Origin: Methanoplanus limicola DSM 2279
GTDB lineage: Archaea; Halobacteriota; Methanomicrobia; Methanomicrobiales; Methanomicrobiaceae
Direction: 5' to 3'
Assembly (NCBI RefSeq): GCF_000243255.1
Contig: NZ_CM001436.1
Location: 1,700,957-1,764,956, forward strand
Length of the DNA stretch: 64,000 bases
The first letter of the stretch is position 1; each line of letters opens with the position of its first letter. Position numbers and translations under genes: made by a program. Positions 1-64,000 of this stretch are shown in pieces. The notes beneath the pieces were generated by a model, which ran no database searches, was not told where the DNA came from, and saw nothing but the letters and a program-made list of their open reading frames with translations.

Positions 1-2
1 TA

Positions 3-692
3 GGTGCAGACGGAGTCTTATTTGTATCCGGATCTGAAGTTGCAGATGTAAGAATGAGACTTTTTCAGCCCGATGAAAGTGAGGCCGAGATGTGCGGCAA
101 TGGCATCCGCTGCCTTGCAAAATATGCCTTCGATATGGAATATGTTAAGGCTAACTGCACAATTGAGACTGAGTCCGGAGTTCTCTCTGTTGATATGGAG
201 TATGATTCCGAAGGTGAATTTTCGGCAGTTATAGACATGGGTGAAATTATCTTTGAGAGAACACGGATACCGGCAGCAGGATCAGGAAACTATTGCGAGG
301 AGATTGACGGCAGGACCGTGTATGCTGTGAATACAGGAGTGCCCCATGCCGTAGTCTTCACCGGGGACCTTAACATTCTGCCCGTGTGTGAAATAGCACC
401 AAAGATAAGACACCATGAATCATTTCCAAAAGGGGCAAATGTAAATTTTGTAGAGATCACAGGCAAAGATGAAATTGCCATCCGGACATTTGAAAGAGGC
501 GTTGAGGACGAAACATTCAGCTGCGGTACAGGATCAACAGCCTCTGCCGCAGTTGCAAATTATCTTAACAAAACCGGGAATGTGGTCAGTGTCACAACAA
601 AAGGCGGTCCGCTGACGATATTTATAGATGACGGAAGGGCAAGAATGAAGGGGCCTGCTGTTACAGTATTTAAGGGTTCGATATCTTTTTAA
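3..692 (+). CDS. dapF: Diaminopimelate epimerase, 5'-truncated by window edge
   Basis: Converts LL- to meso-diaminopimelate in the cytosol, the penultimate step of lysine synthesis. The frame is open to the left edge, so the true start lies outside the window. The 229 visible residues compare with about 275 in the family. Both catalytic cysteines are present: the first in MCGNG just after QPDESEAE, the second in SCGTGS near the C-terminus, followed by the usual SAAVA helix. The gene ends by overlapping the 3' end of convergent radB by 23 bases. The family assignment is firm; only the N-terminus is unknown. Confidence 0.95.
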   Translation, partial: GADGVLFVSGSEVADVRMRLFQPDESEAEMCGNGIRCLAKYAFDMEYVKANCTIETESGVLSVDMEYDSEGEFSAVIDMGEIIFERTRIPAAGSGNYCEEIDGRTVYAVNTGVPHAVVFTGDLNILPVCEIAPKIRHHESFPKGANVNFVEITGKDEIAIRTFERGVEDETFSCGTGSTASAAVANYLNKTGNVVSVTTKGGPLTIFIDDGRARMKGPAVTVFKGSISF

Positions 693-1347
693 TCCCTTTT
701 TCTGTTATTTCAAACCGAAAAGATTCTCCCTCCGGTTTTGAGCGGTGTTTTTCAAGAACAGCTTTTCTTGAGTTATTATCCCTTTCTATTCTGACGATCA
801 CCTTTGAAATATGTCTTAGTGATGTCCCTCCAAGGCCTGACAGCCTGTCTGTATCAATGTCAGTATAGACCTGATTTGTTACAATTACGGGGATATCATA
901 TCTTCTTGAATAAGCCAGAAGTTTAATCAGCTGCTGCGACAGCTGCCTCTGCACATCTCCGGAACCTGCGGCATTCACCCTGTACAGTGCCGTAATAGAA
1001 TCAAGAATAATCAGCCCGGTGCTTTTTTTCTCCAGGATTTCCCTGCACTGGTCGATCATAATACTCTGCTCCCTGAAGTCACATGGTTCAAATAAAATGA
1101 TATTAGCAGCCATTTCAGTGGCATTTTCTCCGGCAATCTGCCTGTACCGCTCTGCTGAAAAACCTTCCGAGTCTATGTATATAACTGAACCCCCGGACTT
1201 AAGGACACTTACAGCACTCATGAGACAGAAGGTGCTTTTACCTCCTGCAGGTTCGCCATAATATTGTGTAATTACTCTTTTCTCCAGACCTCCGCCTATA
1301 AGTTCGTCAAGTACGTCTGAGCCTGTATGTATCTTTGAAATATCCAT
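670..1347 (-). CDS. radB: DNA repair and recombination protein RadB
   Basis: Archaeal RecA-family paralog that assists RadA in homologous recombination. At 225 residues it consists of the ATPase core only, as is normal for RadB, without the N-terminal helix-hairpin-helix domain of RadA. Walker A is GEPAGGKST at residues 31-39 and the Walker B strand is LIILDSIT near residue 111. The following QLSQQL and TNQVY segments match the RecA/RadA L1-L2 core. An ATG starts the gene. It is convergent with dapF and lies 34 bases downstream of larC on the same strand, so the two may be co-transcribed. Confidence 0.93.
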   Translation of the reverse strand: MDISKIHTGSDVLDELIGGGLEKRVITQYYGEPAGGKSTFCLMSAVSVLKSGGSVIYIDSEGFSAERYRQIAGENATEMAANIILFEPCDFREQSIMIDQCREILEKKSTGLIILDSITALYRVNAAGSGDVQRQLSQQLIKLLAYSRRYDIPVIVTNQVYTDIDTDRLSGLGGTSLRHISKVIVRIERDNNSRKAVLEKHRSKPEGESFRFEITEKGIKKISNP

Positions 1348-1381
1348 GGTTTACTTTCCGTTAAAAAAATATATTATTCAT

Positions 1382-2581
1382 TTAGTTCAGTTCTGTACTG
1401 CTGAATCTCTGCTTCAATGTCTGATAACCTTTCTCTGTGGCAATTCTTCTGACTTCCTGCAGTGGAATTCCGGTATTTTCAGCAATGATTTTAATATCAT
1501 CATATTCAGGTTTAAGTGAAATAATTCTGTTCTCCTTTATGCCGGCTTTTATGGTTACAGAATATTTATTTTCCCCGGAATTTAACTCAATCTTTTCAAA
1601 CATCCTCTTTATAGCAGTCCTGTGAACAGACTTAAAGTGCCTTATACCCAGTGTGCCTAGTTCATCACATAAAATCCCTACAAACTTTTCAGAGTCTTTT
1701 GGGCTGCATATTACTTTTAACAGGTGTCCGGGCCTGCCTTTCTTCATTATTGCCGGAATTGCGGATACATCCCTTGCCCCGGAATTCATGAGTTTCCGGA
1801 TAAGATATGCAATATTTTCACCGGTTGTATCATCCACATTTGTCTCCAGAATGTCCACAACATTCTCTTCATTTTGCTCAGATTCAACTGTATATAATCT
1901 GAGCACATTTGGTATATCTTCTGTATCAGCAGTTCCTGCACCATATCCTGTTGATAATATCCTGCCCTCAGGTGGGTGGTCAGTTCCGGCATATGAACTG
2001 AATTCTGATAATAATGCCGCACCGGTAGGTGTAAGCAGTTCACATTTTTCATCGGAATGTAAATACCTGAGTTTACCTCTGCACATTATCTCCATAGTTG
2101 CGGGCGCAGGCACCGGAATTATGCCGTGTGCTGACCTTACAAATCCGGTTCCTGTCCTTACAGGCATTACAAAAACCAGATCAGGATTAACAGAGAGAAA
2201 CGCTGTGCATGCGCCAATAACATCTGCAATGGCATCATCCGCGCCGACTTCGTGGAAATGTGGGCAGTGGCCGTGTATCTTCTCTTCAGCCTCCGCTATT
2301 CTTCTGAATACCGATAATGCCATCGTTATAGCATTTTTTGGCGCTGATGCGGTTTTAACAATTGAATATACCTCTTCCGGGGTTCTGGAGATCTTCTCTG
2401 CATGTGTATTGATGTATAAAGCTGAAATTCCACACCTATTTACTCTTTTAAGAGAGGGTCTGGTCACGACTGACTCCATTGCAGTCATAACCTCTTCTTC
2501 ATCTGCCCCCAGGTCAAGCAGTGAGGATATTATCATATCTCCCGCAGCACCATGGAATGGATCAAATACGATAGTGAGCAT
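1382..2581 (-). CDS. larC: LarC family nickel insertion protein (UPF0272)
   Basis: LarC inserts nickel into the pincer nucleotide cofactor of lactate racemase-type enzymes in a CTP-dependent reaction. The N-terminus FDPFHGAAGDM and the central ETNVDDTTGEN are signature segments of this family, and the length (399 residues) is usual. The frame can be extended to a TTG at 2590, but the ATG at 2581 gives the normal family start (MLTIVFDPF). It also sits about 25 bases after a TATA-like box, implying a leaderless message. No larA, larB or larE is visible here, so the target enzyme is not identified. The many nickel enzymes of methanogens make a wider role possible. Confidence 0.85.
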   Translation of the reverse strand: MLTIVFDPFHGAAGDMIISSLLDLGADEEEVMTAMESVVTRPSLKRVNRCGISALYINTHAEKISRTPEEVYSIVKTASAPKNAITMALSVFRRIAEAEEKIHGHCPHFHEVGADDAIADVIGACTAFLSVNPDLVFVMPVRTGTGFVRSAHGIIPVPAPATMEIMCRGKLRYLHSDEKCELLTPTGAALLSEFSSYAGTDHPPEGRILSTGYGAGTADTEDIPNVLRLYTVESEQNEENVVDILETNVDDTTGENIAYLIRKLMNSGARDVSAIPAIMKKGRPGHLLKVICSPKDSEKFVGILCDELGTLGIRHFKSVHRTAIKRMFEKIELNSGENKYSVTIKAGIKENRIISLKPEYDDIKIIAENTGIPLQEVRRIATEKGYQTLKQRFSSTELN

Positions 2582-2590
2582 ATATGACAA

Positions 2591-2632
2591 TTACTTATAT
2601 CCATTAGCATATATTTGTCTTAAGGTGTAATC
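2591..2632. promoter_or_regulatory. Compact divergent promoter between larC and the CDC48 gene
   Basis: The start codons of larC and the CDC48 gene are about 50 bases apart. On the plus strand TTATATCC (2595-2602) is a TATA-like box and AAGGTG (2622-2627) is a Shine-Dalgarno-like sequence 5 bases before the ATG at 2633. On the minus strand CAAATATATGC (about 2607-2617) is a TATA-like box whose predicted start site falls within a few bases of the larC ATG. The two promoters must overlap physically. The positions are read directly; the function is inferred. Confidence 0.55.
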
Positions 2633-5173
2633 ATGATAAATCTCAGAACTGATAGCGCTTATCCTGAAGATCAGGGAAGCGGAAGGGCAAGACTTGATCC
2701 TGAAACGATGCTTCAGCTTCATATCTCCCCCGGAGATCTTGTCTATCTCGAAGGGAAAAGAAAGACTGTTGCAAAGGTATGGAGGATGATGGTCAATGAC
2801 TGGAATCAGGAAAAAATTAAAATTGATAACTTTACCCGGATGAATGCCGGAATCAGTATCGGTGACAGGGTTTCAGTAACGCCTGTAAAGGAGGTTGTAA
2901 CTGCAAAGAGAGTTGTTCTGGCTCCGCCGGAGGACCTCCCGCGTCAGCTGCCGATAAATTACAACAGTGCAATGTCAAGACTTATTGATTATCCTGTGCT
3001 GCATGATGACAGTGTTCCGGTTCTGGCCGGAATGCCGTTTGTTCAGCCTCAGCCGGTAGCATTTAAGGTAATTCATCTGGAACCAGAAAATGCAGTGATT
3101 ATTTCAAGAGATACTGAAATAGAATTTTCAGATAAACCTGCCGCAGGCTTTGAAGGCCTGAAAATGATATCATATGAAGACATCGGCGGCCTTAAAACTG
3201 AGCTTCAGAATGTAAGGGAAACTATTGAACTCCCGATGCGGCACCCGGAATTATTCAGTAAACTTGGAATCGATCCCCCAAAAGGTGTTTTACTATACGG
3301 CCCTCCGGGAACAGGAAAAACCCTCATTGCAAAGGCAGTCGCAAATGAGAGCGGCGCACACTTCATATCAATCGCCGGACCTGAAATAATCTCCAAATAT
3401 TACGGCGAGAGTGAACAAAGACTGAGGGAAATTTTTGACGAGGCTGAGGAAAATGCTCCCTCCATCATATTCATAGATGAACTGGACTCCATTGCACCAA
3501 AAAGAGAGGATGTAACAGGCGAAGTTGAGAGGAGGGTTGTTGCTCAGCTTCTGACCATGATGGACGGTCTTGACGAGAGGGGGCAGGTAGTTGTAATAGG
3601 TGCTACCAACCGGCTTGATGCAATTGACCAGGCTCTTAGAAGGCCGGGACGTTTTGACCGTGAGATTGAGATTGGAGTGCCGGGAGAGGAAGATCGTATG
3701 GAGATACTCCGAATCCATACCAGAGGTATGCCTATTGAGGGAGAGAACAGAATTATAGCCAAGAAAAAAGAGCTTAAAGCCGCAGAACCCAGTGACAGGG
3801 GAGATCTTGAAGAAGAACTCCGGATGATAAAAGATGAAGTCGGCAAAACAAGGGAGATGCTCTTAAAAGAACTTGCAGGAAAAACTACAGGTTTTGTTGG
3901 TGCTGATCTAGCGGCACTCGGCCGTGAAGCTGCCATGAGGGCACTCCGCAGGTATCTCCCGCATATTGATCTTGAATCAGACGAAATATCTCCTGAAATT
4001 CTTGAATCAATTGAAATATTAATAAGAGATTTCAGGCTGGCATTAAGAGAGATCAGCCCAAGTGCAATGCGTGAAGTTTTCCTTGAAGTATCTCATATAA
4101 ACTGGCGGGATATAGGAGGTCTTGACGCTGAAAAGGAGGAAGTCCGTGAGACTGTTGAATATCCGCTCACCAAAAGGGAAAGGTTTGAAAATCTTGGCAT
4201 TGAACCTCCAAGAGGTGTTCTGCTTTACGGCCCTCCCGGGACAGGTAAAACACTGATAGCAAAAGCAGTGGCAAATGAGAGCGGAGCAAATTTCATTCCG
4301 GTAAGGGGGCCACAGCTTCTCTCTAAATGGGTAGGGGAGAGTGAAAAGGCTGTCAGGGAAGTATTCAGGAAAGCGCGTCAGGTGGCACCCTCGATAATAT
4401 TTTTTGATGAACTTGACGCGCTTGCACCCGCAAGGGGGCGTGGATCAGATTCTCATGTTATTGAAAGCGTGGTCAACCAGATTCTGACTGAATTTGACGG
4501 TCTTGAAGATCTCACCGGTGTTTCAGTTCTTGCCGCAACCAACAGGCCGGATATCATTGACCAGGCACTCCTGCGTGCCGGAAGGTTTGACAGGCTGGTA
4601 TATATTGGAGAACCGGACGCAAAATCACGAGAGAAGATACTGCATATTCACTCCAGATTTTTACCTATAGAATATTCTGTCATAGAGGATATTCTTGAGA
4701 TTACAAAAGATTTTGATGAATTAATATTTGAGGAAATTTTTGTTGACATAAGAAAAAAACGAGACATTATGCCAAACAGGATAATTACGGTGGATGAAAT
4801 AAGAAAGGCATGTGAACTATGCAGTAAGAAAGCTGAAAAGAGGTTATCTTCAGGTAAAAGAAGGAAAATTATAATTGATCTTCTGAATAAAAATGCGCTT
4901 AAACTTGACGATCCTGTAAGGGACTCCCTCATTGTTAAGATTGCAGGTAAGACAGAAGGTTATGTCGGTTCGGATCTTGAACTTCTCTGCCGTGAATCTG
5001 CCATGTTTGCAATGAGGGAAGGAAGAAGCATGGTTCTGGAGGATGATTTTAAAAAAGCTCTTGAGAAAGTTCATCCTATGATAAACGACAGCTTAAGAGA
5101 GCAGTATCAGAACATGAAGAATCATTTCAAGGGTGGAAGACCTAAAGATATCCAGCCTGTTGAGTACCAGTGA
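2633..5173 (+). CDS. CDC48/VAT-type AAA+ ATPase with two large insertions
   Basis: Hexameric double-ring unfoldase of the CDC48/VAT family, which feeds proteins to the archaeal proteasome. Domain order: N-domain (about 1-180, double-psi barrel then RDTEIEF), D1 with Walker A GPPGTGKT at 223-230 and FIDELDS, and D2 with Walker A GPPGTGKT at 533-540 and FFDELDA. Both modules carry arginine-finger [15 protein letters not shown] segments. At 846 residues it is longer than usual VAT proteins (about 740-800). The extra length is two charged insertions at the same place in each module, between the TRGMP-like strand and the GFVGADL/GYVGSDL helix: about 37 residues in D1 (367-419) and about 82 in D2 (678-775). 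Expressed divergently from larC. Confidence 0.95.
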
Positions 5174-5235
5174 TGAACACAGATATATTATACTCTTCAG
5201 GATGGCAGAATTCCGGAAAATACATAAATATGATC

Positions 5236-5252
5236 TTCTTTTTTTCTCTCCT
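5236..5252 (+). terminator. T-rich terminator after the CDC48 gene
   Basis: A pyrimidine-rich tract with seven consecutive T (5239-5245) lies about 65 bases past the CDC48 stop codon and before the promoter of the acyl-CoA ligase gene. T-runs without a strong hairpin are typical archaeal terminators. No convincing stem precedes it. Confidence 0.5.
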
Positions 5253-5261
5253 TCCCTGGTA

Positions 5262-5270
5262 ATATTTAAA
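5262..5270 (+). promoter_or_regulatory. TATA box of the acyl-CoA ligase gene
   Basis: ATATTTAAA is centred about 25 bases upstream of the ATG at 5291, so transcription would begin at or next to the start codon. No Shine-Dalgarno sequence precedes that ATG, which agrees with a leaderless message. Confidence 0.55.
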
Positions 5271-5290
5271 CAATCTTTTAAAAATCAGAG

Positions 5291-6892
5291 ATGAATATAT
5301 ATGCAGGAGATAATCCGGAATTTACCGGAGGATTAAAATTGCCAAACTGCACAACTTTTATTGATAATAACGCCAGACTTGGTGAAAAAAAGGCCTTATT
5401 TTCCCCTGCAAATAATTATGGTTATTCATACAGGGAACTTTATGACAAAATAAACAACTGGTCTTATGTTTTAACAGAACTGGGTATCCTAAAAGGTGAC
5501 CGTGTTGGAATATATCTGCCATCAATTCCTGAATATGTAATATTATATTTTGCAATATGGCGGGTCGGTGCAGTTGCAGTACCGATGAATATTGTTTTAA
5601 AACCTGCAGAAATAAGATATCTTCTGGAAGATTCCGGTGCAAAACTCCTTGTAACCGATACTTTGGGTGAGCATAATGCCAGGAAAGGGTCATTGTCCTG
5701 TACGGATATATCTCCTGTCAGTTATATATCTATAGAAGGTGAAGAATGGAAACTGCTTGAAGAAAACTCAGAAGGTTTTTTCAGGCCGGCAGACTGCCGA
5801 ATGGATGATCTCTGTCAGCTCCAGTACACTTCCGGAACAACAGGGCGGCAGAAAGGCGCAATGCTTACTCACGGAAACTGGATTGCAGCACTTGATACTG
5901 AAAGGGAGGTTTTAGCACTTACGACAGATGATGTATTCCTCGGAATATATCCTATGGCACATGTCGGGGTTTCGTGGGGCATATCAGCACTGAAAGCCGG
6001 CGCGACCTGGATAATAATTGAAAGATTTGATCTTGATGAATATATAAGCCTTGCAGAGCGGTTCAGTGTGACTGTTCTCGCCGGAATGCCGCCTGTAATT
6101 CATTCACTCATGAAAACACCTGATGGCACTGAGAAGAAATTATCATCTGCAAAGGAGATGATAAGCGGCGGAGGGCCCCTTCATCCAGGTGTATGGAAAG
6201 AGTTTCATTCAAGATTTGGCATTCCGATAGTCAATGCCTATGGACTTTCCGAGACAATTGTTGTCGGAACAGGCACTGCCATCATTCCCGGGGATTATGA
6301 GTCTGCGGATCGTTACAGAAGCGTTGGAAAACCGGTAGGATATTCAGAGGTGAAGATAGTCTCTCCTGAAGATCCTGCAACTGAACTTCCGGCGGAAGAG
6401 ACTGGTGAAATTGCTCTTCGTGGGCCGGGAGTTGCAAAAGGCTACTGGAATATGCCTGAAGAGACAGCTGCTGTTTTTATTGATGACGGGTGGTTCTTAA
6501 CCGGAGATATGGGCTTTATTGACCCTGACGGAAGGGTTTCGATAACCGACAGAAAGAAGGATATGATTGTAATGTCAGGCTGGAAGATATATCCAACTGA
6601 GATAGAAAAAGCTATGATTGAACATCCTGATATTGATGATATTGCATTATTTGGCTGTCCTGATGTTCATCGTGGTGAAATTCCTGTTGCTGCAGTTGTC
6701 CCTGCGGATGGCAGAGTCCTGGATACCGGAGCACTTGAGGATTTTGCAAAATCAAGGCTTGCGGGTTATAAAGTACCAAGGCGCTATATAATTATAGATG
6801 AGCTTCCCAGAGTTAACGGCTGGAAACTCTTAAGAAAGAAACTCAGATCTCAGTATTGCAGTAACTGTGACGGGAAAGAAGGGAATGTTTAA
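5291..6892 (+). CDS. AMP-forming acyl-CoA synthetase family protein
   Basis: ANL-superfamily ligase that activates a carboxylic acid to an acyl-adenylate and then usually to a CoA thioester. The phosphate loop YTSGTTGRQKG is at residues 179-189, followed by NAYGLSE, then TGD (in WFLTGDMG) and the hinge region SITDRKKDMIVMSGWKI. The C-terminal catalytic lysine region reads NGWKLLRKKLR, with a tryptophan between the Gly and Lys that are adjacent in most family members (NGK). Length (533) is typical. The substrate cannot be read from sequence; a medium- or aryl-chain acid is possible. The next gene starts 2 bases after the stop, so they form one operon. Confidence 0.85.
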   Translation: MNIYAGDNPEFTGGLKLPNCTTFIDNNARLGEKKALFSPANNYGYSYRELYDKINNWSYVLTELGILKGDRVGIYLPSIPEYVILYFAIWRVGAVAVPMNIVLKPAEIRYLLEDSGAKLLVTDTLGEHNARKGSLSCTDISPVSYISIEGEEWKLLEENSEGFFRPADCRMDDLCQLQYTSGTTGRQKGAMLTHGNWIAALDTEREVLALTTDDVFLGIYPMAHVGVSWGISALKAGATWIIIERFDLDEYISLAERFSVTVLAGMPPVIHSLMKTPDGTEKKLSSAKEMISGGGPLHPGVWKEFHSRFGIPIVNAYGLSETIVVGTGTAIIPGDYESADRYRSVGKPVGYSEVKIVSPEDPATELPAEETGEIALRGPGVAKGYWNMPEETAAVFIDDGWFLTGDMGFIDPDGRVSITDRKKDMIVMSGWKIYPTEIEKAMIEHPDIDDIALFGCPDVHRGEIPVAAVVPADGRVLDTGALEDFAKSRLAGYKVPRRYIIIDELPRVNGWKLLRKKLRSQYCSNCDGKEGNV

Positions 6893-6894
6893 TT

Positions 6895-7506
6895 ATGCCT
6901 GATAAAGGAATTAGAACCAATATTGGTGTAGGCAAAAGGTCCACCGGAATTTCCGGTCTTGACTTTCAGCTTGGCGGCGGGATCATAAAAGGCAAATCCA
7001 TTCTTCTCTGTGCGGGTCCTGTATCAGGTGCTGAGATGATAGCAGAACAGTTTTTCCGCTCCTCAGAGAATGTTGAAAGTTCTTATATTATGATTGACGG
7101 ATCTGTCACCGAAGGTATGACTGATGCCTCCAAAATGACACCTGAAGAGATTTCAGATTATATTACCGGTGAAAAAATAGTCATTGATTCAATATCATCG
7201 GTAATAATGAATTTTGGAATAGATAGTGCACTGACACTTATGAAAAAAGCATCTGCCATGGATAATAGTTCAGATGTGAATATATTATACCTTATGTACA
7301 ATAATATCCACAGCCTTTATGATGAAATAAAATTAATAAGAAATTCTGATATCGTCATTTCACTCAATGAATTTATGCATGGAAATGAGATTGAGAGAAA
7401 CCTTACAATAAATAAAATCCCCGGAACAGATGTTCCCGGAAGGGTGTTCCCATATAACATAAAAGAAGGCGGAATTGAGCTTTCAACCACAGCCCGGGTT
7501 GTATAA
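6895..7506 (+). CDS. RecA/KaiC-fold protein with degenerate P-loop
   Basis: The N-terminus STGISGLDFQLGGGIIKGKSILL is the opening of KaiC/RadA-type ATPase domains. Where Walker A (GxxGxGKT) should follow, the sequence is CAGPVSGAEM, lacking the lysine and the Ser/Thr. A Walker B-like strand KIVIDSISSVI follows at about residue 94. At 203 residues it is a single domain. The protein probably does not hydrolyse ATP and may act as a scaffold or regulator. It begins 2 bases after the acyl-CoA ligase gene, so production is tied to that enzyme. Function unknown. Confidence 0.7.
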   Translation: MPDKGIRTNIGVGKRSTGISGLDFQLGGGIIKGKSILLCAGPVSGAEMIAEQFFRSSENVESSYIMIDGSVTEGMTDASKMTPEEISDYITGEKIVIDSISSVIMNFGIDSALTLMKKASAMDNSSDVNILYLMYNNIHSLYDEIKLIRNSDIVISLNEFMHGNEIERNLTINKIPGTDVPGRVFPYNIKEGGIELSTTARVV

Positions 7507-7618
7507 TCTTACATCTGCCTTTATCTTTAATAATTCCGGCCTGAAATTATCATATGAAAAAAATTATCCGGATGACCTGTTTAGTGGATTTATTCCGGGA
7601 AAATCTATTCCAAAATGA

Positions 7619-8593
7619 CTATTTCAGGGAAAGTGCTTTTTTCTCAATTAAATGCCATGATGCATATGCCATTGGAATCACAACTGCAAATGTAAGTCCT
7701 ATCAACTGACTGACTGCTATTGCCGGAATAAAATGAATTATGGTCTGCTGAATCGGGTAAGAGTAGATGTACATACCATACGAAGGGTCACCCGCTATTC
7801 CGAATTTGTGAAGATGTCTTACCGGGAGGTATGCAATGCAGAGAACAAAATATGGTATTGCAATAAGCGCAAAGACGAACATAAATGGCGTTTTGAAAAA
7901 AATTACCACCGGTATGAACAGCAGTGCCGAAAGCCACAGTTTATACTCTATTTTTTCCCGGTTAACATAAAGATACGAACCAATCAGGAAATAAGCGGCA
8001 AATCTGATCTTATTGAGTGCAGGATTGTCATACCACACAGCCCACATCAGAACAGTCATAAATATTACCGGCAGTAGGGCGTTTTTTCGCAATAATATTG
8101 CCGTTATTCCAAGAAATGCCACCAGAGTGTATAACATAAATTCAAATGGTATTGTCCATAACGGAGCATTGACATATGTTACAGGATTTTCAGTAAATAT
8201 TCCGATTGCCCAGCCATTGACATAAAACGGAATTGCCACCCATGTCTGCGGATCTGCAAGTCTTAGAAAATATTCCTTTAAAGTATATGATGTATTAACC
8301 GGACCTATAACCAAAATTATGAAGATAATGGATGCTATCATTCCGGGAAATAGTCTGAGTGCCCTTTTTTTAAAATATATTTTTAATTCCGGTCGTTTTT
8401 CCCAGCTTTTTGTTATGAGATAGCCGCTTATTACAAGAAGTACTGCAAGTCCGAACTGGCCGACAAGGAGGTGCCAGTCAAAGAGATGAACATTGGCATA
8501 GCCAAGAGAAAGGGCAAAACAATGTGAGAAAATAATAGACGCTGCCGCTAAAAATCTCAGCAGATCAAAATTATTGCTGAATCTTTCATCCAT
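7619..8593 (-). CDS. Acyltransferase 3 family membrane protein (OafA/YrhL type)
   Basis: Integral membrane O-acyltransferase of the type that decorates surface sugars. The N-terminal segment ERFSNNFDLLRFLAA, followed by FSHCFA, is the classical opening with its conserved Arg and His. About ten hydrophobic segments follow, with the GLAVLLVISGYLI motif at residues 47-59 that marks the family (usually FFVLSGFLI). Length 324 is normal. It is on the minus strand, 11 bases downstream of the methionine synthase gene, so co-transcription is possible. The acceptor is unknown. Confidence 0.87.
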   Translation of the reverse strand: MDERFSNNFDLLRFLAAASIIFSHCFALSLGYANVHLFDWHLLVGQFGLAVLLVISGYLITKSWEKRPELKIYFKKRALRLFPGMIASIIFIILVIGPVNTSYTLKEYFLRLADPQTWVAIPFYVNGWAIGIFTENPVTYVNAPLWTIPFEFMLYTLVAFLGITAILLRKNALLPVIFMTVLMWAVWYDNPALNKIRFAAYFLIGSYLYVNREKIEYKLWLSALLFIPVVIFFKTPFMFVFALIAIPYFVLCIAYLPVRHLHKFGIAGDPSYGMYIYSYPIQQTIIHFIPAIAVSQLIGLTFAVVIPMAYASWHLIEKKALSLK

Positions 8594-8604
8594 GTTAAAA
8601 AAAT

Positions 8605-9501
8605 TTATAATTCATTTCTGACCATATCGGCAGCAGAGACCATATTTTTCAGTTTTGCAAATGCAGTCTCTCTCGTATGCATCCTAAGGCCACAGTCTGG
8701 GTCGATTAATATTTTTGCAGGATCAAAGAGATCAGTTGCCTTTAATATTCTGGAATAAATCTCTTCTACAGAATCAATCTTTTCAGATGATGAATCAACA
8801 ACCCCAAAACCAATCATTTTATTTTTGAGGTCTTTTCCGGAGATATACTCCAGATTTTCAGGATTACACGCAAATTCAAAATCGAGGATCTCAACCGGCA
8901 TTTTGATGATGTCATCAAAGACACTTCCAATATTGCCGCATACATGCAGGCATGCCGGAACCCTTACAGCTCCTGTAATCGCACTTATCGCCTCATGTGC
9001 AGTTGCCATATCGGCAGCACCGGTTGAAAGTATTGGTTCATCTATCTGAAGGATTGTGATGCCGGCATTTTCAAGATTCTTTGCCTCATGAGCAAGTGCC
9101 TGCGCAAGATCAAGAACAAGTTCATTCTTGTTGCGGTAAACAGGCGTATCGATCTTCAGCGCATGTGCAATCGTTGAAGGACCGGCAAACATTGCCTTAA
9201 CCCTTTCATGCTTTGAAACTGCATATTTTGTATCATGAACAGTTATCGGCTTTGAAGGAGCCTGGACCATGCCTGTAACATTATTACCTCGGATTCCGGG
9301 CAGAAGAGAAATAATCTGTGAGATCATATCCCCCCTCACCTGCCCGGATGAGATAATATCAATGCCGGCTTTAATCTGGTCATTTACAGCGGTTTCAAGC
9401 GCAGGCTGAAAAGGGTCAAGAATAGATTTTAATCCTTTTCCCTGTATAGCCGGATAGCTGCCGACTACAGTTGTCGGCAGAAGTTTCTGCATTAGTGTCA
9501 T
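8605..9501 (-). CDS. Methionine synthase, MetE C-terminal-like (methylcobamide:homocysteine type)
   Basis: Homologous to the C-terminal catalytic barrel of cobalamin-independent methionine synthase (UROD/MetE fold). Archaeal core enzymes of this length use methyl-corrinoid rather than methyltetrahydrofolate as donor. The start TTVVGSYPA is typical. The zinc ligands are visible as LHVC at about residue 194 and DPDCGLRMHTRE near 268. It has 298 residues, against about 750 in bacterial MetE, which carries an extra N-terminal domain. Its ATG overlaps the aspS stop codon (ATGA), showing translational coupling. The physiological methyl donor is inferred. Confidence 0.85.
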   Translation of the reverse strand: MTLMQKLLPTTVVGSYPAIQGKGLKSILDPFQPALETAVNDQIKAGIDIISSGQVRGDMISQIISLLPGIRGNNVTGMVQAPSKPITVHDTKYAVSKHERVKAMFAGPSTIAHALKIDTPVYRNKNELVLDLAQALAHEAKNLENAGITILQIDEPILSTGAADMATAHEAISAITGAVRVPACLHVCGNIGSVFDDIIKMPVEILDFEFACNPENLEYISGKDLKNKMIGFGVVDSSSEKIDSVEEIYSRILKATDLFDPAKILIDPDCGLRMHTRETAFAKLKNMVSAADMVRNEL

Positions 9502-10787
9502 GGAGTAAGCCTATGTCTGTCCCTTGGGAATAATACTGCTTCTCTGATATTTGGCAGGTCAAGCATTGTCATAATGAGACGCTCCATACCCATTCCCCAT
9601 CCAGAGTGCGGAGGCATACCATACTTAAAGGGTTTCAGGTAGAATTCAAAGCTTTCAGGCGAAAGTCCTTTGTTTATAATCTGCTCTACCAGAAGATCAT
9701 GCTGGTGAATACGCTGCGCACCGCTTGAAAGTTCCATTCTGGGATGCATCATGTCAAAAGCCTTGCAGACTTCCGGATTGTCTTCAAAAGGCATCGCATA
9801 ATATGGTTTTATCTCTGTAGGCCAGTCAGTGATGAAATAATGCTGCCCCATCTCCTCGCCGATTGCGCGCTCAGCAGCGGTTGAAAGGTCATCGCCGTAC
9901 CCAATACCCTCATCAATTGATATGGCCGCGATGTCAATTGCCTGCGCATATGTAATCTTTGGGAACGGTGACTTAGGAACAGTGAAATCAATATCAAAGA
10001 GTTCAAGTTCATCGCTGCACGTTTTTTCAACATTGGCATATGCTGCAACGACTGCCCTTTCAAGGAGATCCATTACATCATTGTGGTCAGCGAATGAAAC
10101 TTCAACATCAATCGACGTCGCTTCGTTGAGATGCCTTGTTGTATTATGTTCTTCAGCCCTGAAGATCGGCCCGATCTCAAATACCTTCTCAAATCCGGCA
10201 GACATCATCATCTGTTTGTAAAGCTGCGGACTCTGATTTAAAAATGCTTCTTTTTCAAAGTATGCAAGAGGGAAAAGCTCAGTACCGCCTTCGGTTGCTG
10301 CGGCGACTACCTTTGGTGAATGGATGTTTATGAATCCTTCACTGAAGAAGAGATCATAGAGCGCATGCGTAACAGCACTTCTGATCTTAAAGATTGCACC
10401 GACTTTCGGCCTTCTTGCATCAAGATAACGGTTATCAATCCTTGTATCTACTTCTGCAAGAACCTTTTCTGAAACATCAAGCGGTAATGGGGTTTCTGCC
10501 CGGCTGATTAATTCCATTGTCTCCGGAATAATCTCTCTTCCACCCGGAGCTTTTTCAGTTGCTTTTACTGCCCCTGTAATTCTTACCACAGATTCGCGTG
10601 ATATACTCTTTGCGCACTCAATTACCGTTTCAGGTGCCTTCTTTTTAACTACGGTTGCCTGTAAAAATCCTGTTCTGTCCCTTAGAATATAGAAGGAAAG
10701 TCCTCCAAGGTCCCTTACTTCATGAACCCATCCGATTACTTCTGCCCTTTCTGTATCCTTTGTAACGTCCTTTAACTGTGTTCGCAT
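9498..10787 (-). CDS. aspS: Aspartyl-tRNA synthetase (archaeal type)
   Basis: Class II synthetase that charges tRNA-Asp, and in many archaea also tRNA-Asn (non-discriminating form). An N-terminal OB-fold anticodon-binding domain (about 1-105, GWVHEVRDLGGLSF) is followed by the class II core, with motif 2 around FRAEEHNTTRHLNE and motif 3 GWGMGMERLIM near the C-terminus. The length of 429 is the archaeal/eukaryotic size, without the bacterial insertion domain. A TATA-like AAATATAAT lies about 20 bases upstream. Whether it is discriminating cannot be decided from what I can see. Confidence 0.96.
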   Translation of the reverse strand: MRTQLKDVTKDTERAEVIGWVHEVRDLGGLSFYILRDRTGFLQATVVKKKAPETVIECAKSISRESVVRITGAVKATEKAPGGREIIPETMELISRAETPLPLDVSEKVLAEVDTRIDNRYLDARRPKVGAIFKIRSAVTHALYDLFFSEGFINIHSPKVVAAATEGGTELFPLAYFEKEAFLNQSPQLYKQMMMSAGFEKVFEIGPIFRAEEHNTTRHLNEATSIDVEVSFADHNDVMDLLERAVVAAYANVEKTCSDELELFDIDFTVPKSPFPKITYAQAIDIAAISIDEGIGYGDDLSTAAERAIGEEMGQHYFITDWPTEIKPYYAMPFEDNPEVCKAFDMMHPRMELSSGAQRIHQHDLLVEQIINKGLSPESFEFYLKPFKYGMPPHSGWGMGMERLIMTMLDLPNIREAVLFPRDRHRLTP

Positions 10788-11093
10788 AAAATATCTGAAT
10801 TATATTTGTTTTTAGGTTTTATTTTGCTTTCACTATCTGTCCATGAAAACGGACGGCAGATATCTTCATCAGAATAGATATTTTATAAAAAGCGCACTGT
10901 GTCTTCAGCGATATCTGCATCCATCTTTCAAAAAAAAGGTATATTTTATCATTTAAAAGGATGATAACATCAGAATAACCAATTACTTAGTCCGGAAGAA
11001 ATGAACTCTGAAGATTAGGGAGTTTTATCTCTCTGCAGTCAATGTTTCACATAATTCTGCCGGACCGGAATTTATACCGGAGATGAAGAATAA
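10788..11093. other. 306-bp intergenic region with two inverted repeats upstream of the usp gene
   Basis: Gene-free region between divergent aspS and the usp gene. It holds a 9-bp perfect inverted repeat, GCAGATATC at 10856-10864 and GATATCTGC at 10910-10918, with a 45-base interior. A 7-8-7 palindrome follows (separate entry). A TATA-like TTTATACC (11071-11078) and GGAG (11079-11082) precede the usp start. No tRNA-like fold or coding frame is evident. Confidence 0.5.
10946..10967. promoter_or_regulatory. Operator-like palindrome TTATCAT-N8-ATGATAA
   Basis: Perfect 7-bp arms separated by 8 bases. It starts within a TATA-like sequence (GTATATTTTAT, 10939-10949), ending about where transcription from that box would start. 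The geometry fits a dimeric repressor site controlling the usp gene 126 bases downstream. No regulator is identified. Confidence 0.4.
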
Positions 11094-11561
11094 ATGTTCA
11101 GAAAAATTATTGTCGCGCTTGACGGTTCAATTGATTCAAAGAAGGCACTGTCTGTAGCTATACAGGAGGCAAAACTCAGAAAAGCAGAACTACATCCTGT
11201 TTTTGTAATTCAGTATGTTGTCGGGGGCGGGGTGCCTTTTGACCCTGTATCCGCACTGCCCGACGGCAGTTCTGAGATAATGAACGAAGTTATGGAGAAT
11301 GAAGCTGAAAGAGTCCTTAATGATGCATCTGAAGACTGTGCAGATGCAGGAGTAAATGCCATTGCCCACACGCTCTTTGGCGATCCCAGGGATGCAATTC
11401 TGGATCTTGCAGATGAGATATCTGCAGATATGATTATCCTTGGCTCATCTGGAAAAACAGGACTCGAACGGATGATTATGGGCAGTGTAAGTTCTGCGGT
11501 TGTTCAGCACAGCAAAATTACAACTATGATAGTCAAAGGCAGAAATGAAGATATTTTATAG
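11094..11561 (+). CDS. Universal stress protein (UspA family)
   Basis: Small soluble alpha/beta protein that usually binds ATP and accumulates in stress. The N-terminus KIIVALDGSIDSKKAL and the C-terminal ATP-binding signature GSSGKTGLERMIMGS (Gly-x2-Gly-x9-Gly-Ser) are both intact, predicting an ATP-binding rather than a non-binding member. Length 155 is typical for a single-domain Usp. GGAG lies 11 bases before the ATG. A secreted-protein gene follows 17 bases after the stop. Confidence 0.92.
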   Translation: MFRKIIVALDGSIDSKKALSVAIQEAKLRKAELHPVFVIQYVVGGGVPFDPVSALPDGSSEIMNEVMENEAERVLNDASEDCADAGVNAIAHTLFGDPRDAILDLADEISADMIILGSSGKTGLERMIMGSVSSAVVQHSKITTMIVKGRNEDIL

Positions 11562-11578
11562 AGAAATCAGATCTTAAT

Positions 11579-12823
11579 ATGTTTAAAATCCCAACTTTAA
11601 TGAGATACAGCATTTTATCCGGAATTCTGATAATTTTACTCATTATTCCGGGTGTAATGGCAGATGACGGAATTGATATGTGGGGTTACACAGTTCCTGA
11701 ATTCAGCGCGGGACCCGGAGAAGAAGTATATGCACATTATACAATCGAATATAACTTTGACTCCGATGCTGAATCAATTGAATTTTATACCGATCTTCTC
11801 GAACCAAAATGGCAGTTCTGCATTGTAATTGACGGTGTCAGGCATGATCTTCCTGTACGGCACGGACGTTATGAAACTATAACCGGTTTTGAACTCTACT
11901 ACCCAAAGACATACAATAATTATATTGAGGCTGAGTTAAAAGGCACTGTACCTGATGTCTTAAGTTCGGGAGAGCATGATCTTCTTACTGTTTCATATTA
12001 TGACGGCGGCGGGAATCCTGATGATGAAGAGGTCATCAGAATTAATTTTGTAAATCCTTCAGATGTGTTATCCGGGATTTCAGATGCAGAATATGAACTT
12101 TCGGTTCTGAAGACAGCCATCGATACTGACAGAATTTCCGGAGTGAATACAACAACGGCATATGAAAAATATATCTCTGCCTTCTCTTCTGTTGAGGCGG
12201 CAAAGGTTTCTGATGCAGGTGCAGCGTCTCAGCTGATATCATCAGCAAAGTCAGATATCACTGATGCTCATGCACTCCTTGAAAGACATGGTGCACTCCA
12301 CTGCATTCAGACTACAGAAGAAAAGACGGCTTCACTGGATAAAATAATTTCATCAGTGTCAGCTGGTAGCTCCGGCTCAGATGACAAAATTCTGATGATA
12401 AAATCATATAATGATAATGCAAAAACTCTGCTCATTCTCGCTCAGGACAAGTACAGTTCCGGGCTCTATGCTGAAGCGGAAAATTATGCCCTTCAGGCAG
12501 AAGAAAGGGCAGATGAGGCATACAGCTATGCAGGTGATTCTCTCGCGTTCAGTCCATCAGGTACCGATGATATTATATGGCAGGAAATGACCGGCATCCC
12601 GGTTACTGAGATCACAGAACCGGTTTCTGAAACATCATCTGCAATTAATTCAGTCTTAGGTGGCATATCAGGGAATCTGTCGGAGTCAGGAGATATTGAT
12701 GAACTTATCCACTCAGAAGTAAGTATTGACAGTTTCCTTCAGCTCTCCGGAAAATTTATTGAACTATTGAAAAGTATGGCGGACTTTCTCTTTGGAATAT
12801 CTTCCTATGCCTCTTCCAATTGA
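11579..12823 (+). CDS. Secreted or lipid-facing hypothetical protein with signal peptide
   Basis: Not a family I recognise. Residues 9-29 form a hydrophobic signal sequence (ILSGILIILLIIPGVMA) and cleavage after VMA is likely. Residues 35-160 look like a beta-rich extracellular domain. Residues 165-330 are Ala/Glu/Lys/Ser-rich and predicted helical, with spaced SAK/AEN/AEER repeats suggesting a coiled coil. There is no C-terminal anchor or sorting motif. The last 60 bases overlap, antisense, the end of the CofD-like gene. It follows the usp gene closely and could share its transcript. Confidence 0.6.
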   Translation: MFKIPTLMRYSILSGILIILLIIPGVMADDGIDMWGYTVPEFSAGPGEEVYAHYTIEYNFDSDAESIEFYTDLLEPKWQFCIVIDGVRHDLPVRHGRYETITGFELYYPKTYNNYIEAELKGTVPDVLSSGEHDLLTVSYYDGGGNPDDEEVIRINFVNPSDVLSGISDAEYELSVLKTAIDTDRISGVNTTTAYEKYISAFSSVEAAKVSDAGAASQLISSAKSDITDAHALLERHGALHCIQTTEEKTASLDKIISSVSAGSSGSDDKILMIKSYNDNAKTLLILAQDKYSSGLYAEAENYALQAEERADEAYSYAGDSLAFSPSGTDDIIWQEMTGIPVTEITEPVSETSSAINSVLGGISGNLSESGDIDELIHSEVSIDSFLQLSGKFIELLKSMADFLFGISSYASSN

Positions 12824-13690
12824 CATTATATCCCATGCAAGGGATTCATTTTTCCCTTTGGAACCAGTACTGGCATGAATTTTCATTGTGCCGGGAATAT
12901 CGGTCTCCTCTTTTATATCCTGAATAATTATATCTGAAAATCTACGGCAGAGGGCCACAGTATTATCATACATGGTTGATTCTCTGCAATTTGGATAATT
13001 TACAGGCATACGCGGCAGAAGAGAGATAACTTTGGCTGATTTAAGTGCCGTAACAATCCCCCTGCATGCGAGAACGGGAAGAACTGAAGTGGCATAATCA
13101 CCCGGACCAATGATTACAAAGTCTGAAGAAATAAGGGCTTTTATAGCCTCAGGCGCCGCATAGGGTACGCCACCGGACTGAATCATAACTGATTCGGCTG
13201 AGCAGGGGTTCAATTCTCCGGTGTTAATGTGGTTTCTGTATTCCACAGGAGAATATGATATCTCTCCGGTTTTTATAACTGCAGAAATATTTCTGTCTGT
13301 TGCAGGAATTATTGTGGCTGTGATACCCAAATCCTGGCAAAACTCCCCTGTGATCTCCGTCATTTTCAGGCCCAAACTTATCATCTCAGCTCTTGCAATC
13401 TGAAGTCCCCTTTCACGGTCACCTGTCTCATAATATTCCGGATGGTTTAACCGTTCCAGGAATTTATTTGTGGAGTAAGTGTCCCCCGCAATTCCGGTCC
13501 ATGTGTTTGTATTTAATATTCCGGAGAAGAGAAAAAGGAGGTTGTCAATATCATGGGATACAATTCCGCCGCTCATCTTAAAGGAATCAGATGTATTTGA
13601 GATTACTGCTATTTCATTGTCATTGAGAAAAGATCGCAGACCTGATATGAGTCTTAAGGAGTATTTTCCACCGGAAATTATTGTGATCAT
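12764..13690 (-). CDS. Degenerate CofD-family paralog
   Basis: Homologous over its whole length to CofD (2-phospho-L-lactate transferase). Diagnostic shared segments are SHDIDNLLFLFSGILNT, GIAGDTYST and GDRERGLQIARAEM. The nucleotide/phosphate-binding loop SGGTGTPKL is here SGGKYSLRL, and the GPSNPVTSI segment is GPGDYATSV, so catalytic activity of the normal kind is doubtful. At 308 residues it is full length with no frameshift, so it is probably under selection rather than decaying. The canonical cofD is 1 kb away beyond a membrane-protein gene. It may serve a different phospho-ligand. Function unknown. Confidence 0.75.
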   Translation of the reverse strand: MITIISGGKYSLRLISGLRSFLNDNEIAVISNTSDSFKMSGGIVSHDIDNLLFLFSGILNTNTWTGIAGDTYSTNKFLERLNHPEYYETGDRERGLQIARAEMISLGLKMTEITGEFCQDLGITATIIPATDRNISAVIKTGEISYSPVEYRNHINTGELNPCSAESVMIQSGGVPYAAPEAIKALISSDFVIIGPGDYATSVLPVLACRGIVTALKSAKVISLLPRMPVNYPNCRESTMYDNTVALCRRFSDIIIQDIKEETDIPGTMKIHASTGSKGKNESLAWDIMSIGRGIGRYSKEKVRHTFQ

Positions 13691-13734
13691 CTGGGTGGAG
13701 ATAATTAGTCTGCCTTTTAAAAAAAGTATGCAGA

Positions 13735-14730
13735 TTATTCTTCAGAATGATCTGTTGCTGCAATAATTTCATCCGGGTAATCTGTCATTGAATATTCAGG
13801 TGCCATTGCGCCGAGCACTTCAAGTGAATACATTCTGATATATGTCACAAACGGGACACTGATAATCAGGACAACCGGTATTAGTATGATAATATAGGCA
13901 ATCAGGAGAATAACTGCCAGCGGAGAAAGCAATGCACCTGAGGATAATCCGATTGTCGCTATGAATGCAAGAAGGAACGGCACTCCGATGATTATAGCTG
14001 CAATCACTGCTATAATTACCATTATTATCATAATAACAACTGACAGGATAAATTTCATAATTATGTAAATTATAACCTGAAGCCATCCCCTTTTCATCAC
14101 ATTCCAGCATTCTTTCCATCCTTCAATAACTCCACAGTCCTTTGCTATCATAATAGGAACTACAAAATCAATGGTAAGCATGAATAAAAGAGCTACTGGA
14201 ATTGCAATGATAATTATCGCAAGCATCATGGTAAAGAAGAACATGATATTCATTGCACCACCGCCTGCACCCATAAAGCCGGCAATCAGTGCTATCATTG
14301 CCACAGCAACCAGCAGTATCAAAATTAAACTTACTGCAAGGTCAAATCCAAATAGCCTTGCACCTTTTCCTACTCTTTCACTGAAGTACTGCCTTATTCT
14401 GAATTCCTTTGTTCTCAGGCAGTCCACAAAAATAAACTGGAATACGGATGACAGATAGCCAAATATCAGGAACAGGATAACAAGTGCAAGTATTATAAGT
14501 AATACCACTGTCAGGTCAGGAAATCCACCCATGGCTGGCATTACAGTATTGAAATCACTCATATCTGAAGAACCGCCTGTAAACTGGAATGGATTTATTG
14601 CCGTAATTCCGCCTGCAAATAAGGAAATTAATGCCAGCCTGAGCCATATGCCCAGGTTAAATGGCCATAATACTGCCTTTGTTTTGTCAAGTGCAGAATC
14701 TATCTTTGAAAATGCGAAATATTCAGTCAT
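13735..14730 (-). CDS. Multi-pass membrane protein of unknown function
   Basis: 331 residues with about six strongly hydrophobic segments, several built of Ile/Val/Met runs. A soluble N-terminal start (EYFAFSKIDSALDKTK) and the conserved-looking CWNVMKRGW between membrane spans resemble archaeal DUF4013/DUF7544-type membrane proteins. No catalytic motif is visible. It lies between two CofD-family genes on the same strand (44- and 42-base gaps), so the three could form one operon. A link to F420 or cell-envelope metabolism is only suggested by position. Confidence 0.7.
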   Translation of the reverse strand: MTEYFAFSKIDSALDKTKAVLWPFNLGIWLRLALISLFAGGITAINPFQFTGGSSDMSDFNTVMPAMGGFPDLTVVLLIILALVILFLIFGYLSSVFQFIFVDCLRTKEFRIRQYFSERVGKGARLFGFDLAVSLILILLVAVAMIALIAGFMGAGGGAMNIMFFFTMMLAIIIIAIPVALLFMLTIDFVVPIMIAKDCGVIEGWKECWNVMKRGWLQVIIYIIMKFILSVVIMIIMVIIAVIAAIIIGVPFLLAFIATIGLSSGALLSPLAVILLIAYIIILIPVVLIISVPFVTYIRMYSLEVLGAMAPEYSMTDYPDEIIAATDHSEE

Positions 14731-14772
14731 AGATGGTAAAAAAATGTATTAACCCTCATATAAATTGATGGG

Positions 14773-15708
14773 TCATTTTTTTTCCCTGATGATTTCAATA
14801 AGGGAACCGGCAAGTTCTCTGCTGATCTCTTCATTCAGCATAAGAGTATCAAATCTACGGGATTTTTCAACCGGGATTTCATCCCTTATATCCTGGACAA
14901 ATACATCTGTAAATTCTTTATACAGGGCAGAGGTGGCGGCTGAATCAGGGGCCAGCCCCCAGGCTTCCATAAGCTCCTTTGCAGGCCCGCTTATCGGTGC
15001 ATCCCCTATAAACGGGCTGACTGCGATTACAAACTTATTTACTAAGGCTTCTCTTATTCCTGCACACTCCAGAATAGGAGATATACTTGTAACAGGATTG
15101 GAAGGGCCAAGAATTACAGCATCTGCGTTTTTGATAGAATCCAGTGCTTCTGTGGTTGCAGATGCACCGGAATAATCCCTTACAACCTCTTCAATTTTAA
15201 CCTTACCTTTATGACGGACCCAGAACTCCTGGAAATGAATCAGTCCTTCTTCTGATTTGATATATGTAGTTACCTCCGAATCTGTCATCGGGAGAACCTT
15301 TGCTTTTACGCCAAGCTTTTTAGAGAGGATTTCTGTGGACTTTGTGAGAGAATATCCTTCATTTAGCATCCTCCCTCTTGCTATATTCACTGCACGGTCA
15401 CGGTCACCAAGTGTCAGGTAGATATCCTCGCCGAGATCTTTTAAATAATCATTTGTAACTGTTGTATCCCCTTTAATGCCCCACCATAAATCAGTGTTTA
15501 AAATTCCGGCAAAGAGGTACATAACAGTGTCAATATCGGGTGACAGGTGGCTTCCGTAAATCCACATATCCTCGGCTGTATTTACAATAACCGAGATATT
15601 TTCATCATCAACGTGATTTCTAAAACCCCTGATCAGTTTTGGAGTGCCTGTACCTCCGGACAGGAAACAGATCTTCATTGAGCTAAGGTTATCATTGCAC
15701 TTATTCAT
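14773..15708 (-). CDS. cofD: 2-phospho-L-lactate transferase, coenzyme F420 synthesis
   Basis: Joins the phospholactyl (or phosphoenolpyruvyl) moiety to the deazaflavin Fo, making F420-0, the core of the methanogen hydride carrier. The intact loop SGGTGTPKL follows the start, with LSPDIDTVMYLFAG, GIKGDTTVT and GDRDRAVNIAR. The phosphate/metal segment GPSNPVTSI is near residue 195 and ISGPAKELMEAWG follows. Two starts are possible: the ATG at 15708, or the ATG at 15678 which gives the family-typical MKICFLSGG. The first fits a TATA-like TTTAAA about 33 bases upstream. Co-linear with the membrane protein and CofD-like genes. Confidence 0.95.
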   Translation of the reverse strand: MNKCNDNLSSMKICFLSGGTGTPKLIRGFRNHVDDENISVIVNTAEDMWIYGSHLSPDIDTVMYLFAGILNTDLWWGIKGDTTVTNDYLKDLGEDIYLTLGDRDRAVNIARGRMLNEGYSLTKSTEILSKKLGVKAKVLPMTDSEVTTYIKSEEGLIHFQEFWVRHKGKVKIEEVVRDYSGASATTEALDSIKNADAVILGPSNPVTSISPILECAGIREALVNKFVIAVSPFIGDAPISGPAKELMEAWGLAPDSAATSALYKEFTDVFVQDIRDEIPVEKSRRFDTLMLNEEISRELAGSLIEIIREKK

Positions 15709-16072
15709 TGAAATGATTGTTTGTAGTCTGTACTATCTTTAAATTATCATATTGTGACGGGAAAATGAAGGCTGATGAAGAGATGACTGAAGGTTCAGAT
15801 TCAGGATATTATTTCTCTGAACCTGATTAATCAAAATAATAGCAGAATTTTTAATCAGACTCAAATGCATATACTGCCTACAATTAAAATAGTCACACAT
15901 GAGTCTGCGGATTCACAGAGGATGGATGAAAAATCAAAGTTTTTCATAGGAGGATTTTTAATTAATTTATCGTTGAATCCGGTTATATTCACCAAATTTC
16001 AAAAAAATATTACCTGAATTTTCCGCAGGTATTATATGTCTCTGTAATTCACTCTTAAACTGAATCTGGAAT
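15709..16072. other. 364-bp intergenic region containing a structured element
   Basis: Gene-free region between divergent cofD and the HD hydrolase gene. It contains the twin inverted repeats described separately (15791-15858), a 21-codon open frame (15765-15830) and a 31-codon frame from ATG 15922 (stop at 16017) preceded by GAGG. Neither small frame is supported by anything beyond position. The last 55 bases are AT-rich. Confidence 0.45.
15765..15858 (+). ncRNA. Candidate small structured RNA or leader with 21-codon frame
   Basis: A TATA-like TTTAAATTATC lies about 25 bases before position 15765. From there an open frame of 21 acidic codons runs to TAA at 15830. Within it is a perfect 9-bp inverted repeat (AGGTTCAGA 15791-15799 with TCTGAACCT 15816-15824). 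It is followed by a second perfect 8-bp repeat (CTGATTAA 15823-15830 with TTAATCAG 15851-15858). The two stems are adjacent and share two bases, so they are probably alternatives, as in an attenuator-like switch. Transcription is inferred only. Confidence 0.3.
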
Positions 16073-17278
16073 ATGAAATTTATTAAAGATCCTGTTCATG
16101 GTTATGTTGAAGTCCCCGGCGAAATTCTCCCTTTCCTGGATTCATCTGCCGTTCAGAGGCTCAGATATGTAAAACAACTTGGATTTTCTCATCTCGTTTA
16201 CCCAGGTGCAAACCACACCCGTTTTGAACATTCACTCGGCACCATGCATCTTGCAGGTGTTATGGCAAAGAATCTTATGCTCTCTGCGCATGACACAACT
16301 CTTGTATCCCTTGCCGGGCTCCTGCACGACATTGGGCACGGTCCTTTCTCCCATGCTACAGAATCACTGATGGAAAAGTATATCGGAAGGCAGCACCACG
16401 AAATCAGGTCACATCTGAAAAAGGGTGAACTTGCGGTTCTTTTTGAACAGTCGGAGATATCTCCGGATGAGTTATACTCAATAATCGGCGGTGAGCATAA
16501 TTACGCCGGAATTATCCATGGTGAACTTGATGTTGACCGAATGGACTATCTCCTGAGGGACGCCCATTACTCCGGAGTGCCTTACGGGACAGTTGATGCA
16601 CAGCGGCTTATTCACAGTACTATTATCTCTGAAAAAGGGCTTGTACTGAAAAAGAGCGGTATTAATGCAGCAGAATCCCTTCTCATTGCAAGAACTCTAA
16701 TGAGGCCTGCTGTATATTACCATCATGTGAGCAGAATTGCCGAAGCAATGGTAAAGGCGGCGGCAGAAGCACACCTTCTGAACATAGGAACTTCTGAAGC
16801 AGAGAGGCTCTTTTCGTTAAATGATCCTGCATTTATGATGGAAGTCTCCACTTCAGATTCTGATTTTGCAAGGGAACTTATGGAAAGACTCTCAGTCAGG
16901 CGACTGTACAAAAGATCAATCTATGCAGGGATAGAACAGCTAAGATATTCATCAGTGACTAAAATGATAGAACTTGGTGATGAATCCGGTATAAAAAAAG
17001 CGATCTGTGAGGCCTGCGGACTTGATGATGATAAAATACTGGTCGATATTCCGTCAAGACCATCGTTTATGAATATTGATGTCAATGTGGGTGAAGGTGC
17101 AGCATTAACTTCACTGGAAGACTTATCTCCCCTTGTAAATACATTAAATGAAACAAGAAAAAGCCAGTGGAGAATAGGAATATATACTCCGGAAGAATAC
17201 AGAAAAAGTGTAGAAGATGCAGCCTGCGATGTCCTTGATATACGCAAACCAACCCGGCAGGATAAACTCAATCTCTGA
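16073..17278 (+). CDS. HD-domain phosphohydrolase (dGTPase/SAMHD1-like)
   Basis: Metal-dependent phosphohydrolase of the HD superfamily, related to deoxynucleoside triphosphohydrolases. Metal ligands are visible in order: H in TRFEHSLGT, the HD pair in LLHDIGHGPFSHATE near residue 88, and the distal Asp in ELDVDRMDYLLRDA near residue 155. The opening IKDPVHGYVEV is characteristic of this archaeal/bacterial subfamily. The length (401) is usual. It is preceded by a long intergenic region and stands alone. The nucleotide substrate is not determined by sequence. Confidence 0.9.
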   Translation: MKFIKDPVHGYVEVPGEILPFLDSSAVQRLRYVKQLGFSHLVYPGANHTRFEHSLGTMHLAGVMAKNLMLSAHDTTLVSLAGLLHDIGHGPFSHATESLMEKYIGRQHHEIRSHLKKGELAVLFEQSEISPDELYSIIGGEHNYAGIIHGELDVDRMDYLLRDAHYSGVPYGTVDAQRLIHSTIISEKGLVLKKSGINAAESLLIARTLMRPAVYYHHVSRIAEAMVKAAAEAHLLNIGTSEAERLFSLNDPAFMMEVSTSDSDFARELMERLSVRRLYKRSIYAGIEQLRYSSVTKMIELGDESGIKKAICEACGLDDDKILVDIPSRPSFMNIDVNVGEGAALTSLEDLSPLVNTLNETRKSQWRIGIYTPEEYRKSVEDAACDVLDIRKPTRQDKLNL

Positions 17279-17438
17279 CAGAAAATTTAGGGGCGGTCAT
17301 GAGGAATAACAGGTATTAACTATAACAGCCTGCCAACAAGGCAGATTTGCACACGCTGATAATATCATTCATTAAATCCAGATATTTTAATAATATTTTA
17401 AATCGATATAATAACCAACCCGGACTTAAAGGAGAATT
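17279..17438 (+). promoter_or_regulatory. Promoter and strong ribosome-binding site of the ubiX-ubiD-acnX operon
   Basis: The region before ubiX has an AT-rich stretch (about 17383-17400, ATATTTTAATAATATTTTA) that can serve as TATA element. It ends with AAGGAG at 17429-17434, a near-perfect Shine-Dalgarno sequence 4 bases before the ATG. No palindrome stands out. Confidence 0.45.
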
Positions 17439-17984
17439 ATGAAAAAATATGTTGTCGCTGTCACAGGTGCAAGCGGAATAATTTATGCAAGACGGCTTCT
17501 TGAGGTGCTCACGCCTCTGGCGGAAGTGCATATTATAATATCAGATATGGCAAAGAAGATTGCTGATTATGAAGAAGTTGATCTATCCGGATTTGACGGC
17601 ATATATGTAGCTGAAAAGGATATGTTTGCAGATATCGCAAGCGGTTCTTTCAGGTACGATGCAATGGTTATCATACCATGCAGCATGAAGACACTTGCAG
17701 CAATAAATTCAGGTTTTAGTGACAACCTGATCACAAGAGCGGCAGATGTATGCTTAAAGGAAGGCAGAAAGTGCATCCTTATGCCAAGGGAGATGCCCCT
17801 TTCAGGAATACACCTCAGAAATATGGCTGAGCTTGACGGTGCCGGAGCAACAATAATGGTTATAAGTCCGGGTTTTTACTTAAAACCAAAAACAATTGAT
17901 GACCTTATAGATATGGTTGTTGCCAGAGTTCTCGATCACCTCGGTGTAAAACACAGTATTTCAGAGAGATGGAGTGGTAATTAA
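17439..17984 (+). CDS. ubiX: Flavin prenyltransferase UbiX
   Basis: Makes prenylated FMN from FMN and dimethylallyl phosphate; prenyl-FMN is the cofactor of UbiD-type decarboxylases. Visible motifs are the N-terminal VTGASGIIYARRLL, the PCSMKTLAAINSG loop, DNLITRAADVCLKE and PREMPLSGIHLRNM, all standard for the family. Length 181 is typical. Its TAA stop overlaps the ubiD ATG by one base (TAATG), so translation is coupled. In this archaeal context the product serves the neighbouring decarboxylase, not ubiquinone synthesis, which archaea lack. Confidence 0.96.
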   Translation: MKKYVVAVTGASGIIYARRLLEVLTPLAEVHIIISDMAKKIADYEEVDLSGFDGIYVAEKDMFADIASGSFRYDAMVIIPCSMKTLAAINSGFSDNLITRAADVCLKEGRKCILMPREMPLSGIHLRNMAELDGAGATIMVISPGFYLKPKTIDDLIDMVVARVLDHLGVKHSISERWSGN

Positions 17985-19225
17985 TGCGAAATTTTATAGA
18001 AAAGATGAGGGAAAACGACCTTGTTATAGATATTGAAGAGGAAGTCTCCTCTGTATATGAGGCTCCTAAAATTGCTGCCGGCACAGACAAGCTGGTTTTT
18101 TTCCATAAACTTGACGGCAGCTACAGAAGTGTAATGAATGTTACGGCATCAAGAAAAGCAATAGCCCTGGCACTCGGATATAATGAGGATGAACTTGTAG
18201 AAAATCTCTCAAAAGCAGAATATTCCGGAGAAGTTAATTATAAGGGAAGACACTACATGCACCCCCCAAATTTATTCTCAATTCCGATAATGAAGCATTT
18301 TCCTCTCGATGCAGGCCGATATCTCACATCAGCAGTTGTATTCTCCGAATATGGCGGTGTCAGGAACGCATCTATTCACAGAATGCTGGTCCTTGATGAA
18401 AAACATCTTGCAGCAAGACTTGTCGAAGGCAGGCATACCCATACACTTCTTAAAAAGGCTCTTGAAAACGGAGAAAAACTTCCCATTGCAATAACAATAG
18501 GTACACATCCGGCAGTCACATTTGCATCCTGCACAAGGGTTCCGGAGAATAAGGAACTTAATTTCGCAGCTGAACTTATGGGAGGCAGTCTGGATGTCTA
18601 TGAGTGCTCAAACGGGGTTTTAGTCCCTGATGCCGAGATTGTCCTTGAGGGATTTATAGGGAAAGATATGACAGACGAGGGGCCTTTTGTTGACATAACA
18701 GGAACATACGATCCTGTAAGGTCTGCGCCTGTAATTGAAATAACCGGAATGCATGTTAAAAACGATCCAATTTATCATGGCATACTTCCGGCAGGAAACG
18801 AGCATAAACTCCTTATGGGAATGCCATATGAACCTAAGATCTACAGGACGGTTGCAGGAGTCACAACTGTCAGGGATGTGCTGCTCACAACCGGAGGATG
18901 CGGTTACCTTCACGGGGTTGTGAAGATACGCAAAAATACCGAAGGAGACGGCAAAAATGCAGTTATGGCTGCATTTGCAGCACATACCTCCCTTAAGCAT
19001 GTTGTGGTTGTTGATGAGGATATTGATATCCGGAATATGGAGGATGTTGAATATGCAATTGCAACCCGTGTCAGGGGAGACCGTGACCTGATGATAATCC
19101 CAGGCGTCAGAGGTTCTTCACTTGATCCGTCAAGGATTGGCGACGGTCTGAATGTGAAGATTGGAGTGGATGCTACAATGGAGATGGGAAAGAAAGACGA
19201 ATTTATACGGGCAGAGTGGGACTGA
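17984..19225 (+). CDS. UbiD-family decarboxylase, probable anhydromevalonate phosphate decarboxylase
   Basis: Prenyl-FMN-dependent decarboxylase. The segment DEGPFVDITGTYD near residue 228 carries a catalytic glutamate of the family, and GSSLDPS near the C-terminus is typical. At 413 residues it is shorter than bacterial UbiD (about 490), matching the archaeal clade described in Aeropyrum. There it decarboxylates trans-anhydromevalonate 5-phosphate to isopentenyl phosphate. The decisive hint is the context: ubiX upstream and the aconitase X gene overlapping downstream, which together cover two steps of the archaeal mevalonate pathway. Substrate assignment is by context. Confidence 0.9.
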   Translation: MRNFIEKMRENDLVIDIEEEVSSVYEAPKIAAGTDKLVFFHKLDGSYRSVMNVTASRKAIALALGYNEDELVENLSKAEYSGEVNYKGRHYMHPPNLFSIPIMKHFPLDAGRYLTSAVVFSEYGGVRNASIHRMLVLDEKHLAARLVEGRHTHTLLKKALENGEKLPIAITIGTHPAVTFASCTRVPENKELNFAAELMGGSLDVYECSNGVLVPDAEIVLEGFIGKDMTDEGPFVDITGTYDPVRSAPVIEITGMHVKNDPIYHGILPAGNEHKLLMGMPYEPKIYRTVAGVTTVRDVLLTTGGCGYLHGVVKIRKNTEGDGKNAVMAAFAAHTSLKHVVVVDEDIDIRNMEDVEYAIATRVRGDRDLMIIPGVRGSSLDPSRIGDGLNVKIGVDATMEMGKKDEFIRAEWD

Positions 19226-19230
19226 ATAAA

Positions 19231-20394
19231 ATGTATCTTGACAGTGAAGATGAGAAAGTTCTTACCGGAGAGTATGGTGAGACAAGACAGAAGATGATGG
19301 AGATTCTTGTGGCTTTGGGCAAGGTCTTCAATGCAGAGAATTTAATACCAATATCAAGTGCTCAGGTCAGCGGGGCATCATATAAGACAATAGGGAAATG
19401 GGGGCTTGAATGGCTTAACAATCTTGATGCACGTGTAGTTGTCCCTTCGGTCTTAAACCCTATCGGCATGCCCAGAGAGGGCTGGCAGAATATAGATATT
19501 CCGCGTGAATTTGCTGATAACCAGAATAAAGTAATTAATGCCTACAAAAGGCTTGGAATTAAGATGGAGTGTACATGTACACCATATTATCTTAATATCA
19601 CAAATTACGGTGACCATCTTGCATGGTCTGAGTCATCAGCCGTATCTTATGCAAACTCAGTCATTGGTGCAAGGACAAACAGGGAAGGCGGACCCTCCGC
19701 CCTTGCGGCGGCGATGATAGGCAAAACTCCAAATTACGGCCTCCATATATTCAAAAACAGGATGCCCGAGATTGCAGTTGAGGTTGAAGGCGGAGACAAT
19801 ATCCATGCACACCACTATGGTGCTATCGGATACCTCACCGGAAGTAAGGTAGGCAAAAAAATACCATTATTCACAAATATCCGGCCATCAAGGGACCAGC
19901 TAAAGGCGCTTGGCGCTGCAATGGCTGCAAGCGGTGCTGTTGCCCTTTATCATGTAAAAGGCATAACTCCTGAGACAAAACTGCCGACTTTTGCTGAAGA
20001 ACCACCTGAAAAAATTATCATTGAACAGAGTGAGATCGAAGCCCTGTTTAATGATGAAGGAGTCGATGCGGTTGCAGTTGGCTGCCCGCACTGCTCTCCT
20101 GACGAACTTATGAAACTTTCAGATCTTCTGGACGGCAAAACTGTTAAAAAACCGTTCTACATCTTTGTTGCAGAAGGAGTAATGGATTCGAACCGGAAAT
20201 ATGTCTCAAAAATTGAGAAGAGCGGCGCAAAGGTGATAAGTGACACCTGCATAGTTGTTTCACCTGCAATGGACAAATTTGAGAGGATAATGGTTGATTC
20301 CGGAAAAGCATTCGCATATGTTCCGAATATGTGCGGAGCAACTGCAAAAATAGGATCTGTTGAAGAGTGCGTTTCAGAGGCACTCAGGGAATAG
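19231..20394 (+). CDS. Aconitase X catalytic subunit, probable phosphomevalonate dehydratase large subunit
   Basis: DUF521/aconitase X protein. In archaea this large subunit pairs with a small DUF126 subunit to dehydrate mevalonate 5-phosphate to trans-anhydromevalonate 5-phosphate, using an iron-sulfur cluster. Cysteines suited to the cluster are in CTCTPYY, VGCPHCSP, SDTCIVVSP and NMCGATAKIG. The frame can be read from a GTG at 19216 inside ubiD, but the ATG at 19231 gives the usual family start MYLDSEDEKVLTGEYG. The length of about 387 is normal. No small subunit is encoded in this window. Confidence 0.9.
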   Translation: MYLDSEDEKVLTGEYGETRQKMMEILVALGKVFNAENLIPISSAQVSGASYKTIGKWGLEWLNNLDARVVVPSVLNPIGMPREGWQNIDIPREFADNQNKVINAYKRLGIKMECTCTPYYLNITNYGDHLAWSESSAVSYANSVIGARTNREGGPSALAAAMIGKTPNYGLHIFKNRMPEIAVEVEGGDNIHAHHYGAIGYLTGSKVGKKIPLFTNIRPSRDQLKALGAAMAASGAVALYHVKGITPETKLPTFAEEPPEKIIIEQSEIEALFNDEGVDAVAVGCPHCSPDELMKLSDLLDGKTVKKPFYIFVAEGVMDSNRKYVSKIEKSGAKVISDTCIVVSPAMDKFERIMVDSGKAFAYVPNMCGATAKIGSVEECVSEALRE

Positions 20395-20398
20395 ATTA

Positions 20399-21325
20399 CT
20401 ATAAATCTATAACTTTTATCAGATCCTCTGCTTTTACATAATGTACTTCTGCAAAGCTGCAGGGGTGATAACGTATCTTGGCATCTCTAAGTCCGGACAG
20501 TCCAAGGTCTGATTCACGGTTGATAAATTCATATCTGTCTGACAGCACTTTTGCAGTTTCATTGTTGATGCCTTTGTAATTACCCTGACAGTCGGGAAGT
20601 CCTTTTTCAAAATGAACGATAGCTGTATCCGTATTAAGTTCTTCAAATATGGATATGGCCGAGATATTATCTTCAACTCTTATTATCAGGCCCGAAAGAC
20701 CAAGTTTTACAAAATTCTTAACCGAAGAAACGGCTGCGTCTTTCTCGTAGCCAAAAACCTTTGTCTTGCTACACTCCTTCCATTCACACCACCTGATAAG
20801 AAAATCCTCCACTTCGTAGAGGTTCTCTTCCGTTATACTCTCAATTGTATATCTGCATTTATTTCTGAATTTATTAAGGTGCTTTCTGATTGTGAGATAT
20901 TTTTTTCCGGGAAGATCTTTTAGATCCGATGTTTTGTATATATAATCGAAAAAATCCCTGTCAGGGTTCATTTTTGCATCCGGAAATATTCTTGAGAATT
21001 TCTCCCTGGTTTTGACATCAAAAATCTGGTAGGCATATTCCCCGCCGATTTCAGCGGCCAGATTTACGGTTTTCAAAAAAAGATCAGTATTCTCAGATCC
21101 GAATGGCCCTCTTACGGAATGCACGCCCTCGATTGTACTAATAATGATTAAAGAATCTTCCACCATCAGATATCTGTAAGCAGCATAATCATTCCAGCAG
21201 AACATATTTGTAAATGAATTATCACTGTGAACAGGAGGGTAATTTATCTGGTGTTCTTTAATTATCCCAATGTCATTTAGAGTTATAGGTTTAAAATCTT
21301 CAAATTTAAGCATATTATTTATCAT
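20399..21325 (-). CDS. DUF2156 domain protein (phosphatidylglycerol lysyltransferase-like fold)
   Basis: The pattern FKPITLNDIGIIKEH, FTNMFCWNDYAAYRYL and the later FEKGLPDCQGNYKGINNE matches DUF2156, a tandem GNAT-like fold found in the catalytic part of MprF-type aminoacyl-phospholipid synthases. At 308 residues it has no membrane segment, so it is a soluble version. A 4-base ATGA overlap with the upstream GNAT gene shows coupling. It might aminoacylate or acylate a lipid or small molecule; the substrate is unknown. It is convergent with the aconitase X gene, 4 bases away. Confidence 0.85.
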   Translation of the reverse strand: MINNMLKFEDFKPITLNDIGIIKEHQINYPPVHSDNSFTNMFCWNDYAAYRYLMVEDSLIIISTIEGVHSVRGPFGSENTDLFLKTVNLAAEIGGEYAYQIFDVKTREKFSRIFPDAKMNPDRDFFDYIYKTSDLKDLPGKKYLTIRKHLNKFRNKCRYTIESITEENLYEVEDFLIRWCEWKECSKTKVFGYEKDAAVSSVKNFVKLGLSGLIIRVEDNISAISIFEELNTDTAIVHFEKGLPDCQGNYKGINNETAKVLSDRYEFINRESDLGLSGLRDAKIRYHPCSFAEVHYVKAEDLIKVIDL

Positions 21326-21744
21326 CCTGTGTATATCATCGGAAGATGCCCTTTCATTATTTCAAACCCTTCCGTACGGTAAAAATCTTCTGTCTCCGGT
21401 TCTGCAATCAGACCAATCCATGAAAGGCCTCTTTTAACCGATTCATCAACAAGAGATTTCAGGATTTTTTTTCCAAGTCCCATACCCCTGTATTCTTTCA
21501 GGATTACAAGGTCCTGGATATATCCGTCTGAAGCACCATCTGAAATAACTCTTCCCATGCCTACAGCCTTATCAAGTTTTACAGAGTACGCAACTGCAAA
21601 TATAAAACTTCCCGAGATAAGTGGTGCAATACCTTCTTTGTTCCATTCTTCATTCCACCAGTTTCCCTGTCTGTATAGTTCTATTATTTCAGATGTATTC
21701 CATTCCTTTACAAATATTATATCAATCCGTTCATCTTCAGACAT
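21322..21744 (-). CDS. GNAT family N-acetyltransferase
   Basis: A 140-residue single-domain acetyltransferase. The acetyl-CoA pyrophosphate loop is LKEYRGMGLGKKILKSLVDE (R/Q-x-x-G-x-G form) at about residues 80-99, and the C-terminal ETEDFYRTEGFEIM is the typical YxxxGF end. It is translationally coupled to the DUF2156 gene, itself GNAT-folded, suggesting the pair act on one substrate. Target unknown. A divergent regulatory element lies upstream (separate entry). Confidence 0.9.
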   Translation of the reverse strand: MSEDERIDIIFVKEWNTSEIIELYRQGNWWNEEWNKEGIAPLISGSFIFAVAYSVKLDKAVGMGRVISDGASDGYIQDLVILKEYRGMGLGKKILKSLVDESVKRGLSWIGLIAEPETEDFYRTEGFEIMKGHLPMIYTG

Positions 21745-21763
21745 TTAGTTTAGTTATTTCCTC

Positions 21764-21823
21764 ATTACAAATATTAATCTGGTCATCAATATTCCAGGAA
21801 TTATTTGCAATGATATTTGTAAT
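21764..21823. promoter_or_regulatory. Divergent element with perfect 11-bp inverted repeats
   Basis: ATTACAAATAT at 21764-21774 and its exact reverse complement ATATTTGTAAT at 21813-21823 flank a 38-base interior. The latter contains a smaller CTGG/CCAG repeat. Read outward, each arm presents the same ATATTTGTAAT upstream of its gene: about 20 bases before the GNAT start and 36 bases before the DUF1890 start. It may be a shared regulator site or a duplicated promoter element. Confidence 0.45.
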
Positions 21824-21858
21824 ATAATGAATATCTATGTACTTACTCCGGTGTAACA

Positions 21859-22329
21859 ATGATTGAGATAAGAGACCATCAAAAAGCATTGCTTGTGCTT
21901 GGGTGTCCGCAGGTGCCCACACAGACTGCCGCCGCAATGTATCTTGCGTATAAACTGAGAAATGCTGGCATTAGACCTGTAATTGCAGCAAATCCTGCTG
22001 CAAGAATGCTGATGAAATATGCTGATCCTGAAAAGCACTATATTGATGAACTGCATGATCTGGACAAAATGATTGGCGATCTTGTTGAAAAGAGGCAGGA
22101 GTTCTCTTTATGCTTTGTATTTGTCCATAATGATTCAGGTCTTTCTTACGCAGCTTCTATGAATATAATACTGAATGGAGGGGTAGTAATTCCTGTAATA
22201 TTCGGAAAAGAGATTGAATCACTTAAGGAAGGAATTAATTTTGAATGTTCTGTCATATCCGGAAGAGCAGAACATAACCCAAAACCGCTGATAAATGCAA
22301 TGGAGAGTGGAATAAAATGGGATGCTTAG
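21859..22329 (+). CDS. DUF1890 family protein of methanogens
   Basis: 156-residue soluble protein of a family known essentially from methanogenic archaea. The start HQKALLVLGCPQVPTQTAAAMYLAYKL resembles a nucleotide- or flavin-binding alpha/beta opening, and the GLSYAAS and GGVVIPVIFGKE segments are conserved-looking. No catalytic motif is obvious. The next gene (DUF1894) overlaps by 13 bases, and this pair is known to co-occur in methanogens. Role unknown; it is likely tied to methanogen-specific metabolism. Confidence 0.85.
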   Translation: MIEIRDHQKALLVLGCPQVPTQTAAAMYLAYKLRNAGIRPVIAANPAARMLMKYADPEKHYIDELHDLDKMIGDLVEKRQEFSLCFVFVHNDSGLSYAASMNIILNGGVVIPVIFGKEIESLKEGINFECSVISGRAEHNPKPLINAMESGIKWDA

Positions 22330-22589
22330 AGAAACTTCCATATGAAGTTATACAGAGGAATTCCAGTTTTAAGGAAGCGCGTGAATATGTTGAAAAAAAT
22401 ATAAAGGAATATTACGAAGTTCCTCCCGGTTACAAAATATTTGATGTTTATATCATAGGAGTTCCTCCAATAAAAATTGGAATTGACGGGGATGCTGTAA
22501 TCTTTCCATATACAAAACCCTGTCACGGGACATTCCTGGTAAGGGTAAAAGAGGCCCGTGATGAGATAAATAAACTCAGGAAAAAATAA
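22317..22589 (+). CDS. DUF1894 family protein of methanogens
   Basis: A 90-residue protein beginning MGCLEKLPYEVI and containing FDVYIIGVPPIKIGIDG and FPYTKPCHGTF. It belongs to the small DUF1894 family, which is coded beside DUF1890 in methanogens. One Cys near the start and one in KPCHG are the only possible ligands. The start overlaps the end of the DUF1890 gene by 13 bases, so they probably form a complex or work in one step. No biochemical role is established. Confidence 0.85.
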   Translation: MGCLEKLPYEVIQRNSSFKEAREYVEKNIKEYYEVPPGYKIFDVYIIGVPPIKIGIDGDAVIFPYTKPCHGTFLVRVKEARDEINKLRKK

Positions 22590-22606
22590 TATTTTTAGCT
22601 ATTTTT

Positions 22607-23167
22607 ATGAACTTAATTTCCGTATTACTTATTGCAACCGGACTTGCAATGGACGCCTTTGCAGTTTCCATCTCAGCCGGTGTAAAAGTTCCGAAGGAAT
22701 CCAAAATAAGGACAGCCCTTATTATGGCATTGGTTTTTGGATTATTCCAGGCTTTAATGCCGGTTATCGGGTGGACTTTGGGGACAGGTTTTGCTGATTT
22801 GGTTGACGCATGGGACCACTGGATTGCTTTTATTCTGCTGTCAGCAATTGGTCTGAAGATGATTTATGAAGGTTTATCAGAATCTGAGGAAGATGAAGAG
22901 AGAGATGTTACAAATGGCACAATTCTCTTAATATTAGGTATTGCAACAAGTATTGACGCCCTTGCAGTAGGGTTTACGTTTGCATTTCTGAATGAACCGA
23001 TTCTGATTCCGATTGTTATAATAGGTGTTGTGACCTTACTGTTTTCATTTACCGGTGTTGTTTTTGGTGAAAAATTCCGTGATCTTATAGGGAAAAAGGC
23101 AGAAATTATCGGCGGGCTTGTTCTTATAGGAATTGGAGCCAAAATATTTGCTGAAGGTTTTTTTTGA
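22607..23167 (+). CDS. mntP: Manganese efflux pump MntP family
   Basis: Six-helix inner-membrane exporter of Mn(II). Two homologous halves each carry the metal-binding aspartate motif: GLAMDAFAVSIS at residues 13-24 and ATSIDALAVGFTF at about 112-124. The cytoplasmic loop between them is acidic (SESEEDEERD). Length 186 is exactly family-like. It follows the DUF1894 stop by 17 bases and may be read from the same transcript. Specificity for Mn rests on family knowledge. Confidence 0.92.
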   Translation: MNLISVLLIATGLAMDAFAVSISAGVKVPKESKIRTALIMALVFGLFQALMPVIGWTLGTGFADLVDAWDHWIAFILLSAIGLKMIYEGLSESEEDEERDVTNGTILLILGIATSIDALAVGFTFAFLNEPILIPIVIIGVVTLLFSFTGVVFGEKFRDLIGKKAEIIGGLVLIGIGAKIFAEGFF

Positions 23168-23223
23168 GCTCATATTGGGAATTGGCAAGAAATTATCCCC
23201 TCAAACTTCAAAAATTTGATTTA

Positions 23224-24042
23224 TCAGTTTAGTACAAAATATGTGACTGCCGGAATTAATACCACAATGAGCAATGAACCTGCCACAAGGAGCAATTCGG
23301 TCTTTTTCAGGCTCTTCTTTTTTAAATGGACATATGTATCCTTTGAATATCCTCTGCAAAGCATACTCAGGTAGGTTCTTTCTCCCTGTTCATATGATCT
23401 TAATAATAATGTCCCGATTGCATAAGAAAGAACTCTGAGCCTGTATTTGTGTGGCAGATTCCAGTCAAAGGCATTGAAACATCTTGTTTCAAAGACATTT
23501 TTAATTTTATTATAGATTTCAGCAAAAACAAAGAGATATCTTATCATAAGACCTATTACAAGGGCAAATTCCGGAGGAAGGCCAAGCCTCCTGGCACCTT
23601 TTAAAATATCCTGCATAGTTGTTGTTGATGAGAGAAGAATTATAAATGATATGCATATCAGAAATTTAACAAGAAGTATTGATGCGAATTCTATTGATTC
23701 TGCATATATATAGATGCCTAAGGGAAGATCTATGACCGGCGTAAATGTCCCGTAATAACTGTTCTTAAAAAAGATCTGGAATACTATGATGAATATCCCA
23801 AACGGAAGTACCATTATAAGTCTTTTTAAGTAGGATTTGACCGTAAGTCCTGAAATAAACCATAATGATATGAATATAAGGAAAAAAGCAATTCCCGGGT
23901 AGAAAACATCCCTGCTGTAAGGATAGGCAACCATAGCAATTATTACAGAGAATGCAAGAATTATTTTAACTCTTGAGTCAAGTCTGTGCACAGGACTTGT
24001 TCCGGCGGCCATCTTCTCGATATTAAATAATTCTTCGATCAT
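23224..24042 (-). CDS. cbiQ: Cobalt/nickel ECF transporter permease CbiQ
   Basis: Energy-coupling (T) component of a group I ECF importer for Co(II) or Ni(II). About five membrane helices are followed by the coupling segment RSYEQGERTYLSMLCRGY, whose Arg-containing helix docks to the ATPase. The length of 272 is normal. It overlaps the cbiO stop by 4 bases, and the order M-N-O-Q on the minus strand is complete. Whether cobalt or nickel is carried cannot be read from CbiQ. Confidence 0.93.
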   Translation of the reverse strand: MIEELFNIEKMAAGTSPVHRLDSRVKIILAFSVIIAMVAYPYSRDVFYPGIAFFLIFISLWFISGLTVKSYLKRLIMVLPFGIFIIVFQIFFKNSYYGTFTPVIDLPLGIYIYAESIEFASILLVKFLICISFIILLSSTTTMQDILKGARRLGLPPEFALVIGLMIRYLFVFAEIYNKIKNVFETRCFNAFDWNLPHKYRLRVLSYAIGTLLLRSYEQGERTYLSMLCRGYSKDTYVHLKKKSLKKTELLLVAGSLLIVVLIPAVTYFVLN

Positions 24043-24872
24043 TTTATTCTCTCAAAGGCCTCTGTCAGGACTTTTTCACATTCCTTATATGAAAATGCCA
24101 TATCAATATCAATTCCTTTTTTCTGCAGTGAATTGATAAGTTTTGGGATTACGGGGACATCAAGTCCGATTTCAGTAAGGAGTTCCTGCTTTAGAAAGAT
24201 CTCTTCAACAGTTCCTTCTGCAACAATTCTGCCATCATCCATTACATATATGTAATCCGCAATTTCAGCTACAAGATCAACATGGTGAGTTGAGAAGATA
24301 ACAGTCATGCCGTATTTTTCAGGCAGGATATTAAGAAATTCAAGGAGATCATTTACACCTTTTGGATCAAGCCCTGCTGTTGGTTCATCAAGTATCAGAA
24401 CCTGTGGTTCCATAGCTAAAATTCCTGCAATAGCAACCCTTTTTTTCTCACCGCCGCTCAGTTGATGCGGCGGCCTCTCTCTTAAATGTTCAATTGATAA
24501 TATTCTCAGTGCCTCATCAACACGGTGGCTTACAGTATCATCATCAAGACCAAGATTTGTAGGCCCAAATGCAACATCTTCCTCAACCGTTGGTGAAAAG
24601 ACCTGATCATCTGAATTCTGAAAAACGATTCCTACTAATTTTCTGATCTCTTTTATATTTGATTTGGAGATATGTTCTCCCCTGATAAGTACTTCTCCGG
24701 ACTCAGGTTTTAATATACCATTAAAATGCCTGAACAAAGTACTTTTTCCCGCTCCGTTTGAACCAATGATACCAATCTTCTGTTTTCTTCCGGCAATGAA
24801 ATTAATATTATTAAGTGCCTTTATTGAAGAGTTATAAGAATATGACAGATCCCTTGTTTCAAGAATATGCAT
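24039..24872 (-). CDS. cbiO: Cobalt/nickel ECF transporter ATPase CbiO
   Basis: ABC ATPase that drives the importer. Walker A GSNGAGKST at residues 36-44, Q-loop VFQNSDDQVFS, signature LSGGEKKRVAIAG at about 139, Walker B LILDEPTAG and the H-loop FSTHHVD are all intact. At 277 residues it includes the C-terminal extension typical of CbiO. It is 18 bases downstream of the N component and coupled to cbiQ, and probably acts as a homodimer because only one ATPase gene is present. Confidence 0.95.
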   Translation of the reverse strand: MHILETRDLSYSYNSSIKALNNINFIAGRKQKIGIIGSNGAGKSTLFRHFNGILKPESGEVLIRGEHISKSNIKEIRKLVGIVFQNSDDQVFSPTVEEDVAFGPTNLGLDDDTVSHRVDEALRILSIEHLRERPPHQLSGGEKKRVAIAGILAMEPQVLILDEPTAGLDPKGVNDLLEFLNILPEKYGMTVIFSTHHVDLVAEIADYIYVMDDGRIVAEGTVEEIFLKQELLTEIGLDVPVIPKLINSLQKKGIDIDMAFSYKECEKVLTEAFERIK

Positions 24873-24890
24873 TTTTAAAAAATGGGCTTT

Positions 24891-25229
24891 TTAAGGCTTT
24901 GAGCCTTTTGATGTTATGATGTACGATGCGCCTCCGACAATAAGCAGGGTAAAAACTATTCCTATAATTACAGCGAATAATTCTCCAGGTTTCTCAGCGC
25001 CAACGACTGAATAATCCGGAAGTGGTGCGTCATACGAAAATGTGCCTAAACCTATAGCTTCTGCATCACCTTCTTCCGGTGAAGGGCCTGTCAGAGTTTT
25101 TTCACCCTGAACTACAAGTGCTGTACTTTCAAGACCATCCGGGTCCCCTGAGGCCATAAATACTGCAACAACACCTATTAATATTGCAATTATCAGCCCC
25201 GCAGCCAGAAATTTATTGTTGTTCATCAT
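24891..25229 (-). CDS. cbiN: Cobalt/nickel transporter N component (PDGLE type)
   Basis: Small auxiliary membrane subunit of the metal importer. Two membrane helices (residues 8-27 and 84-105) enclose an extracytoplasmic loop that starts ASGDPDGLEST, the PDGLE motif of CbiN/NikN-type subunits. Length 112. It overlaps the cbiM stop by 4 bases. The PDGLE type occurs in both nickel and cobalt systems, so it does not settle specificity. Confidence 0.88.
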   Translation of the reverse strand: MMNNNKFLAAGLIIAILIGVVAVFMASGDPDGLESTALVVQGEKTLTGPSPEEGDAEAIGLGTFSYDAPLPDYSVVGAEKPGELFAVIIGIVFTLLIVGGASYIITSKGSKP

Positions 25230-25864
25230 GCTGGCACCCCGGGTTCTGATTCCATCAGATCAGATCTTGAAGTTACTATCAGATATATTGCTCCGGCAGT
25301 GATAATTCCTTCAATAATCCCTATAAGCGCATGATATGTGCCCATTGCAATAATTCCCGGAACAAGCGGAAATGTTCCTGCTATTGCCATCATTACTGCA
25401 CAGGCAATGGATGATATAAAGCATGCGAGCCATGCACCAACTGCTGCTGAGAGGTACATATTTTTTGTAGCTGATTTTAATCCTTTGTATGAATAAAATC
25501 CAACAAATCCACCAATTACCCCCATGTTAATAATATTGGCACCCATTGTGGTAATTCCTCCGTCTCCAAAGATTACACCCTGAATAATAAGAACAATTGT
25601 CAGGATGAATACTGCGGCATATGGAGAACCCAGAACAATAGCTGCGAGTGCACCTCCAACAAGATGACCGGATGTACCCATACCCACTGGCAGGTTAAAT
25701 GCCTGAATGGCAAAGATGCCGGCTGCAAGAACAGCAATTAATGGAATTTTTTCTTCACTCAGTTCATTTCTGGCCCACTTTAATGCTAGTGCAATAAAAA
25801 TCAGGGCAATTAACCAGTAAACCGCTGCCTGTGGCAGAGGTATAAATGCGTCAGGTATATGCAT
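25226..25864 (-). CDS. cbiM: Cobalt/nickel transporter substrate-binding membrane subunit CbiM
   Basis: Substrate-specific (S) subunit. The N-terminus MHIPDAFIPL carries the metal-binding Met1-His2 arrangement that defines CbiM/NikM. About six to seven helices follow, including GMGTSGHLVGGALAAIVLGSPYAAV with the conserved His. Length 212. First gene of the cbiMNOQ operon; an operator-like palindrome lies 17-46 bases upstream. Cobalt supply fits the cobQ gene further along, and nickel supply fits larC and nickel-rich methanogen enzymes. Confidence 0.95.
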   Translation of the reverse strand: MHIPDAFIPLPQAAVYWLIALIFIALALKWARNELSEEKIPLIAVLAAGIFAIQAFNLPVGMGTSGHLVGGALAAIVLGSPYAAVFILTIVLIIQGVIFGDGGITTMGANIINMGVIGGFVGFYSYKGLKSATKNMYLSAAVGAWLACFISSIACAVMMAIAGTFPLVPGIIAMGTYHALIGIIEGIITAGAIYLIVTSRSDLMESEPGVPA

Positions 25865-25880
25865 TATACTTCACAACCAT

Positions 25881-25910
25881 AGTATTACATTAGTACATAT
25901 ATGTGTTACT
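25881..25910. promoter_or_regulatory. Operator-like palindrome upstream of cbiM
   Basis: AGTATTACAT at 25881-25890 and ATGTGTTACT at 25901-25910 are inverted copies matching at 8 of 10 positions, with a 10-base spacer. The site ends 17 bases before the cbiM ATG, overlapping where the promoter must lie. The GTGTTAC-like half-site resembles motifs reported for NikR-type nickel repressors in some prokaryotes. Binding by NikR or another metal regulator is inference. Confidence 0.45.
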
Positions 25911-26002
25911 ATTTTCAACTATTTTTGAAATAACCATTATGATGACTTAACTCAGAGGATATAATATTATAATTATGACTGTAAACTAATAATGTAGTAT
26001 AA

Positions 26003-26881
26003 ATGACTGATATCTGTACAATTAATCTCAATTCTGAAACACCATTTAATCTGGATATTACATTATCCTGCGGGCAGGCGCCGAGGTGGGAATATTCTGA
26101 TGGATGGTGGACAGGAGTTGTTACTGAAAATGTAATTAAAATCAGACAGAAACAGAATATTATTGAATATATCGGTTGTAATGAGAAATTTATCTTTAAT
26201 TATTTCTGCCTGGATTATGATCTGAATGAATTTTATAAAAAGTTCAGGGGTGATTATTTACTAAAAAATTCCTTTGAAAAACTGAGAGGTTTAAGAATTA
26301 TTAACCAGGATCCCTGGGAATGCCTCTTATTCCAGATGACTGTCAATAAAATACGGACAAGGGGTGACGATGACAGAATAACCAGAATTGCAAAAGGTAT
26401 TGGGAAAGAAATAACTTTCGAAGGCAGGAAATATTACTCAGTTCCAAGACCGGAGATAATATCTGAATCTGGGTTAAGGATCTTAAAAACCTGTAATATT
26501 GGCTATTATGCCACAAATATATTTAACACAGCCGAAAAAATCATTGAGGATAAAAACTGGGCAGATAAAGTCTCTGCTATGAATTATGAAGAGGCAGTTG
26601 CATATCTTTCAGAATTTAAAGGAGTTAAAAGAAGCGTTGCAGAATGGGTTCTTTTACTTTCACTAAAGCGTTATGATATTTTTCCGGTGGATACCCACAT
26701 AAGAGATTTTTTCATTAAAAATTATATGAAAGATTATCATTTCAGTAAAACAGGAAGCAGCGCCATAAACAGCACTATCAGAGATGTAGCAGGTAAAAAA
26801 TTTGGCAGTTATGCCGGTTATGCTATGGAGTACCTGTTTAATATAAATAATGAATTTATTAAGGATTATGTCAAACCTTAA
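26003..26881 (+). CDS. OGG1/AlkA-like HhH-GPD DNA glycosylase without the catalytic lysine
   Basis: Base-excision repair glycosylase of the helix-hairpin-helix superfamily, closest in layout to 8-oxoguanine glycosylase: an OGG_N-like beta domain (about 1-110, with SCGQAPRWE) followed by the HhH-GPD domain. The hairpin reads FKGVKRSVAEW (205-215), and the catalytic aspartate is D230 in FPVDTHI. In OGG1 the residue aligned with S211 is the Schiff-base lysine (GVGTKVAD). Here it is serine, with Lys two positions earlier. The enzyme is thus predicted to be monofunctional, AlkA-like, unless K209 substitutes. It overlaps glmM at the 3' end by 4 bases. Confidence 0.82.
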   Translation: MTDICTINLNSETPFNLDITLSCGQAPRWEYSDGWWTGVVTENVIKIRQKQNIIEYIGCNEKFIFNYFCLDYDLNEFYKKFRGDYLLKNSFEKLRGLRIINQDPWECLLFQMTVNKIRTRGDDDRITRIAKGIGKEITFEGRKYYSVPRPEIISESGLRILKTCNIGYYATNIFNTAEKIIEDKNWADKVSAMNYEEAVAYLSEFKGVKRSVAEWVLLLSLKRYDIFPVDTHIRDFFIKNYMKDYHFSKTGSSAINSTIRDVAGKKFGSYAGYAMEYLFNINNEFIKDYVKP

Positions 26882-28230
26882 TTTTCAGCTGCATTGATAA
26901 TTTCATCGTAAAATTTATCAGATTCCTCTTCTGTTTTTGCTTCAACAAATAATCTCATAAATGGTTCTGTTCCTGAGGGTCTTAGAAGTGCCCATGAGTT
27001 ATCCCTGTTTACTCTGATACCATCTGTCAGATCCAGATTATCATTTTTAAATGCCACCTGAATATTATTAATTACTGCATTTGGATCTTCAGTATAAACT
27101 TTCCCACGCTTCATATGTCTCGGAGGTAGTTCAGATCTTAACTCTGAAAGTTTCTTCCCGGAAGATGATATCAGATATGTCATAGCTGCGGCAGTCATGC
27201 CACCGTCACGACAGTGCTGGTGTCCCGGAAAGATTAGCCCGCCGTTGCCTTCCCCTCCGAAGAGAACATTTTCGCCAGACTGTGTCAGTTCAAGCATCTT
27301 TCTTGCAACATAAATGCTGCCTACTTTTGTATAAACCACCCGGCAGTCTTCTTCAGAGGCAATTTCTTCTGCAATCTTTGATGTGCTCACCGGAGTAACA
27401 ACCACTCCCGGCCCTTTTTCTTTACAGATTAATCTCTGCATTAATGCAAATTCCTCATTTTCTTCTACATATTCACCCTTGTCATCAACGAATACTGCCC
27501 GGTCTGCATCTCCGTCATGTGCTACTCCAAATGATGCTCCGGTTGCGACAGTAAGTTCAGACAGTCCCCTCAGGCCTTCCGGAGATGGTTCAGGAAGTCT
27601 TCCGGGAAATGTACCATCCGTTTTCCCGTTAATTGTATGAACCCTGCATCCCATCTTTGAGAGGATCTGAGGTGTTGTCCTGCATGCCGGGCCAGATCCT
27701 GGATCAACCGCCACTATTAGTTCTTTACCTGTCTCTGGAAAATAACCGGCAATTGCATCTATGTATTCTGTTAACATCTCCGGCGAGTGCCTCTCCTCAC
27801 CAGTCTCTCTCCAGTCTTTTACATCAAAGTCTCCTGAAAACAGTATCTCTTCAAGTGCTATTGTATTGTCATCATCCATCTCCGTTCCATCGGTATCAAT
27901 TAATTTTATACCGTTGTATTCCGGAGGATTATGTGAGGCAGTTACAACAGCTCCACCATCAAAATATTTTCTGACAAGATACTGAAGTGCAGGTGTAGGA
28001 AGTACGCCCAGATCAACCACATTGCAACCACCGGAGAGAATTCCGGCTTTAAGTGCATTTATTAGTGCCGGCCCGGAAGTTCTTGTGTCCATCCCTACAG
28101 CAAGTGTTCCCTTTCTCATTTTGCTGAGTGAAAGACCTATATTCATCGCAAGCTCAGGGTTCATGGCCTCCCCGACAATTCCTCTTACACCATTTGTACC
28201 AAAAAGCTGCTTCTTTTTTAATTCTGTCAT
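26878..28230 (-). CDS. glmM: Phosphoglucosamine/phosphomannomutase family protein
   Basis: Alpha-D-phosphohexomutase that interconverts hexosamine or hexose 1- and 6-phosphates for surface glycan precursors. Active-site phosphoserine loop TASHNPPEYNG (about residues 98-108), metal loop DGDADR (about 240), sugar loop GGEGNGG and phosphate-binding RPSGTEPFMR near the C-terminus are all present. Length 450 is standard. Archaeal members may be GlmM or PGM/PMM, and motifs alone do not separate them. A sugar-1-phosphate nucleotidyltransferase that could use the product is coded at 60.1-61.3 kb. Confidence 0.92.
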   Translation of the reverse strand: MTELKKKQLFGTNGVRGIVGEAMNPELAMNIGLSLSKMRKGTLAVGMDTRTSGPALINALKAGILSGGCNVVDLGVLPTPALQYLVRKYFDGGAVVTASHNPPEYNGIKLIDTDGTEMDDDNTIALEEILFSGDFDVKDWRETGEERHSPEMLTEYIDAIAGYFPETGKELIVAVDPGSGPACRTTPQILSKMGCRVHTINGKTDGTFPGRLPEPSPEGLRGLSELTVATGASFGVAHDGDADRAVFVDDKGEYVEENEEFALMQRLICKEKGPGVVVTPVSTSKIAEEIASEEDCRVVYTKVGSIYVARKMLELTQSGENVLFGGEGNGGLIFPGHQHCRDGGMTAAAMTYLISSSGKKLSELRSELPPRHMKRGKVYTEDPNAVINNIQVAFKNDNLDLTDGIRVNRDNSWALLRPSGTEPFMRLFVEAKTEEESDKFYDEIINAAEN

Positions 28231-28660
28231 ATATTGCCTCTTATTAACTCTGCTTTAATATTGGATTTTTAAAAGCTATAGCTTTTACATTAAGATTATG
28301 TACAGATATCCCGACCGGCAATTTTTTGGGAAATTACTTATGTCCAGACATTCTGTCCACACCAGATAATGGATAAACCTTCAGATAATTTAAATGCAAA
28401 TTTTTCATTTGATAATGTATAGCATCCGGCAGTTTATAACCGACGGTAGAACTGCAATGATAACCTGAAATCATGAAATATTCCTGAAATCTCATGGAGA
28501 ATCAGTATTTAGGAGTATGTAGTTTTGAAAAGGAGATGACCGGATTATATCCGGAGTGAAGCAACTGTCCGCAGCTATATATCCTGCACGGTAAATGCCG
28601 GAGGAATATTAGTTCAGAATATCCGGGCCCGCTATTAGTCTTAATTATCTGAAAACAAAT
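28231..28660. other. 430-bp gene-free region with small repeats
   Basis: No protein-coding gene is supported. Visible items: a 9-bp direct repeat CCTGAAATC at 28464-28472 and 28483-28491; a TATA-like TTTATAACC near 28433; a 21-codon open frame from ATG 28494 to TGA 28559; and inside it a perfect CCGGAT-TAT-ATCCGG hairpin (28540-28554). Another TATA-like CTATATATCC lies near 28575. An unannotated small RNA is possible but not demonstrable. Confidence 0.4.
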
Positions 28661-29707
28661 TTATTCATCTTTAATGTCTGAATCTTCTGCTATTCCCTCA
28701 ATTTCCGAATAACACTCCTCATGAATCTTCTCTTCCGGAATATCCTCATACTCAAAATTATCTTCCGGTTCATCACTGACTGTTTTTGGCGCCCTTATCA
28801 TCGATGATGCTTCTGCAACACTCCTCATTACATCCGTAATTTTATCCTCAATATCAATTTCATCGTCAAGATCTACTGAGGTGCCTTCAATTTCAAGAAG
28901 AAATCTTGCAACCTCACTTGATTCAAATAATATATCATCAAGTTCATCAGCGGTAAAAAAACCACACAATGCACCGTAAAAAAATGTAGCTCCGGATTTC
29001 TTTACCTTCTTTTTAAATGAGCTTCTCGCCTGATTTACAGCCTGGGGCGAGTATGTATCTGTCATGAAAGGAATGAGTTCAGGCAGATTTTCACCGATAA
29101 ATGTCATCTCGGCCCCACCTCTTGTTGAGAAATCTGCACATAAACGGGCTATTGCCCACTCTCTCGCAGTAATATATGTATGCTTTCTTAAAAACTGGTT
29201 TACCCTTCGGTATGTTGAGCCATCAACCTTCTTGAATTTTTTATATTTGTTTATTCTATCTTTTTCCTCAGGAGTAAGTTTATCTGCGGCCCCAAAATCC
29301 TCCTTTATGTCATATTCAGATTCTGACTGACCATCAGCATTTCCTTGATTTGATTCTTCCAAACTATCCGGTAAAGGCAGCTCCTCTATTATACCCATAT
29401 CTTCCGATGAATCATATTCTTCCGGTTTGTCAATAGTATCTGAAACCTCATCTGTTTTGGATATTTCTCTTTCAGAAATATCATATTCTTCCGGCACCCC
29501 CGTATATTCTGCCTCATCATTATTTTCTTTGCCTTTAAGACCTGACAGTTCTTCCGGCATTAGGGATTCATTATAGTCTGCCCTTTCTCCGGATGTGACA
29601 TCAGCATTGCTTTCATTTTCCTCCGGATTGATGACAGGATCTATATCATTATCCGGTTTATCATTCTGTGCATCTTTAGGATTCATATTTTCATCAGTAT
29701 TTATCAT
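28661..29707 (-). CDS. DUF5806 family protein with long acidic N-terminus
   Basis: Residues 1-150 are a low-complexity, Glu/Asp/Asn-rich tail with repeats around PEEYDSSE and PEEYDISE. From about 155 (YKKFKKVDGSTYRRVNQF) begins a compact domain that I recognise as DUF5806 of haloarchaea and methanogens, with conserved ITAREWAIARLCADF, GENLPELIPFMTDTYSPQAVNQARSSF (read in parts) and GALCGFFTADELDD. The C-terminus is again acidic. The domain looks helical and possibly nucleic-acid associated, but its function is unknown. Flanked by gene-free DNA on both sides. Confidence 0.8.
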   Translation of the reverse strand: MINTDENMNPKDAQNDKPDNDIDPVINPEENESNADVTSGERADYNESLMPEELSGLKGKENNDEAEYTGVPEEYDISEREISKTDEVSDTIDKPEEYDSSEDMGIIEELPLPDSLEESNQGNADGQSESEYDIKEDFGAADKLTPEEKDRINKYKKFKKVDGSTYRRVNQFLRKHTYITAREWAIARLCADFSTRGGAEMTFIGENLPELIPFMTDTYSPQAVNQARSSFKKKVKKSGATFFYGALCGFFTADELDDILFESSEVARFLLEIEGTSVDLDDEIDIEDKITDVMRSVAEASSMIRAPKTVSDEPEDNFEYEDIPEEKIHEECYSEIEGIAEDSDIKDE

Positions 29708-29793
29708 TTTATTATTCTCTTCCTTGGCAATATTATATCAAAATTAATCAGCATTCTTTTCTCTCAGTCAGCCATTTACCATAATTTAATTTA

Positions 29794-29997
29794 CTAAGCA
29801 AGGAAAAATTTTTTATTGGCAAAATTTTGATTTAATTCTTCACCTGAATTCTGCCGGTTTTTGCCGTGAATATCCATACAATAAATTAAAACCACTGCCT
29901 CTTCCGGTATAGCATAAACCATTTTTTTAGCCCCTTTCTTCATGATATTATATGTCACATCAGGATAAATGAACAGATTCTCCGGATATAGCAACAT
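29794..29997 (-). CDS. Possible small hypothetical protein (67 codons)
   Basis: Open frame from ATG 29997 (a TTG at 30021 is also possible). It has no recognisable domain, and the segment KMVYAIPEEAVVLIYCMDIHGK could be a short alpha/beta unit. The support is positional: a minus-strand TATA-like TTAAATATAG (about 30040-30049) and a perfect operator-like palindrome (30012-30033) lie in the right order before the ATG. Amino-acid composition is unremarkable. It could equally be chance. Confidence 0.3.
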   Translation of the reverse strand: MLLYPENLFIYPDVTYNIMKKGAKKMVYAIPEEAVVLIYCMDIHGKNRQNSGEELNQNFANKKFFLA

Positions 29998-30011
29998 ATG
30001 GTTTATCAGAT

Positions 30012-30033
30012 TTGTGAACAATATTATTCACAA
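30012..30033. promoter_or_regulatory. Palindrome TTGTGAA-N8-TTCACAA
   Basis: Perfect 7-bp arms with an 8-base spacer, placed at the predicted transcription start of a possible small minus-strand gene. The same 7-8-7 geometry is seen upstream of usp (10946-10967), though the arm sequences differ. A dimeric regulator site is a plausible reading. Confidence 0.4.
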
Positions 30034-30268
30034 CAACTATATTTAATATTGCCGCAATTAATTCCATTATATGGAAATCCTACCATTTTAAAGAGACCTA
30101 CAATAAAGAAACAAATTTTGCACAAAACCTTAATTATTCTATAAATATTTAGGATACTGATTAATCACGAAATTACCCGGCACATATAAAAAATTAAAAA
30201 ACCAAATAGACATCCGGATAAAACATAAGAATATGTACTGGATTGTCCTGTTTAGGCAAATTAAAACA
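30034..30268. other. AT-rich gene-free segment downstream of the recombinase gene
   Basis: About 235 bases of very AT-rich DNA with several A- and T-runs. I see no gene, tRNA or repeat in it apart from the minus-strand TATA-like box near 30040-30049 mentioned for the neighbouring small frame. Confidence 0.4.
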
Positions 30269-31180
30269 TTATTTGTCCGAGAGAGGGAAATATTTCCTGT
30301 ACACATCCCTTCTTTCATCAACATCAGTATGCAGATAAACTTCAGTTGTTTTTATCGATGAATGTCCCAGGTTCTCCTGCACAACCCTCAGATTTTTAGA
30401 TCTCCTATATAATTCACTTGCGTAGCTGTGCCTGATCTTATGAGGAGTTATTCCCGCAGGAGCATATTTATTGAAGATATACTGCACAGTTCTTGGCGAG
30501 ATATGCTTTCCCATCTGCCCGACAAATACAGGCCCGGAGATCTTTCCGGCTGTAAATCTGTCTATCTGCTCAAGTGTCTCATCATCTACAAAAACTGTTC
30601 GTATTTTTCCCCCTTTACCTTTTACTTTAATAGTATGATCTTCAAAATCAATGTCATCAATATCTATGGAACATAGTTCAGATACACGGACTCCGGTTGA
30701 ATATATTGTTCTGATTATCAGCCTGTCCCTTTCATCCTGAATAGTATCGAGAAGCCTGACTACCTGATTATGCTTCAGATATTTCAGTTCCTGCTCTTTT
30801 ATTTTGGGCCTGTCAACTCCGGTCATTGGGTTTGCCTCAATGATTCCCTGTTTAAAGCAATACCTGTAAAATGAACTTAAAGAGGAGATTATTCTGTGAA
30901 GGGTAGCCGGTTTGTATTCTCTCAATGCCATAATGTAAGCCAGAAAATCGTTTATCATTACTGGAGTTGTATCCACTTCAGTATCAAGTCTGGCTTTACT
31001 AAAGTCAGACCAGTACATATGAAGTTTATCTTCACCTTCATTTCTTCTTATCCAGAGGTAATATCCAAATTTTTTTACAGAACCTTCATAACTTTTTATT
31101 GTTCTATATGAGTAATTTCGCATTCTGAGGTGGTGTGAGAAGCGTTTTAGCCAATCTGAAAAATAATCTCCTTTCATCAT
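30269..31180 (-). CDS. xerA: XerA-type tyrosine recombinase
   Basis: Site-specific recombinase of the XerC/XerD family; archaeal XerA resolves chromosome dimers at dif. An N-terminal SAM-like DNA-binding domain (about 1-110) precedes the catalytic domain, where all active-site residues are visible: R165 in STGVRVSEL, a Lys near 190 in VKGKGGKIR, H247 and R250 in HKIRH, H273 in GHSSIKTTE and nucleophile Y282 in EVYLH. At 303 residues it has the size of a housekeeping Xer, with no integrase extension. A 28-bp dif-like site lies 31-58 bases upstream of its start. Nothing viral is nearby. Confidence 0.92.
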   Translation of the reverse strand: MMKGDYFSDWLKRFSHHLRMRNYSYRTIKSYEGSVKKFGYYLWIRRNEGEDKLHMYWSDFSKARLDTEVDTTPVMINDFLAYIMALREYKPATLHRIISSLSSFYRYCFKQGIIEANPMTGVDRPKIKEQELKYLKHNQVVRLLDTIQDERDRLIIRTIYSTGVRVSELCSIDIDDIDFEDHTIKVKGKGGKIRTVFVDDETLEQIDRFTAGKISGPVFVGQMGKHISPRTVQYIFNKYAPAGITPHKIRHSYASELYRRSKNLRVVQENLGHSSIKTTEVYLHTDVDERRDVYRKYFPLSDK

Positions 31181-31210
31181 TTATTTAGTTAAATCTCCAA
31201 TATAATAAGG

Positions 31211-31238
31211 ATTTCGTAGAATACCTATTCTGCGCAAA
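31211..31238. other. dif: Candidate dif recombination site
   Basis: A 28-bp sequence of two 11-bp arms around a 6-bp centre: ATTTCGTAGAA, TACCTA, TTCTGCGCAAA. The arms are inverted copies at 8 of 11 positions. The 11-6-11 layout, the ATT start, the AA/TT borders of the core and the AAA end match the Pyrococcus abyssi dif site that I know. It lies directly upstream of the xerA-like gene. Function is inferred; only the layout is seen. Confidence 0.6.
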
Positions 31239-31675
31239 AACTTCGAATCATATATGGGGGATATTTTCGGTAATAATTATCGGTTGGATGGCGATATGTT
31301 GCCGGAAGAATTCTGATAAAAGGATGATTTATCTGTGTACTGGCTCTGATTGAATTACTGAATTAATCTCAGCTGATTTTTCAGTAATACTGTTTTTTTG
31401 ATACTTATTTGGGTTCTTTTTAGTAATAATCTGTGAAATCAAAATTAAGCCCCATATATTGCCATCAATCCCAAATAGGATGTTTGGGATGGATATTAAT
31501 CCAAAAGTCCAACACAATGGATATATGTGAATGTTTATTTGGAGAACATTTTCTAAATTCTAAATTTTTCATTTGATTGAAATAATTATCAAGTAATTTT
31601 TTTCTTTGCTGCAAAATATTATTGATGTATTCTCCGGATATTTTCCACTTCAGGAACTGCAAATTAAAAGATCAA
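31239..31675. other. Gene-free segment between dif-like site and repeat array
   Basis: AT-rich, no convincing gene. Its main feature is a stem-loop: ATCCCAAA (31468-31475) and TTTGGGAT (31483-31490) form a perfect 8-bp stem around 7 bases. This extends past one mismatch by ATC/GAT (31464-31466, 31492-31494). T-runs are present near 31396 and 31599. Short minus-strand frames of 62-65 codons overlap each other in different frames and have no recognisable content. Confidence 0.45.
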
Positions 31676-32677
31676 AACAGACAGCAATGATCTGACGAAC
31701 AAATCAGGTAACACTATGTAACTCAAATATTTATCCGCTAAAAATCAGATTTATCTTCAAATTTAAGGACATATACCACCACAATATCTTTAAAGCCATC
31801 CAGATGCTCAGCTACAGATCTCCCTTCTCCAGCCCCCATTATGTTTCAATCCAAAATCCCGGTTGCCGGATCCAGGATTTATTGATGTTCAAACAGACAG
31901 CAATGATCTGACGAACAAATCAGGTAACATTATGTAACTCAAATATTTATCCGCTAAAATCAGATTTATCTTCAAATTTAAGGACATATACCACCACAAT
32001 ATCTTTAAAGCCATCCAGATGCTCAGCTACAGATCTCCCTTCTCCAGCCCCCATTATGTTTCAATCCAAAATCCCGGTTGCCGGATCCAGGATTTATTGA
32101 TGTTCAAACAGACAGCAATGATCTGACGAACAAATCAGGTAGCATTATGTAACTCAAATATTTATCCGCTAAAATCAGATTTATCTTCAAATTTAAGGAC
32201 ATATACCACCACAATATCTTTAAAGCCATGCAGATGCTCAGCTACAGATCTCCCTTCTCCAGCCCCCATTATGTTTCAATCCAAAATCCCGGTTGCCGGA
32301 TCCAGGATTTATTGATGTTCAAACAGACAGCAATGATCTGACGAACAAATCAGGTAACACTATGTAACTCAAATATTTATCCGCTAAAATCAGATTTATC
32401 TTCAAATTTAAGGACATATACCACCACAATACTGTTGCAGCCATACGGATGTTCAGCTATAGATCTCCTTTCTCCAGCCCCCATTATGTTTCAATCCAAA
32501 ATCCCGGTTGCCGGATTCAGGATTTATTGATGTTCAAACAGACAGCAATGATCTGACGAACAAATCAGGTAACATTATGTAACTCAAATATTTATCCGCT
32601 AAAATCAGATTTATCTGCAAATTTAAGGACATATACCACCACAATATCTTTAAAGCCATGCAGATGCTCAGCTACAG
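31676..32677. repeat. Tandem array of 215-bp direct repeats, about 4.7 copies
   Basis: Copies are phased by CAATGATCTG at 31685, 31901, 32116, 32331 and 32546, giving periods of 216, 215, 215 and 215. The first copy has one extra A; the fifth stops after GCTACAG at 32677. Copies differ at only a few bases, except that part of copy 4 (about 32431-32466) has a cluster of substitutions. Each full unit contains an imperfect stem: CAAT-CCA-AAATCC opposite GGATTT-ATTG with CCGG-TTG-CCGG between. The length is not a multiple of three and stop codons occur, so the array is non-coding. Confidence 0.95.
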
Positions 32678-33113
32678 GTTCTGCTTTAAAAACAAAATAA
32701 AAATCATATTTCCAGGCAGATTAAAAAAAAGTATTCTTTTCAACCCAAATCAAAATCTGACAAAAATAATTCAGAATCCCGACATATACCTAAGATAATT
32801 TGCACCACAAAATTACGCCTGCATCAGACTATTATTAAGGCACCTCTATGAGAGAACATATCCTTATGTTTTCGGAAATAATGCTGGATACTCAATGAAA
32901 TATTGCATCTGAATTAACAGCACTTAAGCCTCACATGAATCATAAACCATATGATGCTATATGCTAACCATCCGCCAGAGAAATCATATCTCCGGACACT
33001 TAATCTAAAGAAATATTGCATAACCTGCACACTTTCAAATCCTGATAGCAAAATACGGTTTATTGGCCTCCTTTGTACCCCCCCGAATATGTCACCCTCA
33101 AAACACTCATTAG
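32678..33113. other. Gene-free leader segment between repeat array and mutS
   Basis: AT-rich at first (A-run near 32725), then mixed. An open frame runs in phase into mutS from 32951, but its first 63 codons have no resemblance to MutS and lie upstream of the mutS TATA box, so I treat this as untranslated. No other gene or repeat is seen. Confidence 0.5.
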
Positions 33114-33122
33114 TCTATAAAA
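33114..33122 (+). promoter_or_regulatory. TATA box of mutS-mutL
   Basis: CTATAAAAA is centred about 22-25 bases before the ATG at 33140. It fits a transcript beginning at that ATG and decides the mutS start in favour of 33140 rather than 32951. Confidence 0.6.
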
Positions 33123-33139
33123 AAGATCTTTATGGTAGG

Positions 33140-35785
33140 ATGAGTAAGGGACCAACACCTGCAATGAAGCAGTTTTATGACTTAAAGGAGAAATATCCCG
33201 GAACAATCCTCTTTTTCCAGATGGGAGACTTCTATGAAACTTTTGGAGAAGATGCCGAGGTTGTTGCCCATGAACTGGATATAACTCTGACCTCCCGCGG
33301 CAGAGATAAAGACGGAGAAAAGATGGCTCTTGCCGGAGTTCCGATCCACGCAGGAGAGACATACATCTCAAGAATGGTTCAGAAGGGCTACCGGGTTGCC
33401 GTCTGCGACCAGATTGAGGACCCAAAAAAAGCAAAAGGCCTGGTCAAAAGAGATGTTGTCAGAGTAATCACTCCGGGAACTGTAATTGATTCCTCAATGA
33501 TTGGGACTTCAGGTTCATGCTACCTGATGTCACTGGACTATAACTCCAAAAAGAATGAGTTTGGAATGGCCTTTCTTGATGTCTCAACCGGAGAATTCTT
33601 CATATCTGAATGCAGGGACAAAAACGGCTATACATCACTGAACTCAGAAATTGTGCGTTACAGTCCGTCCGAGTGCATAATATCCAATAAAGTTCCTGAA
33701 TCGGCAGTAAGACAACTGGAGGATAAAAATATTCTTGTCACTCCATACAACACGAGAGCATTTGACTACGAAACCGCAAAGGATTTTCTTCAGGATTACT
33801 TTAGCATCTCCTCGCTTGAAGGATTCGGATGCATGGGCATGGACCTTGCAGTTTGCTCTGCCGGTGCCTGCCTCTCATATGCCTGCTATACCCAGAAGAA
33901 AGATCTGGGGCATATAAGAAAATTATCTGTCAGAATTCCGGAGAACAACATGGTTCTTGACGCAATTACGCTTAGAAACCTTGAAATTCTGGAAAACATA
34001 AGAAACCGCGGGAAAGATACATCACTCTTTGGAGTATTAAACGATACAAAAACATCAATGGGAACAAGAATACTGAAAAAATTCCTGACATCACCATTAA
34101 TAGACAAAGAAGAGATTGAGAGGAGACATGACGCAGTTGAATATTTCCTGACAAACTCCGCTGTAAGATACCAACTACGCGGACTTCTGCATAAATTTCC
34201 TGACATAGAAAGAATTGCCGGAAGAATATCATACGGAAATGCAGGGCCGCGTGATCTCATCACACTCAAAAATGCACTAATTAAAATCCCGGAGATAAAA
34301 TTCCTCATAAACCCGCCATCTGAAAAACTTCCTGCATTAATCAGCGAGTCGGTTTCCGGTGCAGAGGCACTCACTGAGGTAACAGAACTTATTGAATCTG
34401 CAATTAATGATGAACCGCCAGTACTTGCAAGAACAGGCGGCGTAATCAGAGACAGTTACAACAGTGAACTCGATGAGTTAAGAGAGACTGCATATTCCGG
34501 AAAAAACTGGATTGCAGAATTTCAGCAGAGTGAAAGAGAGAGAACCGGAATTAAATCCTTAAAAGTAGGATATAACAAAGTATTTGGGTATTATATTGAA
34601 GTTACAAAGTCAAATATCGGACTTGTACCTCCTGAATACTTACGAAAACAGACGATGTCAAACGGTGAGAGATATACCCTTCCGGTTTTACAGGAGAAAG
34701 AATCACTAATATCAAACGCCGAAGAGAAATTGCTTGCTCTCGAACTTGAATTATTTAATAACTTAATATTATCACTTACAAAAGCCGTCCCTGCAATACA
34801 GAAAACATCCGGACATATAGGGCTTCTTGACGTATATGCAGCATTTGGCAATGTATCTGATCTGTATAACTATAAACGACCAGTTATTGAAAACTCCGGA
34901 AGGCTCATAATATCAGACGGACGTCATCCTGTTGTTGAAAGAAATATGGACAGCAGCTTTGTGCCAAATGATTCCGGGCTTGAAAGTGATGGTGACCAGA
35001 TACTAATAATCACCGGAGCAAATATGGCTGGAAAATCAACTTATATGCGCCAGGTTGCCCTGATAACAGTTATGGCACAGGCAGGATGCTTTGTTCCCGC
35101 GGCCGGTGCCGTTATAGGAATTGTTGACCGGATATTTACCCGCGTTGGTGCATTTGACGACCTTTCAAGCGGCCAGAGCACATTTATGGTTGAGATGCTT
35201 GAACTTGCCAATATTCTGAATAATATAACAGACAAAAGCCTTGTTATTCTTGATGAGATAGGCAGAGGAACAAGCACACTTGACGGATACTCCATTGCAA
35301 AAGCAGTTCTTGAATACCTGCACAGCAGGTCAAAGAGCGGACCGAGAACACTCTTCGCAACCCATTTCCATGAAATGGTCGGAATGGAAGGAGAACTTAA
35401 AAGAGTAAAAAATTATCATTTCGCCGTAAACGAGACCGGCAGAGATGTTGTATTCTTAAGAAAAATTATTCCGGGTGCGACAGATCGTAGTTATGGTATC
35501 CATGTTGTAAAACTGGCAGGAATACCAAATAGAGTACTTGAGAGAGCATCTGAAATTCTGAAGTCGGAACAGGAGAGAGAATATTCAATACCAGGAAGAG
35601 TACAGCCCAGATATACTCAGATGCTTCTTATTGACCAGGGTAACTGCCCGTCGGTCCATGATTACGGAAACGATAACAGACTTGCAAAGAGAATAAGAGA
35701 GATAGATACAGACTCACTAACTCCAAGAGAGGCGCTTACACTGATATATGCCCTGAAAGAAGAAACCGGAGATGATATAAATTGA
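33140..35785 (+). CDS. mutS: DNA mismatch repair protein MutS
   Basis: Bacterial-type MutS1 that recognises mismatches and recruits MutL. With the ATG at 33140 it has 881 residues, the usual length. Mismatch-reading Phe-x-Glu is F31-Y32-E33 in GDFYETF; then connector, lever and clamp domains, and the ATPase with Walker A GANMAGKST at 626-634 followed by DDLSSGQSTFMVEM and the Walker B ILDEIGRGTST. The frame extends upstream to 32951, but those 63 residues are not MutS-like. The stop overlaps the mutL start by 4 bases. MutSL is patchy in archaea and thought to be of bacterial origin. Confidence 0.96.
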   Translation: MSKGPTPAMKQFYDLKEKYPGTILFFQMGDFYETFGEDAEVVAHELDITLTSRGRDKDGEKMALAGVPIHAGETYISRMVQKGYRVAVCDQIEDPKKAKGLVKRDVVRVITPGTVIDSSMIGTSGSCYLMSLDYNSKKNEFGMAFLDVSTGEFFISECRDKNGYTSLNSEIVRYSPSECIISNKVPESAVRQLEDKNILVTPYNTRAFDYETAKDFLQDYFSISSLEGFGCMGMDLAVCSAGACLSYACYTQKKDLGHIRKLSVRIPENNMVLDAITLRNLEILENIRNRGKDTSLFGVLNDTKTSMGTRILKKFLTSPLIDKEEIERRHDAVEYFLTNSAVRYQLRGLLHKFPDIERIAGRISYGNAGPRDLITLKNALIKIPEIKFLINPPSEKLPALISESVSGAEALTEVTELIESAINDEPPVLARTGGVIRDSYNSELDELRETAYSGKNWIAEFQQSERERTGIKSLKVGYNKVFGYYIEVTKSNIGLVPPEYLRKQTMSNGERYTLPVLQEKESLISNAEEKLLALELELFNNLILSLTKAVPAIQKTSGHIGLLDVYAAFGNVSDLYNYKRPVIENSGRLIISDGRHPVVERNMDSSFVPNDSGLESDGDQILIITGANMAGKSTYMRQVALITVMAQAGCFVPAAGAVIGIVDRIFTRVGAFDDLSSGQSTFMVEMLELANILNNITDKSLVILDEIGRGTSTLDGYSIAKAVLEYLHSRSKSGPRTLFATHFHEMVGMEGELKRVKNYHFAVNETGRDVVFLRKIIPGATDRSYGIHVVKLAGIPNRVLERASEILKSEQEREYSIPGRVQPRYTQMLLIDQGNCPSVHDYGNDNRLAKRIREIDTDSLTPREALTLIYALKEETGDDIN

Positions 35786-37899
35786 ATACTGATATACCTG
35801 GTAAAATTCATCTCCTTGATGATGACACAATAAACAAAATTGCAGCCGGAGAGGTTGTTGAAAGACCTGCATCTGTTGTTAAGGAACTTGTGGAGAATTC
35901 AATAGACTCCGGTGCAAAAAATATAAAAATTGACATTGGATCAGACTCACATGAAATATTCAGAATAAGAGTCTCTGATGACGGATGCGGCATGGATCGG
36001 GATTCAGCTGTACTCTCTGTCAGAAGACATGCAACAAGTAAATTATCATCCGCAGGCGATCTGATAACAATCGGAACAATGGGTTTTCGTGGTGAGGCAC
36101 TTGCAAGTATAGCCTCAGTATCCAGGTTTACACTAATAACGAAAGAAAACACCAGAGACTCCATTCAGGGCACAAAAATTGTAATTGAAGGTGGAAAAGA
36201 TAGAGAAGTCAGTGAGACCGGTGCACCGTCCGGAACCTCAGTTCTTGTAGAGAATCTCTTCTTCAACACACCCGCAAGGAAAAAATTTCTTAAATCAAGA
36301 CAGACTGAATTCTCCCATATATTAAAATCAACAGAGCAGATAGCTCTGGCAAACCCTTCTGTATCAGTACTTCTGACACATAACGGCAAAGACAAGTTGT
36401 TCTCCGGCACATCAGGTGATTTTAAGGAGAAGATCGGGCACATCTATGGCAGTGAATCAGTTAATGATCTTATAGAGATTAAAAAAACATTCCCATTTAT
36501 GAAGGTGGATGGTTTTTGTGCAAAACCTTCTGTAAATTCTTCAACACAGCAGTCAGTACATATATCGGTAAACAACCGTCCGATCTCTTCTGTCCCGCTT
36601 TCAAGGGCCATTAAAGAGGGATACGGAACACTTCTGCCTAAGAACAGGTACCCGGTTGCTTACCTTAATCTCATAATTGACAGAAATATAGTTGACGTAA
36701 ATGTCCACCCGACAAAGAGAGAAGTCAGGTTTTCAAGAGAGACAGAGATCAGAAGTGCATTAAGAGAGTCAGTATCTGAAGCACTTAAAGGGGAGTCTCT
36801 GATTTATAAAAAAAATCCTTCCGTTTTCTCTTTTGAAAACAGAACATCATACGGAACAAAAGATAACGAAAAGAAACACAACAACTCAGAATCCGGTAAA
36901 CCTTCAGATCAGGACTTTGACAAATACGGATATTTTCCTTCCGGTATGAAAGAAGAACTGAATTCCGCACAGGAAAAAGAAACATCCGGTGTGAGAAGCC
37001 AAAAACCGGATCTCTTCTCATCATATCTCAAAAAAGAGCAGGAACCTGTGTATGTCAGAGATTCATCTGTTGTAAAAAGCAGAGATTCAGGTATTTTTTC
37101 TTCCTGCACAACAGAAGAACAAAGATCCTCAGCAGTCAGTGAAGCATATGGGAAGATTATAAGCAGAGATCCCGGTCAGAAAAAATCACCCTTTGCAGGA
37201 TTTATTGATACCAGTCCAGATAAAGATCAGCGCTACCATCCTAAATTTTCTGCAACAGACAGACAACTCAGACTCACAGAAAATTTCTCATATAAATATA
37301 ATGGGGAGTCCAGATTTCCGGATATGAAAATTGCCGGCCAGTTCAATTCTTCATATATTGTTGCATTCATGTCAGGTAGTGAAGGTGAAGAACTTGTACT
37401 TATTGACCAGCATGCTGCACATGAAAGAATAATCTACGATCAGATCCAGGCCAATAAAATGTCCGGAAAGAATTCACAGGAACTATTAGTTCCTGTTATA
37501 CTAAACCTGAGAGCATCAGAATCCATGATATTAATATCCGGACTGAAAGAACTTGAAGAAGAAGGATTTAAGATTGAAGAGTTCGGCAGAGATAGTTTTG
37601 CAATACGGTCGGTACCTCTCGTCCTTGGCAAGAGAATCGGGACTGAAATTATAAAAGATATAATCTCCGATATAATGGATGATGGCACAAGTACCTTTGA
37701 AGAGAGAAAAGAAAAGATTGCCTCAACAGTATCGTGTAAGGCCGCAATTAAAGCCGGAACTGAACTTTCCTTCGAACAGATGAAGAAACTTGTAAAACAG
37801 TTATCTGCAACTGAAAATCCATATACCTGCCCACACGGCCGGCCGGCAATAATTACAATATCATCAAAAAAACTTTCAAAAATGTTTCTGAGGACCTAA
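35782..37899 (+). CDS. mutL: DNA mismatch repair protein MutL
   Basis: GHKL ATPase and nicking partner of MutS. It starts with TTG at 35782, overlapping the mutS TGA. The N-terminal ATPase has KIAAGEVVERP, DDGCGMD and TMGFRGEALASI. A Ser/Lys/Glu-rich linker (about 345-500) leads to the C-terminal dimer/endonuclease domain. Its metal-binding endonuclease motif reads DQHAAHERIIYD (542-553), with Asp where the consensus has Glu at the last position; SCKAAIK (C652) and CPHGRP (C683) complete the site. The enzyme is therefore probably a nicking MutL, as expected in a genome without MutH. 705 residues. Confidence 0.95.
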   Translation: MNTDIPGKIHLLDDDTINKIAAGEVVERPASVVKELVENSIDSGAKNIKIDIGSDSHEIFRIRVSDDGCGMDRDSAVLSVRRHATSKLSSAGDLITIGTMGFRGEALASIASVSRFTLITKENTRDSIQGTKIVIEGGKDREVSETGAPSGTSVLVENLFFNTPARKKFLKSRQTEFSHILKSTEQIALANPSVSVLLTHNGKDKLFSGTSGDFKEKIGHIYGSESVNDLIEIKKTFPFMKVDGFCAKPSVNSSTQQSVHISVNNRPISSVPLSRAIKEGYGTLLPKNRYPVAYLNLIIDRNIVDVNVHPTKREVRFSRETEIRSALRESVSEALKGESLIYKKNPSVFSFENRTSYGTKDNEKKHNNSESGKPSDQDFDKYGYFPSGMKEELNSAQEKETSGVRSQKPDLFSSYLKKEQEPVYVRDSSVVKSRDSGIFSSCTTEEQRSSAVSEAYGKIISRDPGQKKSPFAGFIDTSPDKDQRYHPKFSATDRQLRLTENFSYKYNGESRFPDMKIAGQFNSSYIVAFMSGSEGEELVLIDQHAAHERIIYDQIQANKMSGKNSQELLVPVILNLRASESMILISGLKELEEEGFKIEEFGRDSFAIRSVPLVLGKRIGTEIIKDIISDIMDDGTSTFEERKEKIASTVSCKAAIKAGTELSFEQMKKLVKQLSATENPYTCPHGRPAIITISSKKLSKMFLRT

Positions 37900-37908
37900 A
37901 AAAGGGTA

Positions 37909-38472
37909 TTATCCCTTAATTTTTGCCTGAATAATAAATCCGGTAATAAGACTTACAATACCCATCGCTACGGCAAATATACCAAGCACCTGAACAATAA
38001 CTGCTGTGCCGGCCATCGGGAATACCATCATCATAATTCCGAGCATCAATGCAATAATTCCTGAAATTACAAGCAATGCCCTGTACCACCCATTTTCACG
38101 CTCAGCAGTAAATCCAATCCAGAGATCTCCAAATCCGGTAATAAATGCCCACAGAGCAATAAGAACTGCTATGGTTACCCAGAGGACTGCAAGGTTCATA
38201 ATTGCAAGAAGACCAATAATAATTCCAATAATTCCAAGAATTATCAGGAGTATTCTTGAAGTGCCCTTATCCTGCCCGGCTAAACCTTTTATAATAGTTG
38301 AAATACTGTAAATAATAATCAATGCACCAATAAAGAATGCAATGAGATCGACAATTAAAGGTGCCCACAGAATCGCTGCTGCACCGAATATGATTCCAAT
38401 AAGTCCCTGAAGCAGAAAAATCCACCACGCAAGAGGTGTAAAATCTGCTTCAATAATTTCTACTTCATCCAT
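37909..38472 (-). CDS. DUF308/HdeD family membrane protein
   Basis: 187 residues with six hydrophobic segments arranged as pairs. The segment WWIFLLQGLIGIIFGAAAILWAP and two later weakly similar repeats are typical of HdeD-like DUF308 proteins, linked in bacteria to acid or general stress. There are no charged catalytic motifs. It is convergent with mutL (9 bases apart) and has its own 170-base upstream region, which is AT-rich and shows no other feature. Role in archaea unknown. Confidence 0.85.
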   Translation of the reverse strand: MDEVEIIEADFTPLAWWIFLLQGLIGIIFGAAAILWAPLIVDLIAFFIGALIIIYSISTIIKGLAGQDKGTSRILLIILGIIGIIIGLLAIMNLAVLWVTIAVLIALWAFITGFGDLWIGFTAERENGWYRALLVISGIIALMLGIMMMVFPMAGTAVIVQVLGIFAVAMGIVSLITGFIIQAKIKG

Positions 38473-38645
38473 TTTAATACTCCAGCACTAATTATTACTC
38501 ATAATTATTTATTGTTTTGTTATTTTTGTAAACCATTTCTGTTTAATTTGCTATTGTGGACAGGATCACAGTTATTGCGACAATAATATCCAGATTAGCC
38601 CACCGGATATACCATTATTATACCAAAATAATTTATACTTTCAAT

Positions 38646-39242
38646 TCAGCTATATAAGTGATCACAACAGATATCATGCACTATTCTCAGAATATAGAGA
38701 GTCTCATCTTCACACTTCTCACTTAAAATAACAAACGAAAGCATTTTTTTTCTGGAAAAAATATCCCTTACCTTTTCAGCTCCGGTAAGTGATGATACAA
38801 GGAGAAGGCATCTGCCGTTTTTATCCATAATTCCCGGCAGCGCCTCTGCAAACTTTTCTATAGTTTCCCTGCCGGAAATTCCACCGTCAAGTGCATACTC
38901 AAGCCAGTCATCAATTTTCTCCTCTTCTCCGGTTGGCAGATAAGGAGGGTTAAAAATGACAAGATCAAATCCGGAGCATATCCCGGCTGCGATATCAGTC
39001 CTGATAACCTCCGGACCTAATGCTGCTGCTGATCTGCATGCATGCGGATTTATATCAGTAGCTGTCACATTTTTAGAGATTTTATATACCTCCCCTGCGA
39101 TCTTTCCGCTCCCGGTTCCGATTTCGATAACCCTGTCGTCACATCTAATCTCTGCCATTACTGCCTTTAACAGCAGATAAGTATCAGCTTCCGGCTGGTA
39201 AACCTGTTCATGATATTCCGGTATAATTTCCTTATCATTCAT
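38646..39242 (-). CDS. HemK/Mtq2-type N5-glutamine methyltransferase
   Basis: S-adenosylmethionine-dependent enzyme. Its archaeal relatives, with Trm112, methylate the GGQ glutamine of release factor aRF1. SAM-binding EIGTGSGKIA is at residues 41-50, and the catalytic NPPYLP is near residue 98, defining the HemK branch. Length 198 matches the short archaeal form without the bacterial N-terminal domain. In many archaea this gene follows ksgA directly; here a HerA-like gene on the opposite strand lies between them. Intergenic DNA upstream has a TTTAAC-ATT-GTTAAA palindrome at 39303-39317. Confidence 0.9.
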   Translation of the reverse strand: MNDKEIIPEYHEQVYQPEADTYLLLKAVMAEIRCDDRVIEIGTGSGKIAGEVYKISKNVTATDINPHACRSAAALGPEVIRTDIAAGICSGFDLVIFNPPYLPTGEEEKIDDWLEYALDGGISGRETIEKFAEALPGIMDKNGRCLLLVSSLTGAEKVRDIFSRKKMLSFVILSEKCEDETLYILRIVHDICCDHLYS

Positions 39243-39358
39243 AAAATCACAATTTTTCAGATTATAGTATGGCGTTCCAATACGGAATTAATATATGCTG
39301 AATTTAACATTGTTAAAGTTAATAGTTATTAAGTCTTAAATATCGATAAGGATTTCAT

Positions 39359-41191
39359 ATGCAGCTTAAAATTGGCAAAGCCCAGGGACGTGATTTTTCA
39401 ATTGATGCACAGGAACTGGTTACCGGAAGAACCTGTATTATTGCACAGTCTGGAGCCGGAAAAAGCTGGAGCATTGCGGTTTTATGTGAAACAATGTGCA
39501 GGGCAAAGATCGGATTCTGCCTTATTGACACAGAGGGCGAATATTACTCTTTAAAAGAAAAATTTCCGGATATACTGTGGATTGGCGCAGAAGGCGCTGA
39601 TGCTGATGTTGATGACATCAGTCTGGATTATGATATCGAGAAGATAAATATCAAACAACTGGTCTCTAAGGCCGTTTCCGAGAGCAGACCGATAATATTT
39701 GATGTTTCAGAAGTTGATATGGTTCCAAGGGTAACAAGGCTTGCGCATGTTTTGTATGATGTGGCATCAGAACAGAAGAAACCATATCTTCTCATAGTTG
39801 AAGAGGCAGACAAATTCATTCCCCAGTCCCGTGATTCAATTAAAAAAATTGAGGAGATCTCACGCAGGGGCAGAAAACGTGGACTTGGTCTTCTTGTTGC
39901 TACACAGAGACCGGCTATAGTCACAAAAAATGTGCTATCTCAGTGCAACAATCAGATCATAGGAAAACTCTCAATAGATAATGATCTAAAGGCAGTAGGG
40001 ATATTCTTCAGTTCTAAACAGGAGGTTGAGGAGCTTACAACTTTAAACCCCGGAGATTTCTTTGTAATGGGTTCCCTTGCCCATGAAAAGACAAAAATTC
40101 AGTTTGGGAAACGCCAGACAAAACACAGAGGAGTAACTCCCCTCCTTGAAGAGAGGGAAATTGTCGAGTACTTTGAAGAAGAGGAGGAAGAGGAAGAAGA
40201 AGATATGTCAATTTATGAAGACGCCGGAAGAATAACCAGGCCTGATAAACCTGAAGATGATGAAGAAGATGAAAACATATCTAAACTGCCCGAAATTTTA
40301 CTGACAGACCATCCGGAAGAAGAACAGGAAAAAAATGATTTTCAGACAGAAGAGGAAAATCCTAAAACTCCCGGGATAAAAGAAGAAGATAAACCCAAAC
40401 CAAAACCTGCACAAAAAAAAGCTGCAAGAAAGAAGATCACCAGATCAACTACAAAAAGCCCTGAAGAGGCAGTCATAAACCTGATTGAAAGGGATGAAGC
40501 CTTTGAGATTGCCGGAACAAAACTCCGCAGGAAAAGATTTGGTTTTGGATCGGGTGAAAGGCTCATATCCGGAAATATGATCTATATACCACTATTTCAT
40601 GTATCTGTAAAATACATACGCGGCAGGTTCAGAAAGACTACACAGCATACATCATTTGTCATTGACGGCGTTAAGGGGCGATGTGTCGATACTGCCGGAG
40701 GGCTTAAATTCAGGCCATGCTTTTCCGATTACATCGGACTTGATGAAAACTCCATAAAGGTTCTTAACGTCATGTCATTTTCCGGAGAGACAGTTGCAGA
40801 TCTCGAAGGTATGACCCGGCTTAAGCAGTCTCCGGTTAAGTCTGCATTATCCAGACTTGAAGAGAGAAAGATGGTTACAATATCAGATACAGTTGGAGAG
40901 TCCGATGAACCTGTATATGTTCCGCTTATAACAAGCACTCTTCCCAAACTTGGCACCCGGCAAAGGAATTTTGATTTCAGAACCGGAACTTTAAACGGTG
41001 AAAAATGGGATATTAACATCAAAGAGGGAGATATCAGAACTATATTAAAAGCCCTCGAACCGACCTCGGAGATAATAGAGTTCAGGCTTTATTATTATCC
41101 ACTTTTTGAGATAAAAGCAGGTTCGGATCTTGAGGAAAGAACATTATATATAGATGCATTGTCCGGAAGAGAAGTAATAATTAATATATAA
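39359..41191 (+). CDS. HerA/DUF87-like ATPase with acidic linker and winged-helix end
   Basis: Residues 1-265 form a HerA/FtsK-type ATPase with Walker A AQSGAGKS at 29-36, LIVEEADKFIP as Walker B, and the ATQRPA sensor segment. Residues 266-375 are a disordered linker starting with a run of glutamates and ending Lys/Pro-rich (KPKPKPAQKKAARKK). Residues 376-610 are a separate domain, including a winged-helix-like unit (SGETVADLEGMTRLKQS) near 482. It is not paired with nurA, the usual nuclease partner of HerA, so a DNA-end resection role is uncertain. AAGGA precedes the ATG. Target and activity are unknown. Confidence 0.8.
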   Translation: MQLKIGKAQGRDFSIDAQELVTGRTCIIAQSGAGKSWSIAVLCETMCRAKIGFCLIDTEGEYYSLKEKFPDILWIGAEGADADVDDISLDYDIEKINIKQLVSKAVSESRPIIFDVSEVDMVPRVTRLAHVLYDVASEQKKPYLLIVEEADKFIPQSRDSIKKIEEISRRGRKRGLGLLVATQRPAIVTKNVLSQCNNQIIGKLSIDNDLKAVGIFFSSKQEVEELTTLNPGDFFVMGSLAHEKTKIQFGKRQTKHRGVTPLLEEREIVEYFEEEEEEEEEDMSIYEDAGRITRPDKPEDDEEDENISKLPEILLTDHPEEEQEKNDFQTEEENPKTPGIKEEDKPKPKPAQKKAARKKITRSTTKSPEEAVINLIERDEAFEIAGTKLRRKRFGFGSGERLISGNMIYIPLFHVSVKYIRGRFRKTTQHTSFVIDGVKGRCVDTAGGLKFRPCFSDYIGLDENSIKVLNVMSFSGETVADLEGMTRLKQSPVKSALSRLEERKMVTISDTVGESDEPVYVPLITSTLPKLGTRQRNFDFRTGTLNGEKWDINIKEGDIRTILKALEPTSEIIEFRLYYYPLFEIKAGSDLEERTLYIDALSGREVIINI

Positions 41192-41239
41192 ATCCGGAAA
41201 AAGACTTAATTTTTCTTTTAATCTGATGAATATCAGAAA

Positions 41240-42013
41240 TTAACCTGAAGCAGTATTTGATAATTCTGCAAACTCTTTGAGGGTCAGTTCCTGAGGCCTT
41301 TTTTTAAGTATATCTTCAGAAACACAGGACAATATTCTCTCTGATTCATCTATTCCGATATTATTCTTTGAGATATTAACAGCCTTTCTGATAGTTTTTC
41401 TCCTATGTGAGAAAAGTTCCCTGACTATAATGGCATATAGTTCTCTGTTATTTATCGGATATGTAAGTTCATCTTTTAATGTAAGTCTTACAACATATGA
41501 TTTTACCTTTGGCTTTGGGGAGAAGGACGAAGGCAACAGTTCAAGCAGGGGCATGACCTTTGCATAAGTCTGAACCATGACAGATAATCTCCCACATTCA
41601 GAAGTGCCAGGAAGAGCCATCATTTTCATTGCAAATTCTTTCTGGTACATCAGTACGGCCTCTTCAAAGCCCATACCTATCAGTCTGAAAGTTATCTTTG
41701 ATGAAGCTGAATACGGAAGGTTTGCAACGACAAGATCAAAATCCGGAATTTCGCACCTTATTGCATCGCCATGAACAATGGTCAGATTTCCGGATTTAAC
41801 TTCCCCTGAAAAACGCTTCTCCAGATAGGGTACCAATTTACCGTCAAGTTCGACAGCAATTACCCTGGCGCCTTTTCTGAGTAGAGATTCTGTCAGTATT
41901 CCTTTACCAGGACCTATCTCAAGAACATTTCTTCCGGATACATCTGCATATCCGGATATCCTCTCCACAGCCTCTGTATCAACAAGGAAATGCTGATCAT
42001 GCGGCGCTCTCAT
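41240..42013 (-). CDS. ksgA: 16S rRNA dimethyladenosine transferase
   Basis: Dimethylates the two adjacent adenines in the 3' hairpin of 16S rRNA late in small-subunit assembly. It starts RAPHDQHFLVD, then SAM motif EIGPGKGILTE at about residues 32-42, and the catalytic NLPYSASSKI at about 98-107. The C-terminal helical domain contains FSHRRKTIRKA. 257 residues is normal. The ATG overlaps the DUF655 stop by 4 bases, and the ksgA-DUF655-rpoF-rpl21e order is the standard archaeal one. Confidence 0.97.
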   Translation of the reverse strand: MRAPHDQHFLVDTEAVERISGYADVSGRNVLEIGPGKGILTESLLRKGARVIAVELDGKLVPYLEKRFSGEVKSGNLTIVHGDAIRCEIPDFDLVVANLPYSASSKITFRLIGMGFEEAVLMYQKEFAMKMMALPGTSECGRLSVMVQTYAKVMPLLELLPSSFSPKPKVKSYVVRLTLKDELTYPINNRELYAIIVRELFSHRRKTIRKAVNISKNNIGIDESERILSCVSEDILKKRPQELTLKEFAELSNTASG

Positions 42014-42570
42014 TTTGATGTAAAGAGATGATATTTAATATTCGGATCCTGCATCTCTTCAATGATTCTCTTAATAATCATCTGTTCGGGATGAGGAATT
42101 GATTTGATTCTTTCACTTATATCAGCGAAACTTGCAAAGGGTTTTTTCTCTCTCTCGTCAAGAATTTCCCACAGAAGTTTTTTACCGATTCCGGGAAGCA
42201 GATGAAGCATATGCTGTTTAGATGTAATCGGAACCGCTTTGTTGAAGAAATCAACATAACTCGATTCTTTCTTCATGACAATACTTTTAATTGCATAAGG
42301 AACTTCAAGTTTTGCAGTCTGGGTAAGATCGTCATAACTGATTCTCTTTTTTACCCTTTCAATTTTATCTCTCTGCTTCTCACCAATATATACAATATCT
42401 CCCGTTGTGATATCAGCGTCTTTTGGCACAAGCTCAAGCAGTTTGAACTGTTCAGTACCCATAGCCTGAACAAGAGGCTCCTTTTTGTACTGTGGCCGTC
42501 TTACATCACCATGTCCCATCGGGAGGACGTCAATTACTACAGCATAAAGTTCTTTTTTATCAGATCTCAT
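42010..42570 (-). CDS. DUF655 family protein with helix-hairpin-helix
   Basis: A 186-residue archaeal protein conserved beside rpoF and ksgA. An N-terminal OB-like region (YAVVIDVLPMGHGD) is followed by an HhH motif LLPGIGKKLLWEILDE (about 124-139), suggesting nucleic-acid binding. Its fixed place between an RNA polymerase subunit gene and the rRNA methylase gene suggests a role in RNA metabolism; no function is proven. Confidence 0.9.
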   Translation of the reverse strand: MRSDKKELYAVVIDVLPMGHGDVRRPQYKKEPLVQAMGTEQFKLLELVPKDADITTGDIVYIGEKQRDKIERVKKRISYDDLTQTAKLEVPYAIKSIVMKKESSYVDFFNKAVPITSKQHMLHLLPGIGKKLLWEILDEREKKPFASFADISERIKSIPHPEQMIIKRIIEEMQDPNIKYHLFTSK

Positions 42571-42593
42571 AGAAGAATTCCTTCCGAAAAAAA

Positions 42594-42944
42594 TCAGAGG
42601 TGGGCCTTAACAAGGTCCAGGATTTCATCAAGCTCTTCACCTGTGAGGTTGAAGCGCTCCTTAGCATAGATTGCCCTTAATTCATCCCTTGACTGTGGCA
42701 TAACACCGACAATTCTGAATGCAATCTCCGGCTTCATCTTTTCAAATTCAAGAAGTTTCTCAACAAGTTCTCTTGAACTTTCTGCGCTTGTTTTTGAGAG
42801 ATGATTGGCATGCTCAATGCTTCTCCGAAGCTCATATGACATCTCTTTTCCAGCCTCAAGGCGCACTGCCTCAACCTTCAGTAATTCCTCACGTAATTCC
42901 TGAAGAGTAATTTTCTCCTCATTGATAATGCCTTTTACTTTCAT
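42594..42944 (-). CDS. rpoF: DNA-directed RNA polymerase subunit F (Rpb4)
   Basis: Archaeal homologue of eukaryotic Rpb4, which with RpoE (Rpb7) forms the stalk of RNA polymerase and contacts nascent RNA and TFE. The protein is short (116 residues), helical and highly charged, with the typical NEEKITLQELREELLKVE start and a C-terminal HRDC-like region ending EELDEILDLVKAHL. It sits 24 bases upstream of DUF655 and 24 downstream of rpl21e in the expected operon. Confidence 0.93.
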   Translation of the reverse strand: MKVKGIINEEKITLQELREELLKVEAVRLEAGKEMSYELRRSIEHANHLSKTSAESSRELVEKLLEFEKMKPEIAFRIVGVMPQSRDELRAIYAKERFNLTGEELDEILDLVKAHL

Positions 42945-42968
42945 GCCAATCCCTGTTATAAAAAAAGA

Positions 42969-43262
42969 TTATTGTTTCTGTGGTCTTAGGTGTTGTGGTC
43001 TTGAAATCACTGTCTTGAGTGAATTTCCATCCTTAACTTCCAGAACCCATGCGCGTCCCTGTCTGCCAGTTACTGTTCCGGTTCTTCCATGGAATCTCCT
43101 GTGGGGCATTCCGGTCTGTACACTTGGATCAATTACAATGTGTACCTTCTGTCCGTTCTCAAATTCCTGAATAAGTCTTGTTACAGGACCTAATCCACGC
43201 TGTCTTAGATCTTTTTTGAACTTATAGCGTGTCTTTTTTCTCTGACCATTATGATGTGCCAT
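42969..43262 (-). CDS. rpl21e: Large ribosomal subunit protein L21e
   Basis: Archaeal/eukaryotic-specific ribosomal protein of 97 residues. The basic N-terminus [15 protein letters not shown] and the core [19 protein letters not shown] are family hallmarks. It is the leading gene before rpoF on this strand, following pus10 by 32 bases. Confidence 0.97.
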
Positions 43263-43294
43263 TTTAATACTCCTAAATTTTAATTGTATAAGGT

Positions 43295-44542
43295 TTAGTC
43301 GAACTTCCTTGATTCAGGTACTACGCCTTCGACCATAATTACATCAAGGGCGGTAACTTTGGCATCAGCACCGAGATTTAATGATAAATTCGGCTCTGTT
43401 CTGCCTTCATCACCTGATATAAGTTCTTTGATGTAAAGTCCGGCATCTCCGAGAACCTCAATTCTGAATTTACCGTCCTCTACACCAAGGCACTCTATAT
43501 CTATGACCTTGCGTTTTCTCACTAAATCAGCCCTGCGGTGTGAAACCCTGTCCGGGGTGCGCTGGTCTATAGTCGCACCTTTTAGACAATTCAGAGCAGA
43601 TTTAACATCTTCCGATGAGAAATCGCCGTCTACTTCAACCAGAATACTGTATTTTTTATGAGCTTTTCCGGATTTAAGGGTTTCTACCTCATGCCGGTCG
43701 CTCACGTGATCAAACACAGCTTCCACACTTCCTTTGGCATAATCGCCTATGGCAGACTCCATATCTTCAAAAGAGATATCTCTGAGACGGGGTTTTACAA
43801 TTTCAATTACAAAAGGCCTTCCGGTTCCAATCATAAGGGCATCAATATCTTCCCTGCCGGAACCGTGTAATATTGCATCCTCTGCTTCAAAAAGTTCAAT
43901 AAGGGGTCTTCCGATCAGTTCTTCAACAGAATCCTGATACATCTTTCCTGTGAAACCACATCTCTCACAGCCACTGCCTCTGCATTCGCGGCAGTGCCAT
44001 CTTGTCTGTGGTATGCCCCTTATATTTTTACGATATCTACCATAGATATAAACCGGATTTACTTCCACTTCTACAGAATCTCCGGCAATATTACAGACTG
44101 CAACAACATCAGGTCTTTTGAAATTGACCTCACAGCCAAGCTGTGAAATAATTCTCTTGCCCGTTTCACGGTTGAATTCTGCCTTTACAGGTTCTGGTGA
44201 TTTTAAAGATAAATCGCTCCAGACCATCTCCTCGCTCTCAGAGATCATAGGAGGGATCTTACAACCCAAAAGAAGGGTTTTAAATTCCAGGCCCTCCAGA
44301 GATTCTTTTACTTTCTCTGCCCAGGAATCAACGGTATCAAAGAGATTTCCGCATATCCAGCAGGTTTCCTCTTCGGGGCGAAAGGGTATGTCCTCTTCAA
44401 TACAGGAATATATCCTTAATGCCCTTCCTCTTTCATCATTACCAAGCCCGTGTGTTCTCTTCCCGAAAAATCTTCCGAGGCAGTGATCACATATAGGCCC
44501 GTAATTAAGAATTTCCTTAATCTGCTCTGATAATTCCGACAT
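43295..44542 (-). CDS. pus10: tRNA pseudouridine synthase Pus10
   Basis: Makes pseudouridine 54 and 55 in the T-arm of archaeal tRNAs. An N-terminal zinc-finger/THUMP-like part contains [15 protein letters not shown] and CWICGNLFD, plus [13 protein letters not shown] in the middle. The catalytic aspartate lies in [16 protein letters not shown] (about residues 230-245). Length 415 is usual. Its ATG overlaps the trmY stop by one base, and TrmY methylates the same pseudouridine 54, so two consecutive modification steps are translationally coupled. Confidence 0.95.
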
Positions 44543-45108
44543 TACTCTCTCCTGTCTGATTCGTTGAGAATCGTTATTATTGTGTGATCTGCATGGAGAA
44601 CTTTTGGTCCGGCTGAGATTTTGGGCAGATCTTTTATGAGTGACTCTTCATCCTCTGTAAAGTTCATGTGATCTGATAATATGTAATTATCAGGCATATC
44701 AGTAATATCTCTGATATCAGTCCCGTTTTCATCAAGAACCACAAACTCATATTCATCAAGAAGCTCTTTTAATCCGCCTTTCCTGACATATATTCCCTTT
44801 GTGGATTCGGTAAATTTATCTCCGCAGGGGATACTTAGTGCCTTTTTTATCAGCGAACCTGCGCTTCTCTCATCCGGATTTAAATATCTGACTTCTTCTC
44901 CGCTGATCATTATCGTCTTTGGGGGGTTTGGCTCTCCAAGAAGGAGAAGAAAACACTCAACATCTCTTCTAAACTCATGTGAGAGGAAAAAACATGAATT
45001 AACAGATCTGCAAAGCACATCAAGCCTTCCGGCACTGCCGGGTAGATCATTTAAAGAGAATTCTCCGGCAGTAGGAGCTTTATGCCCGATTATAAGAAAT
45101 CTTCTCAT
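44542..45108 (-). CDS. trmY: tRNA pseudouridine(54) N1-methyltransferase
   Basis: SPOUT-class methyltransferase that converts pseudouridine 54 to N1-methylpseudouridine, the archaeal replacement for ribothymidine. The start MRRFLIIGHKAPT at 45108 is the family start; an ATG at 45126 exists but would place the start inside srp54. LLLGEPNPPKTI and ILSDHMNFTEDEE mark the SAM knot. 188 residues. Coupled to pus10, whose product is its substrate. Confidence 0.93.
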   Translation of the reverse strand: MRRFLIIGHKAPTAGEFSLNDLPGSAGRLDVLCRSVNSCFFLSHEFRRDVECFLLLLGEPNPPKTIMISGEEVRYLNPDERSAGSLIKKALSIPCGDKFTESTKGIYVRKGGLKELLDEYEFVVLDENGTDIRDITDMPDNYILSDHMNFTEDEESLIKDLPKISAGPKVLHADHTIITILNESDRRE

Positions 45109-45112
45109 AATA

Positions 45113-46432
45113 TTACATTCCGCCAAATTTCTTCATCATGCGCTGCATGTTAAATTTTCCGCCGGCACCGCGAAATCCTTTGATCGCGCGCTGCATGGTT
45201 TTGTAGTATTTCAATAATTCCCGGACTTCTTCAGGGGTTGCACCGGCACCGAGAGATATTCTATGAACTCTTGAACCGCTTATGACAGAAGGATTTTCAA
45301 GTTCATCATTAGTCATAGAGTCCATAATTATCTTATAGCGCTCCATTTTGACACTGGTGGTATCAAAGACATCTTCAGGAATTTTTGCCCCTCCCATTGG
45401 GAGCATTGACATCACCTGTTTTAAAGGACCCATCTTCTTAAGGGATTCAAGTTGTTTGTACATGTCCCTCAGAGTGAATTTGCCCTTCATCATGGCATTG
45501 ACATCAAATTCCTCATCTGCCATGACCTCTTCTGCCTTTTCAATGAGTGATTTTAAGTCACCCATACCAAGAAGCCTTGAAATAAAGCTGTCAGGATCAA
45601 AGCGTTCAAGATCTTCAATAGTCTCTCCACTTCCGGTAAAGACAATTCCTGAGCCGGTCTCTGCAACGGCAGAAAGGGCACCACCTCCCTTTGCTGTTCC
45701 GTCCATCTTTGTGATGATAACGCCGTCTATGCTTATGGCTTCATGAAATCTTGCAGCCTGCTCTTTTGCCTGCTGTCCAAGCGCAGCATCTATTACAAGC
45801 CATCTGTGCGTGGCTTTTGTAAGATTATTGAGATCGATTATCTCACTGATGAGATCATCCTCGAGCGCGTGACGTCCCTGAGTATCAATAATCAGAACTT
45901 CTGTATTTTTTAATTCACGAATACCATTTTCAACAATTTTAACTGCGTCAGTAACACCCGGTTCACCATAGCAGGGGACATTAACTTTATTACAAAGATT
46001 TTTCAGCTGATCGTAAGCTCCGGGCCTGAAGACATCAGCACAGATAACTCCAACCCTCAGACCTTTTCTCTGGAAATATCTTGCAAGTTTTCCGGTTGTG
46101 GTTGTCTTACCGCTTCCCTGAAGACCCGCCATCAGAATTATCTGCGGACCAAGAGTCACTGTAACTTCATCGCCCATAAGGTTCACGAGTTCCTGATATA
46201 CAATTCTCAGGACGTGCTCACGTACACTCATTCCCTTAGGTGGTTCTTCCTCAAGTGAACGCTTCTTTATGGCCTTTGAAAGATTCATTACAAGTTTGAC
46301 GTTTACATCCGCCTGCAACAGCACTCTCTGGAGATCTTTTACAAGTTCTTCCACTGCGGCCCTGTCAATAACTGTCTTTCCGGCAAGCTTCTTTACTGCA
46401 TCTTTCAGACCTGTACCCAGACGATCAAGCAT
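45113..46432 (-). CDS. srp54: Signal recognition particle 54 kDa protein
   Basis: GTPase that binds signal peptides and 7S RNA. NG domain with [18 protein letters not shown] (about 101-118), DTQGRHALE and [15 protein letters not shown]-terminal M domain with a methionine-rich groove ([17 protein letters not shown]). 439 residues. Note DTQGR where DTAGR is usual in the G3 motif. The receptor gene ftsY lies 6 bases upstream on the same strand, so the targeting pathway is co-expressed. Confidence 0.97.
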
Positions 46433-46438
46433 TGTTAT

Positions 46439-47590
46439 TTATTCCCCTAAAAGATCATTTACTACTTTTTCCGGCTCAAAAGGAGTTATATCACTATAAG
46501 ACTGCCCGGTTCCAAGAAACATTACAGGCTTTCCTATAGTGTGCGCAATTGAGATTGCAGCGCCCCCTTTTACATCCATATCGGCTTTTGTCAAAACTAC
46601 AACATCTGTGCCTACGGAATTATTGAATTCCTCTGCTCTGATAACAGCATCATTCCCGGCTACTGCTTCATCTACATATGAAATGATATCCGGAGATATA
46701 ACTCTTTTAATCTTATCGAGCTGCTTCATCAGATTTGTTTTGTTGTGAAATCGTCCTGCCGTATCGCCAAGTACAACATCAATGTCATGTGCCTTTGCAT
46801 ATGACACTGCATCAAAGAGGACAGCAGAAGGATCTGCACCTTCCTGGTGGTTAATTACCTTAACACCGACTCTCTCAGCATGAGTCTTCATCTGCTCATT
46901 GGCACCTGCCCTGAATGTATCCCCTGAGCCGATTACAACCGAATATCCGTTATTTTTCAGGTAATAGGCAACCTTCGCAATAGAAGTTGTTTTTCCTGCT
47001 CCGTTAACTCCTGTAAAAAGAATTTTTACCGGTTTTTCATGCGAATCAATATAATCCTTCAGTGAAAATCCTTCACCAAGAACATCCAGAAGAGCATTTT
47101 TCAGGGCTTCAAGAACAAAATCCTCTGCAGAGGTTTTTATCTTTCTCTTCTGGCCGACAAGATTCCTGCGCATACTTTCGATAATTGCCTCTGTTGCATC
47201 ATATGCAACATCGTTTTCCAGAAGAATAAGTTCAAGTTCTTCCAGAGGTTCCTGTATATCCTTTTCGGACAGAAGAATTTCTCTTTCAGTGATTAAAACC
47301 TTAAACTTCTGGGCAAAACCGGTTTTTACAGGACGCTGCTTTTCAGCAGAGATATTCTTTGGTTCAGATACCGGCGAGGGCGAACGATCATTATCTAAAA
47401 CCGTAATATTCTGAGAATCTGGCTTAAATTCATTTTTATCGCCAGAAGTAGGAGTTGTTTTTTCCGGCTGAGAAACAGATTTCTCTTCATCTGCCGGTTT
47501 ATTTACATCCTCTCTCTCAATTACCTCATCTATATTTGAACCAAACTTTCTGGTAACGCCTTTGAGCTTTTCCTTAAGCGATTTAAACAT
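46439..47590 (-). CDS. ftsY: Signal recognition particle receptor FtsY
   Basis: Membrane-docking GTPase partner of Srp54. A hydrophilic N-terminal region (residues 1-85, Lys/Glu/Pro-rich) replaces the bacterial A domain, then the NG domain with GVNGAGKTTSIAKVAYYL (about 191), LGDTAGRFHNK and LTKADMDVKGGAA. 383 residues. Lies between srp54 and the prefoldin gene in the typical archaeal order. Confidence 0.97.
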   Translation of the reverse strand: MFKSLKEKLKGVTRKFGSNIDEVIEREDVNKPADEEKSVSQPEKTTPTSGDKNEFKPDSQNITVLDNDRSPSPVSEPKNISAEKQRPVKTGFAQKFKVLITEREILLSEKDIQEPLEELELILLENDVAYDATEAIIESMRRNLVGQKRKIKTSAEDFVLEALKNALLDVLGEGFSLKDYIDSHEKPVKILFTGVNGAGKTTSIAKVAYYLKNNGYSVVIGSGDTFRAGANEQMKTHAERVGVKVINHQEGADPSAVLFDAVSYAKAHDIDVVLGDTAGRFHNKTNLMKQLDKIKRVISPDIISYVDEAVAGNDAVIRAEEFNNSVGTDVVVLTKADMDVKGGAAISIAHTIGKPVMFLGTGQSYSDITPFEPEKVVNDLLGE

Positions 47591-47596
47591 GGATGA

Positions 47597-48043
47597 TCAG
47601 GATTCTGCGTTTTCAGACTGAAGCTGTTTATATGATGCTTCTATCTTTTTGGCAATATCGCCGGCCTGCTTGTTGAGCTGCCCGATTGTTGCAGAGATCT
47701 TCTGTTCCAGAACTTCAAGTTCCTTAACACGATCTTTGAGATATGCGCCGGAGTCCTGACAATTTTTCTCTACAAAAACATCCGATCCAATGTTTAAGAG
47801 TACCTTTTCGGGTTCTTCAATTTTCACTCTGACTGAAGCCCCTCCACCAATCTGGAGAAGAATTGTATTGTCAGGAGACTCTGAAAATGAATTCAGGGTC
47901 TCAATTGCGGAAATTGATTCAAGCCTGCGTGATTCAAGAATCTGTAGCTGTGAAGAATATGCTTCAGCCTCTTTGCTGATTTCATTCAGGTACTGCTGCA
48001 GCATCTGTACTTCACGAGGGTCAACATCTCCCAATTTACTCAC
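47597..48043 (-). CDS. pfdA: Prefoldin subunit alpha
   Basis: Subunit of the hexameric jellyfish-shaped chaperone that passes unfolded proteins to the thermosome. Long N- and C-terminal coiled-coil helices (about 10-50 and 95-145) flank a beta-hairpin region (ILLQIGGGASVRVKI, VLLNIGSDVFVEK). It starts with GTG at 48043, which lies inside the last codons of the L18a gene (8-base overlap). 148 residues, typical. Confidence 0.95.
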   Translation of the reverse strand: MSKLGDVDPREVQMLQQYLNEISKEAEAYSSQLQILESRRLESISAIETLNSFSESPDNTILLQIGGGASVRVKIEEPEKVLLNIGSDVFVEKNCQDSGAYLKDRVKELEVLEQKISATIGQLNKQAGDIAKKIEASYKQLQSENAES

Positions 48044-48227
48044 CGTTAATCAGTCTGATGCCATTAATTTTAATATAACTTCTCTTTAAGCGGTGTTTGC
48101 TGCCGATAATCGTGTAAATCTTTTCTGTAGCCAGGGACTCATTATAAGCTGAGATCTCCTTTGTAAAAGGCTGCCAGTCGTTACCGTTTTTATAGGTGCC
48201 ATTTACCTCAAAGTTCTGTATTTCCAT
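48036..48227 (-). CDS. rpl18a: Large ribosomal subunit protein L18a (LX)
   Basis: Short archaeal ribosomal protein LX, homologous to eukaryotic eL20. Its 63 residues include FTKEISAYNESLATEKIYTIIGS and the KRSYIKINGI end that I recognise for the family. Lies between aIF6 and pfdA as in most euryarchaea, overlapping pfdA by 8 bases. Confidence 0.92.
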   Translation of the reverse strand: MEIQNFEVNGTYKNGNDWQPFTKEISAYNESLATEKIYTIIGSKHRLKRSYIKINGIRLINGE

Positions 48228-48243
48228 TTGTTTTCAACTCCTT

Positions 48244-48900
48244 TTAATAACCGAAAACTTCATCAATTCTGCTAAGCTCAAATCCACTTGTAGATGATCC
48301 AACAAGAAAACCTGTAGTGTTGGCAATAAGGCCTGTGCCTATGAGCCCATTACCCATATTTACAGTTCCTGTTCCAACAGGAAGATCCGTTATCTCTTCA
48401 ATATCCCGGATTTCATGTTTTGTGAGACCTGGATTTAATAGCAGACCCTTATTGGTTGCAACCCCGGCCATTCCAACAGTAGGAATGTTTCCTATTGTTG
48501 ACATTAATACGGGCACGTCAAGAAAGGCTGAAATCTTCTCTGCCACTCTGTCAGTAATTCCCGGATGCACAATGGCCAGTTCATCATTTGCAAGTATTAC
48601 ATTCCCCGCAGCATTCATAGAAGCACCAAGGAACATGACATCTCCATGCCCCTTAAGAACTGCTACTTCACTGGAAGTTGCAAGGCTGCTTACGATGAAT
48701 CCATTGCTGTTTCCTGCAAGTAGTGAGCCTATGATCGAACTTCCCTGAATTGTGGTGTTTATAACTTCAACACCAAGTCTTTTTTCTACTACACTAATAT
48801 ACTCTTCCGGGGCATCCAGCGGAACAACTGCCAGATCCTCAAATACACGAGTATATACTCCGATATTTTCATCGCCTGCGAAGTCGATCGTCTCAATCAT
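48244..48900 (-). CDS. eif6: Translation initiation factor aIF6
   Basis: Anti-association factor that binds the large ribosomal subunit and keeps it apart from the small one. Five-fold pseudo-symmetric repeats are evident: NIGVYTRVFEDLAVVP, NSNGFIVSS, NDELAIVHPG, NKGLLLNPGLT and NTTGFLVG. The ATG at 48900 gives the family-typical start; a GTG at 48906 overlapping the L31e stop is also possible and adds two residues. About 218 residues. Confidence 0.96.
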   Translation of the reverse strand: MIETIDFAGDENIGVYTRVFEDLAVVPLDAPEEYISVVEKRLGVEVINTTIQGSSIIGSLLAGNSNGFIVSSLATSSEVAVLKGHGDVMFLGASMNAAGNVILANDELAIVHPGITDRVAEKISAFLDVPVLMSTIGNIPTVGMAGVATNKGLLLNPGLTKHEIRDIEEITDLPVGTGTVNMGNGLIGTGLIANTTGFLVGSSTSGFELSRIDEVFGY

Positions 48901-48902
48901 AT

Positions 48903-49166
48903 TCACTCTTCGGCAAGTTCAGCCTGAACCTGACCGTCCTCAAATTTCATTGCACGAACACGAATTTTCCTTGGAGGTTTTTCGCATCCGCGTTCCCAGA
49001 TTTTTTCATTAATGCTGGAATCGATTTTAATGTCTTCACTTTTCATGTGCTTTGTAAGGTATGCGCGTATTACCTTCATTGCTCTTGGACTGCGCTTCCA
49101 GCGTGGTGCCCTTTTCACCTCACGAAGAGGTATGATATAAATCTGTTCTTTAAGAATATCTGCCAT
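48903..49166 (-). CDS. rpl31e: Large ribosomal subunit protein L31e
   Basis: Archaeal/eukaryotic L31e near the polypeptide exit. [20 protein letters not shown] (residues 6-25) and the later YLTKHMK and INEKIWERG are diagnostic. The ATG at 49166 is preceded by GGTG 8-11 bases upstream, in the last codons of L39e; a GTG at 49175 would add MNN. About 87 residues. Confidence 0.95.
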
Positions 49167-49171
49167 ATTAT

Positions 49172-49324
49172 TCACACCCTAAGTGTGCTGCGTCTCCAGC
49201 TGCGCCTTTTTGGGTGTGTAGCCACATTGCGCTTTGTTTTAATCATAACCCATGCAGGCACACGGCGATTCTGTTCGCATGCTTTTGCCAATCTTATTTT
49301 TCTGGCCTTTGTAACTTTACTCAT
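49172..49324 (-). CDS. rpl39e: Large ribosomal subunit protein L39e
   Basis: A 50-residue, very basic protein read on the minus strand from ATG 49324 to TGA 49172. It begins [20 protein letters not shown] and contains [15 protein letters not shown] and HPKRRSWRR, the standard L39e sequence lining the ribosome exit tunnel. It is coded directly upstream of L31e in the canonical L39e-L31e-aIF6 order, with ends 6 bases apart. Confidence 0.95.
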
Positions 49325-49331
49325 TTATCTT

Positions 49332-49931
49332 TCACCACTTTTTTTCTGATTTCATTCCGGTGACAAGGGACTGCTCGTGGTGGTCTGGAAATATTTTGTC
49401 TGGATTATGACCTTTTGCAGTGAATGCTGACCTGATTTCATTTTCATAGTCTCCATTCATAATCTGACCTGTTTCACCATATGCTACGGTGAAATAACGT
49501 TCTGTCAGATAATTGACTTCACGTCTTGTAAAACCAAGCAGAGGTCGCACGAGGGCGCTTTTGTACTTAGATTCAATCCTCTGGATTTCTGAGTATTTAA
49601 GCATAGGTACACGATCATTCAGGCGTGTACCATCCCCTATAACATCATATTCATCTGTAAGTGAATAGACGGCTTTCCTGTGCACAAGGTTGATGGCATC
49701 ATTCGGATATCCATCCTTTACCATCATCTCCACGACAATATCGAGCAATCCTTCTTCAAATACTCTCTTTCTGAGTGGCAGGCCAAGAACATTTGCCGCT
49801 GCTTTCACACCGGATATGTCATAATTTTCATCAAAGACAAAAGTGTTTAGCTCGGCTTCATAATCTCTTGACAGCATTAATGCCGCAAGTGAACTGTCCT
49901 TGCCCCCACTAAAGAGTATTCCGGCTTTCAT
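49332..49931 (-). CDS. PP-loop ATP pyrophosphatase family protein
   Basis: N-type ATP pyrophosphatase with the adenylation loop FSGGKDSSLAA at residues 7-17. Such enzymes activate a carbonyl or tRNA base by adenylation. It belongs to the archaeal branch conserved between PDCD5 and L39e genes and annotated as asparagine synthase-like or DUF7411. YDVIGDGTRLNDRVPM and VRPLLGFTRREV are characteristic. 199 residues. Its ATG overlaps the PDCD5 stop by one base. A tRNA-modifying role is inferred from context. Confidence 0.85.
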   Translation of the reverse strand: MKAGILFSGGKDSSLAALMLSRDYEAELNTFVFDENYDISGVKAAANVLGLPLRKRVFEEGLLDIVVEMMVKDGYPNDAINLVHRKAVYSLTDEYDVIGDGTRLNDRVPMLKYSEIQRIESKYKSALVRPLLGFTRREVNYLTERYFTVAYGETGQIMNGDYENEIRSAFTAKGHNPDKIFPDHHEQSLVTGMKSEKKW

Positions 49932-50269
49932 TATCTTCTTGTGATGTTGAAATCTTTTTTCTGTGGAACAAGCTGACTTAAGAGCTGTTTTAACTGTGCA
50001 TCAGAAATTCTTGACTGAATTCTTCCACTTTGAGCAAGCATTACCAGCTGCTGCTCAACAGCTCTTGCAAATTCCGGTTTTGTCATTTTGATGGTATTTA
50101 AACGTTCACGAGCTTCAGGCTCGAGGATCTGTGTCAGAATGGTCCGGATTTGAGCTTCAGCTTCTTTTCTCCTTTCCATCTCAGCTTCAGCAGCGCCTGG
50201 TTCCATCTGCTGACGCCTCATCTCTTCCATTCTTCTCCTTCTAAGTTCTGCAAGTTCGTCGTCACCCAT
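49931..50269 (-). CDS. PDCD5-family DNA-binding protein
   Basis: Small helical protein related to human PDCD5 (TFAR19). The N-terminal helix is RRRRMEEMRRQQM-like, then a three-helix core around LTQILEPEARERLNTIKMTKP, ending QLLSQLVPQKKDFNITRR. 112 residues, typical for archaea. Cellular role is unclear; linked to ribosome-associated genes in all archaea, here just after rps19e. Confidence 0.93.
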   Translation of the reverse strand: MGDDELAELRRRRMEEMRRQQMEPGAAEAEMERRKEAEAQIRTILTQILEPEARERLNTIKMTKPEFARAVEQQLVMLAQSGRIQSRISDAQLKQLLSQLVPQKKDFNITRR

Positions 50270-50282
50270 CTTCTACTCCTCC

Positions 50283-50732
50283 TTAGTACTTTGCCATTGC
50301 CGGTACTGATTCAGTTACTGACGCCATTGCATCATTTGCAACTTTGTCCATAAATGATCTCCCGGCAGGGGATACTTTTCTTCCTTCCGGAGTGTTTATG
50401 ATAAATCCTGCTGCTTCAAGCTGCTGGAGTATCTTTCTGATAACAGAGCCTGAGCCCTTCCTGAAACTGGAAGGTTTTGATCCACGGTTCTGTTTACCTC
50501 CGTAAACTGACCTGAGTCTCTGTACTCCTACAGGCCCGTCCATATAAATGCGGCGCATAACTGATGCTGCACGAATATACCACCAATCTGAATCTTTTGG
50601 AGGCATTTCCTTGTGTACTCCTGTCTTCGCAAATTTTGCCCATTCCGGAGCCTCAATCGAATCGAGCGCTTTAAGCTCGCCAGCCACCTTTTCGATTAAG
50701 ACATCCGGTGGAATATCATATACTGTTGTCAT
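50283..50732 (-). CDS. rps19e: Small ribosomal subunit protein S19e
   Basis: Archaeal/eukaryotic S19e of 149 residues. Hallmarks are WAKFAKTGVHKEMPPKDSDWWYIRAASVMRRIY (seen in parts at about 40-72), the RLRSVYGGKQNRGSKPS segment and the C-terminal LQQLEAAGFI. First gene of the pdcd5 cluster on this strand, followed by an upstream AT-rich gap of 155 bases in which I see no further gene. Confidence 0.97.
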   Translation of the reverse strand: MTTVYDIPPDVLIEKVAGELKALDSIEAPEWAKFAKTGVHKEMPPKDSDWWYIRAASVMRRIYMDGPVGVQRLRSVYGGKQNRGSKPSSFRKGSGSVIRKILQQLEAAGFIINTPEGRKVSPAGRSFMDKVANDAMASVTESVPAMAKY

Positions 50733-50887
50733 TTTCTAACCACTCTTGAATGCTAAAATTAGCAGTCTCTATATATTGGTCAGATATGTTATTATATATT
50801 TCTGGATCACTGCGCTGCAATGAACAGAAAAATACACATATCCTTAAAAAAAGCTATCTGTAATTATCAAAAAAATAATTTACGGAA

Positions 50888-51130
50888 TTATTTTTTCCTT
50901 TTCTGAAGAACCATAGTTCTACCTCTTGTCTGAACAAGTGTAGATCCTGTTTTGTCAGCAATATCTTCAGGGTTTACATCCGTGCTTCTCAGCCATTTGA
51001 TCTTTATCGTTCCGGAATCCTTGATCTGTCTTTTTATTTCCTCTACTGTACTTTCACCAATTCCGTTTTTTCCAATCCAGACTGTTGCTTTTAGTTCATT
51101 TAACTCTTTGTTCAGTTCTCTTCTGCTCAT
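50888..51130 (-). CDS. YhbY-type CRM-domain RNA-binding protein
   Basis: An 80-residue stand-alone CRM domain, a KH-related fold that binds rRNA precursors in bacteria and group II introns in plants. The GxxG loop is KNGIGES at residues 19-25, followed by IKIKWLR. The ATG overlaps the RNase P protein 4 stop codon by 4 bases (ATGA), so it is coupled to an RNA-processing gene, which supports a role in RNA maturation. Confidence 0.92.
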
Positions 51131-51450
51131 TTCCGATCTCCATTATTTATAGGTATTCTCCGGATGTATCCACACTGACTGCATCTGTATATCACTTTTC
51201 CCCTGTGAATTCTGACTGACATATTTTCACCCGGAACTGCATAGGAGTGGCAGTTCCTGCAGAACTTTCGCTTATATTCTGTAGGTATCCTGACCCTCTG
51301 ACGCATTGCAATTCTTCTGGCAATATCTACATACCTGTTGCTCAGTTCAGGATTGTTGCTAAATTCTCTTCCGGCATTTTTGAATAGAATATCAATTCTT
51401 TCCATTGCAATTTTTTTAAATGCCGTTTTACTGGATTTTTTTGCAGCCAT
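51127..51450 (-). CDS. rnp4: Ribonuclease P protein component 4 (Rpp21/Rpr2)
   Basis: Zinc-ribbon protein subunit of archaeal RNase P, which trims tRNA 5' leaders; pairs with Rpp29. Zinc ligands are CRNCHSY and, 30 residues on, CSQCGYI. The helical N-terminus [16 protein letters not shown] is typical. 107 residues. Operon with the YhbY-type gene. Confidence 0.93.
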
Positions 51451-51512
51451 ATTTTACAATTAAGAACAATATATTTATTTTTAAAAGGAATTTAACCCTG
51501 TTTATCCAATAA

Positions 51513-52121
51513 TTATTCCTTTATTATTACTCTTCTCTTACTTATTGAAATTTTGTCTTCACAGAAGAGTTTCACTGCTTCAGGAAGTGCCTCATGTTCT
51601 TCTTTCAATATTCTCTCTGCAAGTAAGTTCTCGTCATCATCATCAAAAACAGGAACGGAGTGCTGAAGTATAATTGCTCCGGAATCCATCCCCTCATCAA
51701 CAAAATGGACAGTACATCCGGAAATTCTGACTCCATATTCAATTGCCTGTTTCTGCGCGTTAAGCCCTTTGAAGGAAGGTAAAAGGGCCGGGTGGATATT
51801 TATCATTCTGCCGGGAAAACATCCCGCAGTCCTTTGGTCCAATAAGCGCATATAACCAGCAAGTACATAGAGATCAGCATTGACCTCCTCCATTACCCTA
51901 AGAAGTTCCGCATCGTAATCGGCCCTTGAATCAAAAGATTTGAAATCAATGGCAAAAACAGGTACATTGTTTTTACATGCCCTTTCAACTGCATATGCAT
52001 CCGGTCTGTCTGTAATCAGTGCAATAATTTCTGCGTCTATTGTGCCATCGTTTACCTTATCAATGACAGCCTGGAAATTAGAACCTCTTCCGGAAGCGAG
52101 AAAGGCTATCTTTTTCATCAT
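51513..52121 (-). CDS. purN: Phosphoribosylglycinamide formyltransferase
   Basis: Folate-dependent GAR transformylase, the third step of purine synthesis. LASGRGSNFQAVID at residues 8-21, LAGYMRLL, INIHPALLPSFKG with the catalytic Asn-His, and GCTVHFVDEGMDSG with the catalytic Asp are all intact. 202 residues is the normal size. It stands alone, with an A-rich stretch upstream. Confidence 0.95.
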   Translation of the reverse strand: MMKKIAFLASGRGSNFQAVIDKVNDGTIDAEIIALITDRPDAYAVERACKNNVPVFAIDFKSFDSRADYDAELLRVMEEVNADLYVLAGYMRLLDQRTAGCFPGRMINIHPALLPSFKGLNAQKQAIEYGVRISGCTVHFVDEGMDSGAIILQHSVPVFDDDDENLLAERILKEEHEALPEAVKLFCEDKISISKRRVIIKE

Positions 52122-52154
52122 AATATATTGGCTTTTAAAATGATATTTTTATTC

Positions 52155-53429
52155 TTATTTTATGCTGTTTTTGCTGTTCTGCATCGTCAGCCTGATATCA
52201 ACAATTCTTCTTCCTCTCATTTTCATAACCTTAAGTTTTATTCCGGTATCATCTATTTCCATTAACTCTCCTTTTTTAGGAATGTAACCAAGCCTGTCAA
52301 TCAGCAGACCGCCCATTGTTTCATAGGATTCATCCATCGGGAGATTTATATTCAGTTTTTCATTAACACGATCAACCCAGGCTCCGGCATCCACAATAAA
52401 AACATTTTCATCTATCTTTTTTATATCAGGTTCTTCAACATCAAATTCATCAAGAATTTCACCCACAAGTTCTTCAAGAATATCTTCAATAGTTATAATT
52501 CCTGCATATGTGCCATATTCATCAACAACAATTGCAAGATGGGTCTTTTGTTTTTGAATTTCATTTAGCAGTTCATCGATCTTTTTACTCTCAGGAACAA
52601 AAATTGGGTCATAGATAAGCCTGGTTATTCCACCTTCTGTATTTTTATTATATACTGCCGCAAATACATCTTTTACATTCAGTGTTCCTGTTATGTTGTC
52701 CATTTGATCATGATATACAGGAATTCTGGAAAAACCCGTTTTATTGAAGAGTTCCATTGCTTCCTCAAGGGAATTTTCATCACTGATCATCACAACATCC
52801 CCTCTGGAAGTCATTATTTCCCTCGCAATGGTGTCTGTGAACCTGAACACTCTGTAAAGCATTTCATGTTCATCCTCTTCAATGGTTCCGCTCTCTTCAC
52901 CCACATCAATCCACTGCTTAATCTCCTCTTCGGTTACCACCGGACTTCCAAGTTCTCCTTTTATTCTGAATACTTTCTTAAATCCATCGTAAAACCATAG
53001 TACAGGCGTGAGTATATAAGAGAGAAAAAGAATTCCTTTGGCTGAGAACAGGGCAAATTTTTCTGCTTCCCTTGCAGCATATGTCTTAGGCCCGATTTCA
53101 CCAAATATAAGCATGAGTACTGTTACAATACCTGTGGCTATTCCGACTCCAACACTCCCAAACTGTTCTATTGCAATAGCAGTTGCTATTGATGCAGCGC
53201 CGATATTGACCAGATTATTACCTATCAGAATTGTTATAAGGAGATGATCTGTATTCTTTTTTAATTTTTCAAGTGCTTTTGCTCCGTTTTTGTTTTCTTC
53301 AATCAGATGCCTTACCTTTGCATGATTCAATGATATAAGGGCAACTTCAGATCCTGAAAAAAAAGCGGATAATATTAGACATAATATGAAAAGTGCAGTT
53401 GCAACATTTACTTCGATCAATTCAACCAC
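52155..53429 (-). CDS. CNNM/CorC-type transporter (DUF21-CBS-CorC_HlyC)
   Basis: Membrane protein related to CNNM/CorB magnesium transporters. A DUF21 membrane domain (about 1-190: FFSGSEVALISLNHAKVRHL, then three more helices) is followed by two CBS domains (about 205-330, including REIMTSRGDVVMI and AIVVDEYGTYAGI) and a C-terminal CorC_HlyC domain ending MRGRRIVDIRL. It starts with GTG. 424 residues. Ion export, probably Mg(II), is inferred from the family. Confidence 0.92.
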   Translation of the reverse strand: MVELIEVNVATALFILCLILSAFFSGSEVALISLNHAKVRHLIEENKNGAKALEKLKKNTDHLLITILIGNNLVNIGAASIATAIAIEQFGSVGVGIATGIVTVLMLIFGEIGPKTYAAREAEKFALFSAKGILFLSYILTPVLWFYDGFKKVFRIKGELGSPVVTEEEIKQWIDVGEESGTIEEDEHEMLYRVFRFTDTIAREIMTSRGDVVMISDENSLEEAMELFNKTGFSRIPVYHDQMDNITGTLNVKDVFAAVYNKNTEGGITRLIYDPIFVPESKKIDELLNEIQKQKTHLAIVVDEYGTYAGIITIEDILEELVGEILDEFDVEEPDIKKIDENVFIVDAGAWVDRVNEKLNINLPMDESYETMGGLLIDRLGYIPKKGELMEIDDTGIKLKVMKMRGRRIVDIRLTMQNSKNSIK

Positions 53430-53530
53430 GCCGCATCTGCGGCAAAAATAAATTCTATATTCATATACTATTTATCCGATTCTTTTTTTGTCCTGAGATA
53501 TTATATTTTTTTTGTTAACTGCTTTTTTCC

Positions 53531-54352
53531 TCACCGGAAAAATGATGATACATAATTAATTTCGCCACTGATAATTTCTTTTTTTTCTTCAGCAGATAAT
53601 TTGTCAGGGAAATTTAAATCTTCTATTTCAAGAGTTATATGGCCATCATAGCCAAATCCAGATATTTTTTCCAGAAAATTGGATATCCTCACATCTCCGC
53701 TTACCGGAAGATGTCTTCCTGAATTATTCACTGTACTCAGATGAATATTTGCAATTCTGTCAAAATTTAGATCTATAAATTTATTCAGTCTTTCTTCTCC
53801 TGATACAAGCGCATGCGCCGTATCAAGAGTGAAGTACAGCCATTCTTCTTCATTCAGAAGTTTATGGACCATTTCAGGCTGATAGAAGAGAGAATTAACT
53901 TTCTGCTCCATATTTTCAATGCATACTTTCACTTTCAGATGTTCGCTCTCTTCTTTTATGATATTTATATAATTTTCAAACCTTTTGTAGTCCCTTTTGC
54001 CTGCCGGTCTTTTAGCGGTTCTTCTTCCCGGGTGGATGGTAATAATTTCTGCTTTACATTTTTCTGCGGTCTTTAGCGCCAGAACAGTTGATCTTACTGA
54101 TGCTTCAACAACGAACGGATTAATTGAACAGGGGTTTAAGTCCAGCACAGGCGCATGCATTGTTACAGGAAGAAGACCAGGAAAATTTTCCATAATACGG
54201 AGAAGCTTATCAGTATCCATTCCATTAAGCCAGAAATCCGGTGTTTCAAGCCAGAATTCAACGGATGTGCAGCCCGCATCCCAGGCATATTTAAAAATCT
54301 CATCTACTCTGAATTCATGAAAAAACATACTGGACACAGAATATTTTGGCAT
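53531..54352 (-). CDS. Sugar phosphate isomerase/AP endonuclease family 2 TIM-barrel protein
   Basis: 273-residue xylose isomerase-like barrel. Metal-binding type residues fall in the expected strands: TMHAPVLDLNP (His), TIHPGRRT (His), CIENMEQK (Glu), TLDTAHAL (Asp/His) and TLEIEDLNF (Glu). The start SSMFFHEFRVDEIFKYAWDAG matches archaeal members next to no particular pathway gene. Could be an epimerase or an endonuclease IV relative; the substrate is not predictable. Confidence 0.85.
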   Translation of the reverse strand: MPKYSVSSMFFHEFRVDEIFKYAWDAGCTSVEFWLETPDFWLNGMDTDKLLRIMENFPGLLPVTMHAPVLDLNPCSINPFVVEASVRSTVLALKTAEKCKAEIITIHPGRRTAKRPAGKRDYKRFENYINIIKEESEHLKVKVCIENMEQKVNSLFYQPEMVHKLLNEEEWLYFTLDTAHALVSGEERLNKFIDLNFDRIANIHLSTVNNSGRHLPVSGDVRISNFLEKISGFGYDGHITLEIEDLNFPDKLSAEEKKEIISGEINYVSSFFR

Positions 54353-54460
54353 TATTATAGATGATCCGTAATTATATATGATAATTTTGTCTGTAGGTCC
54401 GAAATATAAACCGGTATTCCAATCCTGAGGCTCTGAAAAACGGCATAATTTCCTTTTAGA

Positions 54461-54958
54461 TTAAATATTGATTAATTCATACGACATCTCTGTAAAATGC
54501 ATCATTGCATATATGCTCAGAAACATGAGAACTACCATCACAATCAGGGGGATCATGACCATAAGAATGAGATCTGCTGTTTTTACAGGTTTATATTCAT
54601 AAAGTCCCGAATTAACTCCGGCGGCTTTCTTCCATCCGTCATACAGACCATAAATCCATACAATTAACCCTGGAATCAGGAATATAAAGAAGCCAAATGT
54701 CGTTCCAAAAAATATCAGAAGTCCTTTTAGGAGAGAATCGCCATTATAAACCTGCCCAAGTCCCGGAAAAAGTCCTGAAAGGATAACTGATATTGCCGGA
54801 ACTTTAAGCTGAACTCCGTATTTATCTGAGAATGACAGGATTTCACTATTCTGCTGAATATAATTATTCTGACTGAAACCCGGATTATCAATATTATTCC
54901 GGTTAGATTTCTCTTTGGAAAATATCTCTTCATTACCGCTGGATTTTTTGCCGGACAT
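54461..54958 (-). CDS. TM2-like small membrane protein
   Basis: 165 residues: a hydrophilic Ser/Asn-rich N-terminus (1-50), then LSGLFPGLGQVYNGDSLLKGLL, the Gly-Gln-Tyr-Asn type hairpin of TM2-like domains, with IPGLIVWIYGLYDGWKKA. A last membrane segment, MVMIPLIVMVVLMFLSIYAMM, follows. About three to four spans in total. No function known; the gene stands alone on the minus strand, divergent from xseA. Confidence 0.75.
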   Translation of the reverse strand: MSGKKSSGNEEIFSKEKSNRNNIDNPGFSQNNYIQQNSEILSFSDKYGVQLKVPAISVILSGLFPGLGQVYNGDSLLKGLLIFFGTTFGFFIFLIPGLIVWIYGLYDGWKKAAGVNSGLYEYKPVKTADLILMVMIPLIVMVVLMFLSIYAMMHFTEMSYELINI

Positions 54959-55120
54959 ATAACCAAATCAGATTTTTGCTGCCGGACCAATATAAATTGC
55001 GGTGAAACACTTTTGTCGGATATTTCAGCTGTATGACAGCAGAGGGAATAATACCATTATGGCCGAAATAATTCCGCTGATTCAGAGATTATATCTGTCA
55101 CTCCGGGTAAATCTTAACTG

Positions 55121-56446
55121 ATGACTAACCAAAACCGAAACAGACAGATTTCGGATTATTGGCAGGATGATGATCATAAGATAAGGGTTGGCAGTTACTC
55201 AGAAAATAATCTCAGTACAAAGGAGAATAACGGCGAAACAGAGAAGGTAAAAAAGGTCTCGGAGATATCAGCTATTATAAAAAAACTGCTTGACAATGAG
55301 CAGTTATGCAGCGTCTGGATGGAAGGTGAAATTACAAACTTAAGGGCGCATGCATCAGGTCATCTCTATTATTCCCTCATTGAAATCAGGAATAACAGGA
55401 CATATACAATAAACTGTGTGATGTGGAGAACAGCTGCTTCGGAGTTGCCTTTTAAACCTGTTAACGGTGATCTTGTCCGTGTTTTTGGTTCTGTTGATGT
55501 ATATGAACCACATGGCAAGTACCAGTTTGTATCCAGATTAATGCAGACCTCCGGAACAGGAGATAAATATCTGCTTATCCTGAAATGGAAGGAAGAGTTG
55601 TCAAAGGAAGGCCTTTTTTCAGAAATAAGAAAAAAACCTCTGCCGCGCTTTCCAGCAAAAATCGGTCTTGTAACATCAGCCGGAGGTGCTGCACGGCGCG
55701 ATATTGAAAATGTAATCAGCAGAAGATTTCCGGTAGAAATTATCCTCAGCCACGCATCAGTCCAGGGAGATAAGGCACACCTTGAAATAGCCAGCGCATT
55801 ACACGCCATAGACGGGATGACAGATGTAATTATTATAGGAAGAGGCGGAGGCAGCTTCGAGGACCTCTTTGCTTTTAATCATCCCGATGTTGTACGCGCC
55901 ATAACCAGATGCAAAACTCCGGTTGTGAGTGCAGTCGGGCATGAGATTGATTATACTCTCTCAGACTTTGCTGCTGACGTACGTGCACCAACGCCGTCAG
56001 CTGCAGCTGAACTGGTTGTGCCGGATATGGAAGAACTCAGAAAAGAGCTTGGGTATTTCAGAAATCTGATAGAAAAAAGCCTTCTTTCAGGACTTGAAAA
56101 TGAGAGAGAAAGACTGGAGAGCATTAAGCTTGGATTTCATCCCGGAAGACTTGAGAGACGTCTGAATTTTGAGAATGAAAAGACAGATGAGATGACAACA
56201 CGCCTGAAACGCGGGATCGAATCATCACTCAGAAACCGGAGAATTTTCCTGGAGGCACTGAATTCCAGACTATCATCATCAAATCCAAAAAATCCAATGA
56301 AAAACGGTTTTTGTTTAATTGAATCCGGAGGAAAAATATACTCGTCTGTAAATGATCTCTCCCTGGGAGAATCAGTAATTATTAATTTTAATGATGGTTA
56401 TGCAGACGCAAAAATTGAGGCGGTTTACAATGAAAAAAAGTTATGA
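55121..56446 (+). CDS. xseA: Exodeoxyribonuclease VII large subunit
   Basis: Catalytic subunit of the bacterial-type single-strand exonuclease VII. An unusual polar N-terminal extension (residues 1-45) precedes the OB-fold (VSEISAIIKKLL, VWMEGEITNLRAHASGHLYYSL in parts). The catalytic domain contains GLVTSAGGAARRDI, IIIGRGGGSFEDLFAF, SAVGHEIDYTLSDFAADVRAPTPSAAAE (read in parts). The C-terminal coiled coil is intact. 441 residues. XseAB is rare in archaea and probably came from bacteria. It overlaps xseB by 17 bases. Confidence 0.94.
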   Translation: MTNQNRNRQISDYWQDDDHKIRVGSYSENNLSTKENNGETEKVKKVSEISAIIKKLLDNEQLCSVWMEGEITNLRAHASGHLYYSLIEIRNNRTYTINCVMWRTAASELPFKPVNGDLVRVFGSVDVYEPHGKYQFVSRLMQTSGTGDKYLLILKWKEELSKEGLFSEIRKKPLPRFPAKIGLVTSAGGAARRDIENVISRRFPVEIILSHASVQGDKAHLEIASALHAIDGMTDVIIIGRGGGSFEDLFAFNHPDVVRAITRCKTPVVSAVGHEIDYTLSDFAADVRAPTPSAAAELVVPDMEELRKELGYFRNLIEKSLLSGLENERERLESIKLGFHPGRLERRLNFENEKTDEMTTRLKRGIESSLRNRRIFLEALNSRLSSSNPKNPMKNGFCLIESGGKIYSSVNDLSLGESVIINFNDGYADAKIEAVYNEKKL

Positions 56447-56609
56447 AGAATTACTGGCTGAACTGAAAGATATTATTGAGAAAATTGAATCCGGAGAAGC
56501 GTCCCTTGAAGAGAGTATTACTCTTTATGAGAAGGGCACCGGCATCCTTCGACAGTGTGAAAAAATCCTTCTGGAAGCAGAACTGAAGGTGACTGAACTT
56601 CAGGGTTAA
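56430..56609 (+). CDS. xseB: Exodeoxyribonuclease VII small subunit
   Basis: A 59-residue helical hairpin protein that decorates the XseA coiled coil. With ATG 56430 it begins MKKSYEELLAELKDIIEKIE and contains the signature SGEASLEESITLYEKG. An upstream in-frame start at 56391 lies inside xseA and is unlikely. Its last 92 bases overlap, antisense, the 3' part of the convergent DUF371 gene. Confidence 0.92.
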   Translation: MKKSYEELLAELKDIIEKIESGEASLEESITLYEKGTGILRQCEKILLEAELKVTELQG

Positions 56610-57036
56610 ATGACACCTCGAGATCAACAATCATCTCGGCCCCATCTTTTAAGAGTGAGATAATCCCGTCCGGAATTTTATTCGCAACGGTATCTGAATA
56701 AATACCAATTGTTCTGGGGCAGACAAATGTACTTCTCCTCCATACAAGATCAGTCGGATGGCTGAGAGTAAATGCGCCCGATCCATCTGACAAAATAGTA
56801 TGTGTCATATTTCCGACAGATAATCTTGTTTTTAAAACTGCCCCGTCATTGCATAATGTTTTTCTGAAAATATCCGATAGACCTGCCGCCCCCTTGTCAG
56901 CTGAAACCCCGATAATACAGGTTCCTTTTACTGACAGGTTTTCTTCGCATGTAATTTCAAATGTGGATTTATGCTCTGCCCTGACATTTGGATGCCCATA
57001 GCATATGACCCTCTCTTCTGCCCTGATTATTCCCAT
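56518..57036 (-). CDS. DUF371 family protein
   Basis: 172 residues. The conserved block is EERVICYGHPNVRAEHKSTFEIT at 7-29, followed by GVSADKGAAGLS and SHPTDLVWRRSTFVCPRTIGI (seen in parts), which I recognise as archaeal DUF371. The family usually ends after the LEVSF-like strand, here about residue 144. The last ~29 residues are read through xseB in antisense and look unstructured. A C-terminal addition caused by loss of a stop codon is possible. Function unknown. Confidence 0.82.
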   Translation of the reverse strand: MGIIRAEERVICYGHPNVRAEHKSTFEITCEENLSVKGTCIIGVSADKGAAGLSDIFRKTLCNDGAVLKTRLSVGNMTHTILSDGSGAFTLSHPTDLVWRRSTFVCPRTIGIYSDTVANKIPDGIISLLKDGAEMIVDLEVSFNPEVQSPSVLLPEGFFHTVEGCRCPSHKE

Positions 57037-57165
57037 TTATCCAATATTTATTAGATTTATTTAGATGAAACCCTTTCTGATGCTGCAAATGCCATGTAAC
57101 CGGATCAGAAAATTATTGTTATCTCCTGAAAGGATATATCTGCTGTCCGGTTTACTAATATTGCA

Positions 57166-57741
57166 ATGAATGAAGAATTTTTTTGTCCTGCCTGTAACTG
57201 TGAATGTGAACATGAGATCCTGAAAGAGTCGGGAGACCTCCTTGTAAAGTGCAGTACATGTGGAAATATTCACCATGTTAAAAGACCCGCAGAGCCGGAA
57301 CTGCTGAAAGTAAAGGCAATAGTCAGTTCAGAAGGAATTTCCGAAAAAGGAATTATTGAACTTTTTGAAGATGAGATTATTCAGAAAGGGGACCTCCTGG
57401 TTGCAGAGATCGGCGACGACGCGGCGGGAGTAGAGGTCACAGATATAGAGATGGGAGAAAAAAGGCGGCACAAAGCAAAAGCTTCTGATATTTCAGCACT
57501 GTGGACAAGAAAGATCGACAGGGTTGTAGTAAAGGTTTCATTTCATGATGACAGAAAAACAATCCCTCTTTATGCCGAAGTTGAGGGCGAAGATGATTTT
57601 GTCATAGGTGACATCTACAGTACTGACGGGCACCGCTACAAAGTTACACACATAAAACTGAGAAACGGTTCTATGATGAGAAAAGAGGGATGGAAAGCAT
57701 ATGCACGTAAAATAAAGAGAGTTTATGGAGTTAAACCCTGA
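57166..57741 (+). CDS. HVO_0476-type zinc finger protein
   Basis: 191 residues. An N-terminal zinc ribbon has CPACNCECEHE and CSTCGNIHH, with ligands in two CxxC units about 22 residues apart. The remainder is a beta-rich domain with LVAEIGDDAAGVEVTDIEM and VIGDIYSTDGHRYKVTHIKLR, as in the haloarchaeal HVO_0476 family. Probably nucleic-acid or translation related; the role is not established. Confidence 0.85.
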   Translation: MNEEFFCPACNCECEHEILKESGDLLVKCSTCGNIHHVKRPAEPELLKVKAIVSSEGISEKGIIELFEDEIIQKGDLLVAEIGDDAAGVEVTDIEMGEKRRHKAKASDISALWTRKIDRVVVKVSFHDDRKTIPLYAEVEGEDDFVIGDIYSTDGHRYKVTHIKLRNGSMMRKEGWKAYARKIKRVYGVKP

Positions 57742-57743
57742 AA

Positions 57744-58421
57744 CTATCTTATTTCCTGAACAGTCAAATCAATAACTGAATAACCATACTGAAGAACTAT
57801 TCCGTCATCTGTTTTTTCGATAATTACTGAAGGCCTTTCAAGAGTCATTGTTGAATTTTCTGCATCCTCATCCGGAGTGTAACCAAATGCAAGCGGCACA
57901 ACCATACCTGCCTGTGCAGATGAGAAATTGCCCCCTATCATATTGTATTCCTCAGCAGTCATATTCCTGGTTAATGTGGAGGCAAAGTCAAGATTAACCT
58001 TTTTAACGTCACCTGAACCCATTCCTTCCACCCCGCTGCTGACGGCATCCATTTCAAGATCAAAGATTGCATACTGTGCAATGCCCTCAGGATAGACATA
58101 GGCATCCACCGGAAACAGTTTCTGATCTGCCAGTGCTCCGGCCTGTATAATCAGAGACTCTGATAAGGCTACAGGAAATCCTTTTTCATAATAACTCTGA
58201 ACAAGGTTTCTGTCTGAAGAGATAATTGGTATTCCATCCTGATAACTGAGCGTATAATCTACTGCTACATAATCTCCCTTTTCAACTTTCTTAAATACCG
58301 AAAAGAAAGAAAAAGTGAGTGAAAAACCTACAACACATGAAATAAGAATGAATACTATAAAAGCTCTTGACAGGGTCTTCTGCCAGTCCGTATCATTCTT
58401 CTTCCCTTTTTTTTGAGACAT
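57744..58421 (-). CDS. Membrane-anchored FKBP-like peptidyl-prolyl isomerase
   Basis: A single N-terminal signal anchor (about residues 15-42, FIVFILISCVVGFSLTF) places the rest outside the membrane. KVEKGDYVAVDYTLSYQDGIPI is the opening strand pair of FKBP domains (usually GDxVxVxYTG), with an AFGYTPDEDAE-like loop later. The canonical IPGxExAL motif is replaced by a region around VSSGVEGMGSGDVKKVNL, so isomerase activity is uncertain. 225 residues. Convergent with the zinc-protein gene, 2 bases apart. Confidence 0.65.
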   Translation of the reverse strand: MSQKKGKKNDTDWQKTLSRAFIVFILISCVVGFSLTFSFFSVFKKVEKGDYVAVDYTLSYQDGIPIISSDRNLVQSYYEKGFPVALSESLIIQAGALADQKLFPVDAYVYPEGIAQYAIFDLEMDAVSSGVEGMGSGDVKKVNLDFASTLTRNMTAEEYNMIGGNFSSAQAGMVVPLAFGYTPDEDAENSTMTLERPSVIIEKTDDGIVLQYGYSVIDLTVQEIR

Positions 58422-58524
58422 CTTAAAATATATTTGAATTTAAAGGATAAAAAGTTGTATAATAACACCCCGCCTTTAAGCATCAGATAATATTAATAAT
58501 GCCAATGTGCTAAATGAGATTTAA

Positions 58525-58544
58525 TTTCAGAAGATTTTCTGAAA
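58525..58544. promoter_or_regulatory. Perfect palindrome TTTCAGAA-N4-TTCTGAAA upstream of hsp20
   Basis: Two perfect 8-bp arms with a 4-base centre, directly after a TATA-like ATTTAAT (58519-58525) and 27 bases before the Hsp20 ATG. The position between TATA and the predicted start site is where an archaeal repressor would block transcription. No heat-shock regulator gene is in the window. Confidence 0.5.
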
Positions 58545-58570
58545 GAAAAAAATGTTTGGAGATATAAAAA

Positions 58571-59038
58571 ATGATCAGAAGAAGACTCTATCCATTTCAC
58601 TCCCTTTGGAATGAAATTGATTCAATGATGGCAGAGATGGAAACAAGGCTTGGAGAATCCATTGTACCTGCAAATCTATTCAGCAACCAGATAATGCCGG
58701 CAATAAAGGGTGAGTGCCGCGTTGATGTGATGGATCATCAGGACGAGGCTGTTGTAGTTGCAGATCTTCCGGGTGTGGAGAAAGAGGACGTAAAAATACG
58801 CCTGATTAACCCCTCTACACTTGAGATCGCATGTAACCGCGAGAAATCAGTTGAAGAAGGAGACAAGGACTCTGATTATTATATGCGTGAGCGTATCTAT
58901 GGCAGTATGAAGAGGATCGTCTCCCTTCCTTATGATGTTGAGGAAAAGGATACCAGTGCAACATTTAAGAATGGTGTACTGGAAATTCATTTTAAAAAAT
59001 CAGAACATGAAACAGGGGGAATTATCCCCATTGAATAA
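58571..59038 (+). CDS. hsp20: Small heat shock protein Hsp20/alpha-crystallin
   Basis: ATP-independent holdase that forms oligomers with unfolding proteins. The alpha-crystallin domain (about residues 50-145) contains VVADLPGVEKEDVKIRL and the signature end ATFKNGVLEIHFKK; no clear I-x-I tail is seen, though the last residues read GGIIPIE, which could serve (IPI). N-terminal region RRLYPFHSLWNEID. 155 residues. Shine-Dalgarno GGAG lies 12 bases upstream, and a strong terminator follows. Confidence 0.95.
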   Translation: MIRRRLYPFHSLWNEIDSMMAEMETRLGESIVPANLFSNQIMPAIKGECRVDVMDHQDEAVVVADLPGVEKEDVKIRLINPSTLEIACNREKSVEEGDKDSDYYMRERIYGSMKRIVSLPYDVEEKDTSATFKNGVLEIHFKKSEHETGGIIPIE

Positions 59039-59066
59039 TTCAATATCAATTAATACCGAATAATAA

Positions 59067-59114
59067 CAGTTAATCTTTAGTTATTTCCCTGAATTAACTG
59101 CTTTTCTTTTTTTT
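59067..59114 (+). terminator. Stem-loop plus T-run terminator after hsp20
   Basis: CAGTTAAT (59067-59074) and ATTAACTG (59093-59100) are a perfect 8-bp inverted repeat around 18 bases, followed at once by CTTTTCTTTTTTTT. It has the form of an intrinsic terminator and begins 29 bases after the hsp20 stop. Confidence 0.7.
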
Positions 59115-59211
59115 ATTCATAGATTTTTAAGCATATTTTATGTCTGAACTCCGGAGAAATGATCCATACTACCGAATCCTTCAAGTCTTTCTATAACTAC
59201 TTAATCTGGTA

Positions 59212-59997
59212 ATGGAAAGAAAAAAAGTCCACGACTATATGACATACGATGTTGTAACAATTACCGGAGACGGTACAGTTAAGGACGTTATTGAAGCTAT
59301 AAAAGAGACAGGACACGATGGTTTTCCGGTCACAAAAGAGAGAAAAGTAGTAGGATATATTTCTGCAAGGGATCTGCTTTTCGCCCATCCTTCAACTCCT
59401 GTTGAGAGAATTATGTCAAAACATCTCATTGTAGCAGATCCGGACATGGGTATAAATGATGCCGCAAGAGTAATTTTCAGATCAGGAATTCAAAAACTCC
59501 CAGTTGTGGATGAAAACGGGGATCTCCTTGGAATTATTTCAAATACAGATGTTATAAGATCACAGATCGAGCATGTTTCTCCCGAAAAAGTATATAAATT
59601 CATTGAAACATTAAAAATGCTTCATGATATTAAACCAGGACTTGAAAGAGAAGTAGTTCCGGTTAAAAACCTCTTACCAACCCAGTCAAAAATATATCAG
59701 GATGAACTTGAAGGTAGAATCTATGAAATAAAAAAAGGTCTTGCAGAACCAATAATTGTGGTCCGAAGACCTGGTAAACTGATTCTTGTTGACGGCCACC
59801 ACCGTGCGGTTGCAGCAAACAGACTTGGAATTATAAATCTCGATGCCTACGTAATCGACATTCAGGAGGATGTGGAACTGGGTCTTGAGAAAACGGCGAG
59901 AGAGATGAATCTTGAGACACTTGACGATGTCAAGGTTCTGGATTACGCAAGGCACCCCCTTGTTGCAATAACCCACAGACTTGTCCGGCATGGCTGA
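59212..59997 (+). CDS. CBS-pair and ParB-like domain fusion protein
   Basis: Two CBS domains (residues 1-120: VHDYMTYDVVTI, FPVTKERKVVGYISARDLLF, LPVVDENGDLLGIISNTDV) sense an adenine nucleotide or similar. They are joined to a ParB/sulfiredoxin-fold domain (about 140-225), in which LPTQSKIYQDEL, PIIVVRRPGKLILVDGHHRAVAANRLG is the ParB core with the DGHHR loop typical of nucleotide-binding members. 261 residues. The combination suggests an ADP- or NTP-controlled ParB-like enzyme; neither a DNA target nor a parA partner is present here. Confidence 0.85.
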   Translation: MERKKVHDYMTYDVVTITGDGTVKDVIEAIKETGHDGFPVTKERKVVGYISARDLLFAHPSTPVERIMSKHLIVADPDMGINDAARVIFRSGIQKLPVVDENGDLLGIISNTDVIRSQIEHVSPEKVYKFIETLKMLHDIKPGLEREVVPVKNLLPTQSKIYQDELEGRIYEIKKGLAEPIIVVRRPGKLILVDGHHRAVAANRLGIINLDAYVIDIQEDVELGLEKTAREMNLETLDDVKVLDYARHPLVAITHRLVRHG

Positions 59998-60082
59998 TTA
60001 TCCAGGAATATAATAAATATAAAATATATTATAATAACACACCTAAGACAATACGCCGGCATACCGGGAAAATAAGAAAAAT

Positions 60083-61261
60083 TTAAGAGCCTGTATGAGA
60101 TGTTTCAAACTCTTCATTCAGGAGATATTCTTTTACTGTTTCATCCTCCTCGGTTGTAACCTCTGGCCAGATTCTTGTTCCGGAATGGACAACTGTCCTG
60201 TTTTTAAGAACTGTTCTCGGACCGATAACAGTATTATTTTCAATATTTACTGACACTCCAATTTTGGCATCATTGTCAATTATACTGCCGCTTATTGTTG
60301 AATTATTACCGATGTCCACATGATTATAAACTGAAGATGAAAATATTTTTGAGTCATGCCCTATCATACAGTGCTCACCTATGCTGGTATAAGGACCTAT
60401 AATTACATTTTCCTCAATTTCAGTACCGGAACCGATTGAAACCGGACCGATTATCCTTGAATTTTCACCAATTGTTACTGCATCACCCAAGAGAACCGGA
60501 CCAAGGACTTTAGCACCTTTGACTGTGACATTTCCGTTAATATTTGTATAATTCATCTCCTGAAGTTTCCATCTTTCTGCCTCCCGGAGTGAACTGGGAC
60601 TGCCGACATCTGTCCAGTTTCCACGCGCAAGACTTCCTTTTATCACAATTCCCTTACCCATTAAAAGCGGGAAGAGATCTTTTGCAAAATCAAATTTTGT
60701 GTCTTCCGGAATAAAATCAAATATTGACGGGTTGCAGACATATATTCCCGTACTTGCAAGGTTTGAAAAAATTTCACCAGGTGACGGTTTTTCATGAAAA
60801 CGTTTGATGTGATAATTTACATCAATTTCAGCAATTCCATAATCACATGGGTTGTCAATGCTGACAAGAGCAATTGAAACGGCGCTTTCGCCTTTTATAT
60901 GATCCCTGTAAAATGAGAGAAGGTCAATATCGGTAATATGGTCCCCGCCCACAATCAGAAAAGGAGAATCACTCAGATATCTCTCAGCATTTTTTACACT
61001 TCCGGCGGTACCGAGTTTTACATCTTCCCTGACATATGTTATATTTACCCCAAATAGAGACCCGTCTCCAAGTGCATTCTGAATGTCATCCCCTTTATAC
61101 CCGATTGTGATAATAATATCATTGAATCCGAGATTTGAGAGATGAGCAACAAGATGCTGTATGGATGGTTTATTCACTATCGGAATGCAGGGTTTTGGTC
61201 TTTCAAAGGTAAGGGGGCGTAATCTTGTCCCTTCACCCCCGCACATTATACAGACTTTCAT
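60083..61261 (-). CDS. GlmU-like sugar-1-phosphate nucleotidylyltransferase
   Basis: Makes a nucleoside diphosphate sugar from sugar-1-phosphate and NTP. Nucleotidyl-binding MCGGEGTRLRPLTFERPKP (about 7-25) and VGGDHITDID mark the Rossmann-like domain (1-235). From about 245 a left-handed beta-helix of hexapeptide repeats follows (TIGENSRIIGPVSIGSG, IGPYTSIGEH), which may add an acetyltransferase activity or only shape the oligomer. 392 residues. The precise sugar (glucose, mannose or GlcNAc) is open. GlmM at 26.9-28.2 kb could supply the substrate. Confidence 0.92.
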   Translation of the reverse strand: MKVCIMCGGEGTRLRPLTFERPKPCIPIVNKPSIQHLVAHLSNLGFNDIIITIGYKGDDIQNALGDGSLFGVNITYVREDVKLGTAGSVKNAERYLSDSPFLIVGGDHITDIDLLSFYRDHIKGESAVSIALVSIDNPCDYGIAEIDVNYHIKRFHEKPSPGEIFSNLASTGIYVCNPSIFDFIPEDTKFDFAKDLFPLLMGKGIVIKGSLARGNWTDVGSPSSLREAERWKLQEMNYTNINGNVTVKGAKVLGPVLLGDAVTIGENSRIIGPVSIGSGTEIEENVIIGPYTSIGEHCMIGHDSKIFSSSVYNHVDIGNNSTISGSIIDNDAKIGVSVNIENNTVIGPRTVLKNRTVVHSGTRIWPEVTTEEDETVKEYLLNEEFETSHTGS

Positions 61262-61422
61262 TTTATCACTCTCCGGTTTAATTTTATATGATATAATTGA
61301 TGAAGATTAGTATTTTTAAAAATATGCCGCATGTGGAATTTCCGCCAATGAGCTTTAAGAAAATGTTTCGGAATTTATTTCATAGAATCTTTTTAAATCA
61401 AAGCCTGACATAATCAGTAATT

Positions 61423-61902
61423 ATGACTGATTTTTACTGTGATCTCTGTGGCAGATGCTGCATGGGTATGGGTAAATATGTGAAAATTACCGGCATGATG
61501 GGGCCGGGAAATTATGCTGTAGTGCATAAAATCTCAGGAGAAAATCTTTTTGCAAGAATTGAAAAGGATTTCAGGGACGATTATGATCCATTTACTGACA
61601 GCCATGAGGACTGGTGCCCTTTTTTAAGTGAACCTGATGAAAAAGGGCAGCACCACTGTGTGATATATTCTACAAGACCTTCCTTCTGTAAAGATTTTAT
61701 CTGCTGTCAGGGCAGAATTTATGACAGTTACGGGCAGAATTCCGGCAGAATCCGTGATGAGAAGACACTCCTCTCCGAGGATGCAGAGCTGAAGGAAATC
61801 TGGAAATGTATCGAAAGTTCAGATCATTCCGGAGATTTACTTAAAGCGAAGATAACTGAAATTATGACAAAAGCAGGTTACAGGGCAGATTTTTATGAGT
61901 GA
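61423..61902 (+). CDS. YkgJ-family cysteine cluster protein
   Basis: 159 residues with the zinc- or iron-cluster pattern CDLCGRCCMGMG at residues 5-16, WCPF near 65, and CVIYSTRPSFCKDFICCQG near 80-98. These match the YkgJ (UPF0153) family of putative Fe-S or zinc proteins. The YSTRPSFCKDF segment is the signature. Its end overlaps the next small cysteine-containing gene by 8 bases. Function unknown. Confidence 0.88.
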   Translation: MTDFYCDLCGRCCMGMGKYVKITGMMGPGNYAVVHKISGENLFARIEKDFRDDYDPFTDSHEDWCPFLSEPDEKGQHHCVIYSTRPSFCKDFICCQGRIYDSYGQNSGRIRDEKTLLSEDAELKEIWKCIESSDHSGDLLKAKITEIMTKAGYRADFYE

Positions 61903-62161
61903 TGGAAATTACCGCAGAATTAAGGTTATTTCAGGTTTTGTTGAATGCCTTCCGGATAAAAAAGAAAATACTGAAAGATGCCGCTTCTGTGTTCATTCAA
62001 GAAAGTTTATGGTTAATGGTATATGGTATGATTCACCTGCAAGGACATACTGTATGTCGTGCAGAACAACGGAGATGCCGGATTACAAAAATGCAGATGC
62101 TGTAATGTGTGATGACCTTAAAAAAGAAGGTTTCAGAAGTTTTCTGAATATCATAAGCTGA
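61895..62161 (+). CDS. Small cysteine-motif protein coupled to YkgJ
   Basis: 88 residues, no recognised family. It has CRFCVHSRKF and CMSCRTTEM, two CxxC knuckles 25 residues apart, suggesting a zinc or Fe-S site, plus isolated cysteines near the ends. The start ATG lies inside the last codons of the YkgJ gene (8-base overlap), so the two are translated together and probably act together. Confidence 0.65.
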   Translation: MSDGNYRRIKVISGFVECLPDKKENTERCRFCVHSRKFMVNGIWYDSPARTYCMSCRTTEMPDYKNADAVMCDDLKKEGFRSFLNIIS

Positions 62162-62165
62162 GGAT

Positions 62166-63638
62166 TTATCTGCCGGAATTTTTGTTATTGCATGCGATCT
62201 TTCTTATGAATTCAAAATCAGCATTTTTCTCAAAGTGACTGGCAAGATCGTTGAAGCTTTTATCAAGGGAAAAATGTGACTCATCAATACCTGAAAACAA
62301 AACGCCCCTCTTTGAATGCAGATATTTAAGAAGTGATTCTGTAAACTTAACATTTGAAAAAAGCCCGTGCATATATGTACCAATAACAAGACCGTCATCA
62401 GTTACGGCACCTTCACCCTCGAAGGCATTTTGGATGCCCTCTGATGATGTCACACCCATATGAATTTCATACCCTATGACCTCTCCGGCAGAGGTGAGAA
62501 TAGGGCCAACAGGATTTGATCTTCTTGACACCTGAACCGTAGTCTTTTTGTAGCCCTCAAATCTTGTGCTGATGTTAAGAAGACCTATACCCTCATAAAT
62601 TTCATCAGAATCTGATTCTACCGACATATCTGTTATTGTATTTCCAAGCATCTGATATCCGCCGCAGATCCCGATAATAGGTATTTTCTTATCTCTTGCC
62701 TCCTTTAATCTCTCATAAAAACCGTTTTCCCTTAAATATTTTAGATCTTCGATTGTGTTTTTTGTGCCCGGAATAATGATCAGATCGTAATCTCCGGGTA
62801 TCCTGTCAGGATGAACATATTCAACCCCTGTATAATTCTCAAGTATCTCAAAATCACTGAAATTGGAAATTCTCGGAAGTCTTATAATAGCAATTTTTAC
62901 AGGCCTCTTCTCCGAAGTTTTATCCTGAATAGAGAGAGAATCCTCACTAGGAATATTTATATCTATATATGGTATAACCCCGATAACCGGTTTTCCGGTG
63001 CGTTTCTCAATCTCACGAACACCTTCCCGGAACAGTTCCGGATCCCCCCTGAACTTGTTTATTATAAATCCCGCAACATTGGGCGCGACATCAGCCGGGA
63101 GAAGATTGTATGTTCCGATTAGCTGTGCAAAAATCCCCCCCCTTTCAATATCGCCTACGATAATTATTGGAATCTGTAGCTTTTTTGCAAGCTGAATATT
63201 TGCTATATCACGCTTATAGAGATTAATTTCGGCTGCTCCACCGGCCCCTTCAACAATAACAGTGCCGTATTTTTCTTCAAGTGAATAAAATGAATCCAGG
63301 GATATTTTCAGCAGTTCTTCAAACTCCATGTAATAATCGCCGATATATACATCTCTGAACGGTTTTCCCAGAAGAACAATCTGAGATGTCTTATCACCTT
63401 TTGGCTTCAGTAAAACCGGATTCATCTCTTTTTGTGGATTTACTCCTGCGGCAAATGCCTGCATGGCCTGTGCTATTCCAATTTCATCGCCTTCAGATGT
63501 TATATATGAATTGAGGCTCATATTCTGCGATTTAAAAGGGGAATTTACAATACCGCTGTTTTTAAGGGATCTGCATATTGCAGCAACGACTGTACTTTTT
63601 CCCGCATGAGAAGAAGTTCCAAGGATCATGAGAGACAT
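62166..63638 (-). CDS. cobQ: Cobyric acid synthase
   Basis: Amidates four carboxyl groups of the corrin ring in cobalamin synthesis with glutamine and ATP. The N-terminal dethiobiotin synthetase-like ATPase has LGTSSHAGKSTVVAAICRSL (6-25) and VEGAGGAAEINL; the C-terminal class I glutaminase has IIGICGGYQMLG with the nucleophile Cys (about 332) and GTYMHGLF with the catalytic His. 490 residues is normal. Also called CbiP. Cobalt for this pathway may enter by the CbiMNQO importer at 23.2-25.9 kb. Confidence 0.96.
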   Translation of the reverse strand: MSLMILGTSSHAGKSTVVAAICRSLKNSGIVNSPFKSQNMSLNSYITSEGDEIGIAQAMQAFAAGVNPQKEMNPVLLKPKGDKTSQIVLLGKPFRDVYIGDYYMEFEELLKISLDSFYSLEEKYGTVIVEGAGGAAEINLYKRDIANIQLAKKLQIPIIIVGDIERGGIFAQLIGTYNLLPADVAPNVAGFIINKFRGDPELFREGVREIEKRTGKPVIGVIPYIDINIPSEDSLSIQDKTSEKRPVKIAIIRLPRISNFSDFEILENYTGVEYVHPDRIPGDYDLIIIPGTKNTIEDLKYLRENGFYERLKEARDKKIPIIGICGGYQMLGNTITDMSVESDSDEIYEGIGLLNISTRFEGYKKTTVQVSRRSNPVGPILTSAGEVIGYEIHMGVTSSEGIQNAFEGEGAVTDDGLVIGTYMHGLFSNVKFTESLLKYLHSKRGVLFSGIDESHFSLDKSFNDLASHFEKNADFEFIRKIACNNKNSGR

Positions 63639-63726
63639 ATTCAGTAATTTATATGTTCTGCTCTTAATTTGAGTATTTGCCTTTTGTTTTCCGGAAAAAT
63701 CCTGAGCAACTAAACTGGAAAATTCA

Positions 63727-63754
63727 GGTTACAGCCCCATCTTAAATAGTAACC
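63727..63754. other. Hairpin GGTTAC/GTAACC in the cobQ-aIF1 intergenic region
   Basis: A perfect 6-bp inverted repeat (63727-63732 and 63749-63754) with a 16-base loop, about 90 bases upstream of cobQ on its strand. I see no further elements of a cobalamin riboswitch, so it is only noted. Confidence 0.3.
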
Positions 63755-63878
63755 GGGAGGGTTTGAGACGGTTTGATTTTGCGCGGATGCTAATTAAAAG
63801 AGAATTGAAGGATATTTTATATGATTATTTTATTGTATTACCTTTCTGTACAGGAAATGCTGTGATTTGCATGCCAAC

Positions 63879-63887
63879 AAATATATA
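63879..63887 (+). promoter_or_regulatory. TATA box of the aIF1 gene
   Basis: AAATATATA is centred about 29 bases before the ATG at 63912, predicting a very short leader. AGGT (63907-63910) just before the ATG could act as a minimal ribosome-binding site. Confidence 0.6.
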
Positions 63888-63911
63888 ACCCGAATATTAA
63901 CGTATCAGGTA

Positions 63912-64000
63912 ATGACTGGTGGTATTTGTCCGAAATGCGGACTGCCAAAAGAACTGTGTATCTGTGAAGAAGTTGCCAAGGAGCAGCAGCAGATCAGTGT
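63912..64000 (+). CDS. Translation initiation factor aIF1 (SUI1), 3'-truncated by window edge
   Basis: Start of the archaeal SUI1/eIF1 protein that checks start-codon fidelity on the small ribosomal subunit. The 29 visible residues include the N-terminal zinc-knuckle [21 protein letters not shown], the well-known opening of archaeal aIF1. The remaining ~75 residues lie outside the window. Confidence 0.9.

Follow-up and report, generated by a model that had tools for sequence, protein, structure and literature searches.

A 28-bp sequence laid out like a dif site lies immediately upstream of a recombinase gene in Methanoplanus limicola, and it raises the question of whether recombination takes place there, whether the sequence controls the neighbouring gene, or both. 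In the window, by which we mean the whole 64,000-nucleotide stretch of DNA that was analysed, the 28-mer ATTTCGTAGAA-TACCTA-TTCTGCGCAAA (forward-strand reading) occupies exactly positions 31211-31238, as a preliminary description of this DNA had proposed; in the sense of xerA, on the minus strand, it reads TTTGCGCAGAA-TAGGTA-TTCTACGAAAT. Its layout is that of an archaeal dif, 28 bp with two imperfect inverted 11-bp arms and a 6-bp centre, and the inversion at 8 of 11 arm positions claimed earlier is borne out by the sequence. Like an archaeal dif it is single-copy, being found once in the window and once in the whole 3,200,946-bp genome even when up to three mismatches are allowed. The features of the locus are the following.

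30269..31180, minus strand: xerA, a 303-aa tyrosine recombinase (NF040815; best solved relative P. abyssi XerA 4a8e)
31200..31209, minus strand: putative TATA box of xerA (CTTATTATAT), its function suggested by sequence and by the constant spacing from site to start
31211..31238, minus strand: probable dif site, 28 bp, 11-6-11 (single copy in the genome; same palindrome before xerA across the order)
31211..31221, minus strand: promoter-proximal arm, TTCTACGAAAT in the xerA sense (half-site retained elsewhere; fixed spacing to the gene)
31222..31227, minus strand: 6-bp central, putative crossover region TAGGTA (identical paired centres around inserts in three relatives)
31228..31238, minus strand: promoter-distal arm TTTGCGCAGAA (the invariant columns of 43 aligned sites show dyad symmetry)

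Between the site and mutS the window also contains a tandem array (31675-32677) in which a 215-bp unit is present in 4.7 copies with 96% matches; a 29-mer of this unit has five occurrences in the genome, every one of them in the array.

The neighbouring gene encodes an archaeal XerA, its product scoring 269.3 bits against the model NF040815 recomb_XerA_Arch (cut-off 220), while the XerS model gives 110 bits, below its cut-off of 267. The closest solved structure is P. abyssi XerA (4a8e, E 2.9e-32), with which the catalytic residues R, K, HxxR, H and Y align. By its nearest relatives the gene belongs to the Methanomicrobiaceae. The site lies 30 bases before the first xerA ATG, which upholds the earlier placement beside the start of a complete XerA-like recombinase gene; the start codon of the relatives aligns with a second ATG, 3 bases further in.

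The two sequence arguments first offered for a dif, palindromy and likeness to the P. abyssi site, are insufficient alone. Arm pairs inverted at 8 or more of 11 positions occur at 163 of 63,973 window positions, so the palindromy is at chance level and was rejected as evidence. The border pattern in common with the P. abyssi dif likewise carries no weight, because the site is identical to that dif at 14-15 of 28 positions and 341 positions in the window agree with it at 15 of 28 or more. The evidence lies in conservation.

The same palindrome precedes xerA in all 16 of the first xerA relatives with upstream DNA, and the comparison of upstream regions suggested by the preliminary description finds the site conserved throughout the order Methanomicrobiales. 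Of 97 good genomes of the order, 95 have a match to a 28-bp model built from 43 aligned sites, usually at a single place, and all 97 have XerA; the compared genomes include several draft or metagenome assemblies. Exceptions to one strong place per genome are pairs of sites that flank inserts and a second, weaker site in G053, G058 and G073. The invariant columns of the 43 sites are dyad-symmetric, and in 12 members of the family the arms carry 1.70 bits per column on average, compared with 0.25 for the 90 bases upstream of them. In the various families of the order the site takes the forms TTTGCGCAGAA-N6-TTCTGCGCAAA, GTTTCGCAGAA-N6-TTCTGCGAAAT, CTGTCGCAGAA-N6-TTCTGCGACAA, ATTGCGGGGAA-N6-TTTACCGCAAT and ATTGCGCATAA-N6-TTATGCGCAAT. 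The two arms tend to change jointly from family to family (GCATAA/TTATGC in f6 g20, GTCGCAGAA/TTCTGCGAC in f3), which is the expectation if one protein reads each arm. Outside the order, in family f14, 11-6-11 palindromes (GTGTCGATAAATAGTAATTTATCGACAT, ATGTCGTAAAATACCTATTTTGCGACAT) also lie before xerA (L145:1358 and L146:2459), which suggests that the xerA/dif module may predate the order.

Natural insertions in three relatives (G085, G441 and G011) bear directly on recombination. Each of these genomes carries a hybrid site before xerA and a second hybrid site upstream, in direct orientation, with 8466 bp, 8697 bp and 8759 bp between them. The six-base centres at the two ends of each insert are identical within a genome and different between genomes (TAGACA, TACCTA and TGACTA, in the reading direction of each locus), and the sequence flanking the outer site in G085 and in G441 matches that found right next to the uninterrupted site of a sister genome, G093. 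These identical centres and the matching outer flank indicate that each insert sits between two halves of a site and that crossover took place in the centre. The strand exchange within the 6-bp centre is thus read from insert junctions in relatives rather than from the window's own site, and it favours the dif reading put forward earlier. The inserts are listed together here.

L232:1133-9626, L255:7002-15726 and L242:4489-13275: 8.5-8.8-kb provirus-like elements at dif, with an STIV-B204-like packaging ATPase

The three inserts have collinear genes in common, and their ATPase matches the packaging ATPase B204 of STIV (E 1.1e-6). It is found in only 3 of 232 genomes of the order, always at this site, and the phage records and IMG/VR yielded no relatives of it. 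A XerA-like gene was sought and not found in the inserts of G085 and G011, nor did the scanned ORFs of the inserts show a recognisable integrase domain. A serine recombinase beside the G085 insert was considered as its integrase and rejected, because it is also present in the empty-site genome G093 and is therefore host flank. Elements with no recognised integrase of their own, inserted between two dif halves, correspond to the integrative mobile elements exploiting Xer (IMEX) of bacteria, and the host XerA may have integrated them.

A full Methanomicrobiales dif-like site also occurs at L254:4948-4975 in a 41.5-kb tailed-virus-like contig, IMGVR_UViG_3300037104_000552, whose terminase-like and helicase-like (MCM-like) genes were named by eye from translations. 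Two further IMG/VR contigs with the core motif (L252 and L253) scored low and were judged to be chance matches, and a symmetric GCATAAT pattern is seen in 28 IMG/VR contigs.

It is conceivable, if quite improbable, that the sequence is an attB site for the recombinases of mobile elements, conserved as a promoter element and with no housekeeping role in dimer resolution. Elements do integrate at the site in three genomes, the virus-like contig carries a full copy, and the position of the site in the host genome is not terminus-like. In this genome the site lies 43 degrees from orc1-1, the smallest value among 25 single-contig or near-complete genomes, in which the angle has a median of 106 and a range of 43-170 degrees; orc1-1 is here assumed to mark the origin, and some genome lengths are rounded. 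A Kolmogorov-Smirnov comparison of the 25 angles with a uniform distribution gives p=0.004, with kinship ignored. Across the order the site tends to avoid the origin, yet it does not lie at 180 degrees, and its position speaks against the dif reading as well. GC skew in 40 sampled 12-kb stretches changes sign near orc1-1 and is too weak to place the terminus. For the Thermococcales, angles of 122-142 degrees are given in PMC2958812. Against an attB reading stand the failure to find a XerA-like recombinase in the G085 and G011 inserts or to recognise an integrase in the scanned genes, the conservation of the full palindrome in genomes free of inserts, and the universal presence of XerA in the good genomes of the order.

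The site is also closely tied to the xerA promoter. The TATA-like stretch CTTATTATAT directly abuts it, and the xerA transcript is probably leaderless. Across the order, sites adjacent to xerA keep a constant distance to the conserved FSEW motif, 44-45 nt to YFSEW (48 nt where the FSEW motif match starts one codon later). Since a recombination site alone needs no fixed spacing, the promoter-proximal arm probably doubles as an element of the xerA promoter. Generic promoter elements do not account for the arm: in 544 kb of the host genome its 10-mer TTCTGCGCAA has a single occurrence, at the site itself.

In some genomes the full site and the promoter have come apart. Six f6 g13 genomes have the full site 0.6-1.3 kb upstream of xerA, with one arm (ATTCTGCGCAAT) at the promoter. 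In G069 the full site is about 0.8 kb from xerA, with an apparent coding sequence between them, and in G117 and G099 it is on a different contig from the gene. A half-site (TTCTGCGCAAT, TTCTGCGCAAA or TTCTGCGAAGT) remains at the xerA promoter in each uncoupled case, and the full palindrome has been uncoupled from xerA in at least four lineages. These splits indicate that either element, full palindrome or promoter arm, is retained in the absence of its partner. The full site of G099 flanks a decayed copy of xerA; this is a draft assembly, and the split is possibly a binning artefact. Two side observations concern the same regions. In the g13 genomes (L080-L086) a conserved element, CTATAAACCATATGATGCTATAT, lies between dif and xerA, and a similar stretch is present in L239. 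Contigs C4 and C86 of G109 (L209 and L243) have a common sequence that ends midway through a dif-like site, after which the two differ; it looks as though alternative junctions coexist there.

These arrangements bear on the proposal that the palindrome is a transcriptional operator only, with xerA under the control of XerA or of some other homodimeric regulator and with no recombination. A promoter role is likely, given that the distance to the xerA start does not vary and that an arm stays behind at the promoter. An operator alone is nevertheless very improbable, since it leaves unexplained why full palindromes persist with no xerA directly behind them (f6 g13, G069, G117 and G099), why one of them lies beside a decayed xerA (G099), and why crossover in three genomes falls in the 6-bp centre. 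We take the sequence for a crossover site rather than a mere operator because the full site survives away from xerA and because the inserts cross over in its centre. A chance palindrome or a generic BRE/TATA promoter element has next to no probability left, for although 8-of-11 palindromy is common in the window, conservation across the order is far above that of the flanks, the arm 10-mer is found in 544 kb of the genome only at the site, and conservation and insertions together already refute it.

The 28-bp sequence is very probably the chromosomal dif of the archaeal XerA encoded 30 bases away, and a tyrosine-recombinase crossover site of this kind is the most likely explanation of the locus. 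One XerA monomer would bind each 11-bp arm, two dif sites would synapse, and strand exchange at the borders of the 6-bp centre would resolve chromosome dimers; that XerA is the acting enzyme and that dimers are resolved here we infer from sequence comparison. Because the BRE/TATA region lies directly next to the promoter-proximal arm, XerA on that arm should also govern the transcription of xerA, and autoregulation mediated by the arm would follow. We consider it reasonably likely, with less assurance than for the dif itself, that the dif lies in the xerA promoter so that XerA occupancy sets xerA expression, and that small integrase-less tailless viruses integrate through the host XerA as archaeal counterparts of IMEX, an arrangement apparently undescribed.

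Comparison with known systems places the site closest to archaeal dif sites. Those of P. abyssi, other Thermococcales and M. stadtmanae (PMC2958812, PMC3646895) likewise have 28 bp with 11-bp arms and a 6-bp centre, one per chromosome, and a single recombinase of the XerA family. The arm sequence differs from that of P. abyssi, as the counts above show, and the Thermococcales dif lies away from xerA, whereas the Methanomicrobiales dif is within the xerA promoter region. In the Sulfolobales, another phylum, dif is close to xerA, as it is here (PMC2958812), and an archaeal xerA/dif module is mentioned in general terms in PMC5357621; the available parts of these two papers describe no promoter overlap with half-site retention for the Sulfolobales dif. 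The parallel with single-Xer systems drawn in the preliminary description holds for the layout of site and gene: difSL/XerS and difH/XerH also combine a single recombinase with a genetically linked site (PMC5357621, PMC2731167). It fails for the site type and the enzyme family, their sites being atypical (difSL has 31 bp) and their recombinases different, whereas here a symmetric 28-mer accompanies an enzyme that passes the XerA model; the locus is therefore a member of neither system. Bacterial XerCD/dif has the same 11-6-11 layout, and the f6 g20 form ATTGCGCATAA-N6-TTATGCGCAAT agrees with the E. coli dif, whose sequence was confirmed in the literature, at 22 of 28 positions; the bacterial system differs in having two recombinases, control by FtsK and a position at the terminus, whereas here the arms are nearly symmetric and there is one recombinase. 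Bacterial IMEX such as CTXphi and XacF1 (PMC5666396) are likewise integrase-less elements between two dif halves, and the inserts described here differ in their archaeal host, XerA and STIV-B204-like packaging ATPase. The literature searched, with most subscription journals outside it, contained no archaeal element inserted at dif, which argues only weakly for novelty.

Few euryarchaeal dif sites have been published, and in the Thermococcales they lie away from xerA. The sites considered here add a whole euryarchaeal order with a xerA/dif module in which one arm appears to be fixed in the xerA promoter, and autoregulation of a dimer-resolution recombinase is therefore directly testable. With the 28-bp model, dif can readily be predicted in these methanogens and elements integrated at dif can be traced. 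Moreover, the insertions provide evidence from nature that crossover occurs at the site, and they point to archaeal viruses that may borrow the XerA of their hosts.
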